Of a stretch of DNA of 64,000 nt, positions 1-64,000 are shown in pieces; the stretch's first letter is position 1, and each line of letters opens with the position of its first letter. Location of the stretch: positions 154,644 to 218,643 of the forward strand of contig NZ_QEAS01000004.1 of assembly GCF_003130405.1 (NCBI RefSeq). The letters run 5' to 3'. The position numbers and the translations under genes are program-made. This DNA is from Pararcticibacter amylolyticus. GTDB taxonomy: Bacteria; Bacteroidota; Bacteroidia; Sphingobacteriales; Sphingobacteriaceae. The notes under the pieces were generated by a model. That model saw only the letters and a list, made by a program, of their open reading frames with translations, was not told where the DNA came from and ran no database searches.

Positions 1-564
1 ATAAGTACGCCCACTGCGAACTCCGGATCAAGCAAAATTACACCTATCCAGCCTTATGTTCCCTCAGATCTGGAAAATATTAAAATCGATAAAGAAACTT
101 TCAGGGCAAAGTTGAGATCGTGCTATAAAAAGAAAGATGAGTTTGAAGAAATGACCTGGTATTACGATCAGTCTTCGCCGAAGTTTACTAATGCAAACGC
201 TATAGAGTGTTATATTGGAAAAGACGCAACTAAAGTATTCTTAAGGTTCAGAGTTCAATATCTTTCTGATGACTGGCTTTTTATTGATAATGCCATCTTC
301 AATATCGACGGGGTGAATTTCGACTACATCCCGGGTAAAGTTGAACGGGATAACGGGGGTGGAGATATTTGGGAATGGTTTGATGAGCCTGGTGAAGGAC
401 AGGCCTTGTTAATACTATCAAAGCTAGCAAATGCACGTTCAGCGAAGGTGAAGTTTAATGGGCATCAGTATTATAACATCAGGCAAATTTCAAGCCGTCA
501 GCGCCAAGCCATAAAACACGTACTTCAAGTTTACAAAGGGTTTCTGCTGCACTATGATAAATAA
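1..564 (+). CDS. Hypothetical protein, 5' end cut by the window edge
   Basis: The reading frame is open from the first base to a TAA at 562-564, giving 187 visible residues, so the true start lies left of the window. A TTG at 112 could serve as a start, but coding-like sequence continues upstream of it, so I treat the gene as partial. The visible part is rich in charged and aromatic residues (for example a Trp/Glu/Phe cluster near codons 122-130) and has no membrane segment. I do not recognise the family. The Ser/Thr/Pro-rich stretch at the visible N-terminus would fit a linker after a signal or lipoprotein peptide, which is inference only. Confidence 0.6.
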   Translation: MSTPTANSGSSKITPIQPYVPSDLENIKIDKETFRAKLRSCYKKKDEFEEMTWYYDQSSPKFTNANAIECYIGKDATKVFLRFRVQYLSDDWLFIDNAIFNIDGVNFDYIPGKVERDNGGGDIWEWFDEPGEGQALLILSKLANARSAKVKFNGHQYYNIRQISSRQRQAIKHVLQVYKGFLLHYDK

Positions 565-691
565 GCTATTGCTTTTTTAATAATAAAATTATTAAGCGTG
601 TACCCGGAGCCAGTCGCCCCGCATGCGTAAACGTCCAAACAGCATAGTCAACAATTAGCTGCAAGTGGAATCGCGCAATTTTATCATATTA

Positions 692-723
692 TTTGTAATT
701 GGTCTAAATAAGTTATTTCTTTG
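692..723 (+). promoter_or_regulatory. Putative Bacteroidota promoter of the siderophore receptor
   Basis: TTTG at 692-695 is followed after 20 bp by TTTCTTTG at 716-723, one mismatch from the TAnnTTTG consensus of the Bacteroidota housekeeping sigma factor. It would give a leader of about 15-20 nt before the ATG at 747. No convincing Fur box was recognised by eye. Confidence 0.4.
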
Positions 724-746
724 CGGCATAGATCAACCTCATTACA

Positions 747-3212
747 ATGAAAATAGTATTACTCTGGATTTTCTTTCCCCTGTTTTTAGTTTTTATTTCA
801 CTTCCATTATTTGCACAGACCACAGCAACTGTGCGCGGACGTATCACTACCTCAGACAACAAACCCATTGAATATATCAGCGTGGCATTGCAAGGAACAG
901 GCAAGGGCGCGATGACAGATGCCCGTGGTTTCTATGAAATTAAGCAGATTCAGCCAGGCAAGTATCAGATTATTGCCAGTGGCCTGGGCTATAAGAAGGC
1001 CGGACGGGAAATAACTGTCCTTGCCGGGCAAAATATAGAGATCAGTTTAACTTTGGCTGAAAGCGAAACTCAACTGCAATCTGTAGAGATTACCGGCCGA
1101 AAAGAACGCACTTATAAAACGAAAGCAACCTTTATCGGGAACAAAACACAGACCGATATAATGGATTTACCACAATCGGTTTCCTATGCCAGTAAGGAAC
1201 TCATGGCTGACCAGGGTGTTGTCCGGACCGGTGATGTTGTTAAAAATTTCAGCGGTGTTAATCAGTTTACTTTTTATGATGACCTCACCATCCGTGGGTT
1301 TCGGGTGAACGGTCAAAGTAATACCCAGTTATTGAATGGTTTGCGCACCAGTACAGGGTTTTGGAAGCAGCCCTTAACTAATTACCTGGAGCGGCTCGAA
1401 GTTCTGAAAGGCCCTGCTTCCGCTTTATATGGCAACGCCAGTCCGGGTGGAGTGGTAAACCGTGTCACCAAAAAGCCGCTCGATGAGAACCGTAAATCTG
1501 TTAGTGTATCACTGGGAAGTTTCAACACGTTTCGCGGGTTGGTAGACTTCACCGGGCCGGCTACTAAAGACAGCTCCTTACTTTACCGTCTCAATCTGGG
1601 CTATGAGGATGCTAATTCCTTCCGGGATCTGCAATTCGATAAGAACCTAATCGTTGCACCTTCGTTATCATTCATACCGGATGAGAAAACCCGGATTAAT
1701 TTCGACCTGGTATATAATAGTTCCCGCAGCCGTCTGGATCGCGGGCAGGCAGTTATTGGTAATAATCTGAATTCAACACCGATTTCCCTGGCGTTAAGTA
1801 CCCCTAATGACAGGCTTAATGAAAATACCTATATGGTAACATTTTCCCTAAGCAGGCAACTCACGGATAAATTAAATTTCAGTGCATCTTACCTCAAAAC
1901 CGGTTATAATGAGGACCTTTATGAGCATCGCAGTGCCAATGCTTATGCTGTTGATAGTTTAGGCAAGAATATCCCAAACCTGGTTGCAATGCAGATATTT
2001 ACCCGTCAGCGTAAACGGTATATTGACAATTTTTCCGCATTTCTAAACTATACCGGCAAAACAGGGGCAATTGAACACAAACTGGTTGCCGGTTATGATT
2101 ACGGAAGTGAGAAAACTCCGGTAGGAGCTTCACAGCTTACTGCTTCAGGTTACAGGAATGTACTCAACAATGGTTTTATAGCTTCTTATAAAGTAGCAGA
2201 CAGTCTGAAATATTTATTCGATAAAAAAGGCATTCCGGTACCTAATGTTCCCAGCTTTGACCTGAACAACATCCGGGCTTCCCAACAACTGCAGGATGAC
2301 AGCAAAGCATTTTATACTGTTGCAAGCATCGCACCTGCCTACTATTATCTGAACGCAGGCTATATCCAGGACCAACTGAAATGGAACCGGTTACAACTAT
2401 TACTGGGCGTACGGTATGAGTATTACACAGACTTTAGCAATTATGCAGCTCCTAATGAGGTGAAGACTCATTCTCATGTCTGGTTGCCAAGGTTAGGCGC
2501 CGTTTACTCGATTCTGAATAATCTAAATGTCTATGGATCCTATGTGACAGGCTATAATCCACAAAGTGCATCCACATTGGCTAATCCGAATGCCGGTGGT
2601 CCATTTGACCCTTTAAAAAGTGATATGATTGAGTTCGGAGCCAAAGGGAATTTCCTGAATGACCGTTTAGGTATCACGACATCGGTTTATCGCATTGAAC
2701 AAAACAACGTCCTGTACCCTGCAAATGTTGAAGGCAAGCCCGACTTGCTTAAGCAAGTCGGTGTGGTTTTATCCAAAGGTATTGAATTTGATGTGACGGG
2801 ACGTGTTACGCCTTACTGGAGCATGATCGCATCCTATGCATATAATAGGTCTTATATTTCCGAGAGCCCGAACGCAGCAGAGGAAGGGATGCAGAACCCG
2901 AATGCGCCACGTAACCTTGCGAATATATGGACACGTTACAATTTTAGTTACGGTTTACTGAAAGGCCTCGGCATAGGAGCGGGAACCAATTATGTAGGTA
3001 AACGTACCCTTTCACTCAATACGACGCAAAGTATTCCTGAGTACATGCTGGTGAATGGAGCCCTTTATTACACGGTAGGTAAGATCCAGCTGCAGTTCAA
3101 TGCTAATAATATCACCGGTAAAAAATATTGGGTTGGTGGATATGATTACATTCGCCTGTTTCCGGGAGCACCATCGAATTATTTAGCGACTTTAACTTAT
3201 TCCTTCAATTAA
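747..3212 (+). CDS. TonB-dependent siderophore receptor with carboxypeptidase-regulatory-like N-terminal domain
   Basis: This 821-residue outer-membrane receptor should import ferric siderophores using TonB energy. Residues 1-24 are a signal peptide ending in LPLFAQ. A CarboxypepD_reg-like beta-sandwich follows (about 28-105, with the DARGFYEI motif), as is common in Bacteroidota receptors. The plug domain (about 130-240) carries LPQSVS, the TIRGF motif and the typical LEVLKGPASALYG and PGGVVN segments of the FhuA/FpvA siderophore class. The rest is a 22-strand-type barrel ending in Phe-Asn. There is no STN domain, so it probably does not signal to a FecR. It ends one base before a PepSY membrane protein, a usual partner of siderophore receptors. 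The ligand cannot be told from sequence. Confidence 0.93.
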   Translation: MKIVLLWIFFPLFLVFISLPLFAQTTATVRGRITTSDNKPIEYISVALQGTGKGAMTDARGFYEIKQIQPGKYQIIASGLGYKKAGREITVLAGQNIEISLTLAESETQLQSVEITGRKERTYKTKATFIGNKTQTDIMDLPQSVSYASKELMADQGVVRTGDVVKNFSGVNQFTFYDDLTIRGFRVNGQSNTQLLNGLRTSTGFWKQPLTNYLERLEVLKGPASALYGNASPGGVVNRVTKKPLDENRKSVSVSLGSFNTFRGLVDFTGPATKDSSLLYRLNLGYEDANSFRDLQFDKNLIVAPSLSFIPDEKTRINFDLVYNSSRSRLDRGQAVIGNNLNSTPISLALSTPNDRLNENTYMVTFSLSRQLTDKLNFSASYLKTGYNEDLYEHRSANAYAVDSLGKNIPNLVAMQIFTRQRKRYIDNFSAFLNYTGKTGAIEHKLVAGYDYGSEKTPVGASQLTASGYRNVLNNGFIASYKVADSLKYLFDKKGIPVPNVPSFDLNNIRASQQLQDDSKAFYTVASIAPAYYYLNAGYIQDQLKWNRLQLLLGVRYEYYTDFSNYAAPNEVKTHSHVWLPRLGAVYSILNNLNVYGSYVTGYNPQSASTLANPNAGGPFDPLKSDMIEFGAKGNFLNDRLGITTSVYRIEQNNVLYPANVEGKPDLLKQVGVVLSKGIEFDVTGRVTPYWSMIASYAYNRSYISESPNAAEEGMQNPNAPRNLANIWTRYNFSYGLLKGLGIGAGTNYVGKRTLSLNTTQSIPEYMLVNGALYYTVGKIQLQFNANNITGKKYWVGGYDYIRLFPGAPSNYLATLTYSFN

Positions 3213-3213
3213 T

Positions 3214-4422
3214 ATGAACTGGAGGAAGGTCAAGGCTGTAGCAGCATGGCTGCATTTATGGATCGGACTGACTACTGGTGTAATAGTGGTCATCGTATCA
3301 GTTACCGGTTGTATACTCGTTTTCGACCAGGAACTCTTTGATCTCTTCCATCCGGATTTAGTAAATGTTCATGAAACAGGCCCAGTAAGGCCTGTTTCTG
3401 AGTTACTGGGAAATGCCCAAAAGGTAATAGGGCCGGAAAAGCCTATTACCGATATCCGGATCAGCGGGACAGGGAATAGCTACATTTTCACCGCTTCTAA
3501 AGTTAATGCACGTAAAGATATTACCTGGAGCTACTTCAGCCAGTTTAAATATTATGACGATATTTATGTAAATCCTTATACCGGTAAGGTGCTTGGTATA
3601 ATTGACACAAGGTACGAGTTTTTTAACTTAACAGAGCAGCTTCACAGACAATTGTTGCTGGTCAAACCGATTGGAAGTTTTATTATCGGCTCCTGCATTC
3701 TGCTTTTTCTGGTTATGCTGGTTACTGGGTTTATACTATGGCTCCCTAAGAATATCCGGCAACTGAAGAAAAGTCTGTCGATAAAATGGCGGGCGAGATG
3801 GAAACGTGTAAACTATGACCTGCACAATAGCATCGGATTCTATGTGTTGCCTGTGGCGATGATCATTGCCATAACCGGATTAACCTGGTCGTTCAAATGG
3901 TGGGAGAGAGGTATTTACAAAGCACTCGGTTCATCGAAGCCTGTTGTTCTGTTACGTAGCGCACCGGCTCTCATAACCGCGGATACAACCGGCAATCACC
4001 TGGATGAGATATTGGATCATCTGATGTTTAAGCTAAGAGGTGATTATAAAGTCATTGGGTTAAATTTGCCGGAAGGCAGCAACCACTCGCTTATGGCCTT
4101 TGTTTATCTTAAAAACCCGACCGACGGATGGCGTAATATCAGCTATTATTATTATGACGCGAGAACGGGGAAACAATTTGATCAGATTGAGCATGCCGGC
4201 AAGCCCCTTGGTTTAAAATGGAGAAACTCGAATAAGGATATTCATACAGGACGGATCTATAATCTGCCAACTCAAATCCTCGCATTTCTTGCCAGCCTGG
4301 TATGTGCAACCTTACCTATTACAGGATTTTTGATATGGTGGGGAAAAAGAAATAAAAAAGGACGGAAGACCAGATACAGAAAAGCTACACACAGATCAAA
4401 GGTCCGTCAAAGTCTCGGGTGA
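3214..4422 (+). CDS. PepSY-associated transmembrane protein (putative siderophore/iron reductase type)
   Basis: This 402-residue inner-membrane protein starts one base after the receptor stop, so the two genes are translationally close and almost certainly one operon. Four hydrophobic segments can be seen at roughly 16-40, 152-178, 205-226 and 350-372, with a periplasmic PepSY-type region between the first two. Histidines sit in or beside the helices (for example in AWLHLWIG and QLHRQLLL), which suits haem binding. Family members beside TonB receptors are thought to help release or reduce iron from imported siderophores. The C-terminus is strongly basic. The family call is firm; the exact reaction is inferred from context. 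Confidence 0.85.
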   Translation: MNWRKVKAVAAWLHLWIGLTTGVIVVIVSVTGCILVFDQELFDLFHPDLVNVHETGPVRPVSELLGNAQKVIGPEKPITDIRISGTGNSYIFTASKVNARKDITWSYFSQFKYYDDIYVNPYTGKVLGIIDTRYEFFNLTEQLHRQLLLVKPIGSFIIGSCILLFLVMLVTGFILWLPKNIRQLKKSLSIKWRARWKRVNYDLHNSIGFYVLPVAMIIAITGLTWSFKWWERGIYKALGSSKPVVLLRSAPALITADTTGNHLDEILDHLMFKLRGDYKVIGLNLPEGSNHSLMAFVYLKNPTDGWRNISYYYYDARTGKQFDQIEHAGKPLGLKWRNSNKDIHTGRIYNLPTQILAFLASLVCATLPITGFLIWWGKRNKKGRKTRYRKATHRSKVRQSLG

Positions 4423-4482
4423 TTTAATGTTCTGTGTGCTAGGTAGTGTTCAATTAAGTGAGTCAGGGTTATGGCAACTACT

Positions 4483-5370
4483 CTACGAAGGAAAGCCAAT
4501 CAGGTACATTTGCTTTTTATACTCGCGGGGAGACAGTCCTGTGATCTTTTTAAATGTCTTCGAAAAGTAGGAGAGATCCTGAAATCCTGTTTCGGCGCCG
4601 ATTTCCTGGTAAGTCATCTTTGTGGTGGCCATCAGATACTGTGCCCGTTCCACCCGTTTCTCATGTATGTAACTGACAGGGCGTGAACCTGTATAGAGCT
4701 TAAATTGCCTGGAAAAGTAATCGGGATTTTGATTGATCCGTTCAGCGAGGTTGAATACCGAAAGTTCTTCGTGCAGGTTCAGCTGGATGTAATTAAGCGT
4801 TTCGGCTATCTTAACGGGGATGATCTTCACATCCTGCTGTTTGAGCGTATTGGAACTCAGGAACCTGGCTGCCAGCTGCAGCAGCATTCCCTGGGTCTCC
4901 ATGTATTCGCCTACGTTCTGCAGGTTGTTGAGTTCCTGGTATTCTTTATAAAAGATGTCTTTTTCGTACAATTTAGGGTTGTCAGACCGGTTGATTCCTC
5001 TTCCCGGGTTGATTTCCAGTAACCGGGCGAAAAGCCGGAAATCGGTTTCTGTGGCCTTGACTTTCAGGATAAAGCGGTTGTTGGTAAACAATGAAGTTCC
5101 ATCCATGGAATCTTCAAAGAAATGAACGAAGTACTGCCCAAGATGATGGTTGCAGCTCATGGTGCATAGCGTGAAGCTAGGAATAATGTATAAATATCCG
5201 GGTTCAAGCCTGGTCGGTCCATTGCTGTCTTTTAGTTCACCTTCCCCCTCGTCAATGAGGTAAATCCGGTGATAGGGGCTTATCACATTACCATAATTCC
5301 ATTTCGAATTCAGGCTCACCCTGTCGACATTTAAAAGCGTAAAAATGTGCTGGAATGTTCTTCTGTTCAT
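4483..5370 (-). CDS. AraC family transcriptional regulator
   Basis: I place the start at the ATG at 5370 (MNRRTFQHIF, 295 residues). The frame stays open upstream to 5481, but that part would lie in the promoter region and reads like non-coding sequence. The N-terminal half is a cupin-like sensor fold (HRIYLIDEGEGEL and PGYLYIIPSF segments). The C-terminal 100 residues form the double helix-turn-helix of AraC proteins (SVFNLAERINQNPDYFSRQF and YQEIGAETGF followed by YFSKTFKKITGLSPREYKK). It is divergent from the fucosidase gene across a 148-bp gap, so it probably controls the fucose set and senses fucose or a fucoside. That assignment is inference from position. Confidence 0.9.
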   Translation of the reverse strand: MNRRTFQHIFTLLNVDRVSLNSKWNYGNVISPYHRIYLIDEGEGELKDSNGPTRLEPGYLYIIPSFTLCTMSCNHHLGQYFVHFFEDSMDGTSLFTNNRFILKVKATETDFRLFARLLEINPGRGINRSDNPKLYEKDIFYKEYQELNNLQNVGEYMETQGMLLQLAARFLSSNTLKQQDVKIIPVKIAETLNYIQLNLHEELSVFNLAERINQNPDYFSRQFKLYTGSRPVSYIHEKRVERAQYLMATTKMTYQEIGAETGFQDLSYFSKTFKKITGLSPREYKKQMYLIGFPS

Positions 5371-5518
5371 GATGAGCCCTGGACTCCTGGCAGATAAAAT
5401 TAGCCTTCTGAATAATAGTAAACAATAGAAAAGTCGGATTTGTACAAAAAAAAGTCTTTTTGAGTCAAGTCCTGCTGTCACGATTGTACTAGATTTGACT
5501 AAACCAAATTAAACTTAT

Positions 5519-7153
5519 ATGAACAGAAGAACTTTGCTGAAAGGAGCCCTGGCAGGAGTTTCGTCCCTGTATCTGTCAAAACTTTACAGTGGTACGTGGA
5601 TGCCTCCCTTGGCGGGGCAAACCGGCGCCGGTCTCCGTTTTCAACCCACTTGGGATTCTCTCTCCGGCTATCAGGTACCTGATTGGTACCGCGATGCTAA
5701 ATTTGGATTATGGGCACACTGGGGGCCGCAATGTCAGCCGGAATATGGCGATTGGTATGCCCAGGGCATGTATAGGGAAGGTGGTGACCAGTATAAATAT
5801 CATTGCAAAAAGTACGGGCACCCGTCGAAGTTTGGTTTTAAAGATGTCATCAACGAATGGAAGGCAGATCAATGGGATCCCGAAGAATTGGTGGCCTTAT
5901 ATAAAAAGGCAGGAGCAGGGTATTTTGTTGCGCTTGCCAATCATCATGACAACCTTGACCTTTACCCGACCAAATATCACAAATGGAACTCTACCCGCGT
6001 CGGACCCCGTAAGGATATTATCAAAGGCTGGGCGGACGCAGCACGGGCAAACGGACTGCCTTTCGGCGTTAGTGTGCATGCTTCGCATGCCTGGACCTTC
6101 TACGAAGCTTCCCAGGGGGCAGACAAATCGGGTCCTTTTGCAGGAATTTCCTATGATGGTAAAATTACGAAAGACAAGGGGAAGGGCACATGGTGGGAGG
6201 GGCTGGATCCCCGGGAACTCTACGCCCAGGATCATCCTTTAAGCACCCCTAACAGGGACGGCCATAAACAATGGAACTGGGGAGATGGCGCTTCAATCCC
6301 TTCAAAGGCTTATATGGAGAACTTTTACAAAAGGACCCTGGCGCTGATAGACAACTATGAACCCGACCTGGTGTACTTTGATGATACGGCGCTGCCTCTC
6401 TGGCCGGTGAGTGATGTGGGCCTGAAGATTGCCGCTCACATGTACAACACCAGCATTAAAAAGCACGGCAAACTGAATGCAGTAATCACTGGTAAGATAC
6501 TGGATGAACAGCAGCGCAAATGCATGGTTTGGGATATTGAACGCGGCCAGAGCGACCGGATTGAGCCTTTGCCATGGCAAACTGATACCTGCCTGGGCAA
6601 CTGGCACTATGATCAGCGGGTGTATAATGGGGATCATTATAAGTCTGCTGCAACTGTGATCCATACCCTTTGTGATGTGGTAAGTAAGAACGGCAATCTG
6701 TTGCTGAGCATACCGGTCAGGGGGAACGGGACGATTGATGAGAAGGAACGCGCGATTGTGGAGGGGATCGCTTCATGGATGAAGGTAAACAGCGAGGCTA
6801 TTTATGGCAGCCGGCCCTGGACTGTATTTGGCGAAGGGCCTGCGGCGGGCAGTGCGGCTCCGCTGACTGCACAGGGCTTTAATGAAGGGAAAGGAAAACC
6901 TTTTTCGGCAGCTGATATCCGTTTTACCACGAAAGGGAAGATTCTTTACGCTATCCTCCTGGGATGGCCGGAAGAGAATAAAATACTGGTAAAAAGCCTT
7001 GGAGGGAAGGGAAAGGTTGCGGATGTACGTTTGCTGGGACATGGCGAGCCACTTGAATTCAGTCAGAGTGATCAGGGACTGGAGGTGAAGTTTCCCGGAC
7101 AGCCGCTGTCGCAGCATGCAGCGGTCTTAAAGATCAGCGGTGCAATTGTTTAA
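5519..7153 (+). CDS. Alpha-L-fucosidase, GH29 family
   Basis: This 544-residue enzyme should release alpha-linked L-fucose from glycans. The N-terminus MNRRTLLKGALAGVSS has a twin-arginine-like motif followed by a hydrophobic stretch, so export by Tat is likely. The catalytic barrel shows the GH29 hallmarks: KFGLWAHWGP (61-70), NHHDN (141-145), and DLVYFDD, in which Asp288 is the expected nucleophile. The acid/base is not conserved across the family and I do not assign it. The C-terminal 120 residues look like the usual beta-sandwich. It heads a three-gene set with an aldo/keto reductase and a mutarotase, so released fucose is probably oxidised rather than phosphorylated. Confidence 0.93.
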   Translation: MNRRTLLKGALAGVSSLYLSKLYSGTWMPPLAGQTGAGLRFQPTWDSLSGYQVPDWYRDAKFGLWAHWGPQCQPEYGDWYAQGMYREGGDQYKYHCKKYGHPSKFGFKDVINEWKADQWDPEELVALYKKAGAGYFVALANHHDNLDLYPTKYHKWNSTRVGPRKDIIKGWADAARANGLPFGVSVHASHAWTFYEASQGADKSGPFAGISYDGKITKDKGKGTWWEGLDPRELYAQDHPLSTPNRDGHKQWNWGDGASIPSKAYMENFYKRTLALIDNYEPDLVYFDDTALPLWPVSDVGLKIAAHMYNTSIKKHGKLNAVITGKILDEQQRKCMVWDIERGQSDRIEPLPWQTDTCLGNWHYDQRVYNGDHYKSAATVIHTLCDVVSKNGNLLLSIPVRGNGTIDEKERAIVEGIASWMKVNSEAIYGSRPWTVFGEGPAAGSAAPLTAQGFNEGKGKPFSAADIRFTTKGKILYAILLGWPEENKILVKSLGGKGKVADVRLLGHGEPLEFSQSDQGLEVKFPGQPLSQHAAVLKISGAIV

Positions 7154-7217
7154 GAATTAAATTTAAATTATAAAAGACCGGAAACCGGATGACGGTACAC
7201 GGTTGTTACTTAACATT

Positions 7218-8240
7218 ATGAATGAACATCTTCAATTGCCGGAAATTGTTTTTGGCACAAGCGGTCTGGGGAATTTATACAAAGCTTTACCTCAGGAGCT
7301 TAAAGACGATATTATAAAGGAATATGTAAAGCACAGTCCAGGTAGGGTATTCTTTGATTCTGCAGGCAAATACGGCGCCGGCCTTGCTCTTGAGTCGCTT
7401 GGAAAAGGTCTGAAAGCCTCCGGTGTAAGCCCGGATAAGGTGATGATCAGCAATAAGCTGGGCTGGTACAGAACGGAACTGACGACACCGGAACCGACGT
7501 TTGAACCAGGAGTATGGAAAGATCTTCAGTATGACGCGGTTCAGCAGATCAGCTACGACGGGATCCTGGCCTGCTATGAGCAGGGGAATTCGCTTCTTGG
7601 GGATTACAAAGCTGAATGGGTATCCGTTCATGATCCCGATGAGTACCTGGCAGCTGCAAAAACTGAGCAGGAAAAAGCGGAGCGGTTTTCAGATATTCTG
7701 GATGCCTACCGGGCTTTAAACGACCTTAAAAAAGACGGACAAGTGAAGGCCATTGGCGTTGGTTCGAAAGACTGGAAGATCATCCGGGAGATTAGTGGGG
7801 TGGTCGCTCTTGACTGGGTGATGATTGCCAACAGTATGACCATTCATAGCCATCCGGCTGATTTGGTTGCTTTTATGAAGAAACTTGAGAAAAAGGGCGT
7901 GGCCATTATCAATTCAGCAGTGTTTAACGGTGGTTTTCTGACCGGGCTGGATTACTACAACTATCAACCCGTGTCGCGCGAAACGAATCCTGCCCTCTAT
8001 CAGTGGCGCGAATCGTTTTATGAGATCTGTGCAGCATCTGATATCAGGCCGGAAGCTGCATGTGTGGCCTTTGCCTTGCGTGCACCGGGCGTGAAAAGTG
8101 TGGCTCTGAGCACGACAAATCCTAATCGGGTCGAGGCAAATGCAGGCATGGGCCGGGTTGTTATTCCTGATAATTTCTGGCGTATACTCGTTACAAATAA
8201 TCTGATAGATGCGGATTACGCAGAGTCATTTCTCTACTAA
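7218..8240 (+). CDS. Aldo/keto reductase, putative L-fucose (D-threo-aldose) 1-dehydrogenase
   Basis: The most upstream possible start is a TTG at 7203; I prefer the ATG at 7218, giving 340 residues, because MNEHLQLPEIVFGTSGLGNL begins directly with the family's first beta strand. The catalytic set of aldo/keto reductases is visible: Asp47 and Tyr52 (FFDSAGKYG), Lys80 (MISNKLGW) and a His in WVSVHDPDEY. The protein has no signal peptide and should be cytoplasmic. The closest group by pattern is the fucose/galactose dehydrogenase branch, which makes the aldonolactone with NAD(P). Lying between a fucosidase and a mutarotase, it is probably L-fucose dehydrogenase. The later enzymes (lactonase, fuconate dehydratase, aldolase) are not in this window. 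Confidence 0.88.
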   Translation: MNEHLQLPEIVFGTSGLGNLYKALPQELKDDIIKEYVKHSPGRVFFDSAGKYGAGLALESLGKGLKASGVSPDKVMISNKLGWYRTELTTPEPTFEPGVWKDLQYDAVQQISYDGILACYEQGNSLLGDYKAEWVSVHDPDEYLAAAKTEQEKAERFSDILDAYRALNDLKKDGQVKAIGVGSKDWKIIREISGVVALDWVMIANSMTIHSHPADLVAFMKKLEKKGVAIINSAVFNGGFLTGLDYYNYQPVSRETNPALYQWRESFYEICAASDIRPEAACVAFALRAPGVKSVALSTTNPNRVEANAGMGRVVIPDNFWRILVTNNLIDADYAESFLY

Positions 8241-8251
8241 TATAGTCTTAT

Positions 8252-8587
8252 ATGAAAAGACAGTGTTTTGCGCTGGATTTAAAGAATGATCCGCAGCTGA
8301 TCTCTGAATATGAGCATTGGCATAAGGCCGAGAACGGCTGGCCGGAAATCCGCAGGAGCATCATTGATGCGGGGGTGACTGATATGGAGATTTACCGCAC
8401 TGGTAACCGCCTGTTTATGATCATGGATACTCCCGACGACTTCAGGAACGATGAAAAGGCGGCCCGCGACGAAGCCAACCCAAAAGTACAGGAGTGGGAG
8501 CAGCTTATGTGGAAATTTCAGGAACCGCTTCCCTGGGCAGCGGATGGCGAAAAGTGGGTGCTGATGAAACAGATATTTAAGCTCTAA
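8252..8587 (+). CDS. L-rhamnose/L-fucose mutarotase-like protein (RhaM/DUF718 family)
   Basis: This 111-residue cytoplasmic protein matches the small RhaM-type mutarotases, which interconvert the alpha and beta anomers of deoxyhexoses. Family residues visible are Tyr20 and His22 in the YEHWH segment, the WPEI motif, the conserved EIYRTGNRLFMIMD strand and the Trp-rich C-terminal part. It starts 11 bases after the dehydrogenase stop. Because the neighbours handle fucose, its substrate is more likely L-fucose than L-rhamnose. The family call is strong; the substrate is inferred. Its TAA stop lies inside a perfect palindrome that also looks like the operon terminator. Confidence 0.87.
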   Translation: MKRQCFALDLKNDPQLISEYEHWHKAENGWPEIRRSIIDAGVTDMEIYRTGNRLFMIMDTPDDFRNDEKAARDEANPKVQEWEQLMWKFQEPLPWAADGEKWVLMKQIFKL

Positions 8588-8626
8588 TTAAAAAAACGGG
8601 GGATCCCCCGTTTTTTTAATTAGAGC
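8581..8626. terminator. Perfect 46-nt palindrome, bidirectional intrinsic terminator
   Basis: Positions 8581-8626 read identically on both strands over all 46 bases (23 + 23, centre GATC at 8602-8605). The core is a CGGGGGATCCCCCG stem flanked by A7 on one side and T7 on the other, so a U-tract follows the stem in either direction. It lies between convergent genes (mutarotase, and a thioredoxin-fold protein ending at 8673). It contains the TAA stop of the mutarotase at 8585-8587. Confidence 0.9.
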
Positions 8627-8672
8627 TTATGCCGAAAGTTCTTTTTTAGATATTACCCTACTTATCAAACAG

Positions 8673-10880
8673 CTAATTACTCTTCTGTGCGATGAATTTT
8701 CCCACTTCAGATTCGAAATTATGCATTTCGAAATCGTCGTTCAGGATCTTCCCGTCTTTTCCGACCAGTATGTATTTGGGAATGCCGTTGAATTTGAACA
8801 GTTCGCGTAAATAGAGATAGTCATCAGAGGAAAGGCGATAGGTGTTCGCCAGCTCCTGTTCTTTTACAAACTCATCATATTTGTTGAGAGGGGACTCGTT
8901 TTCTGCGGTAATGAAAATGAATTCGAATGAACCGTTGTTTTTGTACTTATGGCGGCTTTCTTTAAAATGCCTTATAGAAGCGATGCAGGGCCCGCAGAAG
9001 ATACCCCAGCAATCAACGATGAGGGTTTTGCCTTTGTGCGGTTCAATGATCTTTCGGAAAACATCAGCGGCTTTTCCCTGCGGCAGATCATAAGCCGTTT
9101 TTGCAACGGATGGATATGCCTGGTAGAACATGCGTTCGGCTTCCGACAGGAGGAAGGGGTGAGTAATTCCGTCTTCGAACGCAGTGAGGTAAGCACGGGC
9201 CGCATCCTTATCCTTTACCTGTTCGAACGTAAACTCCAGCGAGCGTACCTTGGCGATCTGATAAACCAATCCAGGTTGAAGCCTGAAATCTGTGTTCAGT
9301 ACTGAGTCTTTGTATGCCCAACCCTTTTTTGCCAGCATAACAGACGTATTTTCGGGCTTTTTCAGGTACTTGGTTTTATATCCCTCGTTGTGCTGCTTGT
9401 ATCGCTCGTAGAACAACTTTGACTGTACTTCGAAATCCTTCATCATCTTGTCTGTTTCCTCTTTTGTAAGATTCGTTCCGAGTTTCTTGAGCACTTCCTG
9501 TTCAAGCTTAAGGAAATTTTTGTCTTGCACTGTCGGCTTAAGTCCGAGTTCTGTAAAGAGGTATTGGCCAAAAGATTTGTCGGGTGAGGTGATCACTGAG
9601 ATCCGAAAGGAACCTTTAAAGGGATTCGCAAACTCGAAGCGGTTAATGAATGTACCGAATGAAGAGGTGGCCAGCAGGGTCGGATCATCGAGAGGGATCA
9701 GCTTCATGAAATCATAATAGTCCAGGTTTTCACGGATCTTCAGTATAGCATTCCCTGTATCAACAGTGGCCTGATATTTCCTGTCCATGAGATAGTCAAA
9801 CATGTAGCTGGCATTGCTGATCATGACTTCATTGCTCAGGATCTTTTCAGCTTGGGGGCTGATCTTTTTTTCTTTTAAGCTCCGCTTAAGCTTTTCTTCG
9901 GCTTCTTTCCAGTATTGCATTTGGCGGACTTTAAAGTCAGCCGGGGCAAGCGTTTTGACTAATTTTTTAAATGAGTCGTAATCAGGTGGCAGCAAAGCTG
10001 CAGACATCAGGTCACCATTAACCCGGGCGAGGGGGCCGCCGAACACGATATCTTTAAAGGTGTTTCTTTGGTTCCTTAACCTGTCGGCTGTTAGGAATTC
10101 TTCCCAGTTAAGTACCATCGACAGGCTCCGGCCTGGTTCCAAATAGAACGGGATAGTCCTGTCTGCCATTACCAGGTAAGTATATTTTGGATGAGACATA
10201 GGGATATTAGCCTCAAAGCGCCCATCTTCATGGATACTGATCACCGTCGGAAAATCTTCATCGGTCAGGTCGTTGGAAGCATACACGATGCCGGTTGAAA
10301 ATCCTGCTCTCTGGTCGTACCCCTTGATGTAACCTACCAGCCTGGCAGTATCGCGGCTGAAGAATTCGGGAGACGAATAATCAACCGGTGTTTTCTTTTT
10401 GCTCTTTTCCAGCTCTGCATTGAGCCATTCTTCCACGCTTGCCGGAACAGAGTCCGGTTGTGGAATTGCCTTTCTTTTCTGATTTAGCGAAATTCCGTAA
10501 ATAAGGGTCTTTTCTCCTTCTCCATAATCAATGGTCTGTGAACCCCTGGGAAGAGGAGGGAATACCAATATAAAGGTGGAATCGCCGGAAGCGGGCATGT
10601 AAATTTCTTTATCAATTTCGCCGTTCTCCATACTCCTGATAAACAGCTTCTCACCGCTGCCGGCTTTAATAAAGGTTTGTTTCTCAAACTTCATCCACCA
10701 TCCCGGAAGGAACGTGCAGTGTACCCAGAGCCGCGTTTCGTTTTTTTTGATCTCGATCCTGGAAATTTCGCTCACCCCGGTGTTTCTGAATTCGTATGCC
10801 GGGTTCAGGATCTTCCTCTGGGCAAAGGAAAAGTATGAAAACAGCGTAAGCGCGACAAGGGTAATGATCTGCTTCTGCAT
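8673..10880 (-). CDS. Large TlpA-like thioredoxin-fold exported protein
   Basis: This 735-residue protein begins with a signal peptide (MQKQIITLVALTLFSYFSFAQ). The long N-terminal part (to about 590) is beta-rich then helical and I do not recognise a named domain there. The last 130 residues are a TlpA/AhpC-type thioredoxin fold with Cys629-Gly-Pro-Cys632 in the DCWGIFCGPC context and the cis-Pro strand FNGIPKYILVGKDGKIL. Such proteins in Bacteroidota work in the periplasm as thiol reductases. It is divergent from a second, shorter TlpA-like gene, and the gap holds a strong inverted repeat. The 735-residue length is well above simple TlpA proteins. Confidence 0.85.
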   Translation of the reverse strand: MQKQIITLVALTLFSYFSFAQRKILNPAYEFRNTGVSEISRIEIKKNETRLWVHCTFLPGWWMKFEKQTFIKAGSGEKLFIRSMENGEIDKEIYMPASGDSTFILVFPPLPRGSQTIDYGEGEKTLIYGISLNQKRKAIPQPDSVPASVEEWLNAELEKSKKKTPVDYSSPEFFSRDTARLVGYIKGYDQRAGFSTGIVYASNDLTDEDFPTVISIHEDGRFEANIPMSHPKYTYLVMADRTIPFYLEPGRSLSMVLNWEEFLTADRLRNQRNTFKDIVFGGPLARVNGDLMSAALLPPDYDSFKKLVKTLAPADFKVRQMQYWKEAEEKLKRSLKEKKISPQAEKILSNEVMISNASYMFDYLMDRKYQATVDTGNAILKIRENLDYYDFMKLIPLDDPTLLATSSFGTFINRFEFANPFKGSFRISVITSPDKSFGQYLFTELGLKPTVQDKNFLKLEQEVLKKLGTNLTKEETDKMMKDFEVQSKLFYERYKQHNEGYKTKYLKKPENTSVMLAKKGWAYKDSVLNTDFRLQPGLVYQIAKVRSLEFTFEQVKDKDAARAYLTAFEDGITHPFLLSEAERMFYQAYPSVAKTAYDLPQGKAADVFRKIIEPHKGKTLIVDCWGIFCGPCIASIRHFKESRHKYKNNGSFEFIFITAENESPLNKYDEFVKEQELANTYRLSSDDYLYLRELFKFNGIPKYILVGKDGKILNDDFEMHNFESEVGKFIAQKSN

Positions 10881-10992
10881 GGGGTTATTTGCTAGTTATA
10901 TGATTAGATTCTTTTCCGGCACGTCATTGTGCCAGAGGGTTTTGTAAATATAATGTTTTTCCTGAATCCAGGAGAGATATATGGATTCTTTT

Positions 10993-11030
10993 TACACTTA
11001 TTTGAGGATATTAATCCTCAAATAAGTGTA
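10993..11030. repeat. Perfect 17-bp inverted repeat in a divergent promoter region
   Basis: The arms 10993-11009 and 11014-11030 are perfectly complementary and separated by 4 bases. The element lies between two divergent thioredoxin-fold genes, 113 nt from the start of one and 56 nt from the start of the other. No T-run follows on either side, so an operator or a leader hairpin is more likely than a terminator. Confidence 0.75.
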
Positions 11031-11085
11031 TTGTGAGAAAATACCTGAAAATACCTATCTTAACCACCAAATATTATATACAAAT

Positions 11086-12231
11086 ATGAAATATGGAATG
11101 AAATTGCTGGGCGGCCTGTTTTTTTGTGCTGTTCCTGGCTTATCTATGGCGCAAAGCGGGAATTATGTGTTGAATGGAAAGGTTGCGCCGTTGCCGGAGA
11201 CAGCAAAGGCTTATCTTTATTACCAGACCGGAAAGGGGGCTACTACTGATTCTGCCGTGATTAAAAACGGGACATTTGCGTTCTCCGGAACGTTGAACGA
11301 ACCGCTTAGCTCGTACCTGATCATTAACCCAAATGGTACAGGCATCCGTCAGCGGGGTCTTGCCATGATCCCTCTTTATCTTGAGAACGGTAAGATCACC
11401 GTGTCTAGCAAAGACTCGCTGCAAAATGCTAAGGTTTCAGGAGGTCCTGTAAATGCAGATAACGCGGTTCTGAACAATTTGCTGAAGCCCGTGAATGAAA
11501 AAATGGCTGCTATAAATAAAGAATATTCTGAGGCCCCGGAAGAAAAACAAAAGTCTCAGGAGTTTACCAGCGCACTTGAAAAGCGATACCAGGTGCTGGA
11601 AGAAGAACAGAAATCTATTTATAAAGCCTTTATCAAAAGTCATCCGGCGTCTTTGTTGAGCTTGTTTTCTATCAAAAATTTAGGGGGATCTGTGCCGGAT
11701 GTAAAAGAAGTAGAACCTTTGTTCAATTCGCTGGCGGCTTCCGTAAAGTCCAGCAAAGCTGGTGTCGCTTTTGCGGAAGAGATAACGAAGATGAAGAAGA
11801 CCGCCATTGGTGCGATGGCTCCTGATTTTACCATGGCAGACACGCTTGGCAAACAGGTTTCTCTTCATGATTTCAGGGGTAAATATGTACTGATAGACTT
11901 TTGGGCAAGCTGGTGCGGCCCTTGCCGCAAGGAGAACCCCAACGTGGTAAAGGCGTTTAATACTTATCAGTCGAAAGGATTCACTGTACTAGGTGTGTCC
12001 CTGGATCAAACCAATGCACGGGATCGCTGGATAAAAGCTATTCATGACGACGGCTTAACCTGGACCCAGGTATCAGACCTGAAAGGATGGAAGAATGAGG
12101 CCGCAGGTCTTTATTCCGTTCGCGCTATTCCGCAGAACTTTCTGATAGATCCAAGCGGGAAGATCATTGCCACTAATTTACGTGGCGAAGAACTGGAAAG
12201 TACGCTGAGTCGTATTCTTGGAAAAATATAA
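11086..12231 (+). CDS. TlpA family thiol-disulfide oxidoreductase with DUF4369-like N-terminal domain
   Basis: I place the start at the ATG at 11086 (MKYGMKLLGGLFFCAVPGLSMAQ, a clear signal peptide; 381 residues). An upstream GTG at 11026 would add 20 residues in front of the signal and would overlap the inverted repeat. Residues about 25-125 resemble DUF4369, the beta-sandwich often found before thioredoxin domains in Bacteroidota. A helical linker follows. The thioredoxin fold carries Cys277-Gly-Pro-Cys280 in DFWASWCGPCRKENP and the cis-Pro strand RAIPQNFLIDPSGKI. It should reduce disulfides in the periplasm. A hairpin terminator follows directly. Confidence 0.92.
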   Translation: MKYGMKLLGGLFFCAVPGLSMAQSGNYVLNGKVAPLPETAKAYLYYQTGKGATTDSAVIKNGTFAFSGTLNEPLSSYLIINPNGTGIRQRGLAMIPLYLENGKITVSSKDSLQNAKVSGGPVNADNAVLNNLLKPVNEKMAAINKEYSEAPEEKQKSQEFTSALEKRYQVLEEEQKSIYKAFIKSHPASLLSLFSIKNLGGSVPDVKEVEPLFNSLAASVKSSKAGVAFAEEITKMKKTAIGAMAPDFTMADTLGKQVSLHDFRGKYVLIDFWASWCGPCRKENPNVVKAFNTYQSKGFTVLGVSLDQTNARDRWIKAIHDDGLTWTQVSDLKGWKNEAAGLYSVRAIPQNFLIDPSGKIIATNLRGEELESTLSRILGKI

Positions 12232-12239
12232 GGTTTTAC

Positions 12240-12275
12240 CAGAAGAGGCTCCGGCCTCTTCTGATCTCCTTTTTT
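12240..12275 (+). terminator. Intrinsic terminator after the TlpA-like gene
   Basis: A perfect 10-bp stem (12240-12249 with 12254-12263, loop TCCG) is followed by a T-rich run reaching about 12277. It starts 9 bases after the stop at 12231. Confidence 0.88.
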
Positions 12276-12341
12276 TATTCCTTTGAGAAGAGCTTTTTGT
12301 AAAGCTGTAAACCACATCAGGAATGAGTTACCATAGAAAAC

Positions 12342-13028
12342 CTAAGCAAATATCCTCTTCAGGAATTCTTCTTTAAATGTTTCAGAAACGGGGATGTACT
12401 TGTCACGGATCTTTATCCGATCCCTTTCAATACTTTCAATTTTATCAATGGCTACAAGGTAGGATTTGTGTACCCGGCAAAACCTGGCGGGCGGAAGCTC
12501 CTGTTCCAGGTCTTTAAAGGTCTGAAGAGTCATGACACCTTTAGCTGGTGTATGAATACGACGGTAATCGCGCATTCCTTCTATGAAAAGAATATCGTCC
12601 AGTAAGACCTTTTCCAGACGATACTCCGTCTTTACAAACAGGAAATTCCGCAGGTTCACGCGTTCGTCCTGGCTGATCTTGTCGAACACCCTGTTTACTG
12701 CCTGCAGGAAGCGTTCGAAGGTATAAGGCTTGAGCAGGTAGTCCGCTACGTTAAGCTCGAAGCCTTTCAGCGCATACTGGTCGAAAGCTGTAGAAATGAT
12801 CACCTCGGGACGTTGGGTGAGGGATTCCAGAAGTTGTATTCCTGTGAAGCCGTCCATTTGAATATCCAGGAAGATCAGGTCGACTTTGGCGGTTCTGAGA
12901 AAGCTGATGGCTTCGATTCCACTGTCGAATATGCCGGTAAGCTGCAGAAATCCGGCTTTAATGACATAGTCTTTTAGCCGTTCCTGTGCCAGAGGTTCGT
13001 CTTCTATGATGATGCAGTTAATTTTCAT
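12342..13028 (-). CDS. LytTR family response regulator
   Basis: This 228-residue protein has a receiver domain (1-120) with the acidic pair in IIEDEP, the phospho-acceptor Asp55 in LIFLDIQMDG, and the conserved Lys in YLLKPYTFERF. The C-terminal LytTR DNA-binding domain (about 130-228) shows FLFVKTEYRLEKV, ILFIEGMRDYRRIHT and FCRVHKSYLVAIDKIESI. Its start overlaps the end of the histidine kinase gene by 11 bases, so the two are translationally coupled and form one system. LytTR regulators bind spaced direct repeats. I could not pick a target for this one in the window; the flanking thioredoxin-fold or NamZ genes are possible. Confidence 0.94.
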   Translation of the reverse strand: MKINCIIIEDEPLAQERLKDYVIKAGFLQLTGIFDSGIEAISFLRTAKVDLIFLDIQMDGFTGIQLLESLTQRPEVIISTAFDQYALKGFELNVADYLLKPYTFERFLQAVNRVFDKISQDERVNLRNFLFVKTEYRLEKVLLDDILFIEGMRDYRRIHTPAKGVMTLQTFKDLEQELPPARFCRVHKSYLVAIDKIESIERDRIKIRDKYIPVSETFKEEFLKRIFA

Positions 13029-14076
13029 TCAGCTTAATGCTCAGGCTTACTATATATTTCGATTCTGTTTTTTCCATGTGGAGGATATGATCCGGATAGA
13101 TTAAAGTTAGACGGTTTTTTATGATATCCAAGCCGGCACCTCCTTTTGTTTTTTCAAGTCCGGGAATTTTATCAAGCACGTTGTTACAGGAAAAGTAGAT
13201 CTCTTCACCGATGATCCTGATGATAATATTAATAGCATTTTCCTGTTTTTTGTTGGTGCTGTGCTTAAACGCATTCTCGATGAACGGAATAAATAGCATA
13301 GGAGCAATCTGCAGATTCCCCGGGTCCCCGGTCACTTCAAGTTTTACAAAACCGGAAGCCGATGATCTGATGCGCTGCAGGTCAATGTATTTGCTGATAT
13401 ACTCCAGTTCCTGGGATAACAGGATCTTCTCGGCTGAGGCGTCGTAAATGGTGAACCGCATAATGTCGGAAAGCTTTTTTAAATATTCGGAGGCTTTAGC
13501 CGGGCTCTTTTCGATCAGGATATCGATGTTGTTGAGTGTATTAAAAAGGAAATGAGGATTGATCTGCGCACGTAGCAGCGCCAGTTCCGTCTGAAGATTT
13601 TTTTTCTCAAGTGTTTCTTTAATCTTCCGCTCGTTAAACCATAAGATCAGGGCTTTGAGCAAACTGCCGCTGATAATCGCACTGATAGTCATTGACATCA
13701 TATTCAGAAGTCTCAGTTTCAACGGGTATAATATTGCATTATGTTTGTCTTGAGAAGATAAAATATCTCCGAATTCACGTTTGAAGGGGACAATGAATAA
13801 TTCTCCTATCAGTAAAGTAAAAAGTGTTGTCAGTACAGCAAGTGCTCCGAAAGTCAGGTATTTTTTTCTGGTAAAATATGTCGGGAAAAGGAAGCAGTAA
13901 GCAACGTAGAAGGAGAAAAGTGGCACTAGTTGAAAAATGAACCTACTCCATAGAAGCGACAGCGTATAGAGGTCGGAGGTAGATGATTTTAACTGAAACG
14001 ACACTAACGGGATAATACTGAAAAGCAGTCTTGACCAGTAAACAAGATGAATAATGATGATGGTTTTTTTCTTCAT
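13018..14076 (-). CDS. LytS/YehU-type sensor histidine kinase
   Basis: This 352-residue kinase has four predicted membrane helices (about 5-27, 42-64, 73-96, 126-147) and no separate sensor domain. The His_kinase domain (PF06580 type) carries the phospho-acceptor His175 in QINPHFLFNTLNN. The ATPase part has the N-box ENAFKHST and the glycine box KGGAGLDIIKNRL. It passes phosphate to the LytTR regulator encoded downstream with an 11-base overlap. A weak promoter candidate is AACCTTTG on the minus strand (14096-14103), one mismatch from the Bacteroidota -7 box. The signal it senses is unknown. Confidence 0.94.
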   Translation of the reverse strand: MKKKTIIIIHLVYWSRLLFSIIPLVSFQLKSSTSDLYTLSLLWSRFIFQLVPLFSFYVAYCFLFPTYFTRKKYLTFGALAVLTTLFTLLIGELFIVPFKREFGDILSSQDKHNAILYPLKLRLLNMMSMTISAIISGSLLKALILWFNERKIKETLEKKNLQTELALLRAQINPHFLFNTLNNIDILIEKSPAKASEYLKKLSDIMRFTIYDASAEKILLSQELEYISKYIDLQRIRSSASGFVKLEVTGDPGNLQIAPMLFIPFIENAFKHSTNKKQENAINIIIRIIGEEIYFSCNNVLDKIPGLEKTKGGAGLDIIKNRLTLIYPDHILHMEKTESKYIVSLSIKLNEN

Positions 14077-14209
14077 GATCTTATTTTGAGTACTGCAAAG
14101 GTTAGCCTGTTATCACTGTTCATGAAATAAGTTCTGCAAGTTGCCCGGTTTGTCCTGCAAAAGAACGAATTCGGACGGGAAACCGAAAGAAGTCCGGCAA
14201 AATTGAATG

Positions 14210-14256
14210 AGAGCAGCAAAACCTCTGCACAATACACTGAAGGTGTTTGCTGCTCT
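14210..14256 (-). terminator. Hairpin downstream of the NamZ-like fusion gene
   Basis: The perfect 11-base arms 14210-14220 and 14246-14256 extend by ACCT/AGGT past a one-base bulge to about 15 pairs, with a 16-base loop. It starts 11 bases past the stop at 14267 in the direction of transcription. The following T-run is weak (ATTTTG), so this may be a 3'-protecting hairpin as much as a terminator. Confidence 0.55.
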
Positions 14257-14266
14257 TATTCAACAC

Positions 14267-16213
14267 TTAAGGTAACCGGAGATCTAGCACAGAGATGACC
14301 GGCAGGTGATCAGAATCAGTGGATTCCAGGACATAAGACGATAAAGGCCAGAGACCTTTACCGCTGAGGATGTAGTCGATTTTCCGGTCTGTTCCGCCTG
14401 CCGGAAAGGTTAGGTCTTTCGTGTTAGTAACATCTTTTAAATATTTTGTCAGCGTGGTCACTTCTGCTGTGCCAGGGCTTGCGTTCATGTCGCCGGTCAG
14501 GATCAAATACCTGCATTTGGTTTTCTCTATGATCCTGTTGATCATGTTTGCCTGGTTGATTCTTGACCGGGAATCCCTGTAGTCCATATGGACGACTGCA
14601 GCCTTCACCATGGTCTTTTTGCTGACGTGCAGGTCGGCAACAAAGAATGCGACTGTTTTGGAACTGTCTGATAATATGGGGAGACGGAAGGAACTTACTT
14701 TACCAATGGGATAGCGGGAAAGCAGGGCATTGCCATAAGCACCTCCCTGGAAGGCGAAGTGTTTCTGGAACAGGTGATGCATGCCTGTCATGGAGGCAAG
14801 TATGGCAGCCTGATCCATGTTGTCTGAGCGGCTGCATACACTGTCGACTTCCTGCAGGCCCACTATGCCGGCTCCACTGCTGTTTATAAGGGAGGCCATG
14901 TGTGATAACCTGTCCTGCTCATCTTTGTCTGCGCCGTGGTGAATATTCCAGGTCATAACTTTGATAGCTGCCGGGGGATCGGCGTAAAGAAGATATTTGC
15001 TTCGTATCTTCCTGTATTTCTTTAATCCGGCTTCCCAGGTTTGACGGATTGCGGGTTCGCTAAACCCCCGTTTGATCTGTTCGCGCAGCAAGCTATTTCC
15101 CACCAGGTAATCAAAATGCAGGATGCTATCGGGGCTCTTCGCATTCTCCCCGTTAAAGAAAAGCGCTTTCTCGGGATAGCTTTTGTACATTTCGAGTAGC
15201 CACTGCAGATTGAGCCGTCCTCCGATTCCGAAGGCACCGCGAGGGTAGTTGCGGAGGTCAATACCGTAGCAGGTATCGTTTGCGTGTGCCGGGCGTTCGG
15301 CCATACCGGTAATAGGTTTTGGAGTGAATGCGAAATCGTATTTTCCTTTAAGCAGCGGGCTTCCTATTGCCTGGAACGGAAAGAATGTACCTCTGGCATC
15401 GCTGACTGCCGTTGCTCCGAACCAGCAAAGGGAAGGATAGAGAAAGACTGACCGGGGTGTGTTGAGATTGGGAGAAGGAGGTTGTTTAAAATCAAAGCTT
15501 TGGCCGTGACGATAATTTCCCACCGGTATTACTGTCAGACTGCACTTTTTTCTGTTCCGGAGCCATCCTTCCCCATTGATCATCCGGGCGTATTCGCCGA
15601 TGGTCATGCCGTGCACGATGGGTACAGGGTGCATGCCGATGAAACTTTTGAAACGAGGGTACAGAACAGGACCGTCTATATACCCGTCGTTGGGATTCGG
15701 ACGATCCAGTATAATGACCGGGATGCTGGCTTCTGCACAGGCTTCCATAATGTAATGCAGAGTCGATATATAGGTATAGAACCGGACTCCGACATCCTGC
15801 ATGTCGAACAGGATGGCATCGATGCCGCGGAGTTCTTCTGGCTTGGGTTTTTGGTGATGTCCGAAAAGGGAGATTACCTGGATGTGCGTAACAGGGTCCG
15901 CATGATCCTCCACGGGAGTATTGGCGGCGACTTTTCCGTACAGCCCGTGTTCGGGACTAAATACCCTGACGATGCTCACACCCCTGGCGAGAAGGGAATC
16001 GATCATTCGGCGCCTTCCGATCATAGAACTATGGTTGCCGGCCAGCGCTACTTTTTTATTGCGGAGCAGGGGAAGGTACTCTTCTGTACGCTCAGCTCCC
16101 GGAATGCAGACCGTATCTGTATGCTGAATTGGGCTGCTCTCCTGTGATGCGGATAAGTGATTCATTGCAAGCGCAAAAATGCCTGCAATGAAAAGTTTTA
16201 CTGCTGTTCCCAT
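14267..16213 (-). CDS. Fusion of DUF1343/NamZ-like exo-muramidase domain and endonuclease/exonuclease/phosphatase domain
   Basis: This 648-residue protein has a signal peptide (about 1-22) and two complete domains. Residues 40-410 match DUF1343, the NamZ family of exo-beta-N-acetylmuramidases, with FSPEHG (Glu88), DMQDVGVRFYTY, ILDRPNP, VHGMTIGEYA and the typical end KYRKIRSKYLLY. The usual FEGT..SEGRGT stretch is altered here to CWFGATAVSDARGT (263-276). Residues 415-648 are an endonuclease/exonuclease/phosphatase (EEP) fold with its catalytic set: Asn423 (TWNIHHG), Glu455 (GLQEVD), Asp575 and Asn577 (TGDMNASP), Asp613 (KIDYIL) and Asp635-His636 (SDHLP). The start overlaps the SusD gene by 16 bases, so it is the third gene of the SusCD operon. 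The domain calls are firm; joint action on cell-wall material is inferred. Confidence 0.88.
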   Translation of the reverse strand: MGTAVKLFIAGIFALAMNHLSASQESSPIQHTDTVCIPGAERTEEYLPLLRNKKVALAGNHSSMIGRRRMIDSLLARGVSIVRVFSPEHGLYGKVAANTPVEDHADPVTHIQVISLFGHHQKPKPEELRGIDAILFDMQDVGVRFYTYISTLHYIMEACAEASIPVIILDRPNPNDGYIDGPVLYPRFKSFIGMHPVPIVHGMTIGEYARMINGEGWLRNRKKCSLTVIPVGNYRHGQSFDFKQPPSPNLNTPRSVFLYPSLCWFGATAVSDARGTFFPFQAIGSPLLKGKYDFAFTPKPITGMAERPAHANDTCYGIDLRNYPRGAFGIGGRLNLQWLLEMYKSYPEKALFFNGENAKSPDSILHFDYLVGNSLLREQIKRGFSEPAIRQTWEAGLKKYRKIRSKYLLYADPPAAIKVMTWNIHHGADKDEQDRLSHMASLINSSGAGIVGLQEVDSVCSRSDNMDQAAILASMTGMHHLFQKHFAFQGGAYGNALLSRYPIGKVSSFRLPILSDSSKTVAFFVADLHVSKKTMVKAAVVHMDYRDSRSRINQANMINRIIEKTKCRYLILTGDMNASPGTAEVTTLTKYLKDVTNTKDLTFPAGGTDRKIDYILSGKGLWPLSSYVLESTDSDHLPVISVLDLRLP

Positions 16214-17982
16214 CCTGGATTCTGTTTGAGATTGCCATTGTCCACAATATCTGAATTGGCGATCGGCCGGTAATATTTCTTATCCTCAAAAGACCTTTTC
16301 TCGTCATCCCGCCATGTAACGAACCCTTTGTTTCCTTCGGTAAGACGGGCTGCCCTGTTGTCTATGACGTAATAGATAACGCCCGGCACCTTAGTTTGCG
16401 GAACTGCATCAACAAAGCAGACATCGGGACTGCTGTTTCCGTCCAGGTCCATCAGGACGTTTTTAGCGGCTACGTAGATGCCTTTCCATTGCATTTCGAG
16501 CAGGCGGCCTTTCTTCCATCGTAAAAGATCGGCATACCTGAAGCCCTCGTATATCAGTTCTATCCCACGCTCTCTTCTTACTTCCAGCAGGTATTTATCG
16601 TTGATCCCGCTGAAATAAACCTGCTGGAGATAGGGATCAGCGGATACAGGTGGATCCGTTTTTACACCCGCTCGTTTGCGGAGTTCGCCGATGGTCCTGC
16701 TCCAGATTGCAGGGTCGCTATTCATAAGTCCCAGTTCTGCCACTGCTTCTGCGTAGTTGAGGAGAACTTCGGCGTATCGGATCAGGGGCACGGAATTGTA
16801 GGATTCTGCCGCACCGTCCAGGCGTTTGTCATCAAGACTGAATTTCAGGATTTGATATCCGGTAAATGTGTAGCCGAAGTTGGGTGGGGCCGCGCTGCCA
16901 TCACTCCTTTTGTAACCGATTCCCCTGATAGTTTGTGAAAGACGCGGATCTCTTCCCGTTACTTCCCTTACAAACCGCATGGTATCGGATCCATCTATAT
17001 CGGTAAACCTTGATCCATCACGGTTCAGGTAGGTATTGACAAACTGTTTGTTGAGCCCCCAGCGGGCTCCGTAAGTGGCACTGCTGAATTTCCAGGTAAT
17101 ATCATGCCATCTTTTAAGGGAGTTGTTGTAAACAACGGCCCAAAGTATTTCCTGCGAAACAGGGTTTTCGGAAGTGAAGAGGGTACGGTAATCTTTATCT
17201 GGAACTCCGGTGCTGTAAAGGGAGTACTTTTTTGAGTCTATTACTTTTTTTGCTGCTTCGGCTGCAGCCTGCAGCCAACTGTCTGCTGTGTTCCCCAGGT
17301 TGAGTTCGGTATGGTATTTCCTGAATGTTCCTTCGAAAAGACAAACACGTGATTGGAACGCGAGGGCTACCTGTCGCGTCACCTTTGAAGCGGTGTTGTC
17401 TTTTACATCTTCAATATTGGCAGCAGCAAAATTAAGGTCGGCCAAAACGGAATCCATTACCAGGGTACGAGGGTCGCGCGGCTTGTACAACTCTTCAGTG
17501 TCGTTAACATCCAGTGGTTTCGAATACCATGGCACATCGCCGTACGTCTTTACTTTTTCAAAATAGAACCAGGCTCTGAAGAAACGAGCCACCCCCTTGT
17601 AATGATTACGCACCTGCTGATCGATGGCAGGGTTGTTGGATCTCTTCAGGAAGTAGTTAATGTTCCGTAGATCTGTCCACGACCAGCGAGCCTGATCAAC
17701 CGGGGTGAAATTGCCGGCAATAAAAGCGGGGGAGTTTGATTTGGATGTATAGTCGCCCATCTCGTCTGCGATCACCACAGACAAGCCATCGGGCATCATT
17801 TTCTGATAGAAGGAGTTGGTATAGAGCTCCAGATCCTCTTTTTTGTTAAAGAAAGTACTGGGTACCAGCTTATCGAATGGTTCCTTCTCAAGGAAATCTT
17901 TATTACAGGATGCCAGCAGTGCAATCAGGCTGGTCAGTGCGAGCCAAAGGGCTTTTCTATGGAATATATGAGAGTGAAGCAT
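16198..17982 (-). CDS. RagB/SusD family surface glycan-binding lipoprotein
   Basis: This 594-residue protein has a lipoprotein signal ending in ALLASC, which should anchor it on the outer-membrane surface. The first half carries the TPR-like helices of SusD (FFRAWFYFEKVKTYGDVPWYSKPL) and the C-terminal part the conserved RYAEVLLNYAEAVAELG and RRERGIELIYEGFRYADLLRWK segments. SusD proteins cap the SusC barrel and bind its substrate. The gene begins one base after the SusC stop. Because the next gene encodes a NamZ-like protein, the ligand may be a muropeptide or other MurNAc-containing fragment; this is inferred from context. Confidence 0.95.
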   Translation of the reverse strand: MLHSHIFHRKALWLALTSLIALLASCNKDFLEKEPFDKLVPSTFFNKKEDLELYTNSFYQKMMPDGLSVVIADEMGDYTSKSNSPAFIAGNFTPVDQARWSWTDLRNINYFLKRSNNPAIDQQVRNHYKGVARFFRAWFYFEKVKTYGDVPWYSKPLDVNDTEELYKPRDPRTLVMDSVLADLNFAAANIEDVKDNTASKVTRQVALAFQSRVCLFEGTFRKYHTELNLGNTADSWLQAAAEAAKKVIDSKKYSLYSTGVPDKDYRTLFTSENPVSQEILWAVVYNNSLKRWHDITWKFSSATYGARWGLNKQFVNTYLNRDGSRFTDIDGSDTMRFVREVTGRDPRLSQTIRGIGYKRSDGSAAPPNFGYTFTGYQILKFSLDDKRLDGAAESYNSVPLIRYAEVLLNYAEAVAELGLMNSDPAIWSRTIGELRKRAGVKTDPPVSADPYLQQVYFSGINDKYLLEVRRERGIELIYEGFRYADLLRWKKGRLLEMQWKGIYVAAKNVLMDLDGNSSPDVCFVDAVPQTKVPGVIYYVIDNRAARLTEGNKGFVTWRDDEKRSFEDKKYYRPIANSDIVDNGNLKQNPGWEQQ

Positions 17983-17983
17983 C

Positions 17984-20900
17984 TTAAAAAGTGAGATTTA
18001 AACCGAGTGTAGTTGTTTTGAGCATGGGGTAGGCATAGCCCTGGCCACTGTTGTTCATCAGATCGGAAGCCGGATCTTCGATCACTTCCGGATCAATGCT
18101 GTCGGAATATTTATTCATCCCCGAGAGGGTGAACAGGTTTTGGGTGGAGAGGAAGATGTTTGCACCTTTAATATGAAGCTTGTCGAGCCACGGCCGGGGA
18201 AATGTGTAATCAAAGGTGAGGTTTTTCAGCCTCATGTAGCTTGCATCCTGCAGATACCTGGTCTGTGGTGCCCCCAGTGAACGGGAAGCACTGTTGGCGG
18301 CATATCCTCTCAGTCTCGGAAAATATCCATCAGGTTTATCTTCTGTCCAGACATTTTCCATCATTTTTACCGGCTGATATCCATAAGGCCTGTTATACAG
18401 GCCCCAGAAGATCCCTGCCTCGGGGGCGAAATACCAGTCGCGTTTCCCGATACCCTGGAAGAATGCCGAAAGGCCAAAACCATTCCATCTTCCCGTTAGG
18501 GTGAAGCCGAACTGGTAACGGGGCGAGTTATTTCCAATTATCTTCCGGTCTCCTGGATTGTATATGGTGTTGTCGCCCTGGTTAATCACCTTGTCGCCAT
18601 TGATATCGGCGAATTTGATATCTCCGGGCAGTTGTTTCCTGTTATTGGAGTTTTGCAGGAAATCCTGGTTGGCATGGCCCGCTATCTCTTGTTCTGAAGT
18701 GAAGAGACCCAGGGTCTGGTATCCCCAGATTTCCCCGATCGTATGCCCAACATAGTATGTGGCCGACAATGCCCCGGTTGGATTATTGAACCTGGTGATG
18801 ACCGATTTGTTGTCCCACAGCGAACCATTAAGACTATATTCGAATGCTTTTCCAAACAGGGTACTTTTATTACGCCATGAAAGAGTGAGCTCCCATCCTT
18901 TGGTCGACATATCGGCATAGTTTCCGTAGGGCACAACAGCTCCGAATACAGCGGGCAGCGGCGGCCCGGCAGTAAACATATCGGTAGTTTTCCGGTCATA
19001 CCAGTCGAAATTAATGTTCATCCGGCTTTTGAGCAGGCTTATGTCGGCTCCGAGGTTGAATGTTTCAGAGCGTTCCCAGGTCAGTCCATTCGGTATCACG
19101 TCCGGGATTTGAGTATAGTTATTCTGGATGCCATTCAGCACGGCGCTCATCTTGATTACCGACATCTGTTCCTGGTAGCGGTAGGGGGCTACGTTCCCGT
19201 TTCCGAGAGATCCGTAGGAACTTCTGACTTTCAGTTCGTCGAGCCAGTTCCGGCTCCAGTTCATGAAAGGTTCTTCCGAGAGCCGCCATCCTGCGGATAC
19301 GGAAGGGAAGAAGCCATACCGCTGGCTGGCCGGAAACTTTGATGAGCCATCATAGCGGCCGTTGAACTCGGCAAGATAGCGGTTTTTATAGTCGTATCCC
19401 ACCCGGTAGAACAGGCCGAGGTATGCCCATTCGTTGCCTCCTCCTCCCACGGTGTAGTTGAGACCGTCCATCAAGTTGAAGTCCGGTTTGGATGGGATCA
19501 GCAACCCATCGCGACTGGCATTGAAGCTTTCGTATTTTGATGATTCGGCGTTATAGCCTGCGAGAAGCTTAAGCCCATGACCAACTCCGAAATGCCTTTC
19601 GTAACCTGCTGTTAAATTGAACGTTTTATAGGTCCGCTCGTTGGTGAACTGCTGAAGCAGGCTCCTTCCCAGCCTTGCTGTCTGCCCCGGAGCGTTGCTG
19701 TAGCTGACATAATTGTTTATGCGTTTCTCATTGGCGCGCTCTTTCAGGAAAGTAAAGTCGCCTTTCAGTGTCAACGCATTGTTCAGTGCCCTGGCTGTAA
19801 AACCCAACGTGTTCCTGAACATGGTATTGGAGGTGTTCGATTCATTATTGCCATCAATAAAGGATGCAAGACCCGAGTAAACGCCTGTATGGGTGTACGT
19901 GCCGTCGGGATTGTAAATGAGGGCCATCGGGTAGGAGAGCAGATCCATCATTCTCCAGATTGTCTGATTATCGCGGTCGGCAAGCATCGGGAAAGAATAG
20001 GTATAATCCGATAATTCGAAATTATTCTGAATGGTGAGCCATTCTGAGGCCTTAATATCCCCTTTGGCCCGTATATTGTACTTATTCAGCCGATCGGTGT
20101 TATGGTTAAATATTCCATCCTGGAAGTAATATCTTCCTGAAAGAAGATAGCTTGTTTTATCTGTTCCACCAGAGATGCTAAGCGCCTGTTCGGTCGATGG
20201 AATATTATCCTGATACAGTTCTTTGTACCAGTCGGTGTTCCCGAAATATTCATAGCGTGCAAGGGCTTCGTTATATTCTGCTTTCGGAAGGGAGGGATCT
20301 TCGTCGTGCTGCTTCAGCCTGTCGAGATATTCCAGTGAAAACGGGAAAATGTTGTTTACAACCGTAGGGTGGGAGTTATAGTCATACCATCCGTTATATG
20401 AATCATCAAAATTCTTTGCCCACACATATCCGTTTGTAACCAGGTTGGGCGTGACGGTCCTTTGGTTAACAGAATAATTGCTGTTCGCCTGGATAATGGT
20501 TTTTCCTGTTTTGGCCGATTTAGTGGTGATTAACACAACTCCGAAGGCTGCCCGTGAGCCATAGATAGCCGCCGAAGAGGCATCTTTCAGAACGGTTACG
20601 CTTTCTACGTCGTTTGGATTAATGAGGGAAGGATCGCCTTCTGCTCCGTCTATAAGGACCAGGGCGCTCCCTCCGGCACCGATGGAAGTAGTGCCACGAA
20701 CATTATAAGTTGCTTTTCTCGTAGGGCTTCCGTCTACCATTTTAAGGTTAAGGTTAGGGATGGTTCCCTGCAGCAGACGGGTAAGGCTGGGAGATGGACG
20801 GTTTTCAATCACCTGAGAGGTGATCTGTGAGACTGCACCTGTGAGGTTGACTTTCTTTTGTGTGCCGTACCCTACCACTACAACCTCGTTCAGTTCACCG

Positions 20901-21499
20901 GGAAGTTCCTTCATAGTAAAAGAGGCAGAAGTGTTTCTTCCTTCAGCTACGACGATGTTCTTCTTTATTTGCGTTTCAAATGCGATGTATGTTACCTTCA
21001 GTGTGTAAGTGCCAGGTGCTACCGCCAGGGTGAAGTGCCCGTCGGACCCACAGCTCACACTTTGTTTAAGTTCAAGGATTTGTACTCCGGCACCTGGCAG
21101 CGGCTGTCCCGACGCGTCGGTAATGAGCCCGGAAATGGTCCCCGGCTGAGGTCTTGCCGTGAGGATGATAGCGCCAGCTTCCTCTCTGTAATCAATCTTG
21201 TGCCTGGAGAAAAGAGTGTGCAGGACACTTTCAAGCGGTTCGTTATGAAACCGTACAGGTCCGGTGCGGATATCGCCAAGCCTGAGACGATCGGTAAAAT
21301 CAAAGTCAATGCTGTTTTTCTCCTGCAGGTCACGCACAACCTGGTAGAGAGTGGTCTGTGTGTAACTAAGGCTTACCTTCTTCTGTAATACCTGTGCATT
21401 ACCGGAGGAAGCATTCAGTACGGGAGCGGTAGTAGTAATGAGTATATAGAGGATTGTTGTTATTTTCATATACCAGCGCCAACGCGGTGAAAATTTCAT
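17984..21499 (-). CDS. SusC/RagA-type TonB-dependent transporter with STN signalling domain
   Basis: This 1171-residue outer-membrane transporter has a signal peptide (MKITTILYILITTTAPVLNA part), an STN domain (about 40-115, VSLSYTQTTLYQVVRDLQEK), a CarboxypepD_reg domain (about 117-205, GLITDASGQPLPGAGVQI), the SusC box NEVVVVGYGTQKK, the plug (TVLKDASSAAIYGSRAAFGVVLITTK) and a barrel ending in TTLGLNLTF. The STN domain normally contacts a FecR anti-sigma factor, and such a gene sits just upstream, so substrate binding should switch on the ECF sigma factor. It is directly followed by its SusD partner. Confidence 0.96.
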   Translation of the reverse strand: MKFSPRWRWYMKITTILYILITTTAPVLNASSGNAQVLQKKVSLSYTQTTLYQVVRDLQEKNSIDFDFTDRLRLGDIRTGPVRFHNEPLESVLHTLFSRHKIDYREEAGAIILTARPQPGTISGLITDASGQPLPGAGVQILELKQSVSCGSDGHFTLAVAPGTYTLKVTYIAFETQIKKNIVVAEGRNTSASFTMKELPGELNEVVVVGYGTQKKVNLTGAVSQITSQVIENRPSPSLTRLLQGTIPNLNLKMVDGSPTRKATYNVRGTTSIGAGGSALVLIDGAEGDPSLINPNDVESVTVLKDASSAAIYGSRAAFGVVLITTKSAKTGKTIIQANSNYSVNQRTVTPNLVTNGYVWAKNFDDSYNGWYDYNSHPTVVNNIFPFSLEYLDRLKQHDEDPSLPKAEYNEALARYEYFGNTDWYKELYQDNIPSTEQALSISGGTDKTSYLLSGRYYFQDGIFNHNTDRLNKYNIRAKGDIKASEWLTIQNNFELSDYTYSFPMLADRDNQTIWRMMDLLSYPMALIYNPDGTYTHTGVYSGLASFIDGNNESNTSNTMFRNTLGFTARALNNALTLKGDFTFLKERANEKRINNYVSYSNAPGQTARLGRSLLQQFTNERTYKTFNLTAGYERHFGVGHGLKLLAGYNAESSKYESFNASRDGLLIPSKPDFNLMDGLNYTVGGGGNEWAYLGLFYRVGYDYKNRYLAEFNGRYDGSSKFPASQRYGFFPSVSAGWRLSEEPFMNWSRNWLDELKVRSSYGSLGNGNVAPYRYQEQMSVIKMSAVLNGIQNNYTQIPDVIPNGLTWERSETFNLGADISLLKSRMNINFDWYDRKTTDMFTAGPPLPAVFGAVVPYGNYADMSTKGWELTLSWRNKSTLFGKAFEYSLNGSLWDNKSVITRFNNPTGALSATYYVGHTIGEIWGYQTLGLFTSEQEIAGHANQDFLQNSNNRKQLPGDIKFADINGDKVINQGDNTIYNPGDRKIIGNNSPRYQFGFTLTGRWNGFGLSAFFQGIGKRDWYFAPEAGIFWGLYNRPYGYQPVKMMENVWTEDKPDGYFPRLRGYAANSASRSLGAPQTRYLQDASYMRLKNLTFDYTFPRPWLDKLHIKGANIFLSTQNLFTLSGMNKYSDSIDPEVIEDPASDLMNNSGQGYAYPMLKTTTLGLNLTF

Positions 21500-21594
21500 A
21501 ATTGTTATCTATTTTTGAAGTGTTGGTAAATCTTGTTGATTTGCTATAGCGGTTGCAGGCTAAGGGTCCAATCTTGTACTGCAACGAAAGAGTC

Positions 21595-21619
21595 CCGGTG
21601 CGGCACTATGCTGCGCCGG
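21595..21619 (-). repeat. GC-rich hairpin between fecR and susC of the first locus
   Basis: Arms 21595-21605 and 21609-21619 pair with a 3-base loop. All 11 positions pair on the plus strand if two G-T wobbles are allowed; the minus-strand transcript would have two mismatches. It sits in the 131-base gap between the anti-sigma gene and SusC. No T-run follows. Confidence 0.45.
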
Positions 21620-21630
21620 TTTGTTTATCG

Positions 21631-22587
21631 TCAGTAGAGTATTATCCTGTTCTCCTCCTTTCTGAATTTTTTTCCAGTCATTCTGCATAGCTGTAGAAGT
21701 GTTTTATTCCACTGCCGCGATGCCCGGATAGTAAAGTTGTATTTCATTGTTTTAATTTCCGGATCTACTGTTTGGAGCTTGATCCCGTAATAGTTGTAGA
21801 ATAGTTCTGCCAGATCGCCGAACGATGCCTGCTCTAATACAGTTGTGCCGCTTCTCCAGCCCGCATCTTTTTCAGTGTTAAAACCGGAGAAAACGCTTCG
21901 GCCGCTTTTGGTGCTGATCTCCATTTTTCTGCCCTTATTCAGGATGCCTGCGATTCCGGACCGGCCAGAGACGCTGACTTTTCCGGTGCTCACGGAGATC
22001 GTTATACTGCGGGTAGGTGTATATCCCCTTACGTTGAATGAAGTGCCCAGCACCCTGACCTCTACAGATCCGGTATACACTTTGAAAGGCCGGCGGGAAT
22101 CTTTCTTTATGTCGAAGAATGCTTCGCCCTGTAGTTTTACTACCCGGTTTTGTTTCCGGAAATTTGGGGGGATGTACAATGATGAATTAGCGTTCAGGAA
22201 GATCACCGAACTGTCGGAAAGCACCAGGCGTTTTACCTCTCCGATGCCGGTGCTAACTGCAGTGTAACATTGCCGTGCAGGGGCAGTGCTTTTGTCCGCT
22301 GTTCCGTTACGAATAAGCATCGTTACAGAAAGAAGAAGGAGCGCTATCGCGGCTGCAATACCTGTGCCCAACCTGCGGTAAAGCGGAACAGGCTGCCGCT
22401 TATTCAGGACTTCGCGGAGGATCTTTTCTTTAAAAACATCCAGACCGGCTGTTTCGGGTTGATTTCCGGTAGTTTTACGTTCATTTAGAAACGACTCATA
22501 CCAGCGGTCTATTATATATCGTTCGGCACTTGTTGCTTTGTTCGTTTGGTAGCGCCGTATAAGCCTGTTCAATCGTGCTTTATCCAC
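21631..22587 (-). CDS. FecR family anti-sigma factor
   Basis: This 318-residue protein has a cytoplasmic N-terminal sigma-binding region (LIRRYQTNKATSAERYIIDRWYE), one membrane helix (about 70-92, GTGIAAAIALLLLSVTMLI), a periplasmic FecR domain (LSDSSVIFLNANSSLYIP, LQGEAFFDIKKDSRRPF, VRVLGTSFNVRGY) and a C-terminal DUF4974-type region that is expected to contact the SusC STN domain. It lies between the ECF sigma gene (75-nt gap) and the SusC gene. It should hold the sigma factor at the membrane until SusC is loaded. Confidence 0.94.
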   Translation of the reverse strand: MDKARLNRLIRRYQTNKATSAERYIIDRWYESFLNERKTTGNQPETAGLDVFKEKILREVLNKRQPVPLYRRLGTGIAAAIALLLLSVTMLIRNGTADKSTAPARQCYTAVSTGIGEVKRLVLSDSSVIFLNANSSLYIPPNFRKQNRVVKLQGEAFFDIKKDSRRPFKVYTGSVEVRVLGTSFNVRGYTPTRSITISVSTGKVSVSGRSGIAGILNKGRKMEISTKSGRSVFSGFNTEKDAGWRSGTTVLEQASFGDLAELFYNYYGIKLQTVDPEIKTMKYNFTIRASRQWNKTLLQLCRMTGKKFRKEENRIILY

Positions 22588-22661
22588 TATCTGTTCTTTA
22601 ATACAACAGAGACATAGCAGGCAGGAATGTATATTAAATTGCCGGTATGATATTGTTAAGA

Positions 22662-23264
22662 TTAAATTAAGCGGCTCAGTACGAGCAGTAACAGGGAATG
22701 GCTGATATCAGGGTGCCGTGAAATAAGCGCAGCTCTGATCCTCCTGTTCAGTTCTGAATGGTAGCTTCTCACCGTCTGCTCGGCGAGGCCAAGGGCGGCT
22801 GCTATCTCACGCAGGGAATAGTCTTCATTGCGAAGGATAAAGATGTTTTGCATCGCCGGAGGCAGCTGTCCGATAATTTCGGAAAGAGATGTTTGAAGAT
22901 CATTTGCAGCGAGGGTGTCGAGGATACCGTTCTGTATATCATCCATACGGGTGAGTAAGTGAGCTATTGCCTGTTCGTGCAGGCTGGCCCTCGAAACATG
23001 CCTGAGGAATTTATTTTTTAAAGTTGTATGAAGATAGCCTGCAAGGGAGGTACCCACTGTAAGCTGTTCTCTCTTTTCCCAAATTCCGGCAAAAACGTCT
23101 TGCACCAGGTCTTTTGCAGTGTCACTGTCCCTTGTAAGTTTCATCGCCTGTTGCAACAGGTCTTTCGTGAAGGAGTTAACAATACATTCAAAAGCTTTTT
23201 CGCTGCTTGTCTTTAACCCGGCCAGAATTTCATCCTGGTTTGCCTCGTTAACCGTCAGTACCAT
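22662..23264 (-). CDS. ECF RNA polymerase sigma-70 factor
   Basis: I place the start at the ATG at 23264 (MVLTVNEANQDEILAG, 200 residues); a TTG at 23291 would add nine residues. Region 2 is visible as AFECIVNSFTKDLLQQAMKL and DTAKDLVQDVFAGIWEKRE, and region 4 as LPPAMQNIFILRNEDYSLREIAAALG with LAEQTVRSYHSELNRRIRAAL. It should be controlled by the FecR gene next to it and direct transcription of the SusCD operon. TAATTTTG on the minus strand (23274-23281) matches the -7 consensus exactly but would leave almost no leader, so I list it only here. Confidence 0.92.
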   Translation of the reverse strand: MVLTVNEANQDEILAGLKTSSEKAFECIVNSFTKDLLQQAMKLTRDSDTAKDLVQDVFAGIWEKREQLTVGTSLAGYLHTTLKNKFLRHVSRASLHEQAIAHLLTRMDDIQNGILDTLAANDLQTSLSEIIGQLPPAMQNIFILRNEDYSLREIAAALGLAEQTVRSYHSELNRRIRAALISRHPDISHSLLLLVLSRLI

Positions 23265-23523
23265 AGTTGTATGCAAAATTATCTTCTGCAATCCGGACTA
23301 AAGGGATGGCGCATGTTATAAAAAAGTTAAGTTTCGGTTAGGCAGGGTTTGCTAGTTTAAGAATAGAAAAATTTACTCCAGCCAGTTGAAACTGATCGGC
23401 GTTGAGTTAAGTAATACCAGAAAAATATGTCTGCATTGGCTAAAGAAAGTGCCAGAGATTCAGATTTAAGTCAATTCTTTCAGGAAAGCCCTGAGTTTAC
23501 GGCTTAAACAATAGTTTTACAAG

Positions 23524-24165
23524 ATGATTGTAAGATGTGCTTTGGCTATTGCTTTTATCGCTTCTCAACTGGCTGTCCGCGCCCAGGACAACTGGAAGCT
23601 GGATACGGAAAAAGAAGGAATTAAGATATACAAAACCGCCGTACCCGATTCAAAAGTTAAGGCTGTGAGGGTGATCGCGATGCTTGACACTGACCTGTCG
23701 CAACTAGTAAGCGTTTTGATGGATGTGAATACGGGTAGTCAGTGGGTTTACCATACAAAGTCATCTGTGTTGATAAAAAAGGTCTCCCCCTCGGAACTTT
23801 ATTACTATTCAGAAGTTGATCTTCCCTGGCCATGTGAAAACCGGGATTTTGTTGCGCACTTAACAGTGACGCAGGATCCCCGCACCAAAGCGGTCACCAT
23901 TGACGGACCTGCTGTTCCCGGTTATGTTCCTTTAAAACACGGGATTGTCAGAATTGGCCATTCGAAGGGGAAATGGATATTATCGCCGGTGGGGAATAAG
24001 GTAAAAGTTGAATATACCTTACAGGTTGATCCGGGCGGAGCGATTCCGGCCTGGCTGGTTAACGTGTTCGCTGCGCAGGGGCCGCTTGAGAGTTTCAGAA
24101 AACTAAAGGCTCAGTTAAAAAAGCCCACTTTCCAGGGTGCAAAGCTTTCATATATTCAAGACTGA
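23524..24165 (+). CDS. START/SRPBCC domain exported protein
   Basis: This 213-residue protein has a signal peptide (about 1-21, IAFIASQLAVRAQ). The mature part matches START domains, the helix-grip fold that binds lipids or other hydrophobic ligands, with the segments SQWVYHTKSSVLI, YYYSEVDLPWPCENRDFV and PGGAIPAWLVNVF. Bacterial members are mostly uncharacterised and this one should be periplasmic. It stands alone between the sigma factor promoter region and a 700-bp gap, so context gives no ligand. Confidence 0.88.
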   Translation: MIVRCALAIAFIASQLAVRAQDNWKLDTEKEGIKIYKTAVPDSKVKAVRVIAMLDTDLSQLVSVLMDVNTGSQWVYHTKSSVLIKKVSPSELYYYSEVDLPWPCENRDFVAHLTVTQDPRTKAVTIDGPAVPGYVPLKHGIVRIGHSKGKWILSPVGNKVKVEYTLQVDPGGAIPAWLVNVFAAQGPLESFRKLKAQLKKPTFQGAKLSYIQD

Positions 24166-24299
24166 ACGAAGAAGGTTAGTCTTATCGCTTTCAGAGTTTT
24201 AGAGGGTGTTTTATTCAACCGGGCCTTGTCAGGATTGCCCCTGAAATGAGCCAGTGCTTTTGTTGGGTGTTTGAAAAAAAATCTAAGGGTGGACGAATC

Positions 24300-24622
24300 A
24301 AAAGTGTCCGAAAGTGTTTTGGCTTCGCAACCACCAAAGTCAGTCTGCCCTGATCTACACATTTGTCTATAGGACCAGAAGGCAGACATGTTCGGGATCG
24401 GTTCGGGACAGCTTTGAGCCTGGTTCGTCTTTTTACGCAGAATTCTGCTAGTTTTTTCCCGGATTTCTCCGGGATCTCTCCGTAAAATCAGGGAAAAATC
24501 CCGTAGAAATCCCGGAGAAAACTGCGTGCCGACCCAAGCGAGCCTGCCAGCATTCCCGAACAAGTCCGGATGCAGAGGCGAACAAGGGCTACAAGCCAAA
24601 GCTGAAAAAAGGACATTTTTAT
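24300..24622. repeat. Long imperfect fold-back (inverted) repeat in a 699-bp gap
   Basis: The gap 24166-24864 has no convincing gene. Its middle is a long dyad centred near 24478-24490. The inner arms 24451-24475 and about 24500-24525 pair at most positions, and TTTCTCCGGGAT (24464-24475) is perfectly matched by 24509-24520. Further out, ACGCAG (24435-24440) pairs with CTGCGT (24522-24527), TGTTCGGGA (24389-24397) with 24554-24562, and the TGTCC and TTTGGCTT blocks near 24304-24325 with 24592-24615. The left arm is about 40 bases longer than the right, so insertions or decay have occurred. An RNA hairpin or a decayed miniature element are both possible. Confidence 0.55.
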
Positions 24623-24864
24623 CTTGAGATCCGGAAGATTACCAAAGATTCAGGTTGCACAAAAAGGCAGGACCTGGCCATACCTCTTCCTTTGGTTTGT
24701 CTGAGCTCGGGGAAAACTTTGGGATTCGTGTGTGGTTGGTGGTTGTGTGCTGACTAAGGTAAAGGTTAAAAGGAAATTATCCAAAATCTTTTTTATTTGA
24801 TTTTTATCTGCTAACAGGAACCGGGACTTTATTATCTTCGGGTTATTTACTTAAAATTTATTAA

Positions 24865-25440
24865 ATGGACTTAAAAGCATACCTGGACTATTTTCAGCAA
24901 GTACTGGCAGATGAAGATCCTAAAGCTCCGTATGACTCCGTGGATTATATGGAGTATACAAAACTAAACTGGGTCCGGATGAACCGCTGGTTTAAGACCG
25001 CTGAGTTAAGCGCCCCTATAATAACTGCTGCGGGTAATATCATTGAACCTCAAAAATGGATAGTGATTACTGAACCATGGTGCGGTGATGCAGCCCATAT
25101 TGTTCCGTTCATTCAAAAGGTCGCGGAGCTTAACCCTCTTGTAAGCATAGATTATGAACTAAGAGATTCTGAACCTTTCAGCATAAGCAGTTATCTTACT
25201 AATGGCAGTAAGTCGATCCCTAAATTGATTATCAGGGATGAGAGCGGAAAGGATTTGGGAGTGTGGGGACCGAGGCCAGCTCCTTGTCAGGAGCTTTACC
25301 GGAAATTGACGGCAGAAAAAGCTGATTTTGAAACGTTGAAAGTGGAATTGCAAAAATGGTATAATAAAGATCAGGGGAGAGAGATACAGAAAGAACTGAC
25401 TGCTTTGATCCAGGGTGCCGAAGATGCGGTACAAGAGTAG
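24865..25440 (+). CDS. Thioredoxin family protein with a single active-site cysteine
   Basis: This 191-residue cytoplasmic protein has no signal peptide. The fold is recognisable from KWIVITEPWCGDAAHIVPF, which occupies the active-site position, and the cis-Pro strand GSKSIPKLIIRDESGKDLG. The motif is Trp72-Cys73-Gly-Asp-Ala76, so the second cysteine of CxxC is replaced by Ala. This matches the Thioredoxin_9-type group common in Bacteroidota and Firmicutes, for which no reaction is established. With one cysteine it could act as a glutaredoxin-like or bacillithiol-type thiol enzyme, which is speculation. The gene is monocistronic as far as I can see. Confidence 0.85.
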   Translation: MDLKAYLDYFQQVLADEDPKAPYDSVDYMEYTKLNWVRMNRWFKTAELSAPIITAAGNIIEPQKWIVITEPWCGDAAHIVPFIQKVAELNPLVSIDYELRDSEPFSISSYLTNGSKSIPKLIIRDESGKDLGVWGPRPAPCQELYRKLTAEKADFETLKVELQKWYNKDQGREIQKELTALIQGAEDAVQE

Positions 25441-25633
25441 AGGATGTAATTACCTAACAGCAAACGATTGAACAAGCATCCGATAATTCTTCAGTTAGAT
25501 GGGTAAAAAGCCCGGCTGTTAATTAAAAATGCCAGTTAGTATGTCTGGATGAAAAGACTTACTAATAACAGAAATATAATATCAAAATTTGTTGCTTCTT
25601 CATATATTTAACAAAAAACTAGAGCCGCTAATA

Positions 25634-26398
25634 ATGAAATCCTCATTGAAAAAATGCATGGCCGGCATGCTTCTGATAACCTTGGGAATTATATCTTGCA
25701 AAAAAGACAGTACTCTTGAAAAGGAGGACGCAGCAGTGAAAACCAATCAGGGATTTGGCAGCATTTCTTATTACGCCAAAGTCGGTCGGCCTGGTATTAG
25801 AGCCGCAAGTGTTTCGTCTGACACGATTGCCGGGCCGGATAGTCTTAGTCTTACCGTTAATGTTAAGTGGTCCTTTGCAACTGTTTATGTCGAGAAAATT
25901 GCATTTAGAGGCAAAAGCAATAATCTGCTTGATACAACCATTATAGTTGGGAAAAAACTGGACATATTCAATGCAAATGCATTGGCCGGAGTAATTAAAT
26001 TACCCTCAGGAGCCTATAAGGACGTGAATGTAAAAATGTTTTTAAGGAAATCGCCAAAGTCTGACTTTGCTTTCGAATTCAAAGGTACATTTACCAACAG
26101 CACAGGAGGAACTGATAGTGTAGTAGTGGGGAGTTCCTACCCTTTTGAAGCAAATCTTACAGTTTCAGATGTAGCAATTGACCCTTCTGTCGGCTATAAC
26201 GCGGTTTTTAGCTTTGATTTGAATAAAGTATTAACAGGGATCACCACTAAGGAGCTGGAAACCGCTAATAGTTATATCAGGCCCGGTAATAAGAAGGTGT
26301 ACTCTATCTGGAAGGGGGGATCTCAGGAGGTCCCATATTACGACCAGGTTATACAAAACTGGCAAAATGTGGCAGGTGTAACATTAGTCAGAGAGTAG
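25634..26398 (+). CDS. Putative lipoprotein, beta-rich, unknown function
   Basis: The start is the ATG at 25634 (MKSSLKKCMAGMLLITLGIISC, lipobox GIISC with Cys22), giving 254 residues; a TTG at 25589 would add 15 residues before the signal and is unlikely. The mature protein is rich in alternating hydrophobic residues and Ser/Thr/Asp, typical of beta sandwiches. It includes SLSLTVNVKWSFATVYVEKI and a later domain with AIDPSVGYNAVFSFDLNKVL. The layout recalls DUF4382-like lipoproteins, but I cannot confirm that. Neighbours give no hint of a role. Confidence 0.75.
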   Translation: MKSSLKKCMAGMLLITLGIISCKKDSTLEKEDAAVKTNQGFGSISYYAKVGRPGIRAASVSSDTIAGPDSLSLTVNVKWSFATVYVEKIAFRGKSNNLLDTTIIVGKKLDIFNANALAGVIKLPSGAYKDVNVKMFLRKSPKSDFAFEFKGTFTNSTGGTDSVVVGSSYPFEANLTVSDVAIDPSVGYNAVFSFDLNKVLTGITTKELETANSYIRPGNKKVYSIWKGGSQEVPYYDQVIQNWQNVAGVTLVRE

Positions 26399-26648
26399 TG
26401 GAACCTGTTGACTGATTCACATTGCAATTTTCGTCCCTTTTGTATTGCTAACGGCACTGGTTCTCACCAGCTGACATTTACGACAGGTTCGATAATGTCG
26501 ATATTTTACAGAGTGGGAGTACTGGCTTATGATATCACAGATCATATTTACAATGTTTTCAGCGTTTCTCCTGAGACTCTTACTCTCCTCTTTTCATTGT
26601 TATTTTCTCCGGAGACAGAAGCATGGCTTATTATTATAACTGGGAAGC

Positions 26649-27401
26649 TCAATGCTCGAGCCAGTTTTTAAAGGACGTTACTTTTAACCTGCTGACAATC
26701 ACCTTTTCAGGTGGTTTTATTTTAAGCTGTACTACTACTTTCCTGTTAAAGTAAGGTTCTATATTGAGAACTGCATCCTTGTTAACAAGCATCTGCCGGT
26801 TGACACGGAAGAACTGCCGGGGGTCGCAAACGGACTCTATATATTCCAGGTTTTTAAAGAGGGGCAACTGTTCGCCGGTAAATGTGAACAGATACACTGT
26901 TTCGAATTCTATGTAAAACAGGGCAATGTCTTTTACTTGTCTGACAATTGTTTTTTCCCGGAGTTGAGTCAGAAAGCTTTGCTGGTAACGCGTTTGGGGG
27001 AGCTGCTCCATTTGAAAAGGTCTCGTGTTTTTCGTTTGCAGAGCTGATGTGAGCTTTTTATATCTGGCAAGAGCTGCATGTATATCTTCTTCCCTGAATG
27101 GTTTAAGAATATAGTCTATCCCATTATTTTTGATTGCTTTTAAAGTGTATTCATCATATGCGGTACAGAAGACAACGGGAACGAATACATCTACATGTTT
27201 GAAAATCTCGAAACTGTGGCCATCGGCCAGCTGAATATCGAAGAACAACAAGTCGAGGTTCTGCTGGTATTTGCTGAGATAATACACAGCGTCGGCTACC
27301 GACTCCAGTTTTTCGACTGCCATGAAATCCTTGTCCTGCTCAATGATTTCCTGCAGGAGGCTTGCAGTGTGTGCTTCGTCTTCTACTATCAGTACGTTCA
27401 T
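26649..27401 (-). CDS. LytTR family response regulator of the ABC operon
   Basis: This 250-residue regulator has a receiver domain with VEDEA, the phospho-acceptor Asp55 in LLFFDIQLADG, and the Lys of ILKPFREEDI. A LytTR DNA-binding domain fills the C-terminal half (FYIEFETVYLFTFTGEQ, FFRVNRQMLVNKDAVLNIEPYF). Its start overlaps the kinase stop by 4 bases (ATGA type). It is the last gene of a nine-gene minus-strand operon. A 15-bp direct repeat with a 21-bp period upstream of the first gene fits a LytTR site, so it probably activates its own operon. Confidence 0.93.
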   Translation of the reverse strand: MNVLIVEDEAHTASLLQEIIEQDKDFMAVEKLESVADAVYYLSKYQQNLDLLFFDIQLADGHSFEIFKHVDVFVPVVFCTAYDEYTLKAIKNNGIDYILKPFREEDIHAALARYKKLTSALQTKNTRPFQMEQLPQTRYQQSFLTQLREKTIVRQVKDIALFYIEFETVYLFTFTGEQLPLFKNLEYIESVCDPRQFFRVNRQMLVNKDAVLNIEPYFNRKVVVQLKIKPPEKVIVSRLKVTSFKNWLEH

Positions 27402-28378
27402 GGCTGCATCAGTTTTAGCGTTACGGCAATGTGTTCTTCCTCTCTTGTTACTGTAACCCCGTCTTTTATCCCCAGAAGCTCATAACGCTTATTGAGGTTG
27501 TCGATACCATAACCTGACCTTTCCGTGATTTCGAGCTTGGGGTTCAGGTTGTTCTTTACCTCTACGCAGAAGTCCTCCGTTGTTCTTATTTCAATCCTCA
27601 AAGGGGTCCGGGCGGTCATTGAATTGTGCTTAAAGCAATTCTCTGCGACCACTTGTAAAGCAAGCATAGGAATGAGATAATGTTCCTTGTTGCTGTCTAT
27701 ATGCATGCTCACCGAGACTGCTGCCTGGTTACGGCTCTTCATCAGGAAGAGGAAGGATTGGAGTACCTTGATCTCTTCGTTTAGCGTCAGGGTGATGGCT
27801 TCATTGTATTTTAATGTCTGCCTGTAGAAGTCGGAGAGACTGAGAATAAACTGCTCTGACTGGGGATGACTGTGGCGGACCATGGTACGAAGAGTATTCA
27901 GCGAATTGAACAGGAAATGCGGGTCGACCTTTGAACGGAGGGCTTCGAGCTGTACTCTGTAGTTCTCCGTTTGGATCTGCTGCTTTTCCAGTTCAAGTAA
28001 GGCTACTTTCCTGTTGGCCCGGAATGCATACTGGATGATCAGGAAGGGAATGGTGGCAAGGAAATACTTGTAAATGAACATCCATTTCAGCGTATGTTTC
28101 TGAAAGAAAGGCGTAAATGAATAAATGCTGTATACGATGACAAAAAAGACCATGCAGGCAAGCAGTACCTTCAACCATTTGTACGTCTGCGCTTTTCTTG
28201 ATACAAAGTCGAGGATATGCCATAGGATATACAGCATGATGGAGATGCTGAGCCAGCGCCAAAACACGCCCATGCCCGAATCCTCAATTTTTTCAATACT
28301 CCTCATGGTGATCGCATTTAATACAGGCAGTATTAAACACAATACAACAGGTAGTATTTTATCTGCACGCCATTTCAT
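27398..28378 (-). CDS. LytS/YehU-type sensor histidine kinase of the ABC operon
   Basis: I place the start at the ATG at 28378 (MKWRADKILPVVLC, 326 residues); a TTG at 28390 is the alternative. Four membrane helices lie in the first 118 residues. A short coiled coil (LLELEKQQIQTENYRVQLEA) leads to the His_kinase motif with His154 in KVDPHFLFNSLNTLR. The ATPase part has ENCFKHNSM and the glycine box ERSGYGIDNLNKRY. It follows the cysteine-rich small gene by 18 bases and overlaps the regulator by 4. The signal may be envelope stress or the exported product, which cannot be decided here. Confidence 0.93.
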   Translation of the reverse strand: MKWRADKILPVVLCLILPVLNAITMRSIEKIEDSGMGVFWRWLSISIMLYILWHILDFVSRKAQTYKWLKVLLACMVFFVIVYSIYSFTPFFQKHTLKWMFIYKYFLATIPFLIIQYAFRANRKVALLELEKQQIQTENYRVQLEALRSKVDPHFLFNSLNTLRTMVRHSHPQSEQFILSLSDFYRQTLKYNEAITLTLNEEIKVLQSFLFLMKSRNQAAVSVSMHIDSNKEHYLIPMLALQVVAENCFKHNSMTARTPLRIEIRTTEDFCVEVKNNLNPKLEITERSGYGIDNLNKRYELLGIKDGVTVTREEEHIAVTLKLMQP

Positions 28379-28396
28379 TTTCCTTATCAAATATAT

Positions 28397-28642
28397 TTAT
28401 TTCTTACGCGCTTCGCGGGACTGAAGCGACTTATATTTCAGATGGTCCCCGGTAGTGTCGGGTGGGGGATCGAAAGTATCTTCAAAGTATGAGCAACAAC
28501 AGGAAGGGCAATATTGGTAATGGCAGAGGCCGGTCTGGCAGAAGCAGGCTTCATAGTCGTCATAATAGCTGTAGGGGGCGAACATGCAGCTTAATAGCGG
28601 CAGCAGGGCGATGGCGAAACGTTGAATGAACGCATGACTCAT
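28397..28642 (-). CDS. Small cysteine-rich lipoprotein candidate
   Basis: This 81-residue gene starts with ATG 33 bases after the outer-membrane protein stop and ends 18 bases before the kinase start, so it fits the operon tightly. Residues 1-19 look like a lipoprotein signal (ALLPLLSC, Cys19 as lipidation site). The mature part has seven more cysteines at 33, 35, 40, 45, 48, 49 and 50, in a Tyr/Asp-rich setting that includes CPSCCC, followed by an acidic Pro-rich stretch and a basic C-terminus. I know no family with this pattern. It could bind metal, form disulfides, be a signalling lipoprotein, or be a substrate of the adjacent exporter. I cannot exclude a chance reading frame. Confidence 0.6.
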   Translation of the reverse strand: MSHAFIQRFAIALLPLLSCMFAPYSYYDDYEACFCQTGLCHYQYCPSCCCSYFEDTFDPPPDTTGDHLKYKSLQSREARKK

Positions 28643-28675
28643 ATTTTTATTCTTCTTTCGTTCTTGATAATGTCT

Positions 28676-29557
28676 TCATTTTAATTTAAAACTGTAGCTA
28701 ACGCTCAGGATGGTTCCCCTGGTTTTAACCTCTGCAGCCGGGGTACTCTTTTTCTTTATATCGAATGTGAAAATGCTCAGCGCCCGATCTTGCCCATCAT
28801 CATACAATCTAACGGTCTGGCGAAGGTTGTACCCGAGTCCAATAGAGATGAGATGCTGTTTTCGCAAGGTGAACCCAAGGCTGCTGAGACTGTACCACTG
28901 GTTGATGCGGATAAAACGGTTATTATTATCTAGGGCTGAAAGTCTGTAGCTACCGGCACTGCCTGATATTTCGCTGCTCAGAAATATGTTTTCGCTTAGT
29001 GCGTAAGTGAGTTTAGGCCGGATCGGGAGAAGTCCGGATAGCCGGAGCCTTGAGCTTATGTCGTATTCTATCGAGAAGAAGGGGTTAAGCTGATGTCCGA
29101 AATACTGGCGGCTATAGGCCATACCCCAGCCCGTTTGGAGTTTATCGTTGTGCCGCAAGACGTATCTGAAGCCTGCTGAATACCTAAAGTCCTCAGTACT
29201 CAGATCAATGAAATCCGAATAGAAGCCAAATTGACTGAAGAGATAGAATTGAGCGTTGTCTTTTATATTTTTCTGCCAGGACACATTCAGGTCGATGGAA
29301 TAGAGATGATGATCAAAATACTGGCCGGTATTACTGATCGTTTTGCTCCTGAACTGAATCCTTCCGCCAATTCTTTGTTTATCACCTTTGCTGATGGGGA
29401 AATTGAGATAAGCATTCAGGTTATCACTGTAACCTTTTATGCTGTCATTTTGCATTTTTTCACGGCTGTATTCCAGGCCTGCCATCTGGGCTGAGCGCTC
29501 CTGGGCAAAGGAGGACACGCTCACGAAGGTGAGGAGTAATATTATGCGGGTTTTCAT
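28676..29557 (-). CDS. Outer-membrane beta-barrel protein, DUF6268-like
   Basis: This 293-residue protein has a signal peptide ([19 protein letters not shown]) and many alternating aromatic/polar strands, for example FYLFSQFGFYSDFIDLS and LISIGLGYNLRQTVRLYDD, ending in LSVSYSFKLK with an aromatic near the C-terminus. This is the layout of a small outer-membrane barrel and resembles DUF6268 proteins. Its start overlaps the ABC ATPase stop by 4 bases, so it is part of the export operon. A role as an outer-membrane accessory of the transporter is inferred from that coupling. Confidence 0.75.
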   Translation of the reverse strand: MKTRIILLLTFVSVSSFAQERSAQMAGLEYSREKMQNDSIKGYSDNLNAYLNFPISKGDKQRIGGRIQFRSKTISNTGQYFDHHLYSIDLNVSWQKNIKDNAQFYLFSQFGFYSDFIDLSTEDFRYSAGFRYVLRHNDKLQTGWGMAYSRQYFGHQLNPFFSIEYDISSRLRLSGLLPIRPKLTYALSENIFLSSEISGSAGSYRLSALDNNNRFIRINQWYSLSSLGFTLRKQHLISIGLGYNLRQTVRLYDDGQDRALSIFTFDIKKKSTPAAEVKTRGTILSVSYSFKLK

Positions 29558-30234
29558 GGATGTTGTGCTATGATCCTGCCGTCTACCATTTCAATGATCC
29601 TGTCGCAGTTTGCCGCAAACTCGTCATCGTGGGTTACTGCGATAATTGTCTGATTCCTTTCGCGGGCAAGCTGACGGAAAATATTGAAGACCGTTTTTGT
29701 GTTTTTTGAATCGAGGTTGCCGGTAGGTTCATCTCCCATAATAATGGCCGGATCATTTATGAGAGCACGGGCAATGGCCACTCTCTGTTGCTGTCCACCG
29801 GAAATCATGGATGCCTTTTTATGCTCGTGCCCCCTGACGTCGAGCAGCGTAAGCAGATCAAGGGCTTTTTCCCGTATTTCTTCTTTCGGGCGCTTATTTA
29901 ATTTGAGTGCAGGAAGCATGACATTGTCAAGGACTGTAAATTCGGGGAGGAGATAATGAAACTGAAATACGAAACCGATGTGTTCATTCCTGAAAGTTGC
30001 CAGTTGATTTTGAGTCAGACCGGTCACGGTTGTTCCGTTGATGGCGATGCTTCCTGTGTAAGCGGTGTCAAGAGTGGAAAGAAGGTATAAAAGCGTGGAT
30101 TTCCCTGAACCCGATTTGCCGACAACTGATATGAATTCACCTCTTTTTACCTCGAAGCTTACTTCCTTGAGTACATGAAACTCCTGAGGATCATAAAAAT
30201 ACTTATTGATGTTTACTGCCGCTAATGATTGCAT
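29554..30234 (-). CDS. ABC transporter ATP-binding protein, MacB/LolD type
   Basis: This 226-residue ATPase has Walker A at 39-47 (GKSGSGKST), the Q-loop in [11 protein letters not shown], the signature [15 protein letters not shown], Walker [11 protein letters not shown] and the switch His in IAVTHDDEF. This pattern is that of the LolD/MacB/FtsE group, which powers mechanotransmission-type permeases. Its partner permease is the preceding gene, 30 bases upstream. The pair probably drives movement of a lipoprotein, peptide or hydrophobic compound away from the inner membrane. Confidence 0.95.
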
Positions 30235-30264
30235 AGTATGTCGTTTTATTTTGATAGCTTATTG

Positions 30265-31506
30265 TCAGCCTCTGAGAATAGCTACGGGATCCACTTCAGA
30301 TGCTTTTTTTGCCGGCAAATAGCCGGCGATGAACGTGATGATCAGTCCGAATACCAGGGCCATAACATAATCGAGTGGGATGTATGATATCGGGAGAGTG
30401 GTAAATGAAGCAATATGGAAGGGAATCCGATCGACGATAGCTGAAATAATAAATCCGGTGATCAGGCCGGTAAAACCTCCTATCAGACCAATAATGATCG
30501 ATTGTGTCAGGAAGATCTGGATGATATCTTTTCCATCGAATCCCATTGCTTTCAGAATGGCTATCTCTTTCATTTTTTCGTTTACCGTCATGTTCATGAT
30601 ATTATAGATTCCGAATCCGGCGACGATGAGGATGGTAAGGGAAACGGCTACCGCGATAATATCCCGCAGTGTATTGGCGGATTCGAGCTGAGCGTTGCCT
30701 TCCTGCCAGGGCTCTGTCTTATACTTTATATCGCCCTTTACTTCATCTGCTATCTTCCGGGCATCGTTATAATCCCGTACATTGGCCAATACCTCGGTAG
30801 CGTAACTTTTATTTTTTGAAAGAAGCTGGCGGGCGGATTGAATTGAGATCATTGCCCGTGATTTGTCGATACTGCCGGTGCCTGTTTCAATGATCCCCGT
30901 GATACGGAAGATTTTCGTTACACCATCGGAGGTGGTCAGTGTGATGTTATCACCGGTATACGCGCTGAGCCTGACTGCAAGTCCGCTGCCAAGTACAATA
31001 GCATCGGGGCGCTTATCGAGCTCGGTTAAATCTCCTTCCACCATATAGTCGTTCGTCCCGAACAGCCGCGGTTCGTTTGTCACGTCGATTCCCGACAGGG
31101 TTCCGTTCAGTTTGGCTACTCCATTGCGGAAAAACACATTCTGGTTTACCTGCTCGGTAACAGCGACAATGTTCTTATTAGACAGCAGGATGTTCTTTAT
31201 TTCATCAGCATTCCGGATGCCTTCCGTATAACTTATTTCCCTTGCATTACTGACGAACTGAATAGTATCGGAAGAAAGAGGCGGGGGAAGGAGGATGGGT
31301 GATTCTCCGTTGAGGTCATTGTATACCTTAATATGCGCCATTGAAGTAAAGGTGATATCGGTTTGAGCATTATTTACCCCATTCATGAAGCTGTTCATGA
31401 AAATGTACATGGAGATCCCGAAGACTACGGAGAGGACCGCGACAAACAGCTGCCTTAATTTTGAGGTCAGATGTACCCAGGATATTTTGTTATTGGTGCG
31501 GTTCAT
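30265..31506 (-). CDS. ABC transporter permease, MacB/LolE (FtsX-like) family
   Basis: This 413-residue permease has the four-helix type VII layout: one helix near 17-38 (LFVAVLSVVFGISMYIFMNSF), a large periplasmic domain (about 40-280), then three helices near 285-308, 335-360 and 380-402. The FtsX domain motif NEKMKEIAILKAMGFDGKDI is clear, and the C-terminus ends in PVAILRG, as usual. The start overlaps the membrane-fusion gene by 4 bases. With a fusion protein and TolC in the same operon it would form a MacAB-TolC-like tripartite system, here with separate ATPase and permease chains. Confidence 0.93.
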   Translation of the reverse strand: MNRTNNKISWVHLTSKLRQLFVAVLSVVFGISMYIFMNSFMNGVNNAQTDITFTSMAHIKVYNDLNGESPILLPPPLSSDTIQFVSNAREISYTEGIRNADEIKNILLSNKNIVAVTEQVNQNVFFRNGVAKLNGTLSGIDVTNEPRLFGTNDYMVEGDLTELDKRPDAIVLGSGLAVRLSAYTGDNITLTTSDGVTKIFRITGIIETGTGSIDKSRAMISIQSARQLLSKNKSYATEVLANVRDYNDARKIADEVKGDIKYKTEPWQEGNAQLESANTLRDIIAVAVSLTILIVAGFGIYNIMNMTVNEKMKEIAILKAMGFDGKDIIQIFLTQSIIIGLIGGFTGLITGFIISAIVDRIPFHIASFTTLPISYIPLDYVMALVFGLIITFIAGYLPAKKASEVDPVAILRG

Positions 31507-32606
31507 TTGCGGGGGGATTTAGCGGGCAGGAGAATCAGATCCTCTTCGGTAAGTCCGGATCTGACCTCTACCCATTTACCATACTTCTGTCCCAGGACGA
31601 TCTTTTTCTCCCCGCCATCCTGCAGCATGACATAATTCCCTCTTACGACAGCTTCCGTTGGGATCATCAATACGCCGGAACGATTTCCGAGCATGATATT
31701 CGCCTGTAGCTGAACTCCCGATAGCAGGGCAGGGGGAGATGTCTGGAAAACCCCTTTGATTACGCACGATTGTTGTTCAGTATCGAACGCTGGGAGTATT
31801 TCGGTGACACGGGCTTTGAAAACCGTATCCGGATAAGTATTCAGGTGCACCAATACAGATTGCCCCAGGGATATCTTCGTAATATCTTCTTCGGCTATGT
31901 ACATTTCCAGCCGGGGAGTTCCGCTGCTGATGCGTGCAATGACTTCTCCCTTGCGGACCAATTCGCCTTCTTTCTTATAGAGGTTTGTAATAGTACCTCC
32001 TTTGTCAGCCTTTATCTGGTAGTCAGCCAGCACAGACTGCTGTGCGTTTAGCTGCGACAGGCTTTTTTCTGCATTCAGCAGAAGTGCATTCCGGGCTTCC
32101 TGGTAGTTCTTTGTCAGCGAACGCAGGTTGTTCCGGGTTGTCTTGTACTGAAGCTCTGCTTTTTCAAATTCAAGTTGTGATGCTGAATTTTGGCGCAGGA
32201 GTGCATAATAGCGCTCATAGTTCTGCTTATCCTGGTCTAACTGTATTTCTGTTTGCCTGATCTGAATCTGAACCTGCTGAAGCGGAGGCGCGGAGGGTAG
32301 AGCATTCCGGCTTGCATCTTTGTAAACCAATTCAGCCTCTCTGGTTTGTGCAGTCTGGACATCGTTTTTGATCACGAACAATAGTTTTCCCGCGCCTACA
32401 TTATCTCCTTCTTTTACGGGAAGCTCAGTGATGATGCCGTCGAAATTGGCGGATACCATGTATTCGTTCTCCCTGACCACCTGGCCGCTGGCGAATACAG
32501 CCTGCTGGATGGTTTTTCTCTCCGGTTTTATTTTGTTGTTTTCGCTGCATGAAGTCAGAACAGCAATCAAAGACCACAACATCATTCCTTTTATTATTTT
32601 ATCCAT
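31503..32606 (-). CDS. Periplasmic membrane-fusion (adaptor) lipoprotein, HlyD/MacA type
   Basis: This 367-residue adaptor has a lipoprotein signal (WSLIAVLTSC, Cys20). A biotinyl-lipoyl half motif (ANFDGIITELPVKEGDNVGAGKLLF) and its second half (IKADKGGTITNLYKKEGELVRKG) flank a long helical hairpin (about 95-190), as in RND/MacA adaptors. Beta-barrel segments follow. It should link the ABC permease to the TolC channel. The short hydrophobic signal and the lipid anchor are typical of Bacteroidota adaptors. Confidence 0.93.
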   Translation of the reverse strand: MDKIIKGMMLWSLIAVLTSCSENNKIKPERKTIQQAVFASGQVVRENEYMVSANFDGIITELPVKEGDNVGAGKLLFVIKNDVQTAQTREAELVYKDASRNALPSAPPLQQVQIQIRQTEIQLDQDKQNYERYYALLRQNSASQLEFEKAELQYKTTRNNLRSLTKNYQEARNALLLNAEKSLSQLNAQQSVLADYQIKADKGGTITNLYKKEGELVRKGEVIARISSGTPRLEMYIAEEDITKISLGQSVLVHLNTYPDTVFKARVTEILPAFDTEQQSCVIKGVFQTSPPALLSGVQLQANIMLGNRSGVLMIPTEAVVRGNYVMLQDGGEKKIVLGQKYGKWVEVRSGLTEEDLILLPAKSPRK

Positions 32607-32642
32607 TTGTGTTTTCCTGGGAAAGCATCAGGCTTTCTAAAT

Positions 32643-33947
32643 TTAGTTTCCGGTCGAAGCGCGGATATGTATTTTATAATAACTTATATAATAATCACTC
32701 AGGCTCTGCATATAGCGGCTCTGTGCGCTGAGCAAATCACCGAATTTATCCAGCCGTTCATCTGCGCCGATTATCCCGCTCTGGTACCTGTTGGCGGTAT
32801 GCCGGTCATTTGATTGCTGAAGGGAGAGGATTTCCTGCTGTGCCTGCAATTGTTCTTCCGCCTGCCTGTATTGAAGGTGCAGGGTTTCATCTTCTTTTGC
32901 GGCCGACAGGTTCCTGTTTTCCAGGAGCAGCTGTTCCTGGCTGAGGGCAAGTTTCGATTGCCGGCTCTTTTCTCTGACAGCGAAACCGTTGAAAACGGGT
33001 ATGCTGAGTTTTACAGCGAGGAATTGCTGCGGCAGGGTGTTCGTACTGGTGAAGTCGAACATTCTGTCTGTAGCCCAGTTGTAATTGTATTGATAACCTA
33101 TGGTTAGAGAAGGATAGCCGGCTGTTTTGACCTGCCGCAACTGAGCCTCTGCCAGTGCAAGTTGTGTTTCCTGCAACAGGACATCGGGATGCTGCTTCAG
33201 CGGAACAAGATCAGGAACAGGCCTGGTTACCAATTGCTCCGTAAGCCGGACGCCGCCGGGAAGATTGAGCTGTGCCTGCAACTGGTTATAGAGCTGGCTT
33301 AGCGAATATTCCCGGTTCCGGAGGTCGCTTGCTGCCTGTATCAGTTGCATGTTGGCGCGATTGAAGTTTTCTTCAGCGAATATTCCCTGGCGGAACTTGT
33401 CCTGTGTTGTTTCGCATATACTGCCGGTTGCCTGTACATTTTCCCTGGCAATGAGAATGTATTTTTCGGTCAGCAGGATGGAGTAATAGAGTTGTGCAAG
33501 CTGGTTATAAGTATCATACTTTATTTTAACGGTGGCTGCCTGGCTGGCTTTTTCCCGGGCTCCTGCGGTTTGAATTTCAAACCATTTTTGAAAATCGAGC
33601 ACATTCCAGCTTGCCTGGACACCGGTGTTGTAGATATACCGGCGTCCGAAGGTGTATTCGTTGAAAGTGCCTTCAGGAGCTGCCGGGTTGAACAGCGCGG
33701 CTGGCACCAGGGTAGGCTGCAGGGTGATATTATCGTTGAAGGCTGCCGAAGCATTAACCGAGGGAAGCAGAGATGTACGTGCTGCCTGGCTTTGTGAGTG
33801 ACTTATTTGTTCATCAATGCGGGCTTTGCGGATGCTGACAGCATTTTTGTCAGCATAGTCAAATACTTCCTGCAATGAGCCAAAAGTGACCTGGGCTTTG
33901 GCTGCTGAAACTGACAGAAAAAAGAGCAGGGCAATTATCTTTTTCAT
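32643..33947 (-). CDS. TolC family outer-membrane efflux protein
   Basis: This 434-residue protein has a signal peptide (MKKIIALLFFLSVSAAKAQ) and two OEP repeats, each with long amphipathic helices: SIRKARIDEQISHSQSQAARTSLLPSVNASAAF in the first, and HPDVLLQETQLALAEAQLRQVKTAGYPSLTIGY in the second. This is the standard TolC trimer-forming architecture. It lies 6 bases after the DUF2147 gene and 36 bases before the adaptor gene, so it is the outer-membrane exit of this export operon. Confidence 0.93.
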   Translation of the reverse strand: MKKIIALLFFLSVSAAKAQVTFGSLQEVFDYADKNAVSIRKARIDEQISHSQSQAARTSLLPSVNASAAFNDNITLQPTLVPAALFNPAAPEGTFNEYTFGRRYIYNTGVQASWNVLDFQKWFEIQTAGAREKASQAATVKIKYDTYNQLAQLYYSILLTEKYILIARENVQATGSICETTQDKFRQGIFAEENFNRANMQLIQAASDLRNREYSLSQLYNQLQAQLNLPGGVRLTEQLVTRPVPDLVPLKQHPDVLLQETQLALAEAQLRQVKTAGYPSLTIGYQYNYNWATDRMFDFTSTNTLPQQFLAVKLSIPVFNGFAVREKSRQSKLALSQEQLLLENRNLSAAKEDETLHLQYRQAEEQLQAQQEILSLQQSNDRHTANRYQSGIIGADERLDKFGDLLSAQSRYMQSLSDYYISYYKIHIRASTGN

Positions 33948-33953
33948 TAACTG

Positions 33954-34322
33954 CTATTTTACCCTGCTCCAGGTTTGTTTCCTGCTCATCATGCCGAAGG
34001 TTGCGGTTATTTCCAGCTTGTCGTCATTTACAAGTTTTGCAGTACACCTGGCAGTCTTACTTTTTTTTAAGACGTGCACTGTTCCGTTTTTAAAGGTGTT
34101 GATTCCGTCTTTTTGAAGAGACGTAATTTGTTTTTTGCCGGCCAGGCTCTCATCATTGGCCTGCCTGATGATGGCGTCGTATGCGTCGCCGTTCTTTACG
34201 AATTCTATTACCCGGCTTTTGTCTTCGTTGGTCCACTTGCCAAGAATCTTGTCGTTGTCTGTCTGAGCGAAAACACAGAAGCCGATGAAGAGGCTTACCG
34301 TGAGGATGATCATTTTCTGCAT
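33954..34322 (-). CDS. DUF2147 family exported small protein
   Basis: I place the start at the ATG at 34322 (MQKMIILTVSLFIGFCVFAQ, signal peptide; 122 residues); a further seven codons upstream are open. The mature protein begins with ILGKWTNEDKSRVIEF and ends with GMMSRKQTWSRVK, which fits DUF2147, a small lipocalin-like beta-barrel family, although shorter than most members. It is the first gene of the export operon. It could bind a hydrophobic ligand in the periplasm, which is inference from fold type. Confidence 0.8.
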   Translation of the reverse strand: MQKMIILTVSLFIGFCVFAQTDNDKILGKWTNEDKSRVIEFVKNGDAYDAIIRQANDESLAGKKQITSLQKDGINTFKNGTVHVLKKSKTARCTAKLVNDDKLEITATFGMMSRKQTWSRVK

Positions 34323-34340
34323 AGCGTTTGTCTTTTTTGA

Positions 34341-34415
34341 CAAATATGACCCGCAGAATCACGGACGGACAGTTTAAACAGGGTGAACTGAACAATTTGA
34401 AGGGTGAATTGAACA
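34341..34415 (-). promoter_or_regulatory. Candidate LytTR-controlled promoter of the ABC export operon
   Basis: Two copies of a 15-bp sequence, AGGGTGAACTGAACA (34380-34394) and AGGGTGAATTGAACA (34401-34415), differ at one base and have a 21-bp period. On the minus strand each contains TCAGTTCAC or TCAATTCAC, 8 of 9 and 7 of 9 positions of the published LytTR half-site pattern (TA)(AC)(CA)GTTN(AG)(TG). A CATATTTG -7-like box (34341-34348) lies 31 bp downstream, with no TTTG at the -33 position, as expected for an activator-dependent promoter. Confidence 0.6.
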
Positions 34416-34515
34416 GAAAGGATAACCTTTTATCTTCTTCTCCCGTAAAAATGAAGGCGTTGATGAGTTTCCGGCGAAGCCGGGAGTATATAAAATTTCG
34501 AAAACTACGGGCAGA

Positions 34516-35946
34516 ATGAAAATAAGAACTGTTGGACCTATCCTTATACTATGTTGTGCAATGTTGATCGCCGGGTGCAGGAAAGATGATACTAAGCCTG
34601 AAAACCCTGACAGGCGGAACCTTCAGGAAGATAAGCCACTTTCGTCTAGAGCTCTAGCAACAGAGCTCTATGAGTTGGCAAGGATGTGTTACTTGTGGAA
34701 TTATCCCTGGCCCGATAAGAAAAAATTCGGATTGGATTCTTTATTCATTAATGAGTATGCTAAGGTAGCTGCGTTAAACAATGAACTGGAGGCGATTAAG
34801 GCGCTATCTCCTAATAAGATTGACAAATGGTCTAGTCTTGATACAGGACCAGATCCACTTCAACCTTATTATTGGGTAGAATCTGGAGATCATTTATATC
34901 AAAGTACTTTTGGGCTTTCAGTAAAGCGGAAAATCAACGGCACATATTATATCGCATCTGTCAACGTATCTTCGCCTGCTGCAAATGCTGGTTTAAGAAG
35001 GGGGTGGGAGGTGATATCAGTGGGAGGACTGCCGGTAAAAGGTACAGCAATGAAGGATGTTCAATCTAAATTTAATGTTAATGGGACGTTAAATTTAGTG
35101 ATTCGAAATCAAACCGGGTATCGTAGCTTATCTTTAGTAAAAGCGCCTTATGTGTATGATCCGATTCCTTATAGCGGAATTGTCGATCTAGTGGATGAGG
35201 AGACAAAAGAGCGTGAAAAGATAGGATATATGATTTACGACTCGTTTAAAGGAGATGAGGATAACCTTGAGATACTTGATCAACAATTTATCTCTTTTAA
35301 AAATAATGGCATAAAGAAAATTATAATTGATCTTAGGTATAATAGCGGTGGATCCAATCAGGCTGCTGGTAGGTTGCTTGACAATCTTGCTGGTGCGCGG
35401 TTTGAAGGACAGACCTCTTATTCTCTGAAGCTTAATAGTATATTGTGGGGATTTAGTCAGATAACCACAAGTCCATGGACATTAGAACAGGAAGCGTTTC
35501 TAAAAGCCAGGAAGGCTCCCGATAGAGTGACTTCTTTATACGACTACCTTAAGCCGTTGTGGTCACCTATAAAGTTTCGGAATATCAACACACATATATT
35601 TGAAAAAATTTGTTTCATTGTTTCAAAGGAAACAAATTCTGCAAGTTTGTTGGTTATCAATTCTTTAAAGCCTTATTTCGATAACAATCTGATCATAGTA
35701 GGACAAGATACAGGAACTAAGAACGTTACGACTGTTGATTTTTCATTGCTGCCCGTCGAAGTGCGGGATGAACGTACATACGATGTAAGTCTTGTTGTCG
35801 GTTATTTTAGCAATGTAAACAGGGGAATAGTAGATTCTGAAAGGGGCATCACGGTAGATAATAATGCGAATGTAGGAGATAATCCGGCATTTGGTTTTGG
35901 CCCTAACGAACCCTGTCTTGAAAGAGCCCTTAATTTACTTGATTAA
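34516..35946 (+). CDS. S41 family (C-terminal processing type) peptidase lipoprotein
   Basis: This 476-residue protein has a lipoprotein signal (MKIRTVGPILILCCAMLIAGC, Cys21). An N-terminal helical domain (about 45-110) precedes a PDZ domain (about 135-215, with SSPAANAGLRRGWEVISVGG) and the S41 catalytic domain. The catalytic Ser375 is in ETNSASLLVI and the general base Lys402 is in GQDTGTKNV, matching the GxxTxxK spacing. It should cleave unfolded or peptide substrates in the envelope. By eye the gene is more AT-rich than its neighbours. It is divergent from the ABC export operon and could share its control region; that link is inferred. Confidence 0.92.
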   Translation: MKIRTVGPILILCCAMLIAGCRKDDTKPENPDRRNLQEDKPLSSRALATELYELARMCYLWNYPWPDKKKFGLDSLFINEYAKVAALNNELEAIKALSPNKIDKWSSLDTGPDPLQPYYWVESGDHLYQSTFGLSVKRKINGTYYIASVNVSSPAANAGLRRGWEVISVGGLPVKGTAMKDVQSKFNVNGTLNLVIRNQTGYRSLSLVKAPYVYDPIPYSGIVDLVDEETKEREKIGYMIYDSFKGDEDNLEILDQQFISFKNNGIKKIIIDLRYNSGGSNQAAGRLLDNLAGARFEGQTSYSLKLNSILWGFSQITTSPWTLEQEAFLKARKAPDRVTSLYDYLKPLWSPIKFRNINTHIFEKICFIVSKETNSASLLVINSLKPYFDNNLIIVGQDTGTKNVTTVDFSLLPVEVRDERTYDVSLVVGYFSNVNRGIVDSERGITVDNNANVGDNPAFGFGPNEPCLERALNLLD

Positions 35947-36003
35947 TGCCGGCTGTTTTTTATCCTAATTAGATTAATCAGATTCAATAGTATTTCCTCA
36001 CAC

Positions 36004-39000
36004 ATGGATATTTTTACTTCAGCAGAAAGAGCATTTTTAAAATTGCTGCCCGGAAGGTACTGGGTTGCAGTACTCCTGATCGCAGGGATCTTCTTTATAT
36101 TATTACACCAACCGGTTTCAGCCCAATCCTTTACTGCTATAGCAGGCAACGGGACGGCTGGGAACTCCGGTGACGGAGGGCCGGCTATTGCTGCTCAGTT
36201 ATATGGTCCGACAGACGCTGTAACGGACAAAGATGGGAATATTTATGTAGCCGAAATAAACAATAACAGGATACGTAAAATTGACGTAAATGGAAACATC
36301 AGTACTTTTGCTGGTAATGGCCTTAACGGATTCCAGGGAGAAGGGGGGCCAGCTGCGAATGCCCGTTTATACCGCCCCTACAGCTTAGCAATATCCGGAG
36401 GCAACCTGTATGTTGCAGATCAGAATAATAATGCCATCAGGAAGATCAATCTCAGTACCACCATTATTACAACAGTTGTTGGAAAATCGACCGCCGGCTT
36501 TTCCGGAGACGGCGGTCTTGCCACCGCAGCATTGTTGAACAAACCAACCGGAATTGCGGTGGATGCGGCTGGCAATATGTTTATAGCCGACAATGTCAAT
36601 AATCGAATCCGGAAGGTAGATGTGAATGGAATAATCACGACTATCGCAGGAGATGGCGGAGCTGGTTTCAGCGGAGACGGCGGCCCGGCAACGGGTTCGA
36701 GGTTAAAAAACCCTAATGGGGTTGCTGTGGACGGCTCGGGAAATGTTTATATAGCCGATCGCGGAAATCACCGGATCAGGAAAATTAGTACCGATGGCAA
36801 GATCTCTACAGTTGCGGGTAATGGAATGCAGGGTTCAGGGACAGATGGCGAACCTGCGCTCAATACCAGGTTCGATTATCCCTTTGATGTGGCTGTTGAC
36901 TTTTTTGGCAACGTCATGATTGCCGACTGGGGAAGTTCCCGTATCCGGAAACTGGATGTTCAGACTAATACCGTTAAGACGGTAGTTGATTTGACTTCTG
37001 TTCCGGTTATGCCTACGGGTATAGGAATGGATGAACTTGGAAATATCTTTATCCCTGATCAACCGGGCAATAAGTTATACAAAGCAGAGCAAGCACTGCC
37101 TTCTACTCTCGCCGCTCCGGTGTTACTCAGCGCGGTGCCGGGAAACGGAAGGATAGATCTGACATGGAAAGCTGTTTATGGAGCAACTGAATATAATATT
37201 TACAGGGGTACAGTTTCTGGCAGCCTGGCATTACTCCCGGGAATGCCTGTAAAGAACACAGCTTTTCAGGATAAGACTTCATCTAATGGTACACGGTACT
37301 ATTACGCAGTAACCGCAGTGAATAAGAATTGTGAAAGCTTAAAATCAACGGAACTGGGCGCGATACCTGTTTTACCACAGCCTTCTAACCTTACCGCTTC
37401 CATTATGAGCTATCAGGTTAGTCTCGGCTGGAACAATGTGGAAGGTGCTGTGGCATATAAGGTTTACCGGGGAAGTTCGTCAGGCTCCCTTACGGCTTTG
37501 CCCGGAATGGTTTATTCAACGAACTTCACAGATAATGCAGTAGCGGGCGGCGATGCGTTTTACTATGCTGTAAAGGCTGTAGACAATCATTCGGAAAGTG
37601 TTTTTTCTTCTTCTGTATTTATCTCGGTTCCAGAGCCGCCTTCGGCTTTGATCACCACAGTAGCGGGGACAGGGCTCATGATGACAGCCCCTGCGCCTGT
37701 CAATGGTACTCTTGCTACCAGTGCAAACCTTCGGGGGCCCACCGGAATCAGAACAGATAGTAAAGGGAACATTTACGTCGCTCATGGTGAGGTTTTTGTC
37801 GACCGGGTGAATGTTGCGGACGGCACGATCTATCATGTTGCAGGGAATGGAAGTAATACCTATACAAATTACCAGAACAATGGGCTGGCTACACAGGCAG
37901 GGATCAGACCGGTGGGGATTGCGATAGATAAATCAGATAACCTGTATATTGCGCATACCGGCGAAGGCAGGATCCTGAAAGTTAATACTGTGTCCGGTAA
38001 GATCATAGCAGTAGCGGGTACGGGAAACATCGCTTATAGCGAAGATGGAAATACTGCTTTATATACTGACTTCGGTATGGTAGACCAGATTGAGGTTGAC
38101 GGAAAAGGAAATCTTTATCTTTCAGAGTATTACGGTAGGGTAAGGCGAATAGACGCTGTTACACAGACGGTCAGTACAGTGGCCCGGAATGCTGATTACT
38201 CATCGGGCTTTCTTAAGATCGCCCTGGACAGAGATGGAAACCTGTACTACGCAGATAATTCTGCCTTTCGCATCTTTAAAAGAGATGCGGTTTCAGGGAA
38301 TATCACTCAGGTTGCCGGCAACGGAACGAGGATGAAATCCGGAGATAATTCTTTGGCTATAAATGCGGGTTTAGGTGAAATACGATGCCTTACCCTTGAT
38401 AAGGATAATAATATATACCTGTCGGGTACCGATCAGCAGATAAGAAAGATATCTGCAGGAGGAGTTATTACAACAATTGCAGGGACGGGGATAGCCGGGT
38501 ATAGCGGTGATAACGGGCTGGCCATAGATGCTCAGCTGAATTTTCCGCAAGCCATTGCGGTGAACAATGATGGGGATGTATTTATCGCTGATAATCAAAA
38601 TGGGAGGATCAGGAAGCTGGGCTCTCCTTATATTAAAAATGTCAGGATGGTTTCCAGTAATGCTGAATCCGGAAAGGCCAGGCCGGGAGATCTTGTAACC
38701 CTAACTTTCGAAGCCATTAAGCCCTTAAGTCAACTCCCTTCAGTGACCATATCCGGGCAGCAAGTGCCGGTTTCACTTTCAGGTGGAGTATATAAAGCTT
38801 CCTGTACGCTGGGTTTATCAACGACCGAAGGCATGGTTCCATTTTCAATTAGTAACCTGAAAGACACCTCGGGTGGCGATGGCGGTACGGTGGGAACCAG
38901 TACGGCAGCCGTTATATTTGATAAGACGCCTCCGAAGCTGGAGCAGGTTAGAATGGTTTCGAAGGGCAGCAGCAATCCGGCAAGGGTGGGAAAAGATAAT

Positions 39001-42000
39001 GAGGTTGTTCTGTCTTTTTTTGCACTAGAGACGTTACCGGCAGCACCCGCTATAACGATTGGCGGGCATGAAGTTGCGGTCGTACAGAAAGGAGGGGCCT
39101 ATGAAGCTACCTACAAACTGCAGGAGTCTGATCCGGAAGGTATAATCCCTTTTACGATCAGCAACTATAGAGACCTGGTGGGAAATGAAGGTGCAGAAGT
39201 AACGAGCGCGTCTGCTTCTGTATTCTACGACAAGACTCCGGCTGGGACGAAATTCCTTTCCTTCAGGATGGTAAACAGGAACACAACAGAAAGATATCCA
39301 AAAGGAAAAGAAGGCGACCAGGTTATACTTGCCTTTGAAGCGGAGGAAACTTTAGCTAACATTCCTGAAATGAGCGTAAACGGCCATAAGCTTATTCCGG
39401 TATATCGTGATAACTACTATGAAACATCTTATATACTGACGGCATCAGACCCTGAAGGCCCGGTTACTTTTTCGATAAAAAATATCAGGGATATTGCTGG
39501 TAATGTTTCGAAAGACCTGAGCCAGGTAGATTTCAACGGATCTGCTTTAATCTATGATAAGACCGCTCCTGAGTTAAAAAATGTGAAGGTTCAGTTTTCG
39601 AATTCCAGGCTGGAGCAGTTGAAAGCAGAAGATAAGGTTACCATCAGTTTTGATGTCAGCGAGTCGATCTCAACGGTTCCTAAGCTGATATTGTCTGGTC
39701 ATGATCTGGCAGTAAGCCGGGTGGGTGAGCGTTATACAGCAGCTTATTCATTGAATCAGCAGGATTTGCCGGTAACATTTTTAGAATTGTCAGTTAACAA
39801 TATTATCGACTCAGCCGGCAATGCAGGGTTGCCTCTTAACCTGAAAAACCCTTTTGACTTTGCTTTGAATTTATCTCCAGCTACCGATGAAAAGCTAAAG
39901 GAAGGACAAGCTGTCGGAGCGTTTGCAGCGAACACGGGCTGGGAAGGAAATTATATGGTCGTTTCTCCGGCTTCAGGAGAAGATGCTTCCGTATATGCTG
40001 TTGTGCCTGTTACAGGTCAGACTTTAACTGAATCATATTTCGAGCTGGCAACAGGCGCTGGGGATACAGATAATAGTGCTTTTGATATAAGCGGAAAAGA
40101 GCTCGTTCCCAATGAATTATTTAATTATCCGTCTAAGGCTTCATTTTCGATCCGGGTGAGGGCCATCAACTCCAATAATCTGCCGCGGGAGAAAACCTTT
40201 ACATTCGCAGTAAGGGATATATTTGAACTCCCTGAAGATATACGCTTAAGCAATTCATCTCTTGCTGAAAATTCTGCACGGGGATCGGTTATAGGCGCGT
40301 TTAGTGCTATTGATCAGGATCCGGACCATAACTACAGTTACGTCCTGCAGCCGGGAGACGGCTCTGATGATAATATGTATTTCAGGATCAACGGCAATGA
40401 ATTGATAAGCGAGGAAAGTTTCGACTATGAAACGAAAAGCGCTTATCATATCCGGGTAAGAGCAACGAATCAGAAAGGATTGGTTTTTGAAAAGAGGTTC
40501 GATATTGAAGTGATTGATGTGCCGGAAGCTCCAACCGGTATTGTCTTGAATAAAACATCGATTAGGGAAAACGTGCGGATAGGTAGCCTGGTAGGATACC
40601 TGTATACCGAGGATGTGCAACAGGTGCAGAAATTTACATATGATCTGGTTTCTGGAGAGGGAGATGTTGATAATCATTGTTTTGCTATTAATGATGACGA
40701 ACTGATAACGCAGTCGGAGATTGATTATGAGCTAAAAAGTTTATACCATATACGGATCAGGACGACTAACTCATATGGCTTTTCTTATGAGAAGGTTTTT
40801 CAGATTAATGCGGAAGATGTCGATAGTCAGTTGCCTCTTAATCTTCGGGCAGATGGCAGTAACTGGAAAGTGGACTGGGAAATACCTGCAAGTAGTAAGG
40901 GAGATAGATATCTGGTTCAATATGAAATCAGGGATGAATCAGGAAAGGTCGTCGTACCGGAAAAGAAAGCAGGCTTCCTCTCAACGGTTGGGGCTGGTGC
41001 CGGTTTTTATGTGATTATGAATGCCGGAAAAGCTACGCTTGTTGAGGTAGGAGCGGGAACCGCAGCGTCTGCATTCGGGGTAGTTCTGCTTCCCGTGGGA
41101 CTAGTCGCCGGGTCGATCGTCTGGATGATCTACAACGAATCGTTAGTGAGAGAGTTTGTGCCGGGAGATGTATGGGATGACGGCAGCTTTAATCAGCATT
41201 TTTCAACTATTGTTAATGATTATCTGATTGGCAGAGCGAATACTCCTGTTAATCAGCCTGAAAATCCTGAGAAGGATAAAGATCCAATAAAGACGAGGAT
41301 AGCTACAGCCCGAAGCGTTTCCGCCTGGGCCGACATTGATAATGACGGCGACCTGGATTTAACTGTGATGACCCCTGATAAAACGAAAGACTTCAAAAAA
41401 GGGCAGGCTAAATTCCCACGCAGGTTGGATATGTATCTGAATATAAATTCACTGGATATGGGTAACATGGGAATGGTGCCTTATCCCGTGCAATATCCTG
41501 CTCTGCCTGAAATTGCAGATGGAAGTATCACCTGGCTTCATGCCAATAACGACGAATATTTGGATCTTTTCATAACGGGAAGTGATACGTCGGGTGTTTT
41601 ATATTCAAAACTTTATTATCAATACCGGGTAACTAAAGAAAACGTCGGGTTTATATACTCTAAAGTGGCGGAGTTGACAGGTGGTACAGAACAAATTGAT
41701 TCAACGAAATTAAACATACCAGAATTCAGCGCGCCTATGTTTTTTGATCCGGCGTCCATACAAAATGCACCTGCTGATGCACTTGCCAGATTTGCCGGCA
41801 TACCGCCTTTAACTGAAATACCCGGACTATTCCGGAGCTCGAGTGCGGCAGGCGATATGAACAATGATGGATTACAGGACCTGGTTGTGACAGGAATGAA
41901 AGCTGATCGAAGTGCATATTTTGGTATATTCCTGCAGCAGAAAGGCGGCGGTTTTAAGTTGTTGAGCACAAAAATACCAGGTGTTATCGACGGTTCGGTA

Positions 42001-43377
42001 AGCCTGGTAGATTATGACCGCAGCGGGCGCCTCTCTATTCTTCTTACAGGGGCAAATAATATTGCAAAGGTGTGCCGGCAGAAGGTAGATGGCACGTTCG
42101 AGATCATCGACCTGCCGGTCAGTACTTCGGGCCGGTCTAAGTGGTGGGATTACAATAATGATGGCTATATGGATATTATCATCGGCGGCAATCCTTCAAA
42201 GATACTTTTAAACGAGGCGAAGAACGATGGGCAAGAACGGGTCTTTACAGATGTAACGGCTAAGGTAGCACCTGCGGGACTTCCGAAGATCGACGAGAGT
42301 GCTGTAGAAACAGCAGATCTGAATAATGATGGAAAACCAGATTTTGTGGTGAGTGGTACCCCTGCTGAAGGTATTGGGCATGTGGTAAAAGTGTATTACC
42401 AGGATGGATCCGGGGATAAAATAACTTTTACAGAAGATAATTCCACAGGCATTCGGCCGGTAAGCAACGGTTCAATAAACTTTATCTATGACAATAATTT
42501 CACCCCACAGCTATTCGTTACAGGTTCGGCCGTTCCCTATACTGAAGTTGCAGCCAGGGCTTTAGCTAAGAATATTATCGTTACAGAGGAGCCTTTAAGC
42601 CGTTACCCGTTTGCCGGGATGGATGTCTATGATGTAAAGAAGGAGGCAAATAAGATATCTCCGAATACTCATCCTGTTTCACCGGTATGGCTGACAGCAA
42701 CTGTTAACAATAATGATAATAGTGTTACTTTGAGCTGGCAGGAGTCCTATGACAAAGAAACTCCTTCAAAAGGCTTGAGTTATAATGTGTATGTCAGTAC
42801 AGAGCCCGGAGAAGAAATGTTCACTTCTGCAGATCATAACAGTGACAGCTACCTGGCCAGCGTGTTCACGGGCAATAGCGGGGACGTGCTGAATCCTTTA
42901 TCGAGCTTTTTATATGGGGGGACCAGGAACCTGGTGCAGGTTGGTAATACAGTTAAAAATAGTATTACGATAAAAGGCCTGGCGAGAGACAAGGCATATT
43001 ACTGGGGAGTACAAACTATTGATAATGGGTATCTGGCATCAGAATTCAGTGCTGAACGGCGTTTTTATATGGGGCCGCCAGTAGAGCTGTTCCCCAATGA
43101 CAGATCTCTGAGTGTACATCCTGTATTAACCCCTAATGGTGACGGAATTAACGATGAGTTACAGATCCGGGGACTTGAATATCATGCGGTGAGCCAGGTT
43201 AAGATCATGAACACTTCAGGGAATATGGTCTGGTCTTCTTTTGGTTATAATTCATCAACAGGGGCGTTCAAGGGGCTGGACTCAGCTAATAAAAAACTTC
43301 TTCCCGGAACATATTACTACCAGGTGAAATATGATGATGGTAAGTGGCTCACGGGTTATCTGGTTTTATTGGATTAA
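36004..43377 (+). CDS. Giant T9SS-exported multidomain surface protein (NHL, Ig-like, cadherin-like, FG-GAP, CHU_C)
   Basis: This 2457-residue protein has a signal segment (YWVAVLLIAGIFFILLHQPVSAQ). Domains in order: NHL propeller repeats (about 40-355, with repeated FSGDGGPA and GNVYIADxxNHRIRK motifs), two FN3-like domains (365-545), a second NHL block (550-875), three to four Ig-like repeats (880-1290, each ending in xFDKTPP or similar), cadherin-like repeats (1300-1610), a region with an unusual hydrophobic stretch (1657-1711), FG-GAP/VCBS-type repeats with Ca-binding DxDxDGxxD loops (1775-2225), another FN3 domain, and a C-terminal gliding-type CHU_C sorting domain (LTPNGDGINDEL to the end). 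It should be exported by type IX secretion and sit on or leave the cell surface, probably as an adhesin. Confidence 0.9.
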   Translation: MDIFTSAERAFLKLLPGRYWVAVLLIAGIFFILLHQPVSAQSFTAIAGNGTAGNSGDGGPAIAAQLYGPTDAVTDKDGNIYVAEINNNRIRKIDVNGNISTFAGNGLNGFQGEGGPAANARLYRPYSLAISGGNLYVADQNNNAIRKINLSTTIITTVVGKSTAGFSGDGGLATAALLNKPTGIAVDAAGNMFIADNVNNRIRKVDVNGIITTIAGDGGAGFSGDGGPATGSRLKNPNGVAVDGSGNVYIADRGNHRIRKISTDGKISTVAGNGMQGSGTDGEPALNTRFDYPFDVAVDFFGNVMIADWGSSRIRKLDVQTNTVKTVVDLTSVPVMPTGIGMDELGNIFIPDQPGNKLYKAEQALPSTLAAPVLLSAVPGNGRIDLTWKAVYGATEYNIYRGTVSGSLALLPGMPVKNTAFQDKTSSNGTRYYYAVTAVNKNCESLKSTELGAIPVLPQPSNLTASIMSYQVSLGWNNVEGAVAYKVYRGSSSGSLTALPGMVYSTNFTDNAVAGGDAFYYAVKAVDNHSESVFSSSVFISVPEPPSALITTVAGTGLMMTAPAPVNGTLATSANLRGPTGIRTDSKGNIYVAHGEVFVDRVNVADGTIYHVAGNGSNTYTNYQNNGLATQAGIRPVGIAIDKSDNLYIAHTGEGRILKVNTVSGKIIAVAGTGNIAYSEDGNTALYTDFGMVDQIEVDGKGNLYLSEYYGRVRRIDAVTQTVSTVARNADYSSGFLKIALDRDGNLYYADNSAFRIFKRDAVSGNITQVAGNGTRMKSGDNSLAINAGLGEIRCLTLDKDNNIYLSGTDQQIRKISAGGVITTIAGTGIAGYSGDNGLAIDAQLNFPQAIAVNNDGDVFIADNQNGRIRKLGSPYIKNVRMVSSNAESGKARPGDLVTLTFEAIKPLSQLPSVTISGQQVPVSLSGGVYKASCTLGLSTTEGMVPFSISNLKDTSGGDGGTVGTSTAAVIFDKTPPKLEQVRMVSKGSSNPARVGKDNEVVLSFFALETLPAAPAITIGGHEVAVVQKGGAYEATYKLQESDPEGIIPFTISNYRDLVGNEGAEVTSASASVFYDKTPAGTKFLSFRMVNRNTTERYPKGKEGDQVILAFEAEETLANIPEMSVNGHKLIPVYRDNYYETSYILTASDPEGPVTFSIKNIRDIAGNVSKDLSQVDFNGSALIYDKTAPELKNVKVQFSNSRLEQLKAEDKVTISFDVSESISTVPKLILSGHDLAVSRVGERYTAAYSLNQQDLPVTFLELSVNNIIDSAGNAGLPLNLKNPFDFALNLSPATDEKLKEGQAVGAFAANTGWEGNYMVVSPASGEDASVYAVVPVTGQTLTESYFELATGAGDTDNSAFDISGKELVPNELFNYPSKASFSIRVRAINSNNLPREKTFTFAVRDIFELPEDIRLSNSSLAENSARGSVIGAFSAIDQDPDHNYSYVLQPGDGSDDNMYFRINGNELISEESFDYETKSAYHIRVRATNQKGLVFEKRFDIEVIDVPEAPTGIVLNKTSIRENVRIGSLVGYLYTEDVQQVQKFTYDLVSGEGDVDNHCFAINDDELITQSEIDYELKSLYHIRIRTTNSYGFSYEKVFQINAEDVDSQLPLNLRADGSNWKVDWEIPASSKGDRYLVQYEIRDESGKVVVPEKKAGFLSTVGAGAGFYVIMNAGKATLVEVGAGTAASAFGVVLLPVGLVAGSIVWMIYNESLVREFVPGDVWDDGSFNQHFSTIVNDYLIGRANTPVNQPENPEKDKDPIKTRIATARSVSAWADIDNDGDLDLTVMTPDKTKDFKKGQAKFPRRLDMYLNINSLDMGNMGMVPYPVQYPALPEIADGSITWLHANNDEYLDLFITGSDTSGVLYSKLYYQYRVTKENVGFIYSKVAELTGGTEQIDSTKLNIPEFSAPMFFDPASIQNAPADALARFAGIPPLTEIPGLFRSSSAAGDMNNDGLQDLVVTGMKADRSAYFGIFLQQKGGGFKLLSTKIPGVIDGSVSLVDYDRSGRLSILLTGANNIAKVCRQKVDGTFEIIDLPVSTSGRSKWWDYNNDGYMDIIIGGNPSKILLNEAKNDGQERVFTDVTAKVAPAGLPKIDESAVETADLNNDGKPDFVVSGTPAEGIGHVVKVYYQDGSGDKITFTEDNSTGIRPVSNGSINFIYDNNFTPQLFVTGSAVPYTEVAARALAKNIIVTEEPLSRYPFAGMDVYDVKKEANKISPNTHPVSPVWLTATVNNNDNSVTLSWQESYDKETPSKGLSYNVYVSTEPGEEMFTSADHNSDSYLASVFTGNSGDVLNPLSSFLYGGTRNLVQVGNTVKNSITIKGLARDKAYYWGVQTIDNGYLASEFSAERRFYMGPPVELFPNDRSLSVHPVLTPNGDGINDELQIRGLEYHAVSQVKIMNTSGNMVWSSFGYNSSTGAFKGLDSANKKLLPGTYYYQVKYDDGKWLTGYLVLLD

Positions 43378-43412
43378 GGATATAGATCTCAAGAGTTAAG
43401 AGAAATATGTGG

Positions 43413-43420
43413 TAACTTTG
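43413..43420 (+). promoter_or_regulatory. Bacteroidota -7 element before the HD-domain gene
   Basis: TAACTTTG, followed by C, matches the TAnnTTTG consensus exactly and lies 35 bp before the ATG at 43456. The upstream -33 TTTG is not evident at 19-20 bp. Confidence 0.4.
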
Positions 43421-43455
43421 CACCATTATACTTCAAGGATAAAACAGAACAACAG

Positions 43456-44052
43456 ATGCCTTCAGATAACTTGTTGAAACAAATTGAGTTTATCAAAGAG
43501 ATAGACAAACTGAAATATATACAAAGGAAAACCAGGCTGCTTAACAGCGACCGGCACGAGAATGATGCGGAGCATAGCTGGCACCTGGCGATGATGGCTA
43601 TTGTGCTGGCAGAGCATTCGAATGAACCTGTGGATATATTGAAAGTCATTAAAATGGTGTTGATTCACGACATCGTTGAAATTGACGCCGGGGACACGTT
43701 CATTTATGATGCTCAGAAAAATCATTCAAATACGGATGAAGAACGGATAGCGGCTAACAGGATCTTTGGCCTATTGCCCGGGGAGCAGGCGGCTGATCTG
43801 ATTGCTGTATGGGAAGAGTTTGAGGCTGGAGAAACGAAGGAGGCCCGGTTTGCGAGATCCATGGACAGGCTGGAACCATTGCTTCAGAATACGTCTAATA
43901 ACGGGGGGACCTGGGCTGAGTTTGGAGTGGACTACAACAAAGTCTACGGCAAAAAGAAGGTTATAAAAATGGGTTCTGAAGCTATATGGGGATTTGCCGA
44001 AATGCTGATAGACGAAAGCGTTGAAAAAGGCATTCTGAAAAAGAATGTTTAA
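43456..44052 (+). CDS. HD domain phosphohydrolase, YfbR/HDDC2-like
   Basis: This 198-residue cytoplasmic protein matches the HD_3 group of metal-dependent phosphohydrolases, which includes 5'-deoxynucleotidases. Metal ligands are visible in RHENDAEHSWHLAMMA (HEN..EHSWH) and in LIHDIVEIDAGD (His-Asp and the following Asp). The later RSMDRLEPLLQN carries the last conserved Asp. It probably removes phosphate from deoxynucleoside monophosphates, as characterised relatives do. It stands alone with its own promoter element and is followed by the GntR regulator gene 129 bases downstream. Confidence 0.9.
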   Translation: MPSDNLLKQIEFIKEIDKLKYIQRKTRLLNSDRHENDAEHSWHLAMMAIVLAEHSNEPVDILKVIKMVLIHDIVEIDAGDTFIYDAQKNHSNTDEERIAANRIFGLLPGEQAADLIAVWEEFEAGETKEARFARSMDRLEPLLQNTSNNGGTWAEFGVDYNKVYGKKKVIKMGSEAIWGFAEMLIDESVEKGILKKNV

Positions 44053-44120
44053 TCTGAAGTCTCCTGTCAGGGATTCTTATTCATGTGTTTAACATAAGCC
44101 GGATCATCTGAGGTAATTTA

Positions 44121-44162
44121 CTTGATTATCCGGCTATCTCCTTTACCTTTATGTTATAACAT
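44121..44162 (+). promoter_or_regulatory. Promoter and palindromic operator of the GntR gene
   Basis: CTTG (44121-44124), then 19 bp, then TACCTTTA (44144-44151) resembles a Bacteroidota promoter with one mismatch in each box. Directly on its downstream edge is the perfect 12-bp palindrome ATGTTATAACAT (44151-44162), and TATAAC recurs at 44171-44176. An 8-bp inverted repeat (44097-44104 with 44128-44135) surrounds the -33 region. The palindrome is a natural site for autorepression. Confidence 0.45.
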
Positions 44163-44181
44163 TCCAAATTATAACCATCGT

Positions 44182-45192
44182 ATGAATAAGATCATAATTG
44201 ACCATTCAGATAAAACACCAAAGGTCCAGCAAATCATTAACTCTATCAAAGCGGAAATAGACCGGGGCAGTTTAAAAAGGGGGGATAAAATACTATCGGT
44301 AGCCGATTTTGCCAAAACGCACCAGGTTGCGCGTGATACTGTAGAGAAGGCTTACAGGAGGTTGAAGGACGAGGGATATCTTGAAACGGTGGCGGGAAAA
44401 GGGAACTATATAACCGGTAACACAGGTGGAGAGCTGAGAATACTTTTGATCTTTAACAAGTTAAGTTCATATAAAAAGGAGATATATTATAGCTTCCTGA
44501 GGGTTATGGGCCCGAAGGCGAAGGTGGATTTGCAGATCCATCACTATGATCCGGCTATCTTAAAAGAAATAATAGCTCATAATAAGGGCAAGTATCATTA
44601 CTATGTTGTTATGCCCCATTTCTTCCAGGACAGTCCTGAACCTGATTACCAGGAGATATTTCACGGCATTGATCCTCAAAGCATCATGATGCTGGACAAG
44701 AAACCGGAAGTAAAAGGCATAGAATATCCGGCTGTTTACCAGGATTTTAGACTGGATATCTATGAGGCTTTATATCTCGCCCGGCACCTGTTTGAAAAAT
44801 ACCGTGGGATAACGGTGGTGTTTCCGCAGCTGAATCATCACCCAGTTGAAATTTTGGATGGTATCAGCAGTTTTTGCAGCGAATCATCTATTACGTTTTC
44901 AAAAGCGACTGATATGACTGAATTGATGTTGAAGAAAGGGGAGGCCTATATCACCTTAACGGAGTCGTCGCTGGCAGATCTGTTGAAAAAGATCCGTCTG
45001 TCGGGCTATGTTGCGGGCAAAGATATTGGCGTACTGTCTTTTAATGAAACGGTGATGAAGGAGCTCCTGGATATTACCGTGGTGACATCCGAGTTTACAG
45101 AAATGGGATCCCGAGCCGCGCAGATGATCCTGGACAAGAACTTTATACAGGTGAGAAACCAGTTCAGGCTGATTGTGCGGCAATCCTTATGA
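44182..45192 (+). CDS. GntR family regulator with periplasmic-binding-protein-like effector domain
   Basis: I place the start at the ATG at 44182 (MNKIIIDHSDKTPKVQQI, 336 residues); upstream codons from 44122 would cover the promoter. Residues 1-75 are a GntR winged helix (QQIINSIKAEIDRGSLKRGDKILSV, VARDTVEKAYRRLKDEGYLETVAGKGNYI). The rest has the LacI/sugar-binding fold (LRILLIFNKLSSYKKEI, SGYVAGKDIGVLSFNETVMKELLDITVVTSEFTEMGSRAAQMIL). In Bacteroidota this class controls sugar use genes. The ligand is unknown. The next gene, ilvD, starts 84 bases downstream and might be under the same control. Confidence 0.9.
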   Translation: MNKIIIDHSDKTPKVQQIINSIKAEIDRGSLKRGDKILSVADFAKTHQVARDTVEKAYRRLKDEGYLETVAGKGNYITGNTGGELRILLIFNKLSSYKKEIYYSFLRVMGPKAKVDLQIHHYDPAILKEIIAHNKGKYHYYVVMPHFFQDSPEPDYQEIFHGIDPQSIMMLDKKPEVKGIEYPAVYQDFRLDIYEALYLARHLFEKYRGITVVFPQLNHHPVEILDGISSFCSESSITFSKATDMTELMLKKGEAYITLTESSLADLLKKIRLSGYVAGKDIGVLSFNETVMKELLDITVVTSEFTEMGSRAAQMILDKNFIQVRNQFRLIVRQSL

Positions 45193-45275
45193 GCCCGGTA
45201 AATGATTTGCCGGATGGAATTTGATCGTACGCACAGGAAATCGCATATTTAACGCTTCATTTATAAAATTCATAT

Positions 45276-46964
45276 ATGAGAAGTGATGAAGTAAAAAAGG
45301 GGTATCAAAGGACACCACACAGATCATTATTCAGGGCCACAGGCTTAAAAGACGAAGATTTTCAAAAGCCATTCATTGGAGTGGCAAATTCATTCATAGA
45401 AATTATTCCAGGGCACTTTTTCCTGAACAAAGTTGCCGAAATTATAAAGGAAGAGATCCGGGCAAACGGATGCGTGCCTTTTGAATTCAATACGATTGGC
45501 GTGGACGACGGCATTGCCATGGGACATGATGGGATGCTATTCTCACTACCCAGCCGCGAGCTTATTGCAAGTTCAGTGGAAAGCGTGATGAACGCGCACA
45601 AGCTTGACGCTATGATCGCGATACCAAATTGCGATAAGATCGTTCCGGGCATGATCATGGGAGCCCTAAGGGTAAATGTTCCGACAATATTTGTCAGCGG
45701 CGGCCCGATGGCTAAAGGGTATAAAAAGGATGGGACGCCGATTGACCTGGCTACTGCATTTGAAGCCGTTGGTAAGCATGAAGCGGGGACGATCAGCGAG
45801 GAAGAGCTTCATGATATCGAATGTAATGCATGTCCGAGTGGTGGAAGCTGTTCGGGGATGTTTACTGCGAATTCTATGAATACCCTGATGGAGGCTATGG
45901 GAATCGCATTGCCGGGCAACGGGACAATACTGGCTCAAACGAAAGAGCGGGAGGAGCTCTACAGGCAGGCTGCCAGGAGAATTTGCGATATTGCAAAAGA
46001 TGAAGCCGCCCGGGAGAAGTTTAAACTCCGGAATATCCTGAATGAAAATGCTGTTAAAAATGCGTTTGCAGTGGATATGGCGATGGGTGGAAGCACCAAT
46101 ACGGTTTTGCATATGCTTGCTATCGCTAATGAGGCGGGGGTTGACTTCCAGTTAAAGGACATTAATAAGATTTCTAAGAGTGTTTCTCACATCGCTAAAA
46201 TATCTCCGAGCCTTACTACTGTCCACATGGAGGACATCAACAGGGCAGGCGGTGTCAATGCCGTCATGAAAGAGATGACCAAAAGGGGAGCGGATGTACT
46301 GGCTGATAATCTTACGATCAGCGGTGAAACGATACTGGAGAAGATTGCGGATGCCCGGATAAAGGATGAAACGATCATTCATACCATTGATAATCCATAT
46401 AGTGCGGTTGGTGGACTGGCTATTCTCTATGGAAACCTGGCTGAACAGGGAGCCGTTATAAAAACAGCAGGAATTACCGGCGACCGGGTTTTTACCGGTA
46501 AGGCGGTGTGCTTTGACGGCCAGGCAGAAGCCATTGCAGGGATCCTGATGGGCAGGATCAAGGCAGGGGATGTTGTGGTGATCCGTTATGAAGGGCCCAA
46601 AGGTGGTCCCGGTATGCAGGAGATGCTGACTCCCACAAGCCTGATCATGGGAATGGGACTTGGAAGTTCTGTTGCGCTGATAACAGACGGTCGTTTTAGC
46701 GGCGCAACCAGGGGAGCTTCGATCGGGCACGTATCACCAGAAGCTGCTGAAGGGGGCATGATCGGTTTGTTGCAGGATGGAGACGAGATTCATATTGATG
46801 TAGACAACTATATCTTATCGGTTAATCTGAGTGAAGATGAGATCGCTGAAAGAAGAGCGAAATTTGTACCGGTTAAGAAAGACTTACAGTCGAGGTGGCT
46901 GGGACAGTACAGGGCACTGGTTACCAATGCCAGCAGTGGTGCCGTTTTAAGATGCGATTTGTAG
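45276..46964 (+). CDS. ilvD: Dihydroxy-acid dehydratase (IlvD/Edd family)
   Basis: This 562-residue cytoplasmic enzyme matches IlvD, which dehydrates 2,3-dihydroxy acids in valine, isoleucine and leucine synthesis. Diagnostic segments are [38 protein letters not shown] (Cys119), [20 protein letters not shown] (Cys183, 186, 192), [13 protein letters not shown] and [14 protein letters not shown]. Cys119 and Cys192 are expected Fe-S ligands. It is of the shorter form, lacking an insert present in the 616-residue E. coli enzyme. No other branched-chain genes are near, and the gene follows a sugar-type GntR regulator, so a sugar-acid dehydratase role is a weaker alternative. Confidence 0.88.
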
Positions 46965-46994
46965 AAAGGGGAGCCAAACGGCTACCCCTTTTTT
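46965..46994. terminator. Bidirectional terminator between ilvD and the methyltransferase
   Basis: AAAGGGGAGCC (46965-46975) pairs with GGCTACCCCTTT (46980-46991) around an AAAC loop with one bulged A, followed by T-rich sequence on the plus strand and by A/T-rich sequence on the other side. It starts at the ilvD stop and contains the methyltransferase stop codon at 46982-46984. Confidence 0.75.
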
Positions 46995-47680
46995 GAATAC
47001 CACGCGCGGATTAGCAGTGACTGGAAAAACTGGACCGGTAATGAAAATCCGGCTTTCACAAGAAGTTCTTCCAGCTTGCTTTTTGATAAAACTGAAAGCT
47101 GGGTGCCCATCGCTTTCTCTATATATTCAAGCGTTTGTTCTGAGGCACCTGAGAACCGGTGCAATGCTTTCCATTTCTCCAGCATGCTCTTAAATTCCGG
47201 TGATTCCATATCGTCGCTGATATCTGCATTAACCAGATAACCGCCGGGTTTTAGCCTTGAATACATGTCGGTATACATGGCCTGGCGTTCCCTGAGGTCT
47301 GTTACAAAATGTGTCACTAATAAACAGAGAACGGCATCAAATCGCTTATCTTCATTAAATTCAGCCAGGTAACCATGAACTAAGTTGCAACGTTCTGTCA
47401 AGCCCCGGTCGTTTATCTTTTTCCTGCAGACTTCCAGCATCGGCTCGGAGGGCTCTACCCCTGTAAAATGCCATCCCGGAAAAACTTCAGATAAGGCTAT
47501 AAGCTCTTCACCGGTGCCAACACCTACACAGAGAATTTCTGAACCGGCAGGCAAGTCGTCGAGAACAAGCCTGATTAAAAAGTGCAGGTTTTTAGAAACG
47601 GGAGATAATCTGCTATTTCGCTCGTCGTAAGCTTCGGAAGCCTTCTTATCAAAAAAAGTGTTTACTGAGTTGCTGGACAT
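46982..47680 (-). CDS. Class I SAM-dependent methyltransferase
   Basis: This 232-residue cytoplasmic protein has the Rossmann-type SAM site: motif I as EILCVGVGTGEEL, an acidic residue ending strand 2 (FTGVEPSEPML), and motif IV as FDAVLCLLVTHFV. The C-terminal part has RLKPGGYLVNADI, typical of small-molecule methyltransferases. The substrate cannot be told. The gene is a single unit with a good promoter and a possible operator upstream (47712-47760) and a shared terminator at its end. Confidence 0.88.
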   Translation of the reverse strand: MSSNSVNTFFDKKASEAYDERNSRLSPVSKNLHFLIRLVLDDLPAGSEILCVGVGTGEELIALSEVFPGWHFTGVEPSEPMLEVCRKKINDRGLTERCNLVHGYLAEFNEDKRFDAVLCLLVTHFVTDLRERQAMYTDMYSRLKPGGYLVNADISDDMESPEFKSMLEKWKALHRFSGASEQTLEYIEKAMGTQLSVLSKSKLEELLVKAGFSLPVQFFQSLLIRAWYSKKG

Positions 47681-48163
47681 ATTTCGGATTGTAATGATAT
47701 GAAGTATAGAGCAAATATACTCTTATTTTACTTAATGCAATTATGTTGTATTAATTGCATCGGAATATTGATTTAAGTTCTATATATCATACTTATACCC
47801 GGAAGCGATCTTCAGGCTGATTGCTATGAAGGTTTAGTACGCCGCTTAAAGCCGCTTGTTATTATCTAAACATTATCTTTTTGTTAAACCGTTTTCTCTT
47901 TTTGATATTCTCCATCAGGTAAGCTTTCTTTGGTTTAATTTCTAATAATAGTATCGCTGGATAAGTATGTTATTAAAAAAAATAAATAAACTTTTTATTT
48001 CTTGGAAAAAATCTTCGAAAGTGTTTATTTTTATAAAACAGGAGCTGGTGATTAAGGTTCTGACTGCTCATAGCAGGTTTTTTCTTTCCGCGCGTTGCCG
48101 GTTACATGAAAGGAGGCATTTGATGATGCCTTTTAATTATCAGAAATTAATTTTTGTAATCCT
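47681..48163. other. 483-bp AT-rich divergent gap
   Basis: The left end (47712-47760) holds the methyltransferase promoter and inverted repeat. In the rest, to the sigma factor start at 48164, I see only A/T-rich sequence and short chance reading frames, with no clear hairpin, tRNA or gene. Confidence 0.6.
47712..47760 (-). promoter_or_regulatory. Methyltransferase promoter overlapped by an inverted repeat
   Basis: On the minus strand ATTG (47738-47741) is followed after 18 bp by TATATTTG (47712-47719), an exact TAnnTTTG box followed by C. A 9-bp inverted repeat, ATGCAATTA (47735-47743) with TAATTGCAT (47752-47760) and an 8-base spacer, covers the -33 box, a good position for a repressor. 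Confidence 0.55.
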
Positions 48164-48808
48164 ATGATAGATTTAGCACTTAACGGAGGCCTTAGCCTCG
48201 TTGTTGAAAAAGAAGAAACCGCTCAGGATACTTTGCTTTTACAACGGATATCAGAGGGCGATGAAAAAGCGTTTGCTGCGTTATTCTATCAATATCTTCC
48301 AGTTTTGATGCCTTTTGTCAGCCGGTTCACCAAGTGTGAATATGGTACTGAAGAAGTTATTCAGAACACTTTTATCCGCGTATGGATGAACCGGGAGAAG
48401 CTTGAACGCGTAAATAATATAAAAGCATGGCTATACCGGTATGCATCAAATGAGTCCCTGAATTATCTCAGGAGTTCCGGATCCAGGAAAAATACTGAAT
48501 ATATAACACATTGTAGCGATGCTTTCACACTTCATAGCGAGTGTACATCACAGCATATTAACCTGAATGAGGTACGGCACCTGGTAGCTCAGGCTGTAGG
48601 ATGTCTATCTGAGCAACGGAGGAAAATCTACATCATGAGCCGGAACGAGGATTTATCTATTCCTGAAATAGCTGCGCAACTCGGCATTTCACCCAACACT
48701 GTAAAAAACACACTTGTTGCCTCGTTAAAATCGGTTCGGCAATACCTGTCTCTCCATGGATATCATTTTTCACTCCTGTTCTTTTTGTTCTTTAAATACA
48801 GGCCTTAA
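48164..48808 (+). CDS. ECF RNA polymerase sigma-70 factor of the second SusCD locus
   Basis: This 214-residue sigma factor shows region 2 (DEKAFAALFYQYLPVLMPFVSRFT, EEVIQNTFIRVWMNREKL) and region 4 (LSEQRRKIYIMSRNEDLSIPEIAAQLG, ISPNTVKNTLVASLKSVRQYL). The C-terminus ends in a hydrophobic, Phe/Leu-rich tail of about ten residues, which is often seen in Bacteroidota ECF factors. It begins the regulatory pair with FecR, 65 bases downstream, and should drive the SusCD operon that follows. Confidence 0.93.
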   Translation: MIDLALNGGLSLVVEKEETAQDTLLLQRISEGDEKAFAALFYQYLPVLMPFVSRFTKCEYGTEEVIQNTFIRVWMNREKLERVNNIKAWLYRYASNESLNYLRSSGSRKNTEYITHCSDAFTLHSECTSQHINLNEVRHLVAQAVGCLSEQRRKIYIMSRNEDLSIPEIAAQLGISPNTVKNTLVASLKSVRQYLSLHGYHFSLLFFLFFKYRP

Positions 48809-48873
48809 AAAAATTTACTTCCCGGATAGTCCTTTATGTCATTTAGGGTTTCTTATAGTTGTGAGGACTACAA

Positions 48874-50094
48874 ATGGACCAGGAAAGAATTAATTATTTA
48901 TTACAGCGATTTACTGATGACCTGCTTAGCAACGACGAAGAAATAGAGTTGCTGCTGCTGATCAGCGATGATCGCTATGATTTTCCGGAGCATCTGATCT
49001 GGCAGATAGAGAGAGCCCAGGCACCGGCACCCGTTGACGAAAAATGGGATAGCATGCTGGCAACGGTATTATCTGCAGATAAGTTTGTGTCCGGCGAACC
49101 TGAGAGGGCGACCAGAAAGCTTCAGGCTTGGCGCTGGCTGGTCGCTGCGTCTATTGTGCTGATCCTGGGTTATTCTGCCTGGTTCTTTTTCAGCAATTCA
49201 CCTTCATCTCACAAATATCAGTTTGCTGCAAATGGAAATGGACCTGATATTCCTCCTGGAGGAAACAAAGCGGTTGTTACTTTGCCGGATGGTAAGAAGG
49301 TAATACTTGGCGCCGGTGTTCGTGGCCTCATTTCCGAAGCTGGTGCCATACAGGTAAGCAGAACAGGAGACGGACAGGTTCGCATTACAAATTCTAAATA
49401 CAAGGAGCCGGCATCAAATAATCCGGTTATTATTGAAACACCCAGGGGCGGAACCTATCAGGTGATCCTGCCAGACGGATCAAAGGTTTGGCTCAATGCA
49501 GCATCGTCCCTGAGTTTTCCCGGAAGGTTTGATGACGCGGAACGGCTTGTTGAGCTAAGCGGAGAAGCTTATTTTGAGGTAGCGAAGAATTATCAGAATA
49601 ACGGCGAACGAAGACCCTTTGTTGTGAGAAGTGGTTCTCTGAAAGTAAAAGTACTGGGCACGCATTTTAATATCAACGCTTATCCGGAGGATGAAAATAT
49701 CAGGACGACCCTGCTTGAAGGCAGCGTAGCTGTTAGCAGGAAGGGCGAATCGTATTTACTGAAACCCGGTCAGGTTGCAATTGCAAAGGCAGAAAAGGCA
49801 GTTAGCATACAGGCGGCGGATACTGAAGAGGCTGTTGCGTGGAAGAACGAAGCGTTCCAGTTTTCCGGATCGGATGTTCACGAGGTCATGAGGCAATTAT
49901 CCAGATGGTATAATGTAGAAGTACGTTATTCGGATGATATGATTAGTGAGCACTATACAGGTTATATCTCACGGAATGTGCCTGCTTCAAAAGCGCTGGC
50001 TATGCTGCGTGAAATAGGGGATCTGAATTTTATAATGACTAACGGCGTCATAACGGTAACGAACAAACCACGAAATAAAGCAATCAAAAATTAA
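48874..50094 (+). CDS. FecR family anti-sigma factor of the second SusCD locus
   Basis: This 406-residue protein has a cytoplasmic helical N-terminus (DQERINYLLQRFTDDLLSNDEEIELLLLI), one membrane helix near 90-110 (WLVAASIVLILGYSAWFFF), the FecR domain (TPRGGTYQVILPDGSKVWLNAASSLSFP, LSGEAYFEVAKN, VKVLGTHFNINAY) and a C-terminal DUF4974 domain (FSGSDVHEVMRQLSRWYNVEVRY). It is longer than the 318-residue homologue of the first locus, with an extra beta segment near 125-175. It should control the ECF factor encoded upstream in response to the SusC STN domain. Confidence 0.95.
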   Translation: MDQERINYLLQRFTDDLLSNDEEIELLLLISDDRYDFPEHLIWQIERAQAPAPVDEKWDSMLATVLSADKFVSGEPERATRKLQAWRWLVAASIVLILGYSAWFFFSNSPSSHKYQFAANGNGPDIPPGGNKAVVTLPDGKKVILGAGVRGLISEAGAIQVSRTGDGQVRITNSKYKEPASNNPVIIETPRGGTYQVILPDGSKVWLNAASSLSFPGRFDDAERLVELSGEAYFEVAKNYQNNGERRPFVVRSGSLKVKVLGTHFNINAYPEDENIRTTLLEGSVAVSRKGESYLLKPGQVAIAKAEKAVSIQAADTEEAVAWKNEAFQFSGSDVHEVMRQLSRWYNVEVRYSDDMISEHYTGYISRNVPASKALAMLREIGDLNFIMTNGVITVTNKPRNKAIKN

Positions 50095-50146
50095 ATTTAT
50101 GAGAAAGACAATTACTTAGCTCATTTCACGGAAGACGGAAGGAAAA

Positions 50147-50172
50147 TCCGCTTTGGCGGCAACCAAAGCGGA
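50147..50172 (+). repeat. Perfect 10-bp hairpin between fecR and susC of the second locus
   Basis: TCCGCTTTGG (50147-50156) pairs perfectly with CCAAAGCGGA (50163-50172) around a 6-base loop. It lies 53 bases after the FecR stop and 76 bases before the first possible SusC start. No T-run follows, so it may be an RNA-processing or stability hairpin and not a strong terminator. Confidence 0.6.
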
Positions 50173-50247
50173 AATATGTCCGGGCTTCCCATGCAAATCA
50201 TTTTCCGACAATCAACAAGGTAACGAAACCCAAACAAGAACAAATGT

Positions 50248-53200
50248 ATGAAATGTAAGTCATTTTTCTGCCCCATCGGGCAGAAATCATTCACGGCTTG
50301 TATCTGCTGGCCATTTCCCCGCAAACTTCTTCGTATTATGAAAATCACTGGTGTATTGCTGTTCGCATTTTGCATACAGGTAAGCGCCTCTGTGTATTCA
50401 CAGCAGGCAAGCATCAATGTCAGTAATTCCTCCCTGGAAAATGTATTTGTCCAGCTTAGGAAACAAACAGGCTATCGCTTTTTATACAAAAATGAAAACG
50501 TCAGTAATAAGAAGGTCAGCATAAGTACCAGCGGTGAGCTGGCCGATGTGCTCCGAACATTATTCGCTGGTCAGGGGTTGAGCTTTATTATTCAGGAGAA
50601 GACTATCCTGGTGAAAAAAGCTGAAACTGCTCTACCTCCGGAACTTTTTTCTGCTGATATCCCGGTTAAGGGGAAAGTTACAGATGAAAAAGGGGAGCCT
50701 CTGCCAGGCGCCTCGGTTCGCGTAAAAGGAACGAGTTCGGGGGCGACCACCGATGCTAACGGTGTTTTCAGGCTCGCCGGAGTTCCGGAAAGCAGTATTC
50801 TGGTCATTACGTATACCGGTTTTATACAGCAGGAAATTCCACTGAAGGGGCGCGAAGACCTGACGGTAATATTAAAAGAAAATGCTACTGAATTAAACCA
50901 GGTAGTTGTGGTAGGCTACGGTACACAAAGGAAGGCTTCGGTGACAGGGTCTGTTGCTCAAATCAGCGGAAAGGAGCTTGGAACGGCGCCAACGTCTAAC
51001 TTATCTTCTATGCTGCAAGGCCGTCTTCCAGGACTGGTAACCCGGCAAACAAGCGGTCAGCCCGGCAGCGACGGTGCTTCATTGCTTGTACGGGGAATTA
51101 GTACTACAGCAAATAGTAGTCCTCTGATCATTGTAGATGGGTTTGAGCGGGATTTTCCAAGCATCAACCCGGAGGAAGTTGAATCGGTCACTGTACTGAA
51201 GGATGCTTCCGCTATTGCGGTATACGGTGTAAGAGGAGCCAATGGCGTTGTCCTGGTTACAACAAAACGCGGTTCTGTACAGAAGAACACCATAAACGTA
51301 AATTCTGCTCTTTCTCTGAGCAGTAACACGAATTTTCCAGCTTTTCTGGACGGCCCCGGCTATGCCTACTGGTATAATAAGGCACAGGAGATGGATGGAA
51401 TAGCAGAGAGTGCCAGGCGGTTTACTACTGATGAGATCAGCAGGATCGGGAACGGTGATCAGCAGGGTGTATTTGCCAATACAGACTGGTTCGGTATGCT
51501 GTTTAAGGATTATGCACCGGTCTATACCAACAACCTGTCACTGAGCGGCGGAACTGACAAATACAAGTTCTTTATTTCGTTGGGAGCTTATAACCAGGAG
51601 GGGATTATAGACAGGACCTCTTACGACAGATATAACGTCAGAGCAAACCTTGATGCTGATATTAACAAAAACCTGAGTGCCTCCGTAAGTCTTGCTCTTA
51701 TAGACGGTAAGGCCAAAGAACCAGGCCTGAGCGCCGGTATCGGGAATGATTATGCTTCGATCTTCAGCCAGGCAATGATGTCCTACCCATATCTGTCTCC
51801 ATACAATGCATCCGGGATGCCTGTGGGGAGCCTGAATGCGGGCAACGGCAACCAGAATCCAATTGCGGCACGCGATCTTTCCGGTGAGAATAATACCAGG
51901 AACAGCCGCTTTCAGGGGAATGTTGCCCTTACTTACAAAGTACCGGCGGTAAAAGGACTCAGCCTGAAAATGAATGCGGCGTATGATAAGGGATATTCTA
52001 TGCGTAAGGCCTTCCTGCTTCCATACCTGCTGTCTGTGTACAACAATTCGACCCGTAATTTTACAGAGGCTTATGCCAGACACGCGCAATCGGGAGATGC
52101 ACAGGTAAACCAGTGGTTCACCAACTCCTGGAGAACTACTTTGCAGCCATCGGTAACCTACGACCGCGTTTTTGATAAGCATGCTATCGGCGCATTGTTC
52201 CTGTACGAATATATGCGGAACGACGACGAATCTCTTTCCGGCGGAAGAAGGGGATATCCTATTACAGATATTATGGATCTGAACTTTGGCGAAGAAGTTA
52301 TTGACAATCTCGTTAAGGGTGGACATGGCATGTACCGCCGGGCAGGATATGTGACACGCTTCAATTACAGTTATGCTAATAAATACCTGCTGGAGTTCTC
52401 GGGACGATACGACGGAACGCCGAAGCTCCCTGAAGAAACCCGTTGGGGCTTTTTTCCCGCTGTGTCCGCAGGATGGCGCATCTCTGAAGAAGGGTTTTTC
52501 AAAAATGCATTGCCTTTTGTAAACGACCTGAAAATCCGCGCTTCTGCCGGTATCCTGGGAAATGATCGTATTCCAGATTACCAGTACCTCCGAACGGTAA
52601 GCCTCGGCACAAGTCCGGTTGTACTGATCGGTGATAAGTTATCGCGCCCTCTGAATGTTACGCAGTTCCCGAATTTGGGAATAAAATGGGAAACCACAAG
52701 AGTCTATAACATAGGACTTGAGAGCAGTATGTGGAATGGCCTGCTCGGCATAGAAGCAGATGGGTTCTATAAGGTAACAAAAGATATTCTACAGGGACAA
52801 TCGGGCGAAATGCCGGCTTCATTGGGACAATATTACGCCAGCACAGTAAATTCCGGGATGGTTGACGGGCGTGGGGTTGAACTTATCCTGAAGCACAATA
52901 ACCGCATTGGTCAGTTTGACTATTTCTTTAAGGGGAATTTCTCGTGGGCGAAGAATAAGATCATTAAGGTGACTGAAAATGCGAATGTTCCTGATTATAT
53001 GCGCCGTACAGGAAAGCCTGCGGGTGTAAAATTCGGTTTTCTGGCCGATGGACTATTTCAGTCGCAGGAAGAGATAGATAACGCAGCGCTCTTTGGGCCT
53101 ACGCGGGTGGGGGAGGTCAGGCTGAAAGATCTGAACGGAGACGGAAAGATCACGTTCGACCAGGACTGGACGGTAATAGGACGCAGTGACATGCCCGAAA

Positions 53201-53700
53201 TGATGTTCGGGCTGAATGCGGGAGGAAATTTCCATGGTTTCGACTTTAACCTTTTCTTTCAGGGGGCGGCACGCAATGATGTTGCCCTGTCCGGTTTGTA
53301 TTCTGACAAAGGCATCTATGATAACACGTTTTATACGATGGCTTTCTATCAGGATGGTAATTCTCCCAGGTACCTGGCTGAAAATGCCTGGACACCCGAA
53401 AATCCAAATACAGAATATCCCCGCTTAAGTACCACAGCTGCCCAAAGCGGAGGTAAATTCTCGTCCTGGTGGGTTCGGGATGGCGCTTACCTGAGGCTTA
53501 AAAGTGCACAGATTGGATATACATTATCCAAAAAGCTGAGCAGCAGGCTCAATATTCAGAATATCCGGTTGCATGTTGCCGGCAGCAACCTGTTCACCAT
53601 CACCGGGCTGGATTATCTTGACCCGGAAATGCCCAGCGTAAACCAGGGATATTATCCGCAGCAAAAGCTTTATGAATTTGGAATCAATGTCACCCTTTAA
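50248..53700 (+). CDS. SusC/RagA-type TonB-dependent transporter with STN domain (second locus)
   Basis: This 1150-residue transporter has a long n-region before its signal helix; the ATG at 50338 (MKITGVLLFAFCIQVSASVYSQ) is an equally good start, and long leaders of this kind are common in the family. The STN domain lies at about 55-125 (ISVSNSS-like start, LENVFVQLRKQTGYRFLYK), CarboxypepD_reg at about 138-220, then the SusC box NQVVVVGYGTQRK, the plug (VTVLKDASAIAVYGVRGANGVVLVTTKRG) and a barrel ending in YEFGINVTL. It should take up an oligosaccharide-type ligand with its SusD partner and signal to the upstream FecR. Confidence 0.95.
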   Translation: MKCKSFFCPIGQKSFTACICWPFPRKLLRIMKITGVLLFAFCIQVSASVYSQQASINVSNSSLENVFVQLRKQTGYRFLYKNENVSNKKVSISTSGELADVLRTLFAGQGLSFIIQEKTILVKKAETALPPELFSADIPVKGKVTDEKGEPLPGASVRVKGTSSGATTDANGVFRLAGVPESSILVITYTGFIQQEIPLKGREDLTVILKENATELNQVVVVGYGTQRKASVTGSVAQISGKELGTAPTSNLSSMLQGRLPGLVTRQTSGQPGSDGASLLVRGISTTANSSPLIIVDGFERDFPSINPEEVESVTVLKDASAIAVYGVRGANGVVLVTTKRGSVQKNTINVNSALSLSSNTNFPAFLDGPGYAYWYNKAQEMDGIAESARRFTTDEISRIGNGDQQGVFANTDWFGMLFKDYAPVYTNNLSLSGGTDKYKFFISLGAYNQEGIIDRTSYDRYNVRANLDADINKNLSASVSLALIDGKAKEPGLSAGIGNDYASIFSQAMMSYPYLSPYNASGMPVGSLNAGNGNQNPIAARDLSGENNTRNSRFQGNVALTYKVPAVKGLSLKMNAAYDKGYSMRKAFLLPYLLSVYNNSTRNFTEAYARHAQSGDAQVNQWFTNSWRTTLQPSVTYDRVFDKHAIGALFLYEYMRNDDESLSGGRRGYPITDIMDLNFGEEVIDNLVKGGHGMYRRAGYVTRFNYSYANKYLLEFSGRYDGTPKLPEETRWGFFPAVSAGWRISEEGFFKNALPFVNDLKIRASAGILGNDRIPDYQYLRTVSLGTSPVVLIGDKLSRPLNVTQFPNLGIKWETTRVYNIGLESSMWNGLLGIEADGFYKVTKDILQGQSGEMPASLGQYYASTVNSGMVDGRGVELILKHNNRIGQFDYFFKGNFSWAKNKIIKVTENANVPDYMRRTGKPAGVKFGFLADGLFQSQEEIDNAALFGPTRVGEVRLKDLNGDGKITFDQDWTVIGRSDMPEMMFGLNAGGNFHGFDFNLFFQGAARNDVALSGLYSDKGIYDNTFYTMAFYQDGNSPRYLAENAWTPENPNTEYPRLSTTAAQSGGKFSSWWVRDGAYLRLKSAQIGYTLSKKLSSRLNIQNIRLHVAGSNLFTITGLDYLDPEMPSVNQGYYPQQKLYEFGINVTL

Positions 53701-53713
53701 TATCCGGAATAAC

Positions 53714-55309
53714 ATGAAAATGAAATATATAATGGCTTCACTGATCCTGTCCGCAGCGATTATGAACACTGGTTGTAAAATAGGCCCCGAACTGACGAAT
53801 GTATACGACGAATCCGTCGCCTGGACGAGTGAGGCCAACCTGGAACTATCTTTAAATAAGTTTTATCCTCTTATAGGGCAAACCTATTATACTCCCCATA
53901 TCACTCAGGACGCCTATTCGGACGTCCTCAAGATGAATACGCCAAATGCAGACCCGAATTTATATGTCCTTGGATCAGCACAAATAACGCCAGGGACCAA
54001 TCCGCTAGGAAACTGGGATAATGCCTATTTATGGATCAGAAACTGTAATGAGTTTCTGGACGGGCTTCAAAAGAACGGAAGTAAGCTCGCTCCCGAAATA
54101 GTATCACGTGCCGAAGCGGAAGTCCGTTTTTTTCGTGCCTATGTTTATTTTGAACTTGCCAAACGCTACGGGGCTAGCGTGATTCTTTTAAAGAAACTTC
54201 CTGAAGAAAAATTCAATGGGAGGAGCATGCCTGCAGAAGTCTGGGATTTTATTGCTGAAGATCTTGACTTTGCAGCTGAAAACCTTCCTGTAACGGTTCC
54301 TGCTGCTAAACGTGGAAAACTGACACGGGGAGCTGCCTTCGGGCTTAAATCGAGAGCGATGCTGTATGCAAAGCGGTGGAAAGATGCTTCTGATGCTGTG
54401 CGCAACCTGGATAACCTGGGGCTATACGATCTGTATCCAAGCTATGAGCAGCTTTTCAACCAGAAGCGTTCATCTGCAGCGGAGAATAAGGAAAGTATCC
54501 TTGAGTTTGGATATCAGTCTCCGGATTTTGGTTATTCTTTTGATTATTTTTATGCTCCTCCGGGCGACAAAGGATATGCGCAGGTTAGCCCGACTGAAAA
54601 TCTTGTTTCTGAATATGAAATGGCTGATGGCTCAAAGTTCAGCTGGAGTGATCCTGTGCAGGCTGCTAATCCATATGCCAACAGGGAACCACGATTTTAT
54701 GCTTCTATCCTTTACAATGGAGCACAATGGAAAGGCCGCACAGTTGAGACTTTCGTCGGTGGTGTTGACGGTTATGCTGCGGGCGGAGGAACTACCTGTA
54801 CAGGCTACTATATGAAAAAACTGTTTGACGGCAGTATCCGCACTCAGACCGAGGGCTTCAGGCCAGGTGAATTAACGTTTTATTTTATGCGCTATGCAGA
54901 AGTATTGCTGATATACGCGGAGGCTATGGCAGAGCAGGGCGATCTTAACGAGGCCTTGAAAGCGCTGAACCGGGTAAGGACCCGCGCCGGGTTTACTGCC
55001 CCGCTTACTGCGGGCAGTAAAGATGATTTTATGCGCCTCCTCAGGCATGAACGTATGATAGAGCTCGCTTTTGAAGGACACCGTTTCTGGGACCTTCGCC
55101 GCTGGGGACTTGCAAGCCAGCTGCTAAATGGCATCAGCGTAGGGGGAACCAAGATCACCAAAAATGCTGCCGGCAGCCTTACATATGAAAGGGTAGATGC
55201 GGATAATGGTAAAAAGCGAATTTATGCAGAGCGGTACAACCGTTTCCCGATACCCGCTACCGAGATTCAGCGTAACCCGATGATCGAACAATTTGATGAG
55301 TGGAAATAA
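53714..55309 (+). CDS. RagB/SusD family surface glycan-binding lipoprotein (second locus)
   Basis: I place the start at the ATG at 53714 (MKMKYIMASLILSAAIMNTGC, lipobox Cys21; 531 residues), 13 bases after the SusC stop; earlier ATGs from 53672 would overlap SusC and precede the signal. SusD signatures are EVRFFRAYVYFELAKRYGASVILLKK in the TPR part and FYFMRYAEVLLIYAEAMAEQG with LRHERMIELAFEGHRFWDLRRWG at the C-terminal part. It should cap the SusC barrel on the cell surface. Confidence 0.95.
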   Translation: MKMKYIMASLILSAAIMNTGCKIGPELTNVYDESVAWTSEANLELSLNKFYPLIGQTYYTPHITQDAYSDVLKMNTPNADPNLYVLGSAQITPGTNPLGNWDNAYLWIRNCNEFLDGLQKNGSKLAPEIVSRAEAEVRFFRAYVYFELAKRYGASVILLKKLPEEKFNGRSMPAEVWDFIAEDLDFAAENLPVTVPAAKRGKLTRGAAFGLKSRAMLYAKRWKDASDAVRNLDNLGLYDLYPSYEQLFNQKRSSAAENKESILEFGYQSPDFGYSFDYFYAPPGDKGYAQVSPTENLVSEYEMADGSKFSWSDPVQAANPYANREPRFYASILYNGAQWKGRTVETFVGGVDGYAAGGGTTCTGYYMKKLFDGSIRTQTEGFRPGELTFYFMRYAEVLLIYAEAMAEQGDLNEALKALNRVRTRAGFTAPLTAGSKDDFMRLLRHERMIELAFEGHRFWDLRRWGLASQLLNGISVGGTKITKNAAGSLTYERVDADNGKKRIYAERYNRFPIPATEIQRNPMIEQFDEWK

Positions 55310-55322
55310 TCAGCATTGAACA

Positions 55323-56720
55323 ATGAAGACTCAAATAAGACATTATATGCTTTTCCTGGCAGCTGCTTTTATGCTGGCTTCGTGTGAGAAAGTCGACCTC
55401 AAAGACGGCCGTGTACTGGACAAAGGGCTGATGAATTTCTCTATCGCGATACCAGGACAATCTATCCAATATGCTGCTACGGTAGCTGGCCCTTACAAAG
55501 ATGGAGATACTATTTATGTGAAAGTTCCAACCAGCGAAGATGAACCTCTGGATGTAACGCAGCTAAAACCACAGGCGAGTCTGGAAAATAATGCGCATGT
55601 GGAGCCGGCCCTTACCGGGATCGTCGACTTTTCGCAACCTCTGGCTATCACTGTGACAGACGGAGAGGGGGCCCGTAAACATTTTTATGTAAAGGTTTTG
55701 CCTGCACTTCCCAGGACGGCATTTAAGAGGAACTGGTTTAAGCTTGCTTCAGATCTTAACATCAGAAGGACGAATATTCCTGGTCTTACAGTTGTGGGAG
55801 ACCATCTGTTGATCGCTGACTTTAATGCGGGCAATACAGCCGTTACGGACGGTGTAAAGGTCTACAACCGCCTGACAGGTGAATTTGTAAAAGATATAGC
55901 GCCTCCCACTACTTTCTGTATGCAGGTGATAGCGGATGACGGCGGGCATTTTGCTGTCAACCGTTATAATATCTACAGCGCAGGGTTTGTGGTTTACTAC
56001 TACGAAGATATCAGCAGCACGCCGCGACAGATCCTCAATTTTACTGCCGCGCAGGGATGCCCCGTCAATCTTGGCCGTAAAATGACGATCAAAGGAAATC
56101 TGAAACAAGGAAAAGCTTATATATACGCTACAACAAATGGAAATAATGACATCTACTACTGGGAGTTCCAGGACGGCACAGTAGTCAATCAGGCGCCTTC
56201 TATTATAAAATACGCTTCCGCGCCGGCATGGACCTTTGCCACAGTGGCCAGGGAGTCACTGGATGCCAACTCTGATCACTATATTACTTTTTGTAATTAC
56301 GTTTCTCCCGACGCTAATCTGAGTAACGGAAGCCGTTTTTCAAAGTTTAATAAGGATATGGACGTGGCTGAAATGGCTGCCCAGAACCACTATTATAAGA
56401 TACTGGACTTCAAAATATTTGAAATTAAAGGCACCCGGTTTATGGCTGCTCTGACCCAGGGATATTATGCATGGGACGCTAGTCACATTAAGGTTTACGA
56501 TATCTCTGATCCCGGCAAAATGAAGTTGCTTCCGGGAATGGAAGGCTATACTGATTTCATGCTTTTCCAAAGTGAAGCGTATGGCGGAACCAATTATAAC
56601 CGCTGGGGGGATATTGCAGTTTCTGTAAATGGAAATGTGATCGATATGTATGCAAGTATGGCAACAAATGCCCTCACCACTTCCGGGGTGATGTCGTACC
56701 GTATGAAATTTAATCCCTGA
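55323..56720 (+). CDS. Surface lipoprotein with DUF5018-like N-terminus, SusE/F-position glycan binder
   Basis: This 465-residue lipoprotein (MLFLAAAFMLASC, Cys21) follows SusD by 13 bases, the position of SusE/SusF-type surface glycan-binding proteins. The N-terminal 130 residues (LMNFSIAIPGQSIQYAATVAGPYKDGDTIYVKVP, DFSQPLAITVTDGEGARKHFYVKVLPALP) match DUF5018-type beta domains. The remaining 330 residues have repeated strand-turn segments (LTVVGDHLLIADFN, GTRFMAALTQGYYAWDASHIKVYDISDPGKMKLLPG) that suggest a beta-propeller. It probably binds substrate at the surface and helps SusCD. Confidence 0.82.
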   Translation: MKTQIRHYMLFLAAAFMLASCEKVDLKDGRVLDKGLMNFSIAIPGQSIQYAATVAGPYKDGDTIYVKVPTSEDEPLDVTQLKPQASLENNAHVEPALTGIVDFSQPLAITVTDGEGARKHFYVKVLPALPRTAFKRNWFKLASDLNIRRTNIPGLTVVGDHLLIADFNAGNTAVTDGVKVYNRLTGEFVKDIAPPTTFCMQVIADDGGHFAVNRYNIYSAGFVVYYYEDISSTPRQILNFTAAQGCPVNLGRKMTIKGNLKQGKAYIYATTNGNNDIYYWEFQDGTVVNQAPSIIKYASAPAWTFATVARESLDANSDHYITFCNYVSPDANLSNGSRFSKFNKDMDVAEMAAQNHYYKILDFKIFEIKGTRFMAALTQGYYAWDASHIKVYDISDPGKMKLLPGMEGYTDFMLFQSEAYGGTNYNRWGDIAVSVNGNVIDMYASMATNALTTSGVMSYRMKFNP

Positions 56721-56743
56721 AATTAACCTGTTTAATGATTCTT

Positions 56744-56767
56744 TCCCGGTCCTGAAATGGACCGGGA
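56744..56767 (+). terminator. Hairpin between the surface-protein genes and the enzyme genes of the second locus
   Basis: TCCCGGTCC (56744-56752) pairs perfectly with GGACCGGGA (56759-56767), loop TGAAAT, followed by TGCTATTTTATT. It lies 24 bases after the lipoprotein stop and ends 15 bases before the next ATG at 56782, so it could be a partial terminator that lowers expression of the downstream enzymes. Confidence 0.6.
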
Positions 56768-56781
56768 TGCTATTTTATTGC

Positions 56782-58914
56782 ATGAAAAATAGATATTTAT
56801 TGCTGGTTTTTGTATTGGTATTCAATGGTTTAATGGGATTCGCACAGGGGATTTCTGAGATTCCGAATGCTCCGGAAAAGGGCTCGTGGACAATGGTGCT
56901 GCTGCCCGATCCTCAGGGTTATACCAAGTTTAAACGTAACCAGCCTTTACTTGATATCCTTTTTAATTGGATTGAAACAAATAAGGAACGGCTGAACATT
57001 CGCCTGGTGTTATGTACAGGCGACCTCGTAGAGCAGAATTTTGTCCCGGAGCCCGATGTCCGCAACGGAGATCAGACCAGTTATGAACAATGGCAGGTCA
57101 TTTCGGCGGCATTTAAACGTTTGGATAATAAGCTCCCTTATGTTTTATGTACCGGCAACCATGATTATGGTACCAACCATACCGAAAACCGGTACAGCCA
57201 GTTTAATAGTTTCTTTCCGCCTGATCGTAATCCTTTAAACAAGACAATGCTGGTGGGCATGGCTCCCAATGCGCAGGGAGTAAAAACACTGGAAAATGCG
57301 TGCTATGAGTTTGTTGCACCATCCGGACGCAAGATGCTGATCTTTTCGCTGGAATATTTTCCGAGGAAATCTGTCGTAAGCTGGGCTACCCGCATCGCGC
57401 TGCAACCAAGGTACCGGTACCATACCGGAGTGATTCTTACTCACAGTTATATGCACTCTTCTACCAGGGGAAACCGGTTGACGGATGAAAACGATGGACT
57501 TCCTGGTTTTTCAGATATTACGACCGGCCGCAGACTATGGGAAAATTTTATAAGCAGCGTGCCAAATATCCGGATGGTATTCTGCGGTCATGTAGTGGAT
57601 GAACCTACTCATCAGGGGCACACTGGTTTCCGTGAAGATAAAAATGCTTATGGAAGCCCTGTTCAGCAAATGCTCTTTAATGCTCAGAATGAAGGAGGAA
57701 ACTGGCAGGGAAATGGCGGCAACACCTGGATCAGGCTGCTGGAGTTTTCAGCGGGCAACGAATTGGTAAACGTACGTACTGTTTCCCCGCTTTTTGCTGT
57801 TTCTCCGGAAACGATACATCTGGCTCAGCGCAAGGAGCCGTTCGACCAGTTTAGTTTTAAAGTTGCTGCTGATGCACGCGATACTGTTGTACTATCCGGA
57901 AAGGTACTGCCTTTTACCCTTTCTGATTACAAGATTCCGGTTTCTGTAAAAGGCAGTTTTATCGCTCAGATCAATCATCCTAAATCTCCTGCTGCTGCTG
58001 CGCGGATCATATCTGATACATCCGGACTGTTTGTTATAGCAGGGGGAAACCAACTGAAAATCAAGGCAGGAAGAGCTTTAAGTAAAGGATCGGCTAATGA
58101 ATTTGAGATAAGCCTGAAATCGGGTCGGGATACAGCATCATTTATCCTTGTTAAGGATCAGTTTATCCGGAATAAAGTTGTGGCACATCGTGGCGCATGG
58201 AAAGATGCCGGAGTACCACAGAACTCGCTCAAGTCTGAGGAACTGGCGATAAAGTATGGATGCGAAGCAGCGGAATTTGATGTATGGCTCTCGGCTGACG
58301 GTGTTCCGGTGGTATCTCATGACGGCATCATTGGTAGCAGGAAGATTGAAGAAACCTCTGCAGAAGAACTTCAGCAGGTACCGCTTGGGGCCAATTGTTA
58401 TGTTCCGACGCTCGAAGAATACTTGTTAAGTATCCGTGGGCAAAACAAAACCCGCTTGTTCCTCGAGATCAAAACTTCGGAAAAGGGACAGGAACGTTGC
58501 CTGGAGCTCACCCGCAAGGTCGTGGCGATGGTTCAGCGGATGAAGGTGCAGGCATGGGTAGATTATATCAGTTTTAATTACGGTATTCTGCAGGAGATTA
58601 TAAAACTGGATCCTTCCGCGAAAACGGCTTATCTATGGGGAGACCGTACTCCTGCAATCGTTAAAAGCGACGGTCTGAGCGGCCTTGATTATCCTTATGA
58701 ACATTACAGGAAGAATCCATCGTGGATGGAAGAGGCTCGTCAGCTTCAGCTTAGCATTAACAGCTGGACTATAAATCAGGAGGACAGAATGGTTGAATTG
58801 CTTGATCAGCAAGTAGATCTTATTACCACAGATGAGCCGCTTATGCTTCTCCGGCTCCTGGAACGCAGAGCGGAAGCAACGGTGAAAAAGGACATAAAAC
58901 GAATAAAAGAATAA
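56782..58914 (+). CDS. Fusion of calcineurin-like metallophosphatase and glycerophosphodiester phosphodiesterase
   Basis: I place the start at the ATG at 56782 (MKNRYLLLVFVLVFNGLMGFAQ, signal peptide; 710 residues); the ATG at 56767 sits on the end of the hairpin. Residues 25-330 are a metallophosphatase with LPDPQGY, LCTGDLVEQ, CTGNHDYG, ILTHSYMH and FCGHVVDE in the usual order. A beta-sandwich linker (335-460) follows. Residues 465-695 are a GDPD barrel with VVAHRGAWKDAG, EFDVWLSADGVPVVSHD and LFLEIKTSEKG as the catalytic and metal ligands; the common PEN motif reads PQN. The product should cleave phosphodiesters and then remove phosphate in the periplasm. The target in a SusCD locus is unknown but likely a phosphate-bearing glycan. 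Confidence 0.9.
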   Translation: MKNRYLLLVFVLVFNGLMGFAQGISEIPNAPEKGSWTMVLLPDPQGYTKFKRNQPLLDILFNWIETNKERLNIRLVLCTGDLVEQNFVPEPDVRNGDQTSYEQWQVISAAFKRLDNKLPYVLCTGNHDYGTNHTENRYSQFNSFFPPDRNPLNKTMLVGMAPNAQGVKTLENACYEFVAPSGRKMLIFSLEYFPRKSVVSWATRIALQPRYRYHTGVILTHSYMHSSTRGNRLTDENDGLPGFSDITTGRRLWENFISSVPNIRMVFCGHVVDEPTHQGHTGFREDKNAYGSPVQQMLFNAQNEGGNWQGNGGNTWIRLLEFSAGNELVNVRTVSPLFAVSPETIHLAQRKEPFDQFSFKVAADARDTVVLSGKVLPFTLSDYKIPVSVKGSFIAQINHPKSPAAAARIISDTSGLFVIAGGNQLKIKAGRALSKGSANEFEISLKSGRDTASFILVKDQFIRNKVVAHRGAWKDAGVPQNSLKSEELAIKYGCEAAEFDVWLSADGVPVVSHDGIIGSRKIEETSAEELQQVPLGANCYVPTLEEYLLSIRGQNKTRLFLEIKTSEKGQERCLELTRKVVAMVQRMKVQAWVDYISFNYGILQEIIKLDPSAKTAYLWGDRTPAIVKSDGLSGLDYPYEHYRKNPSWMEEARQLQLSINSWTINQEDRMVELLDQQVDLITTDEPLMLLRLLERRAEATVKKDIKRIKE

Positions 58915-58930
58915 ACTAACTAACATTCAA

Positions 58931-59863
58931 ATGAAAATTACAGGCACTTTTTTGGATGAGATCAGCATCGATATTCCCCACCAGAACTGGGGACGCGCGG
59001 AGTGGGATGCTGATTTCTCGCACATGAAATCAGTCGGAATTGATTCCGTTTACCTGATACGAAGCGGCTTGCACCGCTTTATCAGTTACCCTTCAAAAGT
59101 TTTAATTAAAGAGGAGGGGTGTTACGAGCCGCCGGTAGACCTGGTGCAACTGTTTCTTGAGCTGGCTGAAAAACATGGGATGAAATTTTACTTCGGCCTG
59201 TACGACTCGGGAAAGTACTGGGCAAACAACCAGTTTCAGAAGGAGATCGACCTGAATATGAAGGTCATTGATGAAGTATGGAAGAAGTACGGACATTTTA
59301 AATCGTTCAAAGGCTGGTACTTATCACAGGAGATCAGTCGCCGGACAGGCGGGATTATCGACCTGTATGCCAAGCTGGGAAAGCATTGTAAAGATATTTC
59401 CGGTAATCTTCCCACATTCATTTCGCCCTGGATTGACGGAAAGAAAACGGTTCAGTCTTTTTCATCTACTCTTACCAAAGAAGATGCGGTGACACTGAAA
59501 CAACATGAAGAGGAATGGGACGAGATCTTTGATGGTATCAGTAAATTCGTTGACGCGGTAGCTTTCCAGGACGGACATGTCGAATTTCATGAACTCGACG
59601 GTTTTTTCGAGATTAATAAACGCCTGGCGCGTAAGTACAACATGGAGTGCTGGACGAATGCGGAAACATTCGACCGCGATATGCCGATCAAATATCTTCC
59701 TATCAAGTTCGAAAAACTCCGCATGAAACTCGAGGCGGCCCGGCGGGCTGGTTTCGACAAGGCTATCACCTTTGAATTCTCACATTTTTTAAGCCCTCAG
59801 TCTGCCTATCTGCAGGCCGGTCATTTATTCGACAGATACAAGGAATATATTAAAAGACTATAA
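58931..59863 (+). CDS. DUF4434-like TIM-barrel protein, putative glycoside hydrolase
   Basis: This 310-residue protein has no signal peptide and should be cytoplasmic, or exported by an unknown route. The sequence has the DUF4434 look of a glycosidase-type barrel: ITGTFLDEISIDIPHQNWGRAEWDADFSHMKSVGIDSVYLIRSG, GWYLSQEISRR with an acidic residue at the end of a strand, and VAFQDGHVEFHEL followed by MECWTNAETFD. The acidic pairs could be catalytic. It starts 16 bases after the phosphodiesterase gene and ends one base before the epimerase gene. No reaction is known for the family that I can name. Confidence 0.78.
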   Translation: MKITGTFLDEISIDIPHQNWGRAEWDADFSHMKSVGIDSVYLIRSGLHRFISYPSKVLIKEEGCYEPPVDLVQLFLELAEKHGMKFYFGLYDSGKYWANNQFQKEIDLNMKVIDEVWKKYGHFKSFKGWYLSQEISRRTGGIIDLYAKLGKHCKDISGNLPTFISPWIDGKKTVQSFSSTLTKEDAVTLKQHEEEWDEIFDGISKFVDAVAFQDGHVEFHELDGFFEINKRLARKYNMECWTNAETFDRDMPIKYLPIKFEKLRMKLEAARRAGFDKAITFEFSHFLSPQSAYLQAGHLFDRYKEYIKRL

Positions 59864-59864
59864 T

Positions 59865-61061
59865 ATGAAAGATCTTAGCAGTTATGCTGCGCTGTACGCC
59901 GGCAGCCTGATGGATGATGTTTTGCCTTTTTGGCTGAAGAATTCTCCTGACAAAGAGTACGGAGGATATTTTACATGCCTCGACCGGGAAGGCCGGGTGT
60001 TTGATACCGATAAGTTTGTATGGTTGCAGGCGCGCCAGGTATGGACATTTTCTATGCTCTGGAATCAGCTGGAGAAGAAACAGGAATGGCTTGACTGCGC
60101 TCTTCACGGGGCACGGTTCCTGGAAAAATCAGGACGTGATGCAAAAGGTGACTGGTATTTTTCGCTCACCCGGGAGGGAAAACCTATTGTTCAGCCTTAT
60201 AACATTTTTTCCGATTGTTTCGCAACCATGGCGTTTGCCCAGTTATACAAGGCGACGAATGATAAGGGATATTGTGATATTGCAGCCGATACCTTTCACC
60301 GCATTCTCACAAGGGCTGAAAATCCTAAAGGGCAGTATTCAAAAGCTTTTCCCGGAACACGGCCGCTCAGGTCGTTTTCGTTGCCGATGATCCTCTCAAA
60401 CCTGGTTCTCGAAATTGAACATATATTGGAGCCTCGGCTGGTTGAACAGACGATCGCCGGAGGGATCAGTACGGTCATGGACACGTTCTATCAGCCTGCG
60501 TCGGGTTTGATTCTCGAAAGCGTCAATCCCGACGGAAGTTTCAGTGACACCTTTGAAGGGCGCCTTGTTAACCCTGGTCATGTCCTTGAAGCCATGTGGT
60601 TTATGATGGATCTGGCCGAACGGAGGAATGATATGGCACTGATCAGCAAAGCCCTGGAGATCTCATTCAATGCGCTTGAATACGGTTGGGATAAGGAGCA
60701 CGGAGGAATATTTTATTTCCTTGATATCAAAGGTCATCCGCCCCAGCAGCTGGAATGGGATCAAAAGTTATGGTGGGTACATGCAGAGGCCATAGTATGC
60801 ATGTTGAAGGGGTACCGCCATACTGGTGACGCACGTTGTCTTTATTGGTTTGAAAGGCTGCATGACTATACCTGGGAACGTTTCAGGGACGCCGAAAAAG
60901 GGGAGTGGTTTGGTTATCTTAACAGACAGGGGGAAGTGTTATTGCCCCTGAAGGGTGGAAAATGGAAAGGCTGTTTTCATGTACCGCGTGCGCTGTATCA
61001 GGGCTGGAAAACGCTCGAACTCATCCTTGAAAAGGAAGACAGAAGCATAAAAGCATATTAA
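59865..61061 (+). CDS. AGE family epimerase (N-acylglucosamine 2-epimerase type)
   Basis: This 398-residue cytoplasmic enzyme has the (alpha/alpha)6 fold of the AGE family, which interconverts GlcNAc and ManNAc or related sugars. Candidate catalytic and substrate residues are Arg57 (LQARQVW), His239 (NPGHVLEAMW), His306 (LWWVHAEAI) and His372 (KGCFHVPRALYQGW), in the order seen in family members. It lies one base from each of its neighbours. With a FucP-type transporter next to it, it likely converts the imported monosaccharide to a form that enters metabolism. The exact substrate is not proved; cellobiose and mannose epimerases have a similar look. Confidence 0.9.
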   Translation: MKDLSSYAALYAGSLMDDVLPFWLKNSPDKEYGGYFTCLDREGRVFDTDKFVWLQARQVWTFSMLWNQLEKKQEWLDCALHGARFLEKSGRDAKGDWYFSLTREGKPIVQPYNIFSDCFATMAFAQLYKATNDKGYCDIAADTFHRILTRAENPKGQYSKAFPGTRPLRSFSLPMILSNLVLEIEHILEPRLVEQTIAGGISTVMDTFYQPASGLILESVNPDGSFSDTFEGRLVNPGHVLEAMWFMMDLAERRNDMALISKALEISFNALEYGWDKEHGGIFYFLDIKGHPPQQLEWDQKLWWVHAEAIVCMLKGYRHTGDARCLYWFERLHDYTWERFRDAEKGEWFGYLNRQGEVLLPLKGGKWKGCFHVPRALYQGWKTLELILEKEDRSIKAY

Positions 61062-61062
61062 C

Positions 61063-62349
61063 ATGGCAAATATTCCTTTGCAGAATGTTGCATCACCGGA
61101 GGAAGCTTCCGGAGATGGCAGGAATTATACCCCTGCGCTTATGTCACTTGCGGTGCTCTACTTCATGATGGGCTTGCTTACATGTCTGAATGATACACTG
61201 GTGCCATTTTTTAAAAAGGGGTTTACGTTGAGTTATGCCGAATCATCGCTGGTGCAGTTTTATTTTTTTCTCACGTATGCCGTGATGTCTGTCCCGGCTG
61301 GTAAAATAGTGGAGAGGATCGGTTATAAGAACGGCATGGTAGCTGGTTTTTCAATTGCCGCCCTGGGCGCTTTGTTGTTTTACCCGGCTTCGGTTATCCA
61401 TCAGTATTACCTCTTCCTGGCGGCTTTGTTTGTGCTTGCTGTTGGAATTGTACTGTTGCAGGTTGCCGCCAATCCTTATATCACGATTCTGGGGCCGGCA
61501 CAAACCGCATCATCCCGTTTAACGCTTATCCAGGGGATAGGATCCCTGGGCACCACCGCGGCGCCGGTGTTTGGTGCTCATTTTATCCTTTCCCGCCTCG
61601 ACGTTACCGGGTCATCGAGTGCTGCGGTCCGTTATCCTTATCTGGGAATCGCACTGGTCTTGCTGGTTATCGCCTTCGCTGTAAAAAGTTTGTCGCTGCC
61701 GCGTCTCAAGTCAGGTGGAACAGGCGGACGGGAACAGGAGGTTAATGTGCGGAATGTTCTGAAATTCAGAAATCTGAAGTTTGGAATCGCCGGATTGTTC
61801 TTTTATGTAGGAGCCGAGGTGGCAGTGGGAACCTTTCTTACCAACTATATCAGCGAAAAGCTTCATATCGGCGAATCAGAAGCGAACGGATATGTCGCCT
61901 TCTACTGGGGCGGCATGATGGCCGGGCGGTTTCTCGGTTCATGGCTGCTGAAGTTTCTCCGCCCGCAGGCTGTTCTATGCTGCTGTACCTGTGCAGCTAT
62001 GGCCCTGATCCTGTTGTCTGTCAACTCGGGTAGTATAATTGCAGTATGGACTATGATTGGCGTCGGACTGTGCAATTCTGTTATGTTTGCCATCATTTTC
62101 TCTCTCGCCATTAATGGATTAGGAGAGTACTCCACGCTTGGCTCGGGAATGCTTTCCACGGCTATTGCAGGCGGAGCCGTCATTTCCTATCTCCAGGGAT
62201 ACCTGATCGATCATTACTCGTGGCAGTTATCATTTACGCTTCCTGTGATATGTTATGGCTATATCCTGTTCTATGCCGTTAATGGCTATAAGGCGAAATC
62301 AAAAGAGGCAGCAGATTTGTCACCGGCATTTATTAAAACTGAATTATGA
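61063..62349 (+). CDS. FucP/GluP-family MFS sugar transporter
   Basis: This 428-residue inner-membrane protein has 12 predicted helices and matches the fucose/glucose/galactose proton symporter branch of MFS (YFMMGLLTCLNDTLVPFFKK, YAVMSVPAGKIVERIGYKNGMVAG, QVAANPYITILGPAQTASSRLTLIQGIGSLGTT, FYWGGMMAGRFLGSW). The N-D pair in LNDTLVP is conserved in this branch. It starts one base after the epimerase gene and overlaps the next gene by 4 bases. It should bring the released monosaccharide, or an N-acetyl sugar, into the cytoplasm. Confidence 0.93.
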   Translation: MANIPLQNVASPEEASGDGRNYTPALMSLAVLYFMMGLLTCLNDTLVPFFKKGFTLSYAESSLVQFYFFLTYAVMSVPAGKIVERIGYKNGMVAGFSIAALGALLFYPASVIHQYYLFLAALFVLAVGIVLLQVAANPYITILGPAQTASSRLTLIQGIGSLGTTAAPVFGAHFILSRLDVTGSSSAAVRYPYLGIALVLLVIAFAVKSLSLPRLKSGGTGGREQEVNVRNVLKFRNLKFGIAGLFFYVGAEVAVGTFLTNYISEKLHIGESEANGYVAFYWGGMMAGRFLGSWLLKFLRPQAVLCCCTCAAMALILLSVNSGSIIAVWTMIGVGLCNSVMFAIIFSLAINGLGEYSTLGSGMLSTAIAGGAVISYLQGYLIDHYSWQLSFTLPVICYGYILFYAVNGYKAKSKEAADLSPAFIKTEL

Positions 62350-63323
62350 AAAGAAGAAGTTTTCTAAAACATACCGGGCTGGCAGCGGGATCGCTTGCTG
62401 TTCCGGCGATACTCTATCAGATGCTCTCAGATAAAGAAAAAGCACGCGGCCAAAAACGCCTGGTAATGATTTATCTTCAGGGGGGGAATGACGGGTGGAA
62501 TACACTTGTTCCCTGCAATAATGAGCTTTACTATAGATCGCGTCCGTCCCTTGCCCTGCAGCGCAGCGAGCTAATTCCTTTAAACGATCATTACGGTCTC
62601 AACCCGGCTTTGAAAGAACTCGCCCTGCTTCACGCAAAAGGCCGGGTATTGTTTCTGAATAAACTTGGACATTCCCTACAGGAGTCCTCTCATTACGAAG
62701 CCTTCCGGATATGGCACCGTTCGGACAACGAAAACGGCGATACCTGGCTTGCCCCCGGAAACAGTCAGCATGAAGATAAATTTCCCGTCCGGGTCTTTAA
62801 TGGAGACCAGGGCAAACACCTGGCTTCCAGCTCTCCGTTTATACCAGATTATACAGCTTGTACGAGTGGTGATTTTTCCGAAGGACTTTCGCGGATATCA
62901 GAGGCAATCCGTTCAGGATCCGATGCGAATGTCTTTCATATTTCCCTTGACGGATTTGACACCCATCAATTTCAAAGCCAAAGACAAGGTGCTCTCCTGA
63001 GTACATACAGCAGCGCTGTCAGTGCTTTTGTATCAGATATAGAGGCCATCGGGCAGATGGACAACACCGTCATTTTAACCTATTCAGAATTTGGCCGGTC
63101 TCTGAAGGAGAATAGCAGGCGCGGTACCGATCATGGCAACGTGGGGTGTGCATGGCTGATAGGATCACGTCTTAATGTAAAGGGAATTTTGCATCCTTCG
63201 GCCGGAACGGACGATGAGGCCAGAATAAATGCGGCAGGATTACCTGAACAAATATTTCGATCATGGTGCTTTGACGACCCCGGTCAATGCCAGTTCCTTA
63301 CAAATCGAAATATTTTTATCTGA
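62346..63323 (+). CDS. DUF1501 family Tat-exported protein
   Basis: This 325-residue protein begins MKRRSFLKHTGLAAGSLAVPA, a clear twin-arginine signal. The body matches DUF1501, a group with an alkaline-phosphatase-like fold: RLVMIYLQGGNDGWNTLVP, KLGHSLQESSHYEAFRIWHRSD, VFHISLDGFDTHQFQSQRQGALL and VILTYSEFGRSLKENSRRGTDHGNVGCAWLIG. The last segment is the family's strongest motif (EFGR...GTDHG). It is shorter than most members I know (about 390-480), without an obvious frameshift. The start overlaps the transporter stop by 4 bases, so it is co-expressed. A phosphoesterase or sulfatase-like role is possible; the reaction is unknown. Confidence 0.85.
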   Translation: MKRRSFLKHTGLAAGSLAVPAILYQMLSDKEKARGQKRLVMIYLQGGNDGWNTLVPCNNELYYRSRPSLALQRSELIPLNDHYGLNPALKELALLHAKGRVLFLNKLGHSLQESSHYEAFRIWHRSDNENGDTWLAPGNSQHEDKFPVRVFNGDQGKHLASSSPFIPDYTACTSGDFSEGLSRISEAIRSGSDANVFHISLDGFDTHQFQSQRQGALLSTYSSAVSAFVSDIEAIGQMDNTVILTYSEFGRSLKENSRRGTDHGNVGCAWLIGSRLNVKGILHPSAGTDDEARINAAGLPEQIFRSWCFDDPGQCQFLTNRNIFI

Positions 63324-63364
63324 TTGATAATTTTAGTTTGATAGATATTGTAATATAAAGTATA

Positions 63365-64000
63365 ATGAGAATCATTCAACTCTACTTTTTTGTATTCTTA
63401 CTTCCTTTCAGCCTGCTTGCATGCAGGCATACCAGAACAGCTGATTCGCAGGAAAACGAGATACCTGCTACAGATACCGTATCTCTTAAATACAGGGCCC
63501 TTCACGGAGCTACCATGCAGATTGATCCAACATTTCCTTATTACAGGAACCGTTCGGTGGAAAGCATTGCAGAGGAGGTGGAGCTCGCCGGATATCATGC
63601 TGTTCATTATTTTGTAGTGAACGAGAACGAGGTAAACCGGGAGCTTATAGAAGCCTTTCATAAAAGGAATATGCCGGTATGGCTGATGGTGGTGGGAAAT
63701 GGCACCTATTCAACTAAAGGTCTTCCCGTCGGCTGGGAGAACTGGAAAATGGAAATGACGAAAGAAGCCAACGGCGGCAGCTTTACATTTTTTTCACTTT
63801 TTAATAAAGAATTTACCGAATGGAAAAAGAAGGCCCTGGTAAAGCTTGTGAAGGACTACCCTTTCGATGGAGTGGAAATGGCCGAAACCTATTTCCCGGA
63901 ATGGGATGCGATCCGAACCGGACGCTATGGCGATGTCGGTCCTGTAGCCCGCAAAGCTTTTAAAGACCAATACAACGCCGAAATGCCTGATTTTACAAAT
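63365..64000 (+). CDS. TIM-barrel-like lipoprotein, 3' end cut by the window edge
   Basis: The frame is open from the ATG at 63365 to the last base, giving 212 codons without a stop. The start is supported by a lipoprotein signal (RIIQLYFFVFLLPFSLLAC, Cys20). The mature part reads like the first strands of a glycoside-hydrolase-type barrel: LHGATMQIDPTFPYY, AGYHAVHYFVVNENEVNRELIEAFHKR, MPVWLMVVGNG, and FDGVEMAETYFPEWD, with candidate acidic catalytic residues at strand ends. A 41-bp gap separates it from the DUF1501 gene, so it probably belongs to the same operon. The missing C-terminus prevents a family call. Confidence 0.75.
   Translation, partial: MRIIQLYFFVFLLPFSLLACRHTRTADSQENEIPATDTVSLKYRALHGATMQIDPTFPYYRNRSVESIAEEVELAGYHAVHYFVVNENEVNRELIEAFHKRNMPVWLMVVGNGTYSTKGLPVGWENWKMEMTKEANGGSFTFFSLFNKEFTEWKKKALVKLVKDYPFDGVEMAETYFPEWDAIRTGRYGDVGPVARKAFKDQYNAEMPDFTN

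Follow-up and report, generated by a model that had tools for sequence, protein, structure and literature searches.

A protein joining NamZ and EEP domains in a phosphoesterase-linked SusCD locus of Pararcticibacter amylolyticus

We analyzed a stretch of 64,000 nucleotides (hereafter, the window) from the genome of Pararcticibacter amylolyticus, which comprises 6.31 Mb in 153 contigs. The window harbors a same-strand run of genes for an ECF sigma factor, a FecR anti-sigma factor, SusC, SusD, and a protein that combines a NamZ module (NamZ_N and NamZ_C domains) with an endonuclease/exonuclease/phosphatase (EEP) domain, the gene for this fusion protein being the last of the run (Table 1). susC adjoins susD and both are accompanied by ECF/FecR genes, as in a SusCD-type locus (PUL). 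A histidine kinase/LytTR pair (12342-14076), located on the same strand 190 nt downstream of the fusion gene, was not counted in the locus. Two TlpA/thioredoxin-like proteins, the second with DUF4369, are encoded nearby on opposite strands (8673-10880 and 11026-12231).

Table 1. Features of the fusion gene and its SusCD locus (positions in the window)
Feature	Position	Strand	Remarks
NamZ-EEP fusion gene	14267..16213	-	648 aa; start shares 16 nt with the end of susD
Probable Sec signal peptide, residues 1-22	16148..16213	-	judged by eye; helix at residues 2-23 in the model
NamZ_N, residues 55-253	15455..16051	-	Pfam; Glu88-His89 kept, Arg92 to Tyr, Gly98 to Asn
NamZ_C, residues 257-410	14984..15445	-	Pfam; Glu266 to Gly, Gly267 and Gly273 to Ala
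Nine-residue linker, residues 411-419	14957..14983	-	in-frame gap between the Pfam domains
EEP domain, residues 420-636	14306..14956	-	Pfam; ten conserved active-site residues kept
SusD-like lipoprotein, phosphoesterase-linked clade	16198..17982	-	profile match and loci of relatives
SusC/RagA TonB-linked transporter	17984..21499	-	TIGR04056, above cut-off
FecR anti-sigma factor	21631..22587	-	profile match
ECF sigma factor	22662..23291	-	profile match

The fusion gene is a single ORF with an ATG start, in which Pfam recognized NamZ_N (E = 6.8e-72, profile positions 1 to 202 of 203, 241.6 bits against a gathering cut-off of 26.9), NamZ_C (E = 8.1e-26, positions 1 to 152 of 152, 92 bits against 25), and EEP (PF03372; E = 3.9e-22, positions 1 to 225 of 225, above the gathering cut-off). 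The NamZ part closes with KYRKIRSKYLLY at residue 410 and the EEP motif TWNIHHG begins at residue 421, exactly as a preliminary description of this DNA had claimed. The composition is even on the NamZ and EEP sides of the join (G+C of 0.509 and 0.499, GC3 of 0.546 and 0.582), and the gene is located in the middle of its contig (G000:C84:168913-170856), the window alone providing more than 14 kb on either side. The ORF with its Pfam domains, the even composition, and the mid-contig position thus support the claim that NamZ and EEP belong to one real ORF. The further claim that both domains are complete holds for their length, since the Pfam matches run from end to end, but not for the residues of the NamZ half, which has lost two near-invariant signature residues (see below). 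A lipobox is absent from the N terminus, as residues 1 to 35 contain no cysteine, and export of the protein is probable, judging from the signal peptide recognized by eye.

NamZ (GH171, DUF1343) is an exo-beta-N-acetylmuramidase, and a Glu in its N-terminal cleft has been proposed as the catalytic residue. We aligned the NamZ half with 115 relatives (109 distinct) and obtained 118 positions with at least 90% conservation, 103 of which are kept by the fusion, while three of its 15 deviant positions correspond to one insertion. The near-invariant signature residues of the FRG and FEGT motifs are both replaced (R92Y in PEHGFRG and E266G in FEGT..S.GRGT), and further changes affect Gly98 and, in the second motif, Gly267 and Gly273. 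Arg92 and Glu266 are 97 to 98% conserved among the 115 relatives, are visible in structure 4jja, and are kept in all three haloarchaeal NamZs that were aligned. Positions retained in the fusion include Glu88, His89, Asp137, Arg144, Tyr146, Asp170, Glu207, and Asn249. Among the 115 relatives, both losses are shared only with a paralogue from Parapedobacter luteus, which has Asn98 too; this gene, present twice in the set (L009_9 and L088), is the nearest NamZ relative (59%, tree support of 1.0), and a canonical NamZ is encoded in its SusCD locus together with a MurQ-like SIS protein and an SSF transporter. Three NamZ genes stand in tandem there (L009:9860-13708), and the first of them is the one without Arg92 and Glu266. 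The NamZ half was modeled with pLDDT values above 90 across most of residues 33 to 410, and a structure search covering residues 35 to 415 of the model matched DUF1343 structures 4jja (Z of 48.4, rmsd of 1.4 over 353 residues) and 4k05 (Z of 42.0, rmsd of 2.4 over 355 residues).

Therefore, the fusion is like NamZ/GH171 in having both NamZ Pfam domains above cut-off, the NamZ fold, and the Glu and His of the PEHG motif, but it is unlike these proteins in the loss of Arg92 and Glu266, in the attached EEP domain, and in its setting within a phosphoesterase-type SusCD clade. Because Arg92 and Glu266 are gone, we class it as a NamZ homologue and not as an exo-muramidase, and an intact muramidase is not supported. 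From the sequence, the NamZ half may have either a changed specificity or the role of a dead binding module, both being compatible with the two losses. As a dead module, it would tether the EEP phosphodiesterase to wall or amino-sugar polymers. The disappearance of two residues so widely kept, from an otherwise intact fold, is what such a loss of catalysis would leave behind, but the fusion retains most of the highly conserved positions, Glu88 and His89 included, and the P. luteus protein combines both losses with two further NamZ genes in its locus, which suggests a lineage trait rather than decay. We thus consider a dead NamZ half to be rather unlikely.

The EEP half was aligned with 58 relatives and retains all ten conserved polar positions (N423, E455, D457, R462, H542, D575, N577, D613, D635, and H636), which bears out the assertion that its catalytic residues are kept; it deviates at three further conserved positions (D449G, P569Y, and P608T). 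With a full-length domain and these residues intact, it is like other members of superfamily PF03372, but the closest EEP relatives found, among the matches listed, are stand-alone proteins with frames of ∼254 to 368 aa. Models of this half had low pLDDT values (41.5 from the single sequence and mostly below 60 in the EEP part of a second model). By sequence, it had no match at an E value of 1 among solved structures and no relative in the viral contigs searched.

We then looked into the distribution of the fusion. Against 399 genomes of the family, the whole protein and the EEP half alone both identified the fusion in P. amylolyticus only, among the best matches listed, so that fusions whose NamZ is more divergent might have been missed there. 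P. amylolyticus was likewise the sole carrier among the six genomes of the genus (6/6 covered) and when residues 380 to 648 (a C-terminal piece of NamZ plus EEP) were searched against 395 genomes of the phylum and 380 of the class, samples which overlap with each other and with that of the family. Nine Parapedobacter genomes contained no NamZ-EEP fusion, and none of eight loci with long frames at EEP or NamZ matches (L230 to L237) joins NamZ to EEP. Other EEP proteins encoded in the latter include a 651-aa protein with a C-terminal EEP and ∼420 N-terminal residues without a Pfam match (L230:1054-3009, G631:C17) and a fusion of EEP with a pair of purple-acid-phosphatase-like domains (L232:3750-5636, G738:C79). 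A widespread architecture is thus ruled out on the sampled genomes. Conserved neighboring NamZ and EEP genes in Bacteroidota were considered as a source of the fusion and rejected, since 79 named NamZ loci (L009 to L087, some on short contigs) contained no EEP ORF in the fetched stretch. No title or abstract start in the open-access literature searched dealt with a NamZ-EEP or DUF1343-EEP protein, which, together with the genome samples, agrees with the statement that this fusion is not known as a described architecture. The preliminary description had also held that the fusion would be refuted if the two parts were always separate in relatives; they are separate genes in every sampled relative, yet this makes the fusion lineage specific, not false. 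Selection for the joined form is unproven, as no second fusion was found in the samples.

Among the 30 nearest SusD loci (L167 to L196), evaluation of the genetic context revealed a same-strand phosphoesterase-type gene inside the distance limit in 27: PHP+DUF5001 in 20, EEP in 6 (one locus with both), PF04185 in 1, and PF01663 in 1. A purple-acid-phosphatase-like gene in L185 brings the count to 28/30, and L174 and L187 have no phosphoesterase-type gene beside SusCD; adding L241, which was picked for its EEP, gives 28/31 if L185 is not counted. Among control SusD loci of the P. amylolyticus genome, only 2/40 had such a gene (L295 and L306), the families counted having been taken from the test loci themselves. 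The control consisted of 39 of the best 40 of 108 PF07980 rows, the window's second locus being removed, plus row 45 (the next-closest paralogue). L295 has the order EEP-EEP-NAGLU-NAGLU, and L306 is the paralogue chosen as row 45, the closest other P. amylolyticus SusD among the matches listed. EEP alone was weakly enriched beside the SusD clade (6/30 versus 2/40, Fisher P = 0.066; 6/30 versus 1/39 without L306, P = 0.038), and the loci of the clade are not independent, because 20 belong to the PHP+DUF5001 kind, mostly from one genus. BLAST detected no NamZ ORF in L167 to L206; NamZ is therefore a newcomer at the fusion locus, and the 28/30 versus 2/40 contrast leads us to conclude that EEP fills a conserved phosphodiesterase slot of this SusCD clade, to which the NamZ module was added. 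One SusD frame of the clade search, of 1,020 aa (G032), raised the possibility of recoding via TAG, which we rejected since this TAG simply terminates susD ahead of a PHP gene in the same frame. The 6.3-Mb genome of P. amylolyticus has 108 SusD (PF07980) matches. The second SusC-SusD locus of the window includes a 715-aa protein whose single chain carries both a calcineurin-like phosphoesterase domain and a GDPD domain (56767-58914, plus strand), followed by genes for DUF4434, GlcNAc 2-epimerase-like, MFS-like, and DUF1501 proteins.

EEP genes were also found next to genes for amino-sugar enzymes. P. amylolyticus itself contains a FecR-SusC-SusD-EEP-EEP-NHL-NAGLU-NAGLU locus (L240), and a 955-aa fusion of EEP with alpha-N-acetylglucosaminidase (NAGLU) is encoded directly 3' of SusD and a stand-alone EEP in another genome (L231:415-3282, G622:C5). 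Like NamZ-EEP, this last protein follows SusCD and unites an EEP with an exo-acting hydrolase of N-acetylhexosamines, but the hydrolase is from another family and the domain order is reversed. Stand-alone EEPs at 42 to 44% adjoin NagB-like and PIG-L genes in L198 to L201, with additional sulphoglucosamine-sulphatase-like and HGSNAT-like genes in L199, and the neighbors of an EEP at 45% (L228) are a BNR sialidase, an N-acetylneuraminate-lyase-type (NanA-like) protein, and a NanM-like protein. L203 and L204 have no NagB-like/PIG-L neighbor; both have Hsp90 neighbors and L203 also a baeRF neighbor. Taken together, the neighborhoods in L240, L231, L198 to L201, and L228 show that EEP repeatedly occurs together with exo-acting hydrolases of amino sugars. 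Of 282 plasmid records with a match, a single one matches both halves, which are encoded there by separate, neighboring genes: plasmid NZ_CP095492.1 of Halosolutus gelatinilyticus (L258:12961-17250) carries an operon-like run of UgpC-type ABC genes for a sugar transporter, GH3, EEP, and DUF1343/NamZ on one strand, the last three being spaced 69 and 81 nt apart. The matching Haladaptatus locus is a GH3-NamZ pair without EEP. To our knowledge, haloarchaea lack peptidoglycan.

The fusion could also have arisen recently and by chance, if a NamZ variant between susD and a stand-alone EEP lost its stop codon, in which case the two halves would act on unrelated substrates or bring no benefit. A singleton in all sampled genomes is what one would expect from such an event, and a Parapedobacter relative (G078, L186) has a PAP-SusC-SusD-EEP arrangement without NamZ; but the linker is in frame, both halves are full length with an even composition, and EEP and amino-sugar hydrolases co-occur at other loci, so that we regard a chance fusion as unlikely. 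We find it highly improbable that the protein is a nuclease plus wall hydrolase for the joint breakdown of extracellular DNA and wall debris, even though the EEP superfamily includes nucleases. Nucleic acid is also a named target of PUS loci (PMC8115612). However, the scanned EEP neighbors are amino-sugar, phosphoester, or housekeeping genes, none of which was recognized as serving nucleotide uptake, and the DNA target put forward in the preliminary description thus has no specific support. An assembly error joining two genes can practically be dismissed: the join is present in one genome only, but it is in frame in the middle of a contig, without a shift in composition, and in a sensible operon context with a 16-nt susD overlap.

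We propose, with a probability of roughly 45%, that the fusion is an exported two-domain hydrolase of an ECF/FecR-controlled SusCD locus, whose NamZ site is altered and whose target would be an amino-sugar glycan containing phosphodiesters. The EEP half would be an active metal-dependent phosphodiesterase that replaces the stand-alone PHP, EEP, or type-I phosphodiesterase usual in the clade, and the NamZ half would be an exo-hexosaminidase module of GH171 type, captured from a divergent sublineage of NamZ and changed in its active site. The latter would trim the amino-sugar end of the EEP substrate, either preceding or following cleavage of the phosphodiester, and SusCD would take up the products. 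The best fit would be a substrate containing both kinds of bond, such as peptidoglycan fragments that bear wall teichoic acid or a different amino-sugar glycan linked through phosphate. As to its history, a P. luteus-like NamZ variant may have been inserted between susD and a stand-alone EEP, in an arrangement like that of L186, and the two may then have become one chain. Besides the lack of a second fusion, the possibly dead NamZ half, and the weak enrichment of EEP alone in loci that are not independent, what speaks against our proposal is that none of the 79 named NamZ loci has an EEP gene nearby and that EEP is missing beside the Haladaptatus GH3-NamZ pair. The idea of a shared, phosphodiester-decorated wall target survives in part, since the context of the locus fits a phosphodiester-linked glycan.

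By gene neighborhood, the closest described kind of locus is the PUS locus of Flavobacterium, in which PusCD pairs, induced when phosphate is low, are located beside phosphodiesterases and phosphatases (PMC8115612). In both cases, SusCD adjoins phosphodiesterase or phosphatase genes (EEP here, and 28/30 of the nearest SusD loci), but the fusion locus has ECF/FecR genes and a NamZ module, and the PUS loci of that paper carry other enzyme families (PMC8115612). What is new is a fusion of a single lineage, whose NamZ half is unusual and whose SusCD locus is linked to phosphoesterases.

A more specific version of our proposal, which we hold to be quite doubtful, is that the joint loss of Arg92 and Glu266 retuned the NamZ site from MurNAc to a phosphodiester-attached amino sugar and that this module was welded to the phosphodiesterase cutting the bond. 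If so, the amino sugar could belong, for example, to the linkage unit of teichoic acid or to a polymer of GlcNAc-phosphate, and the protein would be a dedicated phosphoglycan-scavenging enzyme, the first of a new GH171 subfamily. In any case, the divergent NamZ sublineage should not carry an exo-muramidase annotation. The SusCD clade in Sphingobacteriaceae is tied to phosphoesterases (PHP+DUF5001, EEP, and type-I phosphodiesterase), and EEP recurs alongside exo-acting hydrolases of amino sugars (NamZ and NAGLU), which suggests that uncharacterized EEPs of such loci cut glycan phosphodiesters, and not only DNA or lipids.

Follow-up and report, generated by a model that had tools for sequence, protein, structure and literature searches.

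Within a 64,000-nucleotide stretch of the Pararcticibacter amylolyticus genome (hereafter the window), the minus-strand genes of a predicted tripartite exporter are separated at one point by a 297-bp gap, which an 81-codon open reading frame (ORF) nearly fills. The locus raises the question of whether this ORF encodes a protein and, if so, what a product with eight cysteines and eight tyrosines would do beside an exporter and its two-component system.

An 81-codon ORF nearly fills the largest gap of an exporter operon

The genes are given below in their minus-strand order, in which the DUF2147 gene is the probable first gene of the operon.

33954..34343, minus strand: DUF2147 protein, encoded 6 bp ahead of the TolC-like gene (PF09917)
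32643..33947, minus strand: TolC-like outer-membrane factor (PF02321)
31503..32606, minus strand: HlyD/MacA-like periplasmic adaptor (PF16576, PF13437; RND_mfp above cut-off)
30265..31506, minus strand: MacB/LolE-like type VII ABC permease (PF12704 and PF02687; best NCBIfam match lolCE, below cut-off)
29554..30234, minus strand: LolD/MacB-type exporter ATPase (PF00005; NCBIfam LolD below cut-off)
28676..29557, minus strand: DUF6268 outer-membrane beta-barrel-like protein (Pfam PF19783)
28397..28642, minus strand: 81-aa Cys/Tyr-rich putative mini-lipoprotein, ATG to stop (translation; rarity in gap shuffles)
27398..28378, minus strand: LytS-type sensor kinase, transmembrane helices at its N-terminus, start probably the ATG at 28378 (Pfam PF06580; translation)
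26649..27401, minus strand: LytTR response regulator (Pfam PF00072 and PF04397)

TolC-like, MacA-like and MacB-like components were all found in this one operon (Pfam OEP, HlyD_D23/HlyD_3, MacB_PCD plus FtsX, ABC_tran), and the operon has the same G+C content as the rest of the window. From the TolC-like gene onward, neighbouring genes otherwise overlap by 4 bp or lie up to 36 bp apart. Because these junctions are so tight, a gene-free interval of 297 bp, the sole large one, between the upstream DUF6268 gene and the kinase gene would be out of place. DUF2147-like ORFs, recognized by sequence, also directly precede the TolC-like gene at three related loci (L173-L175), and a Pfam-confirmed DUF2147 gene follows the ATPase gene at L089.

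The original prediction described an ORF of 81 codons with an ATG start, and such an ORF is present; it runs on the minus strand, which had been left unstated, from the ATG at 28642 to the stop at 28397, and the plus-strand frame of this interval is repeatedly interrupted by stops. The predicted flanks of 18-33 bases correspond to 33 bp towards the DUF6268 gene and 18 bp towards the kinase ATG; a longer version of the kinase ORF begins at TTG 28390. Directly before the 81-aa ORF lies a 10-residue frame, MKTLSRTKEE (window 28647-28679, minus strand, stop TAA), whose ATG overlaps the DUF6268 stop and which may be a chance frame or a coupling leader.

The full product, MSHAFIQRFAIALLPLLSCMFAPYSYYDDYEACFCQTGLCHYQYCPSCCCSYFEDTFDPPPDTTGDHLKYKSLQSREARKK, carries cysteines at positions 19, 33, 35, 40, 45, 48, 49 and 50, in agreement with the predicted Cys19 and seven cysteines within residues 33-50, CPSCCC included; its richness in tyrosine had gone unmentioned. 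Three parts were distinguished.

28586..28642, minus strand: residues 1-19, a hydrophobic, signal-like segment that closes with Cys19 in a lipobox-like LLSC (sequence; hydropathy maximum; AlphaFold2 helix)
28484..28573, minus strand: residues 24-53, Cys/Tyr-rich core YSYYDDYEACFCQTGLCHYQYCPSCCCSYF, the best 25 residues of which hold 12 Cys+Tyr
28400..28483, minus strand: residues 54-81, acidic/proline stretch followed by a basic tail (REARKK) at the C-terminus (sequence; alignment)

By eye, LPLLSC makes a plausible, relaxed lipobox (MSHAFIQRF-AIALLPLL-SC), with a Leu that is uncommon at position -2.

Chance tests argue for a real small protein

When the 297-bp gap was shuffled with its dinucleotides preserved, 0.39% of the shuffles gave an ATG-initiated ORF of at least 81 codons, rising to 0.58% when GTG and TTG starts were allowed. 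The composition was rarer still: none of 20,000 gap shuffles reached 12 Cys+Tyr per 25 residues, the shuffle maximum being 8. The synonymous codon choice of the ORF lies at the 53rd percentile of real gene pieces from the genome, on a test that separates poorly, given that 15% of spurious ORFs score equally high.

We weighed these results against the possibility that the ORF is spurious or decaying in a non-coding gap. In its favor are a plain codon score that is low and inside the spurious-ORF range, the lack of any homologue by sequence, and a low-confidence fold (AlphaFold2 on the single sequence gave a mean pLDDT of 49.7 and only one helix, residues 4-20, itself of low confidence). However, the low codon score is explained by the unusual amino-acid make-up of the protein, its length and Cys+Tyr density are improbable by chance, it fits tightly within the operon, and the same layout and composition are encoded in orthologous operons, as described below. 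We therefore regard a spurious ORF as quite improbable and conclude that the 81-aa ORF is very probably a real small envelope protein of the exporter operon. The predicted envelope lipoprotein is in this respect upheld as an envelope-located operon member, and its lipid anchor as plausible on inspection by eye.

Orthologous operons encode Cys/Tyr-rich mini-proteins

A homologue search at the same operon position had been proposed together with the original prediction. Direct sequence searches with the 81-aa protein, covering 6 congeneric genomes, 401 genomes of the family and 84,980 GTDB genomes, yielded no real homologue, and five congeneric genomes gave no close match to either the permease or the peptide. 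The weak matches obtained were unconvincing as relatives, some containing internal stops, and one in its own genome (contig C75) corresponded to no matching small ORF. Neither Pfam nor NCBIfam models matched the protein, and a search of solved structures with it returned nothing. As handles for finding related operons, the DUF6268 barrel was found in 2 of 101 family genomes and the kinase retrieved distant paralogues only; an orthologue-like operon in genome G135 had neither barrel nor peptide.

Comparable peptides did emerge in the orthologous operons of other families, encoded elsewhere in the operon. Scanning with the permease gave 80 loci, the best of which, in Epilithonimonas, Chryseobacterium, Flavobacterium and Dyadobacter, were 73-75% identical to that of the window, and mapping the window operon proteins onto the loci revealed conserved operons with variable extra genes. 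At seven loci (L076-L080, L085 and L086), a protein of 52-72 aa is encoded between the permease and the ATPase, with an N-terminal hydrophobic segment followed by a Cys/Tyr-rich tail, as exemplified by the mini-protein of L080, MKKYFKEKFPREEVEFIMSILLLGVLALILGYYNYYCYYCYNYYCYYYPNSYECECYWYYDYYYGCY. The permeases of these peptide-bearing operons in Epilithonimonas, Chryseobacterium and Flavobacterium are 64-75% identical to that of the window. A Tyr-rich version with one Cys is present at L108 (Mesonia).

The combination of features proved selective. Of 14,031 ORFs drawn from 155 loci plus the window, the only small ones in which a hydrophobic segment precedes 25 residues with 12 or more Cys+Tyr were the window ORF (with re-fetched copies of it), the seven flavobacterial peptides and the L108 version. 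When the hydrophobic segment was not required, a single unrelated ORF attained 10 Cys+Tyr and a single one 11. Longer ORFs, of 200 aa or more, included just one, at L112, that also has 12 Cys+Tyr in 25 residues, so the density is rare yet not unique. The L112 ORF has 351 aa on the minus strand and begins MLGHLKPTTCGLPSISQRAYKNYYCSICASL, in a Microscilla locus brought in via the permease.

A profile of the seven peptides gave one good match per carrier genome, always at the operon, in 5 of 321 Weeksellaceae genomes and 1 of 399 sampled Flavobacteriaceae genomes. For flavobacterial pairs with measurable dS and moderate divergence, dN/dS was mostly 0.1-0.25 (dN and dS of 0.087/0.441 for L076/L077, 0.063/0.523 for L077/L079 and 0.295/1.213 for L085/L086), with higher ratios for L076/L079 (0.42) and for L078/L086 and L080/L086 (0.30-0.31); L078/L080 are near-identical and thus uninformative, and distant pairs are saturated. 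The flavobacterial peptides are under purifying selection, a measure that does not extend to the homologue-less window protein. Searched jointly, the nine peptides gave single weak Pfam matches only (E 0.04-0.39) and none in NCBIfam, and open-access literature searches for the peptide class or the operon type returned unrelated matches only. The class is without a Pfam or NCBIfam model and undescribed in the open-access papers searched.

Some related operons contain further genes. A Pfam-tested gene for a PagL-like lipid A 3-O-deacylase is present in L076 (L076:6256-7017), and PagL-like ORFs were recognized by sequence in L077, L146 and L172; the gene is flanked by those for the adaptor and the permease in L076, L077 and L172, and in L146 by those for the TolC-like protein and the adaptor. 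A secreted Tyr-rich DUF6515 protein is encoded between the ATPase and the barrel in L076 (L076:9201-9692, Pfam-tested) and, by sequence, in L078, L079 and L080. Upstream of a related exporter operon in genome G1192, a 334-aa ORF (L176:2867-3871, minus strand) shows CxHxxx hexapeptides repeated in long runs (ACSHTVSCQHKVTCSHTMNCQH...) and then xxHQFD repeats; it is possibly metal-binding.

The peptide accompanies the barrel, kinase and regulator

In a maximum-likelihood tree of 81 permeases, the window groups with L076-L081 with support of 100/99, and five of these six loci carry the peptide. Peptide presence on this tree requires at least four changes, which implies gain and loss, or repeated gain. 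A search of 222 Dyadobacter-group genomes found further permeases 73.6-76.5% identical to that of the window (L172-L174), in operons with neither kinase, regulator nor peptide. Since several related operons, including those of the closest other permeases, are without it, the pump core does not need the peptide.

The DUF6268 barrel, the kinase and the regulator occur in each of the nine operons that carry the peptide; five loci have these three genes and no peptide (L082, L084, L092, L095 and L175). The peptide is accordingly found in 9 of 14 operons with barrel, kinase and regulator against 0 of 71 others, counts that are phylogenetically non-independent and assume that no carrier was missed.

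The permease of Mucilaginibacter oryzae is 52% identical to that of the window, which is closer to flavobacterial and Dyadobacter-type permeases than to it; this suggests horizontal transfer. Four loci in the tree (L097, L106, L118 and L131) are labelled Pseudomonadota or Actinomycetota yet fall among Bacteroidota permeases, and are probably misbinned MAG contigs.

The window protein resembles the flavobacterial peptides in context and composition

The window protein and the Epilithonimonas, Chryseobacterium and Flavobacterium mini-proteins are alike in their small size, in an N-terminal hydrophobic anchor followed by a Cys/Tyr-rich segment (at least 12 Cys+Tyr in 25 residues), and in their location within orthologous MacB/LolE-like operons with a DUF6268 barrel, LytS kinase and LytTR regulator. 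Significant sequence similarity was not found between them: hhalign gave a probability of 1.6%, and of five shuffle tests against flavobacterial peptides, in which segment composition was preserved, four were non-significant. The fifth, with L086, gave p = 0.035 before correction for five comparisons, the common stretch being YxYCxxCCCxY.

They also differ in several respects. The flavobacterial genes lie between permease and ATPase, whereas the window ORF lies between barrel and kinase; the window anchor is lipobox-like, whereas the flavobacterial one is a transmembrane segment without a clear lipobox; and the flavobacterial peptides contain more Tyr and have no basic C-terminal tail, with no counterpart of residues 54-81 in the alignment. 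Given that homology is not demonstrable and that operon positions and anchors differ, we infer from context and composition that these proteins are equivalent in function, and claim no common family for them.

A candidate partner or cargo of a MacAB-TolC-like exporter

MacB-type pumps handle periplasmic substrates, and their superfamily includes the lipoprotein extractor LolCDE (PMC5985334). As in MacAB-TolC and PvdRT-OpmQ, the window operon combines TolC-like, HlyD/MacA-like, MacB/LolE-like and LolD-like components with a linked two-component system; unlike them, it has separate permease and ATPase genes, and it adds a DUF6268 barrel, a LytS/LytTR pair and, in a subset of such operons, a Cys/Tyr-rich mini-protein. 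With LolCDE it shares an ATPase and a permease that score best or near best on the LolD/LolCE models, together with a putative lipoprotein in the operon; unlike LolCDE, it has TolC-like and HlyD-like partners, and both proteins fall well below the NCBIfam cut-offs (254 of 308 bits for the ATPase, 156 of 362 for the permease). A further parallel is the heat-stable enterotoxin STII, a small disulfide-bonded protein exported by MacAB-TolC (PMC5985334). The window protein is likewise small, would likewise form disulfides and has a MacB-type pump nearby, whereas its putative lipid anchor sets it apart; the likeness is one of size, disulfides and pump type and does not imply toxin function.

We put at about an even chance that the 81-aa protein is a periplasm-facing dedicated partner or cargo of the MacAB-TolC-like exporter in an envelope-stress or antimicrobial-peptide response. 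It would be exported by Sec and probably lipidated at Cys19, and its Cys/Tyr-rich segment would face the oxidising periplasm or the cell surface. An operon-bound class of membrane-anchored Cys/Tyr-rich mini-proteins would thus accompany one subgroup of MacAB-TolC-like (type VII ABC) exporters, predicted to be regulated by the LytS/LytTR pair, and the pump may act from the periplasmic side on a lipid- or helix-anchored, disulfide-forming peptide. The MacB/LolE-like pump, the DUF6268 barrel and the PagL of related operons point to export and envelope remodelling, PagL in particular to envelope stress.

The original prediction also raised a redox input to the adjacent kinase and the binding of Cu, Zn or Cd, and specific support emerged for neither. 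As a signalling adaptor, the peptide would sense the periplasmic thiol/disulfide state or a ligand and signal to the LytS-type kinase controlling the operon. The ORF adjoins the kinase gene in the window, kinase and regulator occur in every peptide-bearing operon, and the closest pumps without these two also have no peptide. Nevertheless, flavobacterial peptide genes lie away from the kinase gene, the peptide is missing from many operons that do encode kinase and regulator (L082, L083, L087, L088 and L175), and no Cys position is conserved across the class, which leaves this role unlikely. Slightly less likely again is a lipoprotein whose CxC, CxxCCC and CP motifs would coordinate Cu, Zn, Cd or heme, with a pump that expels metal or porphyrin. 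Its dense cysteines with CxC and CxxCCC spacing fit such binding, and protoporphyrin export has been suggested for a MacAB (PMC5985334); however, what the related peptides retain is Tyr and not a set arrangement of Cys (L108 has one Cys), cysteines outside the cytoplasm would tend to oxidise, and no metal-handling or metal-resistance gene was found among the operon proteins by Pfam or NCBIfam.

A bacteriocin- or pheromone-like role, with a Cys-rich peptide secreted through the pump and produced under the two-component system, would be consistent with a small, fast-evolving, Cys-rich product beside an exporter and a LytTR system, with STII as the MacAB precedent. We consider it improbable, given that Pfam and NCBIfam returned no leader or bacteriocin family match, that no modification enzyme was found among the scanned operon proteins and that the anchors suggest retention at the membrane. 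A cargo or pump partner ranks first, ahead of kinase input and then metal binding, the sequence alone being compatible with a cargo, a structural accessory or a sensory input.

More tentatively, a subgroup of Bacteroidota MacB/LolE-like exporters might own tiny anchored peptides that are kept for their Cys/Tyr content over their exact sequence; these might be cross-linkable, through disulfides or dityrosine, and displayed or expelled by the pump in envelope stress. We hold this broader picture to be doubtful at present. Little is known of what MacB-type pumps in Bacteroidota naturally transport or of the small proteins that work with them, and an operon-encoded small protein with equivalents in several genera offers a direct candidate for testing.
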